From a virus, in the IMG/VR virus record IMGVR_UViG_3300030106_001920, positions 1-23,189 of that record: a stretch of 23,189 nt of DNA; one strand, 5' to 3'. The notes beneath the pieces were generated by a model. That model was not told where the DNA came from, ran no database searches, and was given only the letters and a program-made list of their open reading frames with translations. Shown piece after piece: positions 1-23,189 of the stretch. Within the stretch, counting starts at the first letter, position 1. Every line of letters starts with the position of its first letter. The translations under genes and the position numbers were made by a program.

Positions 1-298
1 TTCTGATTTAGTTGGAGTTACTGGTACTCAAGCTACTACTGCTGCAACTGCACTTGTTAAATTAATGGCAAGAGCAACATACAGAATACCAAACATGGCT
101 ATGGGTAGAGCAGCATTCTATATGAACAGAACAGTTCATTCTGGATTGTCTATTGCAGCATTAGATAAATCACAAAATGTTTTAAAAATACAAGAAGGTT
201 TATCACAGTTTGGAACAGCTAAAAGCTACTTATCATTCTTGGGTACTCCAATAAGACAGGTTGATTCGTTAATTAATAACGAAGCTCGTGTAGTTTAA
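1..298 (+). CDS. Major capsid protein, C-terminal part (5' end outside window)
   Basis: An open frame enters from the left edge (first full codon at base 2) and stops at 296-298, leaving about 98 C-terminal residues. The tail of the protein, with the motif FLGTPIRQVDSLINNEARVV, matches my memory of major capsid proteins of the gp7/BPP-1 type, which end in a similar 'GIPIR..D.L.N.EARV' segment. The product would form the HK97-fold shell of the virion. The next gene, a cement-like protein 26 bases downstream, supports the assignment, because BPP-1-type phages place the cement gene directly after the capsid gene. The N-terminal arm and E-loop lie outside the window, so the fold cannot be checked here. 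A T7 gp10-type capsid seems less likely, because I see none of its C-terminal features. Confidence 0.75.
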   Translation, partial: SDLVGVTGTQATTAATALVKLMARATYRIPNMAMGRAAFYMNRTVHSGLSIAALDKSQNVLKIQEGLSQFGTAKSYLSFLGTPIRQVDSLINNEARVV

Positions 299-324
299 TT
301 TTTCATTACTAAAGGAGATTTAAA

Positions 325-756
325 ATGATCACAGATGCATTACTCAGAGTAAGCGAAGATCAGGCGGTAACAACAACTGCTGTATCTACTAACACCGTTG
401 ATTTAGGTGTTGCTAGAGACATAGGTGAAGGTACTGCTTTGTACATGAACTTTGCTTTAACAGAAGCATTTGCTAACGGTACTAGCGTAACTTTTGAAGT
501 TATTACTAGTGCTGCTGCAAACTTAGGTACACCAACTGTTATTGGTAGTAGTACAACTTTAGCTACAGCAGCACTTACATTAGGTAAAAACATTGTTGTA
601 CGCTTAAATCCAGATATTGCCGGCAAAGGCCAAAGATATCTTGGTGCTAGATACACAGTTGTTGGTACTATGAATGCAGGTAAAGTTACTGCTGATATAG
701 TAGAAACAATTGGTGATGGACAGAAGTACTATGCTTCTGGCTTTACCGTAGTTTAA
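325..756 (+). CDS. Bbp16-like capsid cement protein
   Basis: A 143-residue protein rich in Ala, Thr, Val and Gly with no Cys, as expected of an all-beta decoration protein. It opens with MITDALLRVSEDQAVTTTAV and continues STNTVDLG. This resembles the Bbp16 family of capsid cement proteins, whose members begin 'M..D.L...SDAQAVTATA.STN.IDLG' in my recollection and have about this length. Such proteins bind the outside of the HK97-fold shell and stabilise it against internal DNA pressure. The ATG is preceded by AAAGGAG at a good distance. The gene sits between the capsid gene and a small head-associated gene, all apparently in one transcript that ends at the terminator at 1040-1077. Family placement is from recalled motif similarity, not a search. 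Confidence 0.7.
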   Translation: MITDALLRVSEDQAVTTTAVSTNTVDLGVARDIGEGTALYMNFALTEAFANGTSVTFEVITSAAANLGTPTVIGSSTTLATAALTLGKNIVVRLNPDIAGKGQRYLGARYTVVGTMNAGKVTADIVETIGDGQKYYASGFTVV

Positions 757-768
757 TAAGGAGAATTC

Positions 769-1014
769 ATGCCTATTTACAGAGCTAAAATTAAGTGCTT
801 TGTTGGTCAATCTATGCGAGAAGCCGATGAAGAGTTTGAATACAATGGAGAGCCAAACACTAACATTGAAATTGTTGGTGGATCTGATGTTATTGATTTT
901 GAAGCAATGACAAAAGCAGAGCTTGAAGTGTATGGTCGTACTATTGGTCTAGAACTAGATAGAAGACAAACAAAAGAAACTCTTATTAGTCAACTTGAAT
1001 TAGCAAGTAAGTAG
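769..1014 (+). CDS. Small head-associated protein with SAP/HeH-like C-terminus
   Basis: An 81-residue acidic protein preceded by AAGGAG (start 12 bases after the previous stop). The N-terminal half, residues 1-45, looks like a short beta-rich segment. The C-terminal third (MTKAELEVYGRTIGLELDRR followed by QTKETLISQLE) has the two-helix pattern of the small SAP / HeH-LEM / Rho-N-like domains often seen in little phage structural proteins, which can contact DNA or protein. I do not recognise a precise family. Its place as the last gene before the terminator, directly behind capsid and cement genes, suggests a minor head or neck component. Function is otherwise unknown. Confidence 0.6.
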   Translation: MPIYRAKIKCFVGQSMREADEEFEYNGEPNTNIEIVGGSDVIDFEAMTKAELEVYGRTIGLELDRRQTKETLISQLELASK

Positions 1015-1039
1015 GCATTATTTTCTTATTTTTGTTACT

Positions 1040-1077
1040 GGGGGCTAGTAGTAATACTGCTAACCTCCCTTTTTTTT
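1040..1077 (+). terminator. Intrinsic terminator after the head genes
   Basis: GGGGG (1040-1044) pairs with CTCCC (1065-1069) with one G-T pair. After a small internal loop, TAGTAG (1046-1051) pairs with CTGCTA (1057-1062) around a TAATA loop. Eight T residues (1070-1077) follow directly. This is a textbook Rho-independent terminator, and the T run leads straight into the ribosome binding site of the next gene (AGGAG). It is placed where T7 has T-phi, between the capsid gene group and the gp11-like adaptor gene. It would lower tail-gene expression relative to capsid. Confidence 0.88.
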
Positions 1078-1087
1078 AGGAGATGTT

Positions 1088-1756
1088 ATGGCAACTGAAG
1101 TAGATATTTGCAACCTTGCCCTAGCTCACTTGGGTGATGATGCAACAATAGCTTCGCTTAATCCACCAGAAGGATCAGCACAAGCAGAAAAAGCTGCACG
1201 CTTTTATCCAATAGCAAGAAACAATTTGCTAGAAATGCACACATGGAATTTTGCAGCAAAGCGTGGAAATTTAGCATTAACTACAAATACACTTGATCAA
1301 TGGGATTACGCATATATAGCACCTGCGGATATGATGAACCCTGTTGCAGTTATATCTCCTTCGGCACAAAACGATTACGCTACAAGAATGTCAGCAGGTG
1401 ATACTCCGGGTAATTTAACAGCTAATTTTGCACCGACAATTGTAGCAGGTCAATATACACCACAACAATTTGCAGTAGAAGGATCATTAATATATACCAA
1501 TCAAGAAAATGCAATGTTGCGATATCAAGCATATGTAACTGACCCATCATTATTTTCTCCTTTATTTCTAACTACATTGTCATGGCATTTAGCATCAATG
1601 CTTGCAGGGCCAATAATTAAAGGTGATCAAGGTATGGCAGAAGCAAAACGTAGTACGCAAATGATGCAGGGATATTTAACGCAAGCAAAACAATCAGACA
1701 ATTTACATAGAGATATAACAGTAGAACATATAGTTCCTTGGACATCTGGGAGATAA
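1088..1756 (+). CDS. Head-to-tail adaptor, tail tubular protein A (gp11)-like
   Basis: A 222-residue protein with the family opening 'ICNLALAHLG...I.SL' at residues 7-24, followed by a segment with A..C/A-type helix, 'FYPIARNNLLEMHTWNFA' and 'KRGNLAL'. This is the pattern of T7 gp11 / P22 gp4-like adaptor proteins that form a dodecameric ring under the portal and join it to the tail nozzle. Length is close to T7 gp11 (about 196 residues). The ATG at 1088 has AGGAG seven bases upstream, inside the end of the terminator T run. The next gene (nozzle) starts three bases after the stop, so the two are probably translated together. Confidence 0.82.
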   Translation: MATEVDICNLALAHLGDDATIASLNPPEGSAQAEKAARFYPIARNNLLEMHTWNFAAKRGNLALTTNTLDQWDYAYIAPADMMNPVAVISPSAQNDYATRMSAGDTPGNLTANFAPTIVAGQYTPQQFAVEGSLIYTNQENAMLRYQAYVTDPSLFSPLFLTTLSWHLASMLAGPIIKGDQGMAEAKRSTQMMQGYLTQAKQSDNLHRDITVEHIVPWTSGR

Positions 1757-1759
1757 TTA

Positions 1760-4225
1760 ATGCCTGTAACACGCAATTTTAAACAAGCGTTTTCTGGAGG
1801 TGAAATATCACCAGAAATGTTTGGACGTATTGATGACAGTAAATATCAACAAGGTGCAGCAACAATGCGTAATTTTATTGCTAAACCACAAGGCCCTGCC
1901 GAAAACAGACCGGGATTTGCATTTGTAAAAGAAGTAAAAGATAGCACAAAAGCAGTAAGATTAATGTCTTTTACTTTTTCTACTGTGCAAACAATGGTTA
2001 TAGAAATGGGTGATCAATATTTTAGATTTCATACACAAGGTGCAACATTAAATTACAGCAATGGAGCAGCGTGGAATGGTGGCACAAACTATGCAGTAGG
2101 AGATATAGCGTTATATAACAATGTTAATTATTACGCTAAAACTGCACATTCTAATAGTCAACCGCCAAACGCAACTAATTGGTATGCATTACCGACTGAC
2201 ATGACATATGAAATACCATCACCGTATTTAGAAGCAGAATTATTTGATATACATTATGTGCAATCTGCGGACGTTATGACAATTGTTCATCCTAGTCACG
2301 CACCTAGAGAATTAAGAAGACTTGGTGCAACAAAATGGGAACTAAAAACAATTAACTTTGCAAGTCCATTAGCATCACCAACTGGTGTTTCTGTAAGTGC
2401 CTATATACCTTCATCATCCAGTACTAATTCAGATACATATGAAGCTCATGAATATGTTGTTACAGCTATTGGTAGTAACCTTATAGACGAAAGTGCACAA
2501 TCTAGTTCTGCTTCAGTTAATAATAATATTTTTGTAACTGGAGCTAAAAATACAATTACATGGAATGCTGTTACTGGTGCTGCAAGATACAGAGTATATA
2601 AAGAACAAGCAGGTGTATTTGGATTTTTAGGAGAAACAACTAGCACAACAATTGTAGATGCAAATATAGCACCAGATTTTTCTAGAACTCCTCCTGTTTA
2701 CGACAACCCATTTCCTAGTTCTAATAATTTTCCGGGTGCTGTATCTTATTTTGAACAACGCAGAGTTTTTGCAGGTACAAATAATGATCCGCAAACTATC
2801 TACATGACTAAATCAGGTACTGAAAGTAATATGTCTTTTGGTATACCTATACGAGATGATGACCGTATTAAGTTTAGAGTTGCTGCTCGTGAAGCAAATA
2901 CAATACGACACATTGTTCCATTAACACAATTACTATTGCTTACAGGATCAGCAGAGTGGCGTATAGCATCTGTTAATAGTGACGCTATAACACCTAGTTC
3001 TATATCGGTAAAACCACAATCTTATGTTGGTGCTAATAATGCACAACCAGTAATTGTAAACAACAGTATGGTTTATGCTGCTGCTCGTGGCGGTCACGTT
3101 AGAGAACTTGGTTATAACTGGCAAGCAAATGGATTTATTACAGGTGATTTATCTCTTCGTGCACCACATTTGTTTGATAATTTTACAATAATAGATATGG
3201 CATTAGCTAAAGCACCATTGCCTATTGTTTGGATGACAAGTAGTAGTGGTAAATTAATAGGTTTTACATATGTGCCAGAACAACAAGTGGGGGCATGGCA
3301 TCAACATGATACAGATGGCACGTTTGAAAGTGTTGCTAGTGTATCTGAAGGTAATGATGATGTAGTTTATTGCGTTATAAAAAGAACAATAAATGGTGCT
3401 ACTAAAAAATATATAGAACGTATGGGTACAAGACTGTACGCAACTCAACGTGATAGTTTTTTTGTTGACGCAGGTGCAACATATAATGGCACAAATACAG
3501 ATACAAATAGAACAGTAACGGTATCTGGCGGTACAAATTATACCAAAGGGGAAACTGTTACCGTAACTGTAAATTACACTTTATTTGAAGCCCCACCTAG
3601 CGTTGCTGATAAAAACGATGCAATAGTAATAGTTGATGGTACTACGTTATATCGTCTAACTATTCTTGGCACATCTAGTCAAACAGTAGCAACGGCAAAA
3701 TTAGATAAAGATTTACCTGCATCTTTGCGTAATACAGCCATAACAACTTACGAAGTTGCAAGAAATGTTATATCAGGTATTACATGGCTAGAAGGCAAAA
3801 CAGTTAGCATATTAGCTGATGGTGCTGTACACCCACAAAAAGTTGTATCTAGCGGTTCTATTACGTTAGATCGTGCAGCTAGTGTTGTTCATGTTGGGTT
3901 ACCTTATGAAAGCGATTTGCAATCATTGCCACTAGCTTTGCAAGCAGAAGCATTTAGTCAAGGCCGTGTTAAAAATTTAAATCATGTATGGGTAAGAGTA
4001 TTAGAAAGTTCTGGTATTTTTGCAGGGCCTAGTGCAGATAAATTAGTAGAAGCAAAACAACGTACAACAGAACCATACGGCTCACCACCTAATTTAAAAA
4101 CAGAAGATATAAAAATTATGTTAACTCCTACATGGCAAGACACAGGACAATTATTTGTACGACAATCTGATCCATTACCATTAACAATTGTTGGATTGAC
4201 ATTGGAAGTAGCTATAGGTGGATAG
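1760..4225 (+). CDS. Tail nozzle / tail tubular protein B (gp12)-like with CBM-like and FN3-like insertions
   Basis: An 821-residue protein beginning with the widespread podovirus motif FSGGEISPEMFGRIDDSKY at residues 11-29 and 'RNF...PQGPAENRPGF', seen in nozzle proteins that hang below the adaptor ring (T7 gp12 / BPP-1-like class). Residues about 104-146 carry W, Y, GD, Y and a terminal NW in the spacing of small CBM5/12-like carbohydrate-binding modules (WNGGTNYAVGD ... NATNWYAL). Residues about 205-305 look like a fibronectin type III domain (SPTGVSVS ... ITWNAVTGAARYRVYK ... FLGETTST). The rest is beta-rich, as in propeller-type nozzles. The start is preceded by GGGAGA at the end of the adaptor gene. 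The gene ends at the promoter-like motif beginning at 4225. Confidence 0.82.
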   Translation: MPVTRNFKQAFSGGEISPEMFGRIDDSKYQQGAATMRNFIAKPQGPAENRPGFAFVKEVKDSTKAVRLMSFTFSTVQTMVIEMGDQYFRFHTQGATLNYSNGAAWNGGTNYAVGDIALYNNVNYYAKTAHSNSQPPNATNWYALPTDMTYEIPSPYLEAELFDIHYVQSADVMTIVHPSHAPRELRRLGATKWELKTINFASPLASPTGVSVSAYIPSSSSTNSDTYEAHEYVVTAIGSNLIDESAQSSSASVNNNIFVTGAKNTITWNAVTGAARYRVYKEQAGVFGFLGETTSTTIVDANIAPDFSRTPPVYDNPFPSSNNFPGAVSYFEQRRVFAGTNNDPQTIYMTKSGTESNMSFGIPIRDDDRIKFRVAAREANTIRHIVPLTQLLLLTGSAEWRIASVNSDAITPSSISVKPQSYVGANNAQPVIVNNSMVYAAARGGHVRELGYNWQANGFITGDLSLRAPHLFDNFTIIDMALAKAPLPIVWMTSSSGKLIGFTYVPEQQVGAWHQHDTDGTFESVASVSEGNDDVVYCVIKRTINGATKKYIERMGTRLYATQRDSFFVDAGATYNGTNTDTNRTVTVSGGTNYTKGETVTVTVNYTLFEAPPSVADKNDAIVIVDGTTLYRLTILGTSSQTVATAKLDKDLPASLRNTAITTYEVARNVISGITWLEGKTVSILADGAVHPQKVVSSGSITLDRAASVVHVGLPYESDLQSLPLALQAEAFSQGRVKNLNHVWVRVLESSGIFAGPSADKLVEAKQRTTEPYGSPPNLKTEDIKIMLTPTWQDTGQLFVRQSDPLPLTIVGLTLEVAIGG

Positions 4226-4237
4226 TGTAACCGTAAA
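4225..4237 (+). promoter_or_regulatory. Promoter-like repeated motif, copy 1
   Basis: The 13-base motif GTGTAACCGTAAA starts on the last base of the nozzle gene and fills the front of the 58-base gap before the gp14-like gene. It occurs again with one change (GTGTGACCGTAAA) at 15554, in the gap before the tail fiber gene. Both copies have ATAGT a few bases downstream. T7 has phage promoters in the equivalent gaps (phi13 and phi17). The distance from the motif to ATAGT differs by about two bases between copies, which weakens a rigid single-subunit polymerase promoter model. Nothing else was seen in this gap. Confidence 0.4.
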
Positions 4238-4283
4238 CAGATATAGTGTATGTATATTAGAAAAATAAGTAGTTGTTGAAGTT

Positions 4284-4841
4284 ATGGCAACAAATTGGGA
4301 TAAAGTAGCTGGTATTAGTTCTATAGCAGGAACTTTTCAAGGAATTGTTGGTAATTATTATGCTGCGGAAACAAAAAAATTTAAATATAAATCAATGGCT
4401 CTTAATTTTGAGCATAAAAAAGATATGGCTAAAATTAATAGCCGTATGTTAGAAAGGCAAGCACAACAAGTAGGTAGAGCATATAACAGACAAATAATGA
4501 TTAAAACTATGGCAGCAGGTCAACGCAAAGGAAAAGCTACAGCAAGTGCTGCTGCAAGAGGTGGAAGTTTAGGTTATGGAAGCACAGCAAATCTTTTTGC
4601 TAGTGACGAAATTATGAAAGAAATAGACAAGATTACAATGAATACTAATAAAGTACAAGCAATGAATGAAGCAAGAATGCGTAAAGTAAATATGGATATT
4701 AGAGGAACAATGCTTGGTGTTTCACAAGCCGGAGCATTAGCTAACGCATCAACAGTTAGTCCATTTTTAAACATGAGTAGTACGTTATTAACTGGTATTG
4801 GCGATTTTGTAAAAAATAAAGGTTACGGTTTAGTTGGTTAA
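4284..4841 (+). CDS. Internal virion protein, T7 gp14-like
   Basis: A 185-residue protein, close to T7 gp14 (196 residues), in the gp14 position between nozzle and the two long core proteins. Residues 9-30 are a weakly hydrophobic helix, followed by a long charged helix with KKDMAKINSRMLERQAQQ. Then comes the Gly/Ala/Ser-rich motif KATASAAARGGSLGYGSTAN (residues 80-99) typical of this family, and a hydrophobic C-terminus. Known gp14 proteins are ejected first and form a channel in the outer membrane for DNA entry. There is no clear Shine-Dalgarno sequence (only GAAG), so expression may depend on the transcript starting near 4225. The following gene begins two bases after the stop. Confidence 0.72.
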   Translation: MATNWDKVAGISSIAGTFQGIVGNYYAAETKKFKYKSMALNFEHKKDMAKINSRMLERQAQQVGRAYNRQIMIKTMAAGQRKGKATASAAARGGSLGYGSTANLFASDEIMKEIDKITMNTNKVQAMNEARMRKVNMDIRGTMLGVSQAGALANASTVSPFLNMSSTLLTGIGDFVKNKGYGLVG

Positions 4842-4843
4842 TT

Positions 4844-7234
4844 ATGGCTACAGTACCTTTTCAAACAACCCCAACAGAACAAATTAGAGTTGGATCTGCA
4901 CCACAATTAAGTGCTACAGAAGTGCGTCCTATGGACGATGTAGTAACTGACGATATAGAAAGATCTAGTAAAGCATTTAGGCAATTTGCACAGATAGCAA
5001 AAGGTTTACAAGATGAAAGAGATGACGCACATTCTAAAGAATTACATACTGAATATCAAACAAGAGCATTAGAAATTGAAAATGATTATCTTTCAACAGA
5101 ACTTGGTAATGCTGTAAAAGTAATTGGTTATGAAGACGATGGCACTACACCTATTACTGCATATGATCAAAAAGTAAAAGACCTTAATGCGTTAAAAGAA
5201 GAAATAGCAGAAAGATCAGAAAATAAAAACCAATTAGCAATATTTAACGAAAAGTCATCAGCAACAATATTATCTTCAACAAACCGAATGAGTAAACATT
5301 CGATAGCTGAAGGATCTAAACACGCAAATAACGCAGCTATTGCTGATATAGAAAATTCAATCACAGAAACTGGGTTGTCTGTTGATGATTTTAATATGGG
5401 TGAAAATAGTGAATATGTAAAAAATTTAATTGCTCTAGATGTAAAAATAAAAAATTATGCAGAATCTAAAGGTATGGATTTTGTTGGTGATTCAAAAGGC
5501 AGTACAAAAGATGGCCCAACTTATATAAATATTAGAAATGGATATTTAGATAAAGTACATGATGCATCTATATCAAAACTATTAATTAACAATGAATATC
5601 GTAAAGCTGCTGAATATTTAGAATTTCATATAGGTAACGGAACTATTGCAGAAGGACAAATAAACAAACATATGAAAACAATACAAACTGGTTTGAATAA
5701 AGAAAATGGACAAAATATTGCAAGCAATATAATAGATGGGAAAAATATTAATTCTAATGATGGTAATTTTACTAGTTCTGCACAGGTAATTACTTCATTA
5801 GAAGGTAGCAATAATGCTATACAAAGTAATGGTTTACAATACGTGGAAGGTAATACAAAAGAAATTAATATATTAAATCTAGAAAAATTACAAAAAGAAT
5901 CTAAATATTATAAAGAAGGTGCAACTACATCATTACCATCAGAACATCGCACAACACATTTGTTTTTAACAAAAGAATTAGGTGTACAAAAGGCAGATAG
6001 TGTATTTACAAAAGCAAATACATTATTAAAAGAAGATGGTTTTGTTATAGACAAAGAAAAAATAAAAACTGATTCTGCTTATGCAGCAGAAGTAAATGCA
6101 AAATTAATGGAAAAAGTTGTAAGTTTAAGTAAAGAAGAATTAGCTAAAAAATATGGCGAAGGTAATGAACTAGATTTATATTCTAAAGACTTAGATACTG
6201 TTGTATCAAAAATAGATTACACATATAAAGACACACAGCAACCATCAATGCGTGTAGGAGAAGATGGTGTATTTAATTTAGAAGATGCTCTTGTATTTGC
6301 TAGAGAAAATATAAAAGATAAAAAGGTGTTGGAATATGTAGAAGCTAATTTAAAAGCTAAACATACTGAACTTACAGAGTTTGCAGAAGAAAATTATAAA
6401 ACAGAAATACTAGGCCCTGCGGAAGAATTAGCATATGCAAAACCCGGTGGTTGGAAAGATATTAAACCAGAAATTTGGGAACAACTAAAAGTAGATGACA
6501 AAGAAAATCTTAAAAAAGGATTTGCTAAAACAGATGATATAGATACTTTACTTGATATAGAAAAAGGAGAAATTAATATAACTGACGATACTGATCCAAA
6601 ATATCAAAGTTTAGAATCGTTAAGGCATTTAATGACAGAAAAAAAATATTTTGAATTAGCAACAGATGTAAACAATGCCAAAAGCGGTAGTGGTAGCGGT
6701 TCTGGTTCTTACACTATTAACACTACAATGTTTGATAAAAATTTACAGCAATTTAAAATTGAAACTAAGACAGATTTATTAAAAAATAAAGGTGATGAAC
6801 AAATATTAGGTAATGATTATTTAGATATAAAATATGCATTAAGAAATAAAATATTGGAATACGAAAAAGAATATGGTGCTAAACCTAATGAGCAACAAAA
6901 AGAAGCATTGTTGCAAGGACTTTTAGCAGACAGAGTATTTACTAAAGGTTTAGGTTACGGTCGTAGACCAGTACCAATAAGTGCAATAAATACAAATCAA
7001 ATGAAAAAGATATTTGTCAAAGTAGGCGGTAAACGTATTTTTATGAAAGATATACCAGATGTTCAAGAAAAAGAAATTATAAAGGAATTAAGAAAAGCAA
7101 AAATACCTGTAACTCAATACAAAATTGCAGAGTATTGGGTAAAAGCAGGTAAACCTAAAACTGATTCTATACCTGAGACTACACAAAAAATACGTGAAAC
7201 AGAAGAAACAAATAACGGATTAATGGAAGGTTAA
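4844..7234 (+). CDS. Internal virion core protein, T7 gp15-like by position
   Basis: A 796-residue, highly charged, mostly helical protein with no Cys and no membrane segment. By size (T7 gp15 is 747 residues) and place between gp14-like and gp16-like genes it should be the middle core protein, which forms the periplasmic tunnel during DNA ejection. Residues 60-160 and 500-560 are rich in K, E, A and N with coiled-coil spacing. Residues 614-622 are a nine-residue alternating Ser-Gly run, a natural flexible linker dividing the protein into a large N-terminal part and a roughly 170-residue C-terminal part. I recognise no enzymatic motif. The start has no clear ribosome binding site and lies two bases after the previous stop, so coupling is likely. 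Confidence 0.65.
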   Translation: MATVPFQTTPTEQIRVGSAPQLSATEVRPMDDVVTDDIERSSKAFRQFAQIAKGLQDERDDAHSKELHTEYQTRALEIENDYLSTELGNAVKVIGYEDDGTTPITAYDQKVKDLNALKEEIAERSENKNQLAIFNEKSSATILSSTNRMSKHSIAEGSKHANNAAIADIENSITETGLSVDDFNMGENSEYVKNLIALDVKIKNYAESKGMDFVGDSKGSTKDGPTYINIRNGYLDKVHDASISKLLINNEYRKAAEYLEFHIGNGTIAEGQINKHMKTIQTGLNKENGQNIASNIIDGKNINSNDGNFTSSAQVITSLEGSNNAIQSNGLQYVEGNTKEINILNLEKLQKESKYYKEGATTSLPSEHRTTHLFLTKELGVQKADSVFTKANTLLKEDGFVIDKEKIKTDSAYAAEVNAKLMEKVVSLSKEELAKKYGEGNELDLYSKDLDTVVSKIDYTYKDTQQPSMRVGEDGVFNLEDALVFARENIKDKKVLEYVEANLKAKHTELTEFAEENYKTEILGPAEELAYAKPGGWKDIKPEIWEQLKVDDKENLKKGFAKTDDIDTLLDIEKGEINITDDTDPKYQSLESLRHLMTEKKYFELATDVNNAKSGSGSGSGSYTINTTMFDKNLQQFKIETKTDLLKNKGDEQILGNDYLDIKYALRNKILEYEKEYGAKPNEQQKEALLQGLLADRVFTKGLGYGRRPVPISAINTNQMKKIFVKVGGKRIFMKDIPDVQEKEIIKELRKAKIPVTQYKIAEYWVKAGKPKTDSIPETTQKIRETEETNNGLMEG

Positions 7235-7238
7235 CAAC

Positions 7239-10200
7239 ATGACTAATATTTACCAACAATTTGCAAAAGATGACGAAGAAAAAAAGAATATAATAGAATT
7301 AGCTCCTAGTCAAAACATTGGCACTAGTAGTGAACCTGATTACAACCCATATTCTGAAATAACAAAACGTGATGAAGAAAGTAGAAACAATATAGTTAAA
7401 GCTAATTTGCAAGCTGTAATGAAAAAAGACCCTGAGATGGTAGGTGAAGGGTTAAGACTTGCAGAAGAAATAGGGCTTGATAAAAGTTTTGCTTTAGATA
7501 GCGATGAAGCAATAAAATTAATGCGAGAAAGAAATAGACAAAAACGATTAGAAGATTTAGAACTTGCAAAATATAGTCCTGTATTACATTTAAAACTTAC
7601 TGATCCTACGTTTGCAGCTATTGCTTATGACAATATAAGTGATTTACAAGGTTTAGAAAAATTATTTGATGACTTTAAAAGCATTCCGGAAAATGCAGCA
7701 CAAGGTTGGGAAAAAGGCAGATTAAATGTAAGAAGAGGAAAAATAGGTACGATGAAATTGTATGGCAATACAGACGAAGAATTAGATAAAGAATTAGTAG
7801 AAATTAATAAAAGATTAGAAGAAATAGAAAAAGATGGTACTGGAATATTTGAAGAAGGGTTTTCTATAATTGGACAATACTCAAAAACATTACCAGACGC
7901 ATTACAAATTGGGTTATATACAGGTGCTGCTAGTGGTGTAGCAGGTGCTGCTACAGGGCCGGGTTCTATATTTACAGCTAAAGGTGGGTTTATTGTTGGA
8001 TTTTTAGGTTCAATGGCATTTGATAGTTACGCCATAGAAGGCGGTTCAATGTATCTCGATTTATTAGAAGAAGACTTAGATAGTCAAACTTCAAGAAATA
8101 TTGCTACAGGTGTTGGTTTAGTAAATGCAGGTTTTGAATTTATTGGTTTAGGTGCAGTTGCACAACCTATAAAAAAGGCATTAATAAAAGAAACAACAAA
8201 GCAACTAACAAAAAAATTAACAAAGCCTACTGTACAAACTACAATTACAAATTTTGCTAAGAATTATTTTTTAAATAATATGTTGGCAGAATCATTAACT
8301 GAAGTAGCACAAGAAGCTACTAATGTTTTAGGTCGTGATTTAGCAGTAGCATTAAGCGATACAGATTTAGAATTAAAAATTTCAACTGAAACTGGTCGAG
8401 CAGAAATAGCAGATAGATTAACAACTACTTTTATAAGAAGTATGCAAGGTATGGCTTTAGTTGGCTTGGCAGGAAGTGGGCCAATATTTATAGGTGATTT
8501 ACAAAAAGTAAAAAAAGCAAAAGAAAATGAAGTATTTTTAAATGAACTTTCAAAAAATGCATCAGAAAGTGTTTTAAAAAAAAGAAGTGCTACAGAATAT
8601 CAAAATTTAACACAAGATTTAGGTAATGAAAAAGGTAAACCATTTGCCTATGTAGATGCACAAACTGTTGTTGAAGTAATGAAACAACAAGGCATTACTA
8701 TGCAAGACATAGAACAAGTGTCACCTGCTATAGCAAACCAAATAAAAGAATTAAATAAATCAGGTGCGTTAGTTGGACAGGATATTGTTATACCTACAGG
8801 TGAATACGCAGCAAAACTTGCAAACACAGAATTTGACGGATTTTTAAAACAACATATACGTTGGGATAAAGATGATTTTAGTAAAACAGAACGTACTTAT
8901 TTTGAAGCTAATCGTGAAAAGTTATACCAAGAAGCAAAACAAATAACAGAAAAAACAGAGAATAAAAATAATAAATTTACAGAAAGTGTTGGCAAGATAA
9001 AAAACAATTTTGAAAAAATGTTATTAGATACTGGTAAATTTAGACCTAAAGACGCAACTAATGCAGCTACTTTTTATCAAAGTTATGTAATAACACAATC
9101 GGATAGGTTAGGAATAACACCTGATGAATTTGTAGAAAAATATCCATATAAAGTAGTAGGGCCAGAACAAACACAAGTACTTGAACAACAAAATTTAAAA
9201 GATGTAAAACAAGAACTTGATAAGGTAAAAAAACAATACGAAGAACATCAACAAAATATACCGCCAGAAGTGCCAGAAGACGAAAGATTTATTGCAGGGA
9301 CAGAAACAGAAGTTACTTCATTTGATCCATTAGCAGTTAACAAAGGAATGACAAGAACAAAAATGACAGAGGCGTATGCAAAACGTAGGCAATGGGAAAT
9401 AAAAAATTTAGAATTAATTAATAAAATTGAAGAGTTAGAAAGTGAAGGTGAAATATTTACACAAAGAGCAGTACAAAGTAAAGGTAAACCAATACCTGCT
9501 GAAATATTAGAACTTGGCAAATTAGAAAATAGTTTTGAATTTGCCGGTAAAACTCAATATGCAACTAATCGTGATTTTAAATTAGCATTACAACAACGTA
9601 TTAATGATGCTGCTAAACAAGCAAAAGTTAATTTATCTGATTTTTCTGTTGAAACCGAAAAACATCTTGTACAAAATTTACTTGCAGATGCAGAGTTTGC
9701 ATTAAAAACTAATCCAAATGCAGTTGGTTGGTATAACGAAAAAGTTACTAAAGCATTAGCTGTATTGTCTAAAGTGCATCCAGAAATAGCTACAGATGCA
9801 CAAGCAAGATTTGCTTTTATTTGGGCATTAGCTAATACATCTAATGGTTTAAAAGTAGATAAAAATTTTGAATTAGCAGAACAAGCATATGCATATTATG
9901 CACAAAATGGTGTAATGCCAGTTGATATAGGCATAGGTGATGCAAGTGCTGCAATTAATAACAACATGAAATTGTTTAATAGATTAATGGAAGAAAAGGG
10001 GTTTGAAGAATTTGAACAATTTATGAAAACTATGCACACCGTAAAAGAGGTAGAAGCTTTTACTGGTAGTACTGTGTCAGGAGAAAACAAAACCGAAATG
10101 GTTTATGGTGCTGCGGTAATGGGGCCAAAAATTGGTAATGGATTTTTTGCAAATTTATATGGTCAATTTGAACAATTAACTATGGATAGATGGTTAATGC

Positions 10201-13200
10201 GTACATGGGGTCGAATGACAGGTACATTAATAACTGACTATAAAAAACAAGCCAAGACAAAACGTGAACAATTAAAAAAATTAATTAAAGGTTTAAGTTT
10301 AAAAGACAAAAAAGCTTTTGAAAAAATAATTGGTATAAAAATAAAACTTAGCAATTTAGATGAGGTAGCTGTAGCGATACAAAAAGCAAGTATGAAACCT
10401 GCTAACAGAAAAGCAATGGCACAAATAGCAACTATTGAAAATACAGCTAACGCAAACCTTATAACATCTGTTTTAGGTACACCTAAGAAAAACATAGAAA
10501 GAATAGGTATAGGAGATGAATTGCGTAAAGGCGGTAATAGTTTGGCTAAATTTATTGACGGTCAAAAAGAAGCACCTACTGGGCCAGTAGAAAGAAGACA
10601 AATTAGAAAAGTATTTAATCAAGCGTTAAACTTATTGCAACAAAACGAAAAATCGCTTACAATGGCAGATCTACAAGCGTTAGTTTGGTATCCAGAAAAA
10701 CGGTTGTATGATTCTGCAAAACTTAATCAAACAGAGCAAACTACAGGTTATCAAGATAACGAAGCACCTGATTACGCTAATGCTGCTGTTAATTTGGCAC
10801 AACAACTTGGTGTGTCAGATGCTGACATACAAACTACATTACAGGAGGTAGACAATGAACTCAAACGTCAGGCCATTATCAGCACAAGAAGAAGTGAATC
10901 TGGAGAAGGAACAGGAAGAGTTGTACAACGAGATAATATTGAAACAGACGAAGCAACAGGACTCCCCCTCAACGAAGACGGAACAGTTACTATCTACCAC
11001 CACACCGACAAACAATCAGCAGACGCAATCAGAGAGTCCAATCGACTCGAATACACTACAAGAAGTGATCCCTTCTTTACCACTAGAGATACAGCAGATC
11101 TTGGCTATGGTGATACCTCAATTGCAATCAGACTCGACCCTGCTCGACTTAGTGTCGATGATGAATTCCCAGACGGACGAAGAGATTTCAGACTCAACAA
11201 TAGAAAAGCTAGAGAGTCTATTTCAGTAAAAATAGATGAAAATCCAAATGTTCCAGATTTTGCACCGACACAAGATCAAATAAATAAAAGGGCTATAGAT
11301 GGAGTTGTTGAATTAGGTGAACCATACATGGGAGAGTATGGAGATAAAAGTCCAAATGAAGTTGATAAACAATTAAGAGATAAAGCTAAAGATTTATTTT
11401 CAACACCGGCAGCGACACCAGAAGAAGCTGCTGCTGCAAGAGAGAGAATTATTGAAAAAACTAAATTAAGAAGAACAAAAGCATATTTAAAAAAACTAAG
11501 TAGTGAATTTTCTCAACAACAAGTACCTAGTGGTTTTGATGATGCAAGAGGTGGTTTTAATCCTAAAACATTAACTGCATTTTTAAATAAAGAAGCTGAT
11601 ATATCTACGTTTTTTCATGAAACAGCACATTTTATGTTAACTGTTATGGAAGATTTAGTTTTAACAGGACAAGCAACACCAGACATACAAAATGATTTTA
11701 ATGCGTTATTAGATTTTTGGGGTGTAGAAAATGTAGATGCATGGAACAAATTATCATTAGATCAAAAAAGAAAATATCACGAAGCATTTGCATATAATTA
11801 TGAAATTTATTTAACAGAAAAAAAAGCAGCACCGAGTGTTAAGTTGCAAGAAATATTTATAAAATTTGGAGATTATGTACGCAACCTTTATAGATCTATT
11901 GTTGATGATTTAAGTAAAACCTATAAAGAAGAAAATGGTGTAGATTTACCAGTTTTAACTGATGAAGTAAGGGCTGTAATGGATCGCATGATAGCTAGTG
12001 AAGATGCAATATTGCAATCGCAACAAATATACGCAATGAAACCAATGTTTGAAACACAAGAACAAAGTGGTATGGATGATGCCACATGGAACGAATACAC
12101 AAAAGCTATACAAGAAACACAGGATGCTGCTATAGATTCATTAACTAAAGCAAGTATGGGTCAACTTAAATGGCTTAGTAGAAAAGGTAAGTTAATAGAA
12201 AGATTACAAAACAGAGAAACAAGAGAAACTCGTAAAAGAGTAATGGCAGAAGAAACTGTAAAAGCAGAAAATGAACCATTGTATAAATTACAAAAGTTTT
12301 TAAAAACTGGCGAATGGAATAATAAAAAAAATGATCAATTTAAAACAGCACAAACTAGCAAAATAGATATTGATAGTTTAAAAAACCTTATGCCGTTTTA
12401 TGACATGGCATCTGAAATAAAAAAATTAGGTACAGGCAAAAACGGAATGGTTGGTAAAAACGGTATACCAGTACAAATGGTTGCAGAAATGTTTGGTTTT
12501 GATACAGCAATAGATATGGTTAATGGTTTAGTAGATTTAGAACCTATAAAAACTGTTATAAAGGAACGTACAGAACAACGTATGTTAGACGAGTTTAGTA
12601 ATTTAACAGACCCAGAACAACGTGAATTACAAATACAAGAAGCATTGCATAACGAAGCAAGAGCTAGATTTTTAGCTATTGAATTTAAATTTTTAACTAA
12701 GACTATGCAACCAGTACGTTTTCAAGTAGCTGCTGCTAGACAAGTTGCCAGAGATATATTAGCTGACAGAAAAGTTGGTGACATTAGGCCAACAGAATAC
12801 GCTCGTGCAAGTAAAAGAGCAGTTAAAGATGCAGAAAAAGCTATGCGAGAAGGTGATAATTTAAAAGTTATACAAGCAAAAAAAGCAGAGTTATTGCATA
12901 ACCAACTTGCTCGTGAAGCTGCAATAATACAAAAACAATTTAATAAAGCTGAAAAAGATTTTAAAAAGTTTTTTAAAGATACTGATAAAAAAGTTGGTGA
13001 AAAAAAATCTAGAACAGTTGAATTTGTTAACGCAGGTCAAGAAATATTATCAAGGTTTGGGTTAGGCCCAGAATTAGAAGCAGGTGCAACTTTTGTAGAT
13101 AAACTTAAAAATTATGCACCAGATTTATATAATCAATTAGAACCAATAATAACTGAAGCAAAACTATTACCCGGTAGAGATATATCAGACTTAACGTATC

Positions 13201-15551
13201 GAGATTTTAATACGTTAACTGAAATTATGGATTCATTGTGGTATCAATCTAGACGAGATCGACAATTTAAAATTGGTGAAAAATTAGTAGAACTACAAGC
13301 TATAAAAGATGAATTATTGCCACTTATGAGAGAACAAGATGACAGACTTTCTATAGATGCAGGTAAAGGAAAAGAAGCAGGTTTAATACAAAAAACAATA
13401 TTATTTTTAGAAGGACAAAAAGCAAAAGGTAATCGTGTAGAACATTGGGCAGACAGATTAGACGGTAGTGCTGCAAGTCCAAGAATTTTAAGAGGTGATG
13501 GCTTATTAGGTGGCGGTGTGTTTACAACAAAAGAGGGAGATGTAGCAGGGCCATTTACAAGATACATATGGCGAACACTTAAAGATCCACTTACAAAATG
13601 GCGATCAGAAAGGCCAAAATATACAGGACGTTATTTAGACCTATTAAAAGAATTAGATTTTGGATCAGATAAAATTAATGCTTATGAATTTGATGAACCT
13701 TATTTATTCGGTGACAGAACAGGTAGAGGTAAAGTTGAACTGCTAGGAGCATTGTTGCATACAGGAAATTTAAGCAACAAAACAAAATTGTTAGTAGGTA
13801 GAGGTTGGGGAAGTTTAAGAGAAGATGGTTCATTAGATAGCACTAAATGGGATGCATTTGAAAAACGTATGCAAGACGAAGGTTATTTAACAAAAAAAGA
13901 TTATGAATTTATACAAAAAGTATTTGATTTAAACAAAGAATTATTACCTTTAATACAACAATCACATAGAGATGTTTTTGGATATTACTTTAAAGAAATA
14001 GGTACAACTCCTATTGTTAACAGATTTGGAACATTTGAAGGGGGTTATGTACCTGCAAAGCCTGATTATATTTTAAATGAAGATTTAAATTTGAATTTAA
14101 CTTTAGAAGAAGTTAAAGAAGAAATGCGATATTCTGTACCTGCTGTGCCTAGAGGATTTACAAAAGCAAGAACAGAAGTAAACAGACCATTATCTATTAG
14201 TTTATTTGATCAAGCAAAACATTTAGATGATGCATTACGTTTTGCTTATGTACAACCTGCTGTTACAGACTTATTAAAATTATTTAATGATAAAGAATTT
14301 AAATCCGAATTAAATCGTATTGATAGATTTGCATATAAGAATATGCTTATGCCTTGGTTAGAAAATGCAGCAACACAAAGAACATCTATTAAAAAAGATG
14401 GGATGGGAATTGGAAATTTAATTGAATATTTTACAAAAAATACAAGTTTAAATTTTATGTTTGCAAGTTTAAAAAACGCTACACAACAGGTTACTGGTGT
14501 ATTACCTGCTATGTTAAATGTAGAAAAAAAATATATGACAGATGCATTTAAAAGATATACACGCAATCCAATAGAAACTTTAAATGAAGTAGCAGAAATG
14601 TCACCTTTTATGGCAGATCGTCAAATAAATCAAATGTTTGATATACAAAATACTTTGAATGATTTAATTATAAATCCAAATAAATATGGACAAATAAAAA
14701 ATTGGACAAGAAGGCACGGATATTTTTTACAACAAGCATTTCAAAATTATGTAGATAGTTTAGTTTGGATAGCAACATGGAATCAAGTAACAGCTAATGC
14801 ACCAAAAACTATGACACCACAAGAAATACAAGTTGAAGCTATAGCACAAGCAGATGCAAACGTGCGTAAAACACAAGATAGTTTATTACCAGAGGATGTA
14901 GCTGCTTATCAAATAGATACTCCTCTTATTAAAGCTATTGTTCAATTTACAAGTTATTTTAATTCACAGGCTAATTTAAACGCAACACGATATAAAAAAG
15001 TAGTTAAAGAACTCGGATTTAAAAATAGTAGATTTAGTGGTCAAATATTTTATGCATTCTTGTTTGGTTCATTTTTACCTGCTATTGTTTCTGAAGGTAT
15101 ACAAGAAGCTTTTAGTGGTGGTCTAATAGATGAAGACGAAGATGGATATTTAGATGATATTTTAGAATTTATATTTTTTTCAAATGCACGTTATACGTCA
15201 GCTTTTATTCCTACAGGCAGTACATTTTTAATGTTGCCTTTTAATTTATTTGATGACAAACCATACAATGATCGTATAACTATTAGTCCATCAATATCAT
15301 TGATAAATTCTACTGTGCAAGGAACAACAAGATTTTTTATAAATTTAGCTGACCCTAATAAAGAAGTAAAAGGTAATGAAGTAAGAAGCGTTATAACTCT
15401 TATGGGTTTAATAGGTCAAGTACCTACATATCCGTTTGCTAAAGCTATTGGTTTATTACATGATTACAAAAATGGCAGATGGATTCCAAGAGGGCCAATT
15501 GATTTAATTAGAGGTTTAGTGTCTGGTCAAAAAGGTGAAGGCAGAGATTAA
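7239..15551 (+). CDS. Giant polyvalent internal virion protein, gp16-like, with ART-like and HExxH segments
   Basis: A 2770-residue protein in the T7 gp16 position, presumably ejected with the DNA. Segments in order: charged N-terminus; Gly/Ala-rich hydrophobic stretch (about 218-270); 'AYVDAQ ... DIVIPTGEYAAKLANTEF' (about 467-550), a block common in large polyvalent phage proteins; a conserved block with GPKIGNGFFANLYGQFEQLT and MDRWLMRTWGR (about 955-997). A toxin-like segment follows with YHHT at 1253, FFTT at 1279, a GYGD and DDEFPDGRRDF at 1307, resembling ADP-ribosyltransferase-like domains. Next is a zincin-like HETAH at 1460-1464 with HEAFAYNYEIYL from 1514. Coiled-coil-rich region about 1575-1960. 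The C-terminal block (about 2480-2770) matches the usual end of this class. I see no lytic transglycosylase motif of the T7 gp16 type. GGAAGG precedes the start. A second frame is nested at 10855-11229. Confidence 0.8.
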   Translation: MTNIYQQFAKDDEEKKNIIELAPSQNIGTSSEPDYNPYSEITKRDEESRNNIVKANLQAVMKKDPEMVGEGLRLAEEIGLDKSFALDSDEAIKLMRERNRQKRLEDLELAKYSPVLHLKLTDPTFAAIAYDNISDLQGLEKLFDDFKSIPENAAQGWEKGRLNVRRGKIGTMKLYGNTDEELDKELVEINKRLEEIEKDGTGIFEEGFSIIGQYSKTLPDALQIGLYTGAASGVAGAATGPGSIFTAKGGFIVGFLGSMAFDSYAIEGGSMYLDLLEEDLDSQTSRNIATGVGLVNAGFEFIGLGAVAQPIKKALIKETTKQLTKKLTKPTVQTTITNFAKNYFLNNMLAESLTEVAQEATNVLGRDLAVALSDTDLELKISTETGRAEIADRLTTTFIRSMQGMALVGLAGSGPIFIGDLQKVKKAKENEVFLNELSKNASESVLKKRSATEYQNLTQDLGNEKGKPFAYVDAQTVVEVMKQQGITMQDIEQVSPAIANQIKELNKSGALVGQDIVIPTGEYAAKLANTEFDGFLKQHIRWDKDDFSKTERTYFEANREKLYQEAKQITEKTENKNNKFTESVGKIKNNFEKMLLDTGKFRPKDATNAATFYQSYVITQSDRLGITPDEFVEKYPYKVVGPEQTQVLEQQNLKDVKQELDKVKKQYEEHQQNIPPEVPEDERFIAGTETEVTSFDPLAVNKGMTRTKMTEAYAKRRQWEIKNLELINKIEELESEGEIFTQRAVQSKGKPIPAEILELGKLENSFEFAGKTQYATNRDFKLALQQRINDAAKQAKVNLSDFSVETEKHLVQNLLADAEFALKTNPNAVGWYNEKVTKALAVLSKVHPEIATDAQARFAFIWALANTSNGLKVDKNFELAEQAYAYYAQNGVMPVDIGIGDASAAINNNMKLFNRLMEEKGFEEFEQFMKTMHTVKEVEAFTGSTVSGENKTEMVYGAAVMGPKIGNGFFANLYGQFEQLTMDRWLMRTWGRMTGTLITDYKKQAKTKREQLKKLIKGLSLKDKKAFEKIIGIKIKLSNLDEVAVAIQKASMKPANRKAMAQIATIENTANANLITSVLGTPKKNIERIGIGDELRKGGNSLAKFIDGQKEAPTGPVERRQIRKVFNQALNLLQQNEKSLTMADLQALVWYPEKRLYDSAKLNQTEQTTGYQDNEAPDYANAAVNLAQQLGVSDADIQTTLQEVDNELKRQAIISTRRSESGEGTGRVVQRDNIETDEATGLPLNEDGTVTIYHHTDKQSADAIRESNRLEYTTRSDPFFTTRDTADLGYGDTSIAIRLDPARLSVDDEFPDGRRDFRLNNRKARESISVKIDENPNVPDFAPTQDQINKRAIDGVVELGEPYMGEYGDKSPNEVDKQLRDKAKDLFSTPAATPEEAAAARERIIEKTKLRRTKAYLKKLSSEFSQQQVPSGFDDARGGFNPKTLTAFLNKEADISTFFHETAHFMLTVMEDLVLTGQATPDIQNDFNALLDFWGVENVDAWNKLSLDQKRKYHEAFAYNYEIYLTEKKAAPSVKLQEIFIKFGDYVRNLYRSIVDDLSKTYKEENGVDLPVLTDEVRAVMDRMIASEDAILQSQQIYAMKPMFETQEQSGMDDATWNEYTKAIQETQDAAIDSLTKASMGQLKWLSRKGKLIERLQNRETRETRKRVMAEETVKAENEPLYKLQKFLKTGEWNNKKNDQFKTAQTSKIDIDSLKNLMPFYDMASEIKKLGTGKNGMVGKNGIPVQMVAEMFGFDTAIDMVNGLVDLEPIKTVIKERTEQRMLDEFSNLTDPEQRELQIQEALHNEARARFLAIEFKFLTKTMQPVRFQVAAARQVARDILADRKVGDIRPTEYARASKRAVKDAEKAMREGDNLKVIQAKKAELLHNQLAREAAIIQKQFNKAEKDFKKFFKDTDKKVGEKKSRTVEFVNAGQEILSRFGLGPELEAGATFVDKLKNYAPDLYNQLEPIITEAKLLPGRDISDLTYRDFNTLTEIMDSLWYQSRRDRQFKIGEKLVELQAIKDELLPLMREQDDRLSIDAGKGKEAGLIQKTILFLEGQKAKGNRVEHWADRLDGSAASPRILRGDGLLGGGVFTTKEGDVAGPFTRYIWRTLKDPLTKWRSERPKYTGRYLDLLKELDFGSDKINAYEFDEPYLFGDRTGRGKVELLGALLHTGNLSNKTKLLVGRGWGSLREDGSLDSTKWDAFEKRMQDEGYLTKKDYEFIQKVFDLNKELLPLIQQSHRDVFGYYFKEIGTTPIVNRFGTFEGGYVPAKPDYILNEDLNLNLTLEEVKEEMRYSVPAVPRGFTKARTEVNRPLSISLFDQAKHLDDALRFAYVQPAVTDLLKLFNDKEFKSELNRIDRFAYKNMLMPWLENAATQRTSIKKDGMGIGNLIEYFTKNTSLNFMFASLKNATQQVTGVLPAMLNVEKKYMTDAFKRYTRNPIETLNEVAEMSPFMADRQINQMFDIQNTLNDLIINPNKYGQIKNWTRRHGYFLQQAFQNYVDSLVWIATWNQVTANAPKTMTPQEIQVEAIAQADANVRKTQDSLLPEDVAAYQIDTPLIKAIVQFTSYFNSQANLNATRYKKVVKELGFKNSRFSGQIFYAFLFGSFLPAIVSEGIQEAFSGGLIDEDEDGYLDDILEFIFFSNARYTSAFIPTGSTFLMLPFNLFDDKPYNDRITISPSISLINSTVQGTTRFFINLADPNKEVKGNEVRSVITLMGLIGQVPTYPFAKAIGLLHDYKNGRWIPRGPIDLIRGLVSGQKGEGRD
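10843..10849 (+). promoter_or_regulatory. Internal Shine-Dalgarno sequence for the nested frame
   Basis: AGGAGGT lies five bases before the ATG at 10855, deep inside the giant core-protein gene. It is as good as or better than any site in front of the main genes here. In the host frame it is written with CAG GAG for Gln-Glu, whereas this genome mostly uses CAA and GAA, so the sequence looks selected rather than forced by the protein. Confidence 0.65.
10855..11229 (+). CDS. Nested +1-frame gene candidate, acidic 124-residue protein
   Basis: An ATG with a near-ideal AGGAGGT site opens 124 codons in the +1 frame of the giant gene and stops with TAA at 11227. The product has about 21 Asp/Glu against 6 Lys/Arg, is rich in Gln, Ser and Thr, and has a C-terminal half with amphipathic helix patterns (LEIQQILAMVIPQL, LLDLVSMM, STIEKLESLF). 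No family is recognised. In the host frame over this span all eight Leu codons are CTC or CTT and all eight Ile codons ATC or ATT, although TTA and ATA dominate elsewhere, while Arg, Gly, Ala and Thr still favour A-ending codons. That is what avoidance of stops in the nested frame would produce. GC rises to about 44% over 10861-11220, against about 31% over 11221-11400. The alternative is a toxin-like segment acquired from a donor with other codon habits. Confidence 0.6.
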   Translation: MNSNVRPLSAQEEVNLEKEQEELYNEIILKQTKQQDSPSTKTEQLLSTTTPTNNQQTQSESPIDSNTLQEVIPSLPLEIQQILAMVIPQLQSDSTLLDLVSMMNSQTDEEISDSTIEKLESLFQ

Positions 15552-15553
15552 AG

Positions 15554-15566
15554 GTGTGACCGTAAA
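15554..15566 (+). promoter_or_regulatory. Promoter-like repeated motif, copy 2
   Basis: GTGTGACCGTAAA, differing at one base from the copy at 4225, sits three bases after the stop of the giant core-protein gene in the 63-base gap before the tail fiber. The position equals that of T7 promoter phi17. AATAGT follows seven to eight bases downstream. The gap also reads as a 19-codon GTG-initiated frame (15556-15615), which I do not favour as a gene. Confidence 0.4.
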
Positions 15567-15614
15567 GCAAAGAATAGTTGGTAATCTGAATAAGATAGTG
15601 AAAAAGTCTAGTTA

Positions 15615-18600
15615 ATGACGATAAATTCGACTACACGAAAAACTAATAACCTAGTTGGTAATGGTAATACTGCTACATATCCTTTTGCTTTTAAAGTTTT
15701 TACAGATGCAGATGTAGTTGTAAAAAAATTAGAAGTTAGTACAAGTATAGAAACTACGTTAACTCTTGGTGCAAACAATGATTATATAGTTACTTTAAAC
15801 TCAGACCAAAACGGAAATCCCGGTGGAAGTATAACTTTAAAATCAGGTGGAAATAATCAAAACTTAGCAAGTGGATTTCAAATTGTTATTACATCTGCTG
15901 TAGAGCCATTACAAGGAACAGATCTTACAAACCAAGGTGGATTTTTTCCAGAAGTTATTAACGATGCATTAGATAAAGCAATAGTGTTGCACCAGCAACA
16001 ACAAGACGAATTAGATAGATCTATTAAATTTTCATTAACCAATACTATTGGTAGTTTAGAAATTACAGAAAATGCTAACGCTCGTAAAAACAGAGTTTTA
16101 GGTTTTGATAATCTAGGTGAGTTTGAAGTATTAAAAGAACTGGGAACATACCGTGGAAACTGGGCTGCCAGTACCGCATATGCTGTAAGAGATCTTGTAA
16201 AAGATACATCGACAGGGAATATTTTCTTTTGTAATACAGCACATACATCATCTGGTTCTCAACCATTAACAACTAATACTAATTCTGCAAATTGGGATTT
16301 AATTGTAGACGCAGCAACAGCAACAACACAAGCAAACATCGCAACGACACAGGCTACAGCAGCAGCCAATTCTGCAGCAGCAGCATTAACTTCTAAAAAT
16401 GCAGCAGCAACATCTGAAACAAATGCTGCAAGCTCTGCATCAACTGCAAACACACACAAGAATGACGCACAAACTGCTAAGACAGCAGCAGAGACAGCTA
16501 AGACTGCTGCGGAAACTGCACAAACAGCAGCCGAAGCAGCATTAGATTCTTTTGATGATAGATATTTAGGTGCTAAAGCAAATAATCCAACAGTTGATAA
16601 TGACGGCAATGCACTAATAGACGGAGCGTTATATTTTAATACGACAGTAAATAGAATGAGGGTCTATGACCTTGGTAATACTACTTGGTTAGAAGTAACA
16701 ATTGTCGGATCAGATCTTACTAATACAAATACAGTTGCAGGGGCAATTAGCAATGTTAATGCTGTTGGTGGTTCTATAGCAAACGTAAATACAGTCGCAA
16801 CTAATATTAATAACGTAAATACAGTTGCAGCAGATATAGCCAAAGTAGTAAAAGTAGCTGATGATTTAAATGAAACAGTATCTGAAATAGAAGTAGCAGC
16901 AGCAGATTTACAAGAAACCACTTCAGAAATAGATACTGTTGCAAACAGCATTGCAAACGTAGATTTAGTTGGACAAAATATTGGTAATATAAATGCATTA
17001 GGTCAGGTATTAGCAGGTCAAACAACGTTTACTATTACAGTACAAAATGTAGGAGGGTCCAATTATTTCTTTGTAGATAGTGTCCAAGCACCAACATTAA
17101 ATTTAATTAGAGGTTATACATATATATTTGATCAATCTAATAATACAAATAATAATCATCCATTAGCTTTTAAAGATGCAAGCGGTAATGCATATACAAC
17201 TGGCGTAACATCTAATGGACAAGCAGGTCAGGCAAATGCAAATGTAACTTTTGTTGTACCTTCAAATGCACCTAGCTCATTACGTTATTACTGCACAGTA
17301 CATGGTAATAACATGGGTAATACCATTGCTGTTGGCGATGACAATATTGGTGTAGTAGCAGGGTCAATATCTAATGTAAATACAGTTGGCGGTGCAATTG
17401 CAAACGTTAATAACGTTGGTAATAATATTGCAAACGTCAACACAGTTGCTACAGGATTAGCAGGTGTAAATGCTTTTGCAGAAAGATATAGAGTTGGGTC
17501 AACAAATCCAACTTCTAATAATGATAATGGCGATTTATTTTATAATACAAATTTAGGAAAATTACTTGTATATAACGCAACTACTAGTGCGTGGGAAGAA
17601 ACACAAACTATTGGTAATTTCTTTATAAATACTATTAGCCAGTTTTCTGGTACTGGTGGTAATAGTGCAACATTTAATGGTGCTGCATACAAATTTACTT
17701 TAAGCAATGCAGGTCAATTTGCACAACAAATGTTGGTAAGCATTAATGGTGTTGTTCAGAAACCAAATGCAGGCACAGGTCAACCGTCAGAAGGTTTTGC
17801 ATTAGATGGTAGTGAAATTGTATTTAGCTCTGCCCCTCCTACTGGTGCTGATTATTTTATAGTTACTATTGGGGCAACAGTTAGTATTGGTACTCCAAGT
17901 AATGGAACGGTAACACCTGCTAGTTTTGCAAACGGTACATCTAATAATAACGGTAAATTTTTAAGAGCTAATAATGGTGGTGTACCAAGTTTTGAAACTG
18001 TTAATACAGATTTATTATCTGACGGATCACCGCAGCTAGGCGGTGCATTAGACACTAATGGACATGATGTTGCATTTAAAAATGCTGCTAATAATGCAAC
18101 TAAAATATTATTTGATGCTAGTCAAGATCAACTAGAATTTGCTGATAGTGCATCAATTACATTTGGTGATCATCCGAGTACTGGTGATTACAATATTTCT
18201 TATGTCAATGGTTCTGATTTTACTATTCTTGGAATGGCTGGTGGTTCTGGTGATTTAATACTTGGAACTTTTGCTTCTGGTACAATTACAAAAAGCTTAG
18301 CTTCTAAAAGAAGTAACAATGAAATTGAACTCTACTATGGTGGCAACAAAAAGTTTGAGACTACAAATGCTGGCTGTACGTTAACAGGTAGCTTAACAGG
18401 TACAGGACATGTATATTTACCAGATGGCGGTAAGTTTGTATCTGGTGCTAATCAAGACATACAAATTTATCACGACTCGGTTAACAATAAAAACAAAATT
18501 GAAACTACTGCTGGTGGCAACCTTGACATAGGTAGTACAAATAATGCTGACGTACAAATAAAAACAAATAATGTTAATAGGTTTAATTTTGGTGCAGGTG

Positions 18601-18821
18601 GATTTGTACCTTTAGCTAACAACACATACGATTTAGGTACATCATCATTACGTTGGGCAAACGTCTACACCAATGACCTTAACTTATCTAACGAAGGTGG
18701 TGCTAATGACGTTGACGGAACTTGGGGAAGTTTTACAATACAAGAAGGAGCAGAGGATCTTTTCTTAATTAACAAACGCAATGGCAAAAAGTATAAATTT
18801 AATTTAACGGAGGTATTGTAA
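15615..18821 (+). CDS. Tail fiber with T7 gp17-like N-terminus and cupredoxin-like domain
   Basis: A 1068-residue fiber. Residues 1-140 match the T7 gp17 N-terminal domain that attaches fibers to the tail (YPFAFKVFTDADVVV ... LTNQGGFFPEVINDALDKA). Residues 179-232 look like a CBM5/12-type module (WAASTAYAVRDLV ... NSANWDLI). Residues about 232-310 are an Ala-rich triple-coiled-coil stalk. Two arrays of a decapeptide-like repeat (373-465 and 580-621) flank a cupredoxin-like domain (about 471-576) with candidate copper ligands H515, C560, H563 and M567. The C-terminus has DIQIYHDSVNN, NNTYDLGTSSLRWANVYT and GSFTIQEGAEDLFLIN, standard in marine phage fibers. It lacks a good ribosome binding site. 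The stop overlaps the next start by one base (TAATG). It would form trimers and contact the host receptor. Confidence 0.85.
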   Translation: MTINSTTRKTNNLVGNGNTATYPFAFKVFTDADVVVKKLEVSTSIETTLTLGANNDYIVTLNSDQNGNPGGSITLKSGGNNQNLASGFQIVITSAVEPLQGTDLTNQGGFFPEVINDALDKAIVLHQQQQDELDRSIKFSLTNTIGSLEITENANARKNRVLGFDNLGEFEVLKELGTYRGNWAASTAYAVRDLVKDTSTGNIFFCNTAHTSSGSQPLTTNTNSANWDLIVDAATATTQANIATTQATAAANSAAAALTSKNAAATSETNAASSASTANTHKNDAQTAKTAAETAKTAAETAQTAAEAALDSFDDRYLGAKANNPTVDNDGNALIDGALYFNTTVNRMRVYDLGNTTWLEVTIVGSDLTNTNTVAGAISNVNAVGGSIANVNTVATNINNVNTVAADIAKVVKVADDLNETVSEIEVAAADLQETTSEIDTVANSIANVDLVGQNIGNINALGQVLAGQTTFTITVQNVGGSNYFFVDSVQAPTLNLIRGYTYIFDQSNNTNNNHPLAFKDASGNAYTTGVTSNGQAGQANANVTFVVPSNAPSSLRYYCTVHGNNMGNTIAVGDDNIGVVAGSISNVNTVGGAIANVNNVGNNIANVNTVATGLAGVNAFAERYRVGSTNPTSNNDNGDLFYNTNLGKLLVYNATTSAWEETQTIGNFFINTISQFSGTGGNSATFNGAAYKFTLSNAGQFAQQMLVSINGVVQKPNAGTGQPSEGFALDGSEIVFSSAPPTGADYFIVTIGATVSIGTPSNGTVTPASFANGTSNNNGKFLRANNGGVPSFETVNTDLLSDGSPQLGGALDTNGHDVAFKNAANNATKILFDASQDQLEFADSASITFGDHPSTGDYNISYVNGSDFTILGMAGGSGDLILGTFASGTITKSLASKRSNNEIELYYGGNKKFETTNAGCTLTGSLTGTGHVYLPDGGKFVSGANQDIQIYHDSVNNKNKIETTAGGNLDIGSTNNADVQIKTNNVNRFNFGAGGFVPLANNTYDLGTSSLRWANVYTNDLNLSNEGGANDVDGTWGSFTIQEGAEDLFLINKRNGKKYKFNLTEVL
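16731..17009 (+). repeat. Decapeptide-like repeat array 1 within the tail fiber
   Basis: Encodes residues 373-465, repeats of roughly ten residues with the core I-x-N-V-N-x-V (AISNVNAVGG, SIANVNTVAT, NINNVNTVAA and degenerate later units). Such repeats form elongated trimeric shafts in phage fibers. At DNA level the units are diverged, so this is a protein repeat rather than a recent tandem duplication. Confidence 0.7.
17352..17477 (+). repeat. Decapeptide-like repeat array 2 within the tail fiber
   Basis: Encodes residues 580-621 with units SISNVNTVGG, AIANVNNVGN and NIANVNTVAT, the same pattern as the array at 16731. The two arrays are separated by the cupredoxin-like domain, which therefore looks inserted into one shaft. 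Confidence 0.7.
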
Positions 18822-19360
18822 TGGCATTTATAGGACAAGGTGCATGGACAAAAGGAACAGAAGCAAATTTTCCTACTAACGTAAGTGGTCAAGTTATAAC
18901 TGGCATACCTTCTACTGCTACTAAGGTACGAATAAAATTTTATGACATGAGAACAAGCGGTAATGGTTATTTTTATTTAAGAGTAGGACATTCTGGGGGA
19001 ATAGAAACTAATGGAGTTTATGCAGGTAATTCAAATTATCATTATTATAGTAATACAGACAGTACTGGTTCTGCTTTAAATGACAGGATAGGTATTAGTA
19101 CAACTAACTGGGATTCTTCAACATATATTTGGAATGGATTTATTGAATTAGAAAAAATAAAATCTACTAGTAGTAACAAAAACTGGATGTATAATAATTC
19201 TGTTTTTGAATCCAATGGAGGGTATTGGAGTAGTCATAGAGTCATGTATGAAGGTAGAGGTATCGTACCTTTAGGTAGTAATGATTTAGATAGAGTTGCT
19301 ATGTACGCTACGTCTGGCAACTTTTCTCAAGGCTCTTACATTTTAGATTATTTAGTATAA
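18821..19360 (+). CDS. Probable fiber-associated or receptor-contact protein
   Basis: A 179-residue protein whose ATG overlaps the fiber stop codon by one base and has GGAGGT eight bases upstream, so it should be made in step with the fiber. It is rich in Gly, Ser, Asn, Tyr and Trp, with no Cys and no membrane segment, the composition of a beta-sandwich fiber tip or distal tail component. Motifs include GQVITGIPSTATKVRIKFYD and YSNTDSTGSALNDRIGIST. I do not recognise a named family. Position between the fiber and a tail-assembly-chaperone-like gene suggests a receptor-binding accessory protein. This is inferred from context and composition only. Confidence 0.6.
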   Translation: MAFIGQGAWTKGTEANFPTNVSGQVITGIPSTATKVRIKFYDMRTSGNGYFYLRVGHSGGIETNGVYAGNSNYHYYSNTDSTGSALNDRIGISTTNWDSSTYIWNGFIELEKIKSTSSNKNWMYNNSVFESNGGYWSSHRVMYEGRGIVPLGSNDLDRVAMYATSGNFSQGSYILDYLV

Positions 19361-19363
19361 ATT

Positions 19364-19618
19364 ATGAAAATTTCTGAACACAACATACAAACTAACGAAA
19401 TAAAAAGTTATGAAGTACCTGATGAAGTACAACCTGCCGAGATTTTTTGGGACTCATTAAGATCTACAAGAAATATGAAACTAAGAGAAACTGATGTATA
19501 TGGATTATCTGATAGAACAATGACTGAAGAAATGAAAACATACAGGCAAACATTAAGAGATTTACCAGCTAATACGTCTGACCCAGCAAACCCTACATGG
19601 CCTACAAAACCTAACTAA
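19364..19618 (+). CDS. Phage tail assembly chaperone-like protein
   Basis: An 84-residue protein starting four bases after the previous stop without a clear ribosome binding site. The segment with W-D-SLRSTRN-KLRETDVYGLSD (residues about 27-50) and then 'YRQTLRDLPANTSDP ... NPTWPTKP' is the pattern of the small phage tail assembly chaperone family (Phage_tail_APC type), where 'R..RN.LL..TDW....D', 'YRQALRDLP' and 'WP..P' recur. In other phages these genes sit beside tail fiber genes and are thought to help fiber folding or assembly. The neighbours here, with fiber-type genes on both sides, agree. Confidence 0.72.
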   Translation: MKISEHNIQTNEIKSYEVPDEVQPAEIFWDSLRSTRNMKLRETDVYGLSDRTMTEEMKTYRQTLRDLPANTSDPANPTWPTKPN

Positions 19619-19620
19619 TT

Positions 19621-20598
19621 ATGGCACTAACTAAAGTATCTACACCTGCTATAAAAGACGAAGCTATAACTTTAGCTAAGTTATTGCATGGCGATAGTAA
19701 TAACAATGGTAAGTTTTTACGAGCAAACAACGGAGCAGATCCTAGCTTTGAATCCATCCCTGCTGGTACAACAATAAACAGCAACGCAGATAACAGACTT
19801 ATTACTGGTGATGCAAATTCTAATACTTTAAATGGTGAATCTAATTTTACGTTTAATGGCACAGTAGCATCAATAACTGGTGGATTAAAGATAGATGGAT
19901 CAGGAATCAATGATGCTTCTAGTCAAGATTCAGCGTTGTACGTTACTACAGACGTTAATGATTGGGGTGCAATATTTCAAAAAACTACTGAATATGGAGT
20001 AAAAATTGATAGTCCAAATACAGCTACATTAGCTTTTGCACTTTACAATGGTGTTAATCAAAAACTTGCAATAGCTGGTGATGGTAAAATTACTGCACAA
20101 AATAATCTAGCGTTTGCATCTGGTAAAGGTATTGACTTTTCAGCAACAAGTCATGCTAGTGGAATGACAAGCGAATTGCTTAGCGACTATGAAGAAGGCA
20201 CTTGGACACCTGATTTTCAAAAAAATGGTGTTTCCAACCCTACTCCATCACAATACCTAAAAGGTAATTATACAAGAGTCGGTAATTTACTTTTTTTAAG
20301 TGCATATTACTATATGGGAAGTGGATCTAATAGTGCTGGAAGTAATGGTTATTGGACAGTTACAGGATTACCTTTTTCAGTAGAAGATTCATTACAAGGT
20401 GCTTATCAATATATTAACGCTGGTTATATGCTTATAAATAGTACTGATTATATAACTAACAGTTCTTACAACTACAATATAAGATGGCAAGCTAATTCTC
20501 CTACTACTTTAAATATGTATGGCCCTATTTCTGGTATGGCTTGGAGTAGTGGTGCTATGGAAATTGCATTTGCTGGTGTCTTAAAAATTCATGACTAG
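19621..20598 (+). CDS. Second tail fiber-type protein
   Basis: A 325-residue protein starting three bases after the previous stop (ATTATG, no clear ribosome binding site). Residues 1-45 (MALTKVSTPAIKDEAITLAK, then NNNGKFLRANNGADPSFESI) repeat a motif in the large fiber (NNNGKFLRANNGGVPSFETV around 17950), so the two proteins share a module. The C-terminal part has SELLSDYEEGTWTPDF and 'GNYTRVGNLLFL ... VTGLPFS', a beta-rich end common in marine phage fiber and spike proteins. It has no attachment domain of the gp17 type, so it may be a distal fiber piece or spike. The last eight bases overlap a possible 19-residue gene. Confidence 0.7.
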   Translation: MALTKVSTPAIKDEAITLAKLLHGDSNNNGKFLRANNGADPSFESIPAGTTINSNADNRLITGDANSNTLNGESNFTFNGTVASITGGLKIDGSGINDASSQDSALYVTTDVNDWGAIFQKTTEYGVKIDSPNTATLAFALYNGVNQKLAIAGDGKITAQNNLAFASGKGIDFSATSHASGMTSELLSDYEEGTWTPDFQKNGVSNPTPSQYLKGNYTRVGNLLFLSAYYYMGSGSNSAGSNGYWTVTGLPFSVEDSLQGAYQYINAGYMLINSTDYITNSSYNYNIRWQANSPTTLNMYGPISGMAWSSGAMEIAFAGVLKIHD

Positions 20599-20650
20599 AC
20601 CGAAGCTACGTCTTAAAACTAAGCCTAAACCTGTTTTAATCGGAGATTAA
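20591..20650 (+). CDS. Possible 19-residue basic peptide gene
   Basis: ATG at 20591, overlapping the end of the fiber-type gene by eight bases, opens 19 codons ending in TAA at 20648-20650. The predicted peptide MTRPKLRLKTKPKPVLIGD is strongly basic (seven Lys/Arg). The frame fills almost all of the 57-base gap to the next gene, whose ribosome binding site GGAG lies inside its last codons. I recall similar Lys/Pro-rich mini-ORFs beside fiber genes in marine phages but cannot confirm it. No strong ribosome binding site precedes it. Chance remains possible at this length. Confidence 0.4.
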   Translation: MTRPKLRLKTKPKPVLIGD

Positions 20651-20655
20651 TCCTA

Positions 20656-20952
20656 ATGGCATTAAACGAATCAATCGAATACGACAAGATAGAAGTTGTT
20701 GGACAATATAAAGCGGTACAAGTCCGTAAAGCAACAGTTGTTAAACGTGATGACACAGAAATTGCAAGATCTTTTGAAAGATATGTGTTGCAAGCTGGTA
20801 CGTTAGATAATTCTGATAATTTAGTTGATACTGATTTATCAGGAGAGCCAGCAGAAGTTTTAGCAATATGTAATGCTGTGTGGACATCTGATGTAAAAGC
20901 AGCTTGGAAAGCTAAACTAATAGCAGATAAATCATCTTTACCATCTAAATAA
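20656..20952 (+). CDS. Conserved marine-phage-type hypothetical protein
   Basis: A 98-residue protein without Trp-rich or membrane segments, except two Trp near the C-terminus. The N-terminal half, 'SIEYDKIEVVGQYKAVQVRKA' followed by TVVKRDDTEIARSFERYVL, resembles a small protein I recall near fiber genes in marine phages ('vqvRtatvv..dg.Ei.rsfhR'). Its role is unknown there too. GGAG lies about ten bases before the ATG. The stop overlaps the next start (TAATGA), so it is translationally coupled to the coiled-coil protein that follows. A role in tail fiber assembly would fit the position but is not shown by the sequence. Confidence 0.65.
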   Translation: MALNESIEYDKIEVVGQYKAVQVRKATVVKRDDTEIARSFERYVLQAGTLDNSDNLVDTDLSGEPAEVLAICNAVWTSDVKAAWKAKLIADKSSLPSK

Positions 20953-21137
20953 TGACTAGACCAACTGACCAACAATTACAAGAAGAATTAGCACAAGTAG
21001 TTCAAAAGCATAATGATGCACAAAAAATAGTAGACCAAATGAAAACTAGATTTACGCAAATTCAAGCAATTTTAGATGACAGAAAAGCAGCAGTAGTAAT
21101 ACCTGATACAGCACCTGCACTAAAACAAACTACTTAA
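20952..21137 (+). CDS. Short coiled-coil protein
   Basis: A 61-residue protein starting on the last base of the previous stop codon (TAATGA). Residues 7-45 form a continuous helix with heptad spacing (LQEELAQVVQKHNDAQKIVD, QMKTRFTQIQAIL), followed by a flexible tail. No family is recognised. The tight coupling to the preceding gene suggests the two products act together, for example as a small structural or assembly pair. A 38-base gap follows, in which I see no clear signal. Confidence 0.55.
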   Translation: MTRPTDQQLQEELAQVVQKHNDAQKIVDQMKTRFTQIQAILDDRKAAVVIPDTAPALKQTT

Positions 21138-21175
21138 CTTTTTCTTGTATAAGTTGCCGTGTCATTAATCCAGTA

Positions 21176-21499
21176 ATGACATATAAAGGAGACAAGGTTA
21201 AAATTAATAACAGACAGAGAACACTAGAAAATGCAAGTGTTTTTACTATTAACAATTTGACCATGAGAAAAATTCTTGATGCTTTAACTATCGTATCTAC
21301 TATCCTAGTTTTGGGAATATTAGGCGGTGGTTTTTTTACATACAAATATGTAAGCAGCGAACAATTTAAAGCTAAGATTATGAATCAAATACTTGGCGAA
21401 GTTAAAGGTTTATTACCTAATGTATTAGATAAAGGATTGCCTGACATAACAGGGCCATCTATTCCTACACCACCAACACAAAAAAAATTAAAATTTTAA
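21176..21499 (+). CDS. Small membrane protein of a cyanophage-like type
   Basis: A 107-residue protein with one strong membrane segment at residues 36-56 (LTIVSTILVLGILGGGFFTY), a following basic/amphipathic part and a Pro-rich end (SIPTPPTQKK). The block from MRKILDALT onward is familiar to me from marine cyanophages, where it is an unassigned protein. The start is uncertain: ATG 21176 has no ribosome binding site, and an in-frame ATG at 21263 gives a 78-residue product. The segment between (NASVFTINNLT) looks protein-like, so I keep the longer form. It could act as a holin or an envelope protein, but neither is shown. The TAA stop is followed at once, in the same frame, by the TTG start of the next gene. 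Confidence 0.62.
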   Translation: MTYKGDKVKINNRQRTLENASVFTINNLTMRKILDALTIVSTILVLGILGGGFFTYKYVSSEQFKAKIMNQILGEVKGLLPNVLDKGLPDITGPSIPTPPTQKKLKF

Positions 21500-21501
21500 T
21501 T
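21486..21501. repeat. 16-bp AT-only perfect palindrome at a stop/start junction
   Basis: AATTAAAATTTTAATT is a perfect palindrome covering the last codons and stop of the membrane-protein gene and the first two bases of the TTG start codon of the next gene. It may be only a by-product of AT-rich codons, but it could also affect reinitiation or mRNA structure. Confidence 0.4.
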
Positions 21502-22138
21502 GGAAATACCTGAGATACATATACCTGATGTTCATATTCCATATACCTATGTGCCTGACTATAGCCATTCAAATGTACAAGTAATAGGTTGCACTTACTA
21601 CCACAGAGATACTAAAAATACAGGCAATAGAAATTTAATAATAGAAGATCCTAATGGTGTAATTAGTAATTGTCCGTACCCTAGTTTTAACCCATTAAAC
21701 TATGTACCAGATCAATTAACAATTACAGAAGAGATGCCTAATCTTGCTAATGAAAGTGAGATGCCAACTAATGAACCACCAAAAACTAAAATACCAAAAG
21801 ACAAAAAGAAGGAAGATGAATACAAACCCTGTCCTCCAGACAATGCTCCCAGAATAGGAAGTTTTGTTAACGATAAACGATTGGAGCGTATCAAAGATTA
21901 TGTTAGAGAAAGCAACGGTGATTGCACTACTGTTTATGAAGACGTACAGTTCATCGACCAGTACTTACCTACGCCTAGCATTGCTGTCTCTACTTTTTTT
22001 GTCGCTAGTATCGCTGCGAGTACTCCTCTTATTTTAAACGCTATAAAACCCCTAACGAAGCAACTTATAAAACGTCTAACTAAATCTAAGGCTTCAAAGA
22101 ATGAGAGTGAGGGATCACCTGACCGGGAGGGACAGTAA
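21500..22138 (+). CDS. Cyanophage-like Cys-containing membrane-anchored protein, TTG start
   Basis: A 212-residue protein reading MEIPEIHIPDVHIPYTYVPD from a TTG placed directly after the previous TAA in the same frame. I recall marine cyanophage proteins with this opening and with 'YHRDTKNTGNRNLIIEDPNG' (residues about 34-53), a Pro/Lys-rich middle, 'RIGSFVNDKRLERI' and a C-terminal hydrophobic helix with KPLTKQLIKRLTKSK. All of these are present, which supports the TTG start. It has four Cys in the region before the helix. One C-terminal membrane helix (about residues 162-180) followed by a basic tail suggests membrane anchoring. Function is unknown in the relatives I recall. There is no Shine-Dalgarno site. 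The last 53 bases overlap the convergent minus-strand gene. Confidence 0.68.
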   Translation: MEIPEIHIPDVHIPYTYVPDYSHSNVQVIGCTYYHRDTKNTGNRNLIIEDPNGVISNCPYPSFNPLNYVPDQLTITEEMPNLANESEMPTNEPPKTKIPKDKKKEDEYKPCPPDNAPRIGSFVNDKRLERIKDYVRESNGDCTTVYEDVQFIDQYLPTPSIAVSTFFVASIAASTPLILNAIKPLTKQLIKRLTKSKASKNESEGSPDREGQ

Positions 22139-22799
22139 CACTAATTCCCTCACATATAGATGCATACTTGCCTGTAAATTGTACTCCCAACTTAGCTTGT
22201 TCACCACATACCTTTAACCTAAACAAGGCCAATTCTAATTTTCCTTTTTCATATAATAATTTTTGGTTTTTTATATTTACCTCTGTTGCCTGATGACATA
22301 GTGCAGGTGCTTTACCTAACGGAATACTAAATTGTGCTGATATACCGTAGTTTAAATTGTAGTTATCTTTCTCAAACCTTGGTGTTTTTGTAGTGTACTT
22401 TACTGCCCCTGTATCCTCGTTGTATACGTCTTGATATGTATATTGCTCTATTGGCCTGTTAAAGCTCCATGAATCCACTACATAGGGCGTAATGGTAAGA
22501 CTAGGTGAACTGCATACAATCCCTTGTGACATCCTAAACTGGGGGCTAGAATTTGGAAGTATTTGGGTGGCATTATTATTAATAACCCCCTGTGCTTGGC
22601 TGCTCGGACTAGAAATTGTAGTGTTAGCAAGGGTTTTGGAGGGGCATAAACATAATAAAATTACTGCCCAAACGTAGTTTCTACGGTGGTGGTAGTTGTT
22701 GTATTTATGGTGCGGTTTATTGTAGTTATTGTGTCTAGGCCGGGAGAAATTACTGACTCTACCAAACTGAATGGCTGAGACTCGTTTACTATTTTCCAT
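22086..22799 (-). CDS. Exported cyanophage-like protein, uncertain start
   Basis: The convincing part is an exported domain: hydrophobic VWAVILLCLCPSKTLA, then ANTTISSPSSQAQG, a 'QFRMSQGIVCSSPSLTITPY' block, NYNLNYGISAQFSIPLG and a C-terminal coiled segment ending 'KYASICEGISV'. I recall this layout from unassigned marine cyanophage proteins with signal peptides. The only canonical start in frame is ATG at 22799, preceded by GGAAGG nine bases away. It puts 46 basic, His/Asn-rich residues before the hydrophobic core and overlaps the upstream minus-strand gene by 139 bases. A shorter form would need a non-canonical codon (ATT or GTT), and a frameshift from the upstream gene is also possible. 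The TAG stop lies inside the plus-strand gene's end (53-base overlap). Confidence 0.65.
   Translation of the reverse strand: MENSKRVSAIQFGRVSNFSRPRHNNYNKPHHKYNNYHHRRNYVWAVILLCLCPSKTLANTTISSPSSQAQGVINNNATQILPNSSPQFRMSQGIVCSSPSLTITPYVVDSWSFNRPIEQYTYQDVYNEDTGAVKYTTKTPRFEKDNYNLNYGISAQFSIPLGKAPALCHQATEVNIKNQKLLYEKGKLELALFRLKVCGEQAKLGVQFTGKYASICEGISVTVPPGQVIPHSHSLKP
22107..22153. repeat. 8-bp inverted repeat at the convergent gene junction
   Basis: GTGAGGGA (22107-22114) and TCCCTCAC (22146-22153) are exact inverted copies with a 31-base loop, centred on the overlap of the two convergent genes. There is no T run on either side, so it is a weak candidate for a two-way terminator or a chance match. 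Confidence 0.3.
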
Positions 22800-23098
22800 C
22801 TAGGTACACCTTCCAACGTAGGACTTGTGTATGAAAAGTTAACCCCATTAACTGTTTGCGTAGCTTCTGCCGTAGGAATCGAATTAATATAACCATTGAC
22901 ATCTGCACTCTCTATGTTTGACCCTGATACACTCAGAGTGTAGCCTGTACGGAACTGGTGGCTTACTATATTTTCTGTCACCACAGATTGGCTTTGAGAA
23001 TTTGTGCTTGAACTTCCTGTACGAAACGTTGGCACAACTGGGTTTGCAAAGATTTTGACAGGAAATAATATTATTAATAGCAGCCAAAATTTAATCAA
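22661..23098 (-). CDS. Small exported protein of a cyanophage-like type, TTG start
   Basis: A 145-residue protein starting at TTG 23098, with a clear signal peptide (MIKFWLLLIILFPVKIFA, likely cleavage after FA) and a Ser/Thr/Asn-rich, Cys-free mature part. The end, with 'W-KIVNESQPFSLVES...SPGLDTI' and a Thr run closing in TTFGQ, resembles small secreted proteins I recall in marine cyanophages, always beside the gene that follows here. The upstream gene's stop (TAA, 23091-23093) lies inside its first codons, an eight-base overlap, so translation is probably coupled, and there is no Shine-Dalgarno site. The role is unknown; a virion surface or envelope-exported protein is possible. Confidence 0.65.
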   Translation of the reverse strand: MIKFWLLLIILFPVKIFANPVVPTFRTGSSSTNSQSQSVVTENIVSHQFRTGYTLSVSGSNIESADVNGYINSIPTAEATQTVNGVNFSYTSPTLEGVPRWKIVNESQPFSLVESVISPGLDTITTINRTINTTTTTTVETTFGQ

Positions 23099-23189
23099 TT
23101 GTTATTTGTACAGTAGTAGATCCAATGCAACTAGAACCAGATCCAAATGCACCGCTACAAGTATGAACACCTGACGATAAAGAAGTCAT
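23091..23189 (-). CDS. C-terminal end of a third minus-strand gene (cut by window edge)
   Basis: The minus strand is open from the right edge to TAA at 23091-23093, giving 32 residues that begin MTSLSSGVHTCSGAF and end TTVQITID. An ATG happens to sit exactly at the edge, so it may be an internal Met or the true start. The fragment has two Cys and is Ser/Gly/Thr-rich like its two downstream neighbours. It overlaps the start of the next gene by eight bases, which is good evidence for a real gene in the same operon. The rest lies outside the window. Confidence 0.55.
   Translation of the reverse strand: MTSLSSGVHTCSGAFGSGSSCIGSTTVQITID

Follow-up and report, generated by a model that had tools for sequence, protein, structure and literature searches.

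Evidence for a conserved +1 gene nested within the gene of a giant ejection-type protein in tailed phages

The question raised by this locus is whether a reading frame lying in the +1 register inside the gene of a giant core protein is a gene in its own right and, if so, what its product may do for the protein within which it is written. The window, by which we mean the whole stretch of DNA that was analysed, is a virus record of 23,189 bases, and its giant gene (7239..15551, plus strand) is an open frame for a core/ejection-type protein of 2770 aa that matches phrog_9880 (E 2e-267). The preliminary description had placed a frame of 124 codons plus stop (10855-11229, plus strand; 124 aa) inside this gene, which was confirmed with the 2770-codon frame as host, and had called it the sole long nested frame; it is indeed the only plus-strand ORF of at least 80 aa within another plus-strand gene of the window. 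The Shine-Dalgarno sequence AGGAGGT (10843..10849, plus strand) is present as described, five bases 5' of the ATG, and on the plus strand of the whole window AGGAGG is followed by an NTG 3-10 bases downstream only at this site.

The window runs through tail proteins, a 185-aa internal virion protein (phrog_418), a 796-aa protein, the giant protein and a tail fibre, in family terms phrog_394, phrog_376, phrog_418, phrog_9880 and tail-fibre families. The ejection cluster of T7 has the order tail, internal virion, large core and tail fibre, and this order is met in the window; the 796-aa protein 5' of the giant gene had no match at E 0.001. Within the giant protein we distinguish an LPD22 domain (residues 56-147, E 3e-11), an upstream module M (residues ~661-1210; 9219..10868, plus strand), the presence of which predicts the nested gene, and a variable cargo slot (residues ~1214-1436; 10878..11546, plus strand). 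The flanks of the slot are conserved and its content is variable, being unrelated among MW202722, PQ492659 (Limnohabitans phage DC33) and MW202640; the content also differs among marine, freshwater and isolate relatives. At 11610-11639 (host residues 1458-1467) the giant protein has the HExxH motif FFHETAHFML, presumably a zinc-peptidase site, with HETAHF common to the same three phages and HESGHF in Bbp10 of BPP-1. In L161, L162 and L336 the host frame ends within a few hundred codons past the nested frame, as though the giant gene were split or shortened in these loci. Towards the end of the window, a 107-aa ORF (21176-21499) resembles phrog_568 ('plasmid stability', E 4e-14) with phage structural genes nearby, and two minus-strand ORFs (22086-22799 and 22661-23098) overlap each other, the former also overlapping the convergent ORF 21500-22138.

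Codon usage of the host frame is altered over the overlap. The claimed loss of TTA, CTA and ATA was found (0/8 Leu, 0/8 Ile), while in the remainder of the giant gene 187 of 245 Leu residues are written with TTA or CTA and 102 of 157 Ile residues with ATA; by simple multiplication, such an absence would arise by chance with a probability of about 2e-9. The Shine-Dalgarno bases are written with what had been called the minority codons CAG GAG, and the counts agree (CAG 5 vs CAA 135, GAG 15 vs GAA 201). The GC content of the overlap, given before as about 44%, equals 43.7%, that of the giant gene is 32.0%, and the next 180 bases have 32.8% and not about 31%, a small error. When host synonymous codons were redrawn from the upstream usage of each gene, a mean of 7-11 stops in the +1 frame was expected, and the frame stayed open in 0 of 2000 draws for each of 46 sequences. 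When the overlap's own codons were shuffled, it stayed open in about 12% of shuffles (median over 46 sequences), which means that the signal lies in the choice of codons and not in their order.

The nested protein can be divided into three parts. Its N-terminal module (10855..10959, plus strand; predicted helix at residues 10-33) occurs with different host cargoes, and its profile (HMM A5) matches 321 of 352 records searched, many of them redundant. The S/T/Q/N-rich linker that follows (10960..11037, plus strand) is mostly predicted to be disordered (pLDDT <50 at residues 34-57), and over this stretch conservation is stronger in the host frame. The C-terminal domain (residues 62-124; 11038..11226, plus strand), only seen with ART-like (ADP-ribosyltransferase-like fold) cargo, is predicted by AlphaFold2 to form four helices with block-mean pLDDT of 72-83, while the model of the whole protein has a mean pLDDT of 68.9 and a pTM of 0.41. 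Searches of the nested protein against Pfam, NCBIfam, PDB sequences and folds gave nothing convincing: the best NCBIfam match was at E 0.0013, in 3 of 43 members, the best VIA match had Z 3.8 (rmsd 4.6, 71 aligned), and one DC33-derived ORF resembled phrog_11719 (E 0.021). Of the 43 long nested proteins, 37 gave matches to the family phrog_1371, of unknown function, when values up to E 1 were allowed, the best being E 1.9e-6; the likeness is only C-terminal and partial (about 30 C-terminal residues in most of ten members viewed singly; profile positions 111-140 of 160 or similar, at best 62-140). At E up to 1, this family matched 4 of 10 records, all at nested copies, and also 3 of 14 control genomes, and it had no match in 8 phages (E 0.01), 7 bacterial genomes (E 0.001) or 299 genomes (E 1e-4).

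The host-frame cargo opposite the linker and tail is the ART-like domain (host residues 1240-1334; 10956..11240, plus strand), modelled by AlphaFold2 with a mean pLDDT of 81.6. This predicted model resembles the RhsP2 toxin (Foldseek probability 0.97 but E 0.11), the TreTu toxin (Z 6.7, rmsd 2.9, 84 aligned), and diphtheria toxin and Tpt1 (Z about 6). Many of its top structural matches are, as we take it, ART-fold proteins, and the matches would thus belong largely to one fold class, each being weak individually. An H-Y-D active-site pattern is described for polyvalent ARTs (PMC5512222). Candidate His, Tyr and Asp columns were placed by eye in alignment A6, and the window copy and two close relatives deviate at the candidate Tyr column.

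The preliminary description had stated what would refute the nested gene, namely homologues with a conserved host frame but with +1 stops or a lost start, no drop in synonymous substitution, or the same codon pattern in toxin-like segments lacking the open +1 frame; none of this was met among the examined relatives that keep the upstream module. With the host frame as query, 36 viral contigs were recovered, and the nested frame was open in all 33 covering the site (L034-L036 stop short of it and were excluded); a query with the nested protein, a sample biased by design, found 48. Over 81 rows, with the window and redundant loci, the nested frame was closed by a stop in 80 and ran off the contig end in one, and 79/79 profile-search loci that were re-examined lay inside an open host frame. 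A sample anchored on host residues 1101-1205 (the closest 80 of 374 loci, many of their contigs already being in earlier samples) had the start at the site in 80/80, seven loci leaving the contig before the stop, two of them almost immediately. Of these closest 80, 76 have a detected ART-like domain; two of the other four are cut by the contig end, and L252 and L254, without an ART-like domain, have nested ORFs of 48 and 51 aa.

Among 107 distinct sequences (carriers of the A5 module only, window included), an NTG stands 4-9 bases past a Shine-Dalgarno-like sequence in 81/81 with ART-like cargo and in 14/26 without it, the remaining 12 having no convincing NTG and Shine-Dalgarno at the site. 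AGGAGG itself is present in 77 of the 81 ART-bearing sequences, with weaker variants in the other four, and the start is conserved as ATG, TTG or GTG while the overlying host residue varies. The proposed check of start, Shine-Dalgarno and open +1 frame was thereby passed in marine relatives. A GC-rich group (L275, L283, L302, L312, L319, L332 and others) keeps the module with no clear start at the site, and in L275, L280, L283, L302, L312, L319, L321 and L332 the module is conserved with no clear NTG plus Shine-Dalgarno there, the +1 frame being open further upstream; an open frame by itself tells little in GC-rich relatives. As to the samples, the scans took the closest loci, at most 80 per scan, and contigs recur between them: relatives of module M numbered 374, 491 and 330 in three overlapping scans, at most the best 80 of each were taken, and 31 of the best 80 of 491 were analysed, the others being judged marine repeats by eye. 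L058 and L062 are cut at the 5' side, and L082, which runs off its contig, was excluded from the identity, dNN/dNS and codon-redraw tests.

Synonymous change in the host frame, for which a depression had also been proposed as a check, falls sharply over the nested ORF (identity 0.84 vs 0.66-0.71). In 46 marine sequences, the synonymous-codon identity is 0.838 in the overlap and 0.657-0.709 upstream, and at residues 1209-1233 it reaches 0.90 with an amino-acid identity of only 0.41. A scan of 24 sequences over 209 segments of the giant gene (segments with <300 comparisons were excluded) had its eight strongest signals all in residues 1205-1335, the overlap being residues 1206-1331, and the ninth (residues 1369-1387) outside it, with few data.

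The ratios of substitutions point to the nested frame itself. At residues 1206-1240, the nested dNN/dNS is 0.42 and the host dNN/dSN is 1.01, in contrast to 0.71 and 0.29 at the control residues 851-1200; at residues 1241-1331 (the tail) the nested ratio is 0.52, and at residues 1235-1262 the host codon-position pattern dominates over the nested one. The N-terminal module (310 of the 321 A5 matches used, 85 distinct) gave nested ratios of 0.51 (0.32-0.76) in the AT-rich and 0.45 (0.28-0.67) in the GC-rich set, with host ratios of 1.24 and 0.99 and no control of its own. For the DC33-type set described below (78 loci used out of the best 80 of 330, 50 distinct; the longest NTG-started frame near the site was taken and a Shine-Dalgarno was not required), the nested ratio was 0.53 (0.39-0.70) and the host ratio 0.83 (0.64-1.07), as compared with 0.81 and 0.14 in the upstream control; here 794 nested pairs stand against 221 control pairs, and the identity filter was applied per region separately. 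Since the pairs are non-independent, the intervals are column-resampled and the control pairs of the DC33-type set are fewer, the ratios are indicative only, and because the upstream dNN/dNS baseline is 0.71-0.81 and not 1, the nested ratio represents a shift and not an absolute proof. Within these bounds, and as far as sequence comparison can tell, what is expected of purifying selection on the nested frame relative to the upstream control is met.

These patterns divide the protein into an older and a younger part. The name of overprinted gene, used in the preliminary description, suits the C-terminal part and does not suit the first ~35 codons, where the host frame looks like a neutral linker; judging from the alignments, these codons are the older part, with the nested frame constrained, the host frame near neutral and different cargoes downstream. 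Bacterial ART-like relatives have +1 stops, so in the C-terminal part the host frame has the wider distribution and the nested tail is the overprint. Among the complete module carriers, the nested protein measures 119-138 aa in 76/76 with ART-like cargo and 48-85 aa in the 13 without it that have a recognised start; the 12 without a recognised start measure 29-50 aa from the module's start. The acidity claimed for the product was borne out by count in the window (21 acidic, 6 basic residues) and holds for the long form (net charge -13 to -24, 43 A1 rows), although not for the shorter form (average -0.9, 50 proteins).

Freshwater phages with other or almost no cargo carry the N-terminal module at the same place, either as such or as a related version. 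A nested +1 ORF is found at this site in the complete genomes MW202722 (62 aa), PQ492659 (71 aa, 27781-27566 of the record, complement) and MW202640 (62 aa), the records of which annotate the giant gene and not the nested one. Phage DC33 has a cultured freshwater host, Limnohabitans sp. DCL3, and is reported to have an icosahedral head and a tail (PMC12195039), whereas the deposited taxonomy of PQ492659.1 puts it in the filamentous Inoviridae. In uncultured relatives one finds either an N-terminal module of A5 type, with the consensus P-x-S-A-Q-Q-E-x-N-E, or a protein of DC33 type, the usual C-terminus of which is LTRExAExMAEAFGF. The DC33-type nested protein of an uncultured contig, searched against 50,697 phage records, found the +1 frame of DC33 (E 8e-13), and at this site a nested ORF of 60-95 aa is present in 78 of 80 DC33-type loci (best 80 of 330). 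In 18 of 54 distinct DC33-type rows the script recognised no candidate start preceded by a Shine-Dalgarno-like sequence, and in three further rows only a later start has one. The N-terminal alignments of the two types match with an hhalign probability of 96%, a link that is partly circular because two phage types occur in both alignments.

The distribution follows module M. Residues 741-1210 searched against phage records matched only MW202722, MW202640 and PQ492659, and among 13 whole phage records the nested gene is in exactly these three with module M; as their copies were already in the A5 and A9 alignments, only the absence elsewhere is new. The whole records of BPP-1, Carin1, Jess A, AF, CP2, PS25B.1 and Ab9, which have giant homologues without M, contain no A5 or A9 module, the examined parts of giant homologues without the nested gene have no match to residues 661-1210, and the examined parts of bacterial contigs L181-L183 and L185, with other giant-protein parts and no M, have no A5 module. 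No separate-gene copy of the nested protein was found with profiles A5 and A9 in the 13 whole phage records, nor a separate-gene homologue among phages by tblastn of the nested protein (P0001) or one relative. At the level of these comparisons, the tie between the nested gene and module M can be regarded as established; the nested gene starts at the end of M, so the linkage could be mere position.

Several other explanations have to be weighed. An immunity or antitoxin-like role, in which the nested protein would inhibit the ART-like cargo and so protect the producer until packaging, is in our view rather unlikely, even though the long acidic tail is present in 76/76 complete ART-bearing and 0/25 complete non-ART module carriers, the nearest structures of the cargo domain include toxin domains, and the tail is constrained (nested dNN/dNS 0.52). 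The N-terminal module or its relative is kept without any ART-like cargo, and in bacterial contigs L180-L186 the examined parts have ART-like domains but no A5 module; moreover, a tail encoded on the cargo's own DNA would follow the cargo anyway. ART-like domains elsewhere, without the nested gene, gave no tblastn match to the nested protein, and their +1 frame has stops in 7/7 full or partial copies, as it should if the open frame is not a general trait of toxin-like segments. Programmed frameshifting, by which the N-terminal part of the giant protein would receive another tail from the +1 frame, seems quite improbable. A Shine-Dalgarno-like stretch can stimulate +1 shifting, as in prfB, and the GC-rich group (L275, L332 and others) is open upstream with no clear start, which can both be counted for it; however, in the window the +1 frame is closed by a TAG one codon ahead of the ATG, in marine relatives the host residue varies and the NTG at Shine-Dalgarno spacing is kept, and inspection by eye found no shared slippery sequence in the stretches inspected.

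That the conserved bases form an RNA or DNA element, either a structure or a recombination site for cargo exchange, and do not encode a protein, has in its favour only the position at the edge of the variable cargo slot, and we find it scarcely credible, since changes follow the nested codon frame and both start and stop are kept. As an RNA element it was rejected, with 0 pairs from RNAalifold on 18 marine sequences and nothing from Rfam for 10500-11500 at a cut-off of E 0.1. The last candidate, in which a GC-rich cassette has spread through these phages in recent times and left the open frame as a by-product, could call on the GC content of the overlap (43.7% vs 32.0% in the gene) and on the related ART-like domains that occur in GC-rich genomes. 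Its probability is nonetheless close to negligible, because synonymous identity peaks where the host amino acids are poorly conserved (identity 0.41), the start and Shine-Dalgarno lie outside the ART-like domain, and the module is kept in ART-free phages as well; a recent cassette is ruled out by the frame-specific substitution pattern, which also supports the earlier proposal that the codon loss fits selection on the nested frame better than a GC-rich donor.

The nested +1 gene therefore very probably encodes a real protein, a conclusion drawn from sequence, with expression inferred and with no expression, proteomic or genetic data. As the most likely function, this internally initiated gene would make a dedicated partner of the giant protein, a reading on which we stand evenly divided, both expression and binding being inferred. 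Ribosomes would initiate internally at AGGAGGT-AGACA-ATG on the mRNA of the giant protein, as inferred from the start, the Shine-Dalgarno and the constraint, and the +1 frame read from there would give a small separate protein. Its N-terminal helical module would be the constant part accompanying module M, and its tail would be set by the cargo slot: long, acidic and helical where it is overprinted on an ART-like cargo, shorter where the slot carries another cargo or next to nothing. The nested protein may bind module M or the adjoining cargo, for which there are no binding data, and may help the giant protein to fold, to be loaded into the virion core or to be ejected, which is likewise inferred. 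A role of the tail as inhibitor or escort of the ART-like cargo is not favoured over that of a general partner because the module persists without this cargo. A self-matching cargo system, consisting of a constant docking module and a tail overprinted on the cargo, remains a tentative idea, which we would sooner doubt than accept. Should it be true, one recombination would swap the cargo plus its dedicated partner (chaperone or inhibitor), since both are written in the same DNA.

The nested gene is absent from the annotation of three complete phage genomes that carry it, and it offers an overlapping gene in tailed phages whose support comes from many diverged relatives and from tests in two phage sets. 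Old and new parts appear side by side in it, a module over a near-neutral host frame and a tail born on toxin-like cargo, and it may provide a handle on the assembly of giant ejection-type proteins with exchangeable cargo. As a kind, nested genes are already known, and among the literature matches listed there was no description of this one. T7 has the ejection proteins gp14-gp15-gp16 and the small ejected proteins gp6.7/gp7.3. The window resembles it in the order of tail, internal virion protein, giant protein and tail fibre, while the small protein here is nested within the giant gene, unlike the small ejected proteins of T7; a profile search of the T7 record gave no match to the nested-module profiles. 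Same-strand viral genes born by overprinting have been reviewed (PMC8227390), and the likeness is a second protein from an alternative frame, with the ART-like host frame of the C-terminal part being the more widespread one. The differences are that a constant N-terminal module here lies over a neutral host frame and that the tail changes with exchangeable host-frame cargo. For polyvalent proteins with ART domains, delivery together with the DNA has been predicted (Iyer et al. 2017, PMC5512222), and a word search of that paper found neither 'overlap' nor 'alternative frame'. Our giant phage protein is like these proteins in its LPD22 domain and in the ART-like cargo at a variable site, and it differs in that a second gene is written through the linker and the cargo.

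Follow-up and report, generated by a model that had tools for sequence, protein, structure and literature searches.

What does a compact set of overlapping genes for exported and membrane proteins, lodged beside tail-fibre genes, do for the virus that carries it? The question is raised by one end of a linear virus fragment of 23,189 b, the whole of which we call the window, where three minus-strand genes (A, B and C) run tail-to-tail into two plus-strand genes (E and D), and where a sixth gene (H), found upstream of A in relatives, falls beyond the window's end. The initial annotation saw in the minus-strand genes an inverted cassette of overlapping exported proteins within the one-direction structural region of a T7-like phage, and considered secreted, surface-altering or virion-exposed roles. 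The overlaps are present as it described them, with 8 nt shared by A and B, 139 nt by B and C, and 53 nt by C and the convergent D (ORF coordinates), and the family matches of B, C, D and E, together with the conservation of C's open frame (see below), indicate that the cassette ORFs are not due to chance.

Gene families of the cassette

Gene A (23091..23189, minus strand; phrog_564, T4-GC237, Syn9 gp167) encodes a small exported protein and is cut by the contig end, only its 3′ end being in the window, where the fragment weakly matches phrog_564. Since the full-length A of MED4-184 matches phrog_564 (1.3e-41) and, weakly, phrog_650 (5e-4), A and B seem to have arisen by duplication and to have diverged into distant relatives. 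B itself (22661..23098, minus strand; T4-GC236, Syn9 gp166) has 145 aa, a TTG start, a signal peptide and a beta-rich domain, and belongs to Pfam PF19847 (DUF6322; 2.4e-20) and phrog_650 (6e-31). C (22086..22799, minus strand; T4-GC235, Syn9 gp165) has 237 aa and matches phrog_848 (6e-57) and phrog_1755 (7e-52); it consists of a basic N-terminal extension of about 42 residues encoded inside B, a signal peptide and a domain with four cysteines that are invariant in 166/166 proteins. By simple hydropathy, on which all our topology calls are based, A, B and C each have one N-terminal hydrophobic segment, forming a signal peptide with an AXA motif in >95% of the sequences scored. Signal-peptide-like N-termini had been claimed for at least two of the genes, and B and C indeed carry them; the signal peptide of A lies off the contig and was judged from relatives (AXA pattern in 148 of the 153 scored), so that the exported character holds for all three.

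Structural predictions add little by way of named relatives. The AlphaFold2 model of B (pLDDT 75.5, pTM 0.41) features two strands of 22–23 residues forming a long hairpin, and every significant viral match is to a protein that is either unnamed or uncharacterised, with the single named protein originating from an uncultured cyanophage-like fosmid. The model of C, of low confidence (pLDDT 55), shows four strands followed by a 39-residue helix and has no match in the PDB. This strand–helix resemblance prompted a comparison of C with TolC and other outer-membrane factors, which was rejected at hhalign probabilities of 0.1 and 0.6% (TolC/CusC). Profile searches against solved structures returned nothing significant, and our literature search on DUF6322 and DUF6450 (the domain of H) found no paper.

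The other three families are predicted membrane proteins. D (21500..22138, plus strand; phrog_570, 3.9e-27; T4-GC234, Syn9 gp164) has 212 aa, a TTG start and no signal peptide; a Pro-rich domain with four conserved cysteines is followed by a C-terminal membrane helix (predicted in 138 of 147 D proteins by simple hydropathy) and a Lys-rich tail (median +6). The last two cysteines are missing together in 6/144 sequences and the third alone in three; the joint losses are consistent with disulfides and, in turn, with an exported N-terminal domain. In Synechococcus phage Sf-FR1, the gene for D (L187:5680-6456, minus strand) is annotated as “baseplate hub + tail lysozyme”, a label without NCBIfam support. 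E (21176..21499, plus strand; T4-GC414, Syn9 gp162) has one membrane helix and matches phrog_568 (3.6e-14) over residues 30–102; its relatives begin at the second Met, and the true start is probably the ATG at 21263 (78 aa). The “plasmid stability” label of phrog_568 is the only functional label in the module families, and it comes from PHROG alone, as E matches no plasmid-stability family in Pfam or NCBIfam. Finally, H (DUF6450) has two predicted helices in 80 of 112 proteins and one in 29 (simple hydropathy), and searches against holin families gave no match, only DUF6450 and unnamed PHROGs.

Distribution, gene order and conserved overlaps

Depending on the query, tblastn retrieved C from 393 to 446 phage records, nearly all from phages of marine Synechococcus and Prochlorococcus, in line with the unassigned cyanophage proteins mentioned in the initial annotation. 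Two IMG/VR scans yielded 160 loci, and our own profiles, applied to 172 loci, detected C in 172, B in 170, A in 165, D in 160, E in 121 and H in 118, C being the bait and hence present in 172/172 by construction, and many loci being truncated fragments. A, B and C are contiguous, D lies beside C (facing it in 152 loci, co-directional in 8), and H and E are just outside, which bears out the suggested association of the cassette with the membrane-protein genes at 21176-22138. Independent scatter of the homologs, a pattern that would speak against a cassette, is not what we observe: the six-family module recurs as a unit, H-A-B-C facing D-E, in constant order in T4-like, T7-like and other tailed cyanophages, carriers including P-SSP7, P-SCSP1u and Syn9. 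The same families in the same order are found in S-SM1 (SSM1_163-169) and Syn9 (gp161-167), and in T4-like phages the cassette sits among replication genes. Searches of bacterial genomes matched ten contigs. Two come from single-cell genomes of Prochlorococcus and the others from assemblies or bins of unrelated origin; phage contigs are the best reading of these matches. Some of these (L174-L176, L178-L182) are cyanophage-like contigs binned into bacterial or archaeal MAGs or included in the Nonlabens xiamenensis isolate assembly (a 188-kb contig), probably through contamination. With C lacking from the plasmid collection, the module appears from these searches to be essentially confined to cyanophages.

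The sister contig L011, 90.7% identical to the window over this 2 kb, extends the view beyond A. There, H-A-B-C ends an arm that also carries RecE, RecT, DnaC-like and RusA-like genes and converges on the tail-fibre arm, which ends in E-D; the cassette is thus the end of a converging gene arm and not an inverted stretch within a region of uniform direction. The description of the phage as T7-like holds in part: its tail genes resemble those of MPP-C T7-like phages, whereas the window carries a Bbp16-family gene as well, and the replication arm of the sister contig departs from the T7 type. Downstream of the Bbp16-family and tail genes, the window encodes a 2770-aa protein (7239-15551, plus strand) whose sole domain match is LPD22. 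Promoters and terminators were no more frequent in the window than in shuffled sequences; in L011, the stretch around S and H has three terminator-like sites vs 0.9 expected.

In the T7 gene order, the slot between the tail fibre and TerS is occupied by the holin gp17.5. In P-SSP10 and P-SSP7, this slot holds a D-like gene, H, B and C, all co-directional. In P-SSP7, H is gp43, B is gp44 and C is gp45, while gp42 (phrog_9426) is equivalent to the window's D (phrog_570) by position and topology only. P-SCSP1u and P-RSP2 have H-B-C facing D, i.e., the window's arrangement minus A (for P-RSP2, judged solely from where the genes lie and from the C match). The module is absent from Syn5, in which the slot holds gp47 (L189:36392-36652; phrog_12220), a one-helix coiled-coil protein, part of whose family is matched by S-TIP37 gp48. 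Several module genes are absent from GenBank or annotated with the wrong start, plausibly due to the overlaps: B of P-SSP10 (L090:3690-4085) is present yet unannotated; C of P-SSP7 has a GTG codon in frame within B at 38627 (L171), whereas the annotated start at 38783 drops the signal peptide; and C of S-TIP37 (L185:5223) likewise loses its signal peptide to a start placed too late.

The overlaps are themselves conserved. The out-of-frame overlap between B and C (22661..22799, minus strand) holds the start of C, and the frame offset of C relative to B is identical in 169/170 loci, the exception being MED4-184. The latter and MED4-117, as sequenced, have homopolymers of unequal length (a one-T difference) immediately after B (L001:6384-6400 vs L002:6136-6152), and this interrupts the upstream reading frame of C in MED4-184. 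Among podovirus-type loci, all 62 distinct sequences keep the C frame open within B, vs 7.3% expected from resampling B's synonymous codons (the sequences being related, these are not 62 independent trials), and the start of C within the overlap is ATG or GTG in all 62. Fourfold-site divergence is 0.39 in the overlap and 0.41 outside, falling only at C's start (0.19), and the N-terminal residues of C that the overlap encodes show no sign of selection; hence, the frame and the start are kept, while the residues of the extension are not visibly constrained. The dual-frame overlap of B and C is maintained.

The 8-nt stop–start overlap of A and B (23091..23098, minus strand; TTGATTAA) probably reflects translational coupling. 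Over the first 18 codons of B (23045..23098, minus strand), fourfold divergence in podovirus-type loci drops to 0.02–0.08 vs 0.41 and third positions are 0.91–0.92 conserved, a silent-site conservation that suggests a cis element or a control of initiation. The TTG starts of B (23098) and D (21500) are widespread in podovirus-type loci (L009-L088; B: 77/79, D: 60/67), myovirus-type loci using ATG. The tail-to-tail overlap of C and D (22086..22138) occurs in 57 of 76 podovirus-type loci, with a median of 50 nt. On the other arm, the stop of E is followed in frame by the start of D (TAA|TTG; 21497..21502, plus strand), an arrangement found in nearly all aligned podovirus-type loci, where the two mostly abut. 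We rejected an obligate E-D readthrough fusion: in L060, L077, L087 and S-SM1, D lies apart from E with its own start, and a T after TAA is regarded as a strong stop context, so that stop–start coupling is the preferred explanation.

A possible role at lysis and its alternatives

Altogether, three exported proteins travel with three membrane proteins, one of which has two helices, in unrelated phages of the same hosts; in P-SSP7-type phages they occupy the slot of the T7 holin, which in Syn5 is filled by another membrane protein. In our opinion, this combination is best explained by a role in breaching the host envelope at lysis, a predicted function to which we grant slightly less than an even chance, with H as the candidate holin, D and E in the inner membrane and A, B and C exported. 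Briefly, H, acting like a class II holin, would permeabilise the inner membrane; D (with E) would be anchored in that membrane, its Pro-rich, disulfide-bonded domain in the periplasm; and A, B and C would be secreted to the periplasm or the outer membrane. After peptidoglycan loss, D would contact an assembly of C, B and A, leading to disruption of the outer membrane. The gene overlaps and the stop–start coupling may serve to hold the partners at fixed ratios, and the module as a whole would target the host envelope as infection ends, providing the outer-membrane step of lysis in phages that lack classical spanins. The more specific proposal of a spanin-independent outer-membrane disruption machine, made of secreted beta-rich A, B and C and anchored D, and exchanged among unrelated cyanophage lineages, is conceivable but rather doubtful.

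This matters because it is unclear how cyanophages open Prochlorococcus and Synechococcus cells. A survey of spanins found none in about 20 cyanophages and suggests that their hosts may not need them (PMC6139136); the spanin-less list of Kongari 2018 includes P-SSP7, P-HM1/2, P-RSM4, P-SSM2/4/7, Syn1/9/19/33, S-SM1, S-SM2, S-ShM2 and others (PMC6139136), many carriers of the module being among them. According to the same study, an outer-membrane protein might stand in for spanins together with a type I protein of the inner membrane (PMC6139136), an outline that C and D fit. The module recurs in most of the marine cyanobacterial phages examined and would be a candidate for the missing machinery that breaks the host's outer envelope at lysis. 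Such a widespread exported and membrane module gives named genes to test, and a genetic system now exists for the T7-like cyanophage S-TIP37 (PMC8776855). Several observations nonetheless argue against a role at lysis. In the genomes inspected, no gene for a peptidoglycan hydrolase lies next to the module, H matches no holin family, and D, having no signal peptide, lacks an obvious route for its N-terminal domain to the periplasm. Moreover, S-PM2 does not have the module (PMC3037559), yet is listed as spanin-less (PMC6139136), and the same is true of Syn5 (PMC6139136). Lastly, the end of a replication arm, where H-A-B-C sits in the sister contig, is not an obvious place for late genes.

That location, compatible with earlier expression, fits the main rival of a lysis role, namely superinfection exclusion or envelope remodelling, in which secreted A, B and C would coat or block receptors or the secretion path, while D, E and H would hold them at the inner membrane. 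All parts of the module being membrane or exported proteins is likewise as expected. However, no PADLOC model or defence family is matched, the core proteins, conserved between phages that infect different hosts, are not obviously fast-evolving, and neither a two-helix, holin-like member nor a position in the T7 lysis slot would be expected, the synteny pointing more to lysis; we consider exclusion fairly improbable. The near-universality of the cluster in marine T4-like cyanophages (PMC3037559) and the beta-rich exported proteins, with a possible outer-membrane partner, would also suit a module that keeps the envelope or transport of the infected cell working, e.g., as a secretion or uptake channel. 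The lack of relatives among solved structures, and of any relationship to TolC or other outer-membrane factors, makes this an unlikely explanation.

As for the virion-exposed role considered initially, our results lend it no support. D and E do adjoin tail-fibre genes in the window, and B's best PDB match is a phage upper-tail protein, albeit a weak one (E 0.0098, TM-score 0.18). Yet virion proteins, being assembled in the cytoplasm, do not usually carry Sec signal peptides, the cassette lies among replication genes in T4-like phages, and the S-TIM5 record names virion proteins while leaving the cassette genes as hypothetical, so that virion-associated or fibre-decorating proteins seem quite improbable. 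Least probable by far is a selfish mobile cassette kept by a protein for plasmid stability, an idea put forward in 2010 (PMC3037559). The variable genome position and the label on phrog_568 speak for it, but E is a one-helix membrane protein of about 78 aa without a match to a plasmid-stability family, C is absent from the plasmid collection and the module behaves as a unit across several phage types.

Comparison with known systems

Among lysis proteins, the module invites comparison with two-component and unimolecular spanins (lambda Rz/Rz1, T1 gp11), with which it shares an overlapping, out-of-frame gene pair, membrane and exported partners, and a location adjoining the packaging genes in T7-like phages. 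D's C-terminal anchor and long Pro-rich domain further resemble the inner-membrane half of a u-spanin. The module nevertheless differs in having cleavable signal peptides and no lipoprotein, and no sequence relationship to spanins was found. The lipobox pattern of o-spanins occurs in 0/158 A, 2/165 B, 4/166 C and 65/147 D proteins, none of them judged real: those in B and C fall inside the hydrophobic stretch and those in D are not preceded by a signal peptide. Without a credible lipobox, the module is not a classical spanin. Neither is the layout of an i-spanin observed, as E has an N-terminal helix with only about 58 residues after it and the helix of D is C-terminal. H resembles class II holins (T7 gp17.5, phage 21 S) in its two predicted helices, its charged ends and its occupation of the same slot in P-SSP7, but matches no holin family. 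B's two long, predicted Ser/Thr-rich strands are reminiscent of beta pore formers of the aerolysin/lysenin type; lysenin and other pore formers are among the PDB matches of its model, none significant (E 0.17 or worse).

The closest counterpart is the gene cluster known in T4-like phages since Sullivan 2010 (PMC3037559), described there as a mobile cluster of hypothetical proteins (T4-GC 218/219/234/235/237) with the “plasmid stability” T4-GC414, and present in all but one of 16 cyanomyoviruses (PMC3037559). The authors proposed functional clustering and mobility, and no function beyond (PMC3037559). HMM and PHROG matches show that this cluster shares families A, B, C, D and E with the window; gene order and adjacency are likewise conserved. 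T4-GC219 was not seen in the window, which holds the podovirus version of the cluster, with A-B-C convergent on D-E beside the tail fibres and TTG as the start of both B and D.
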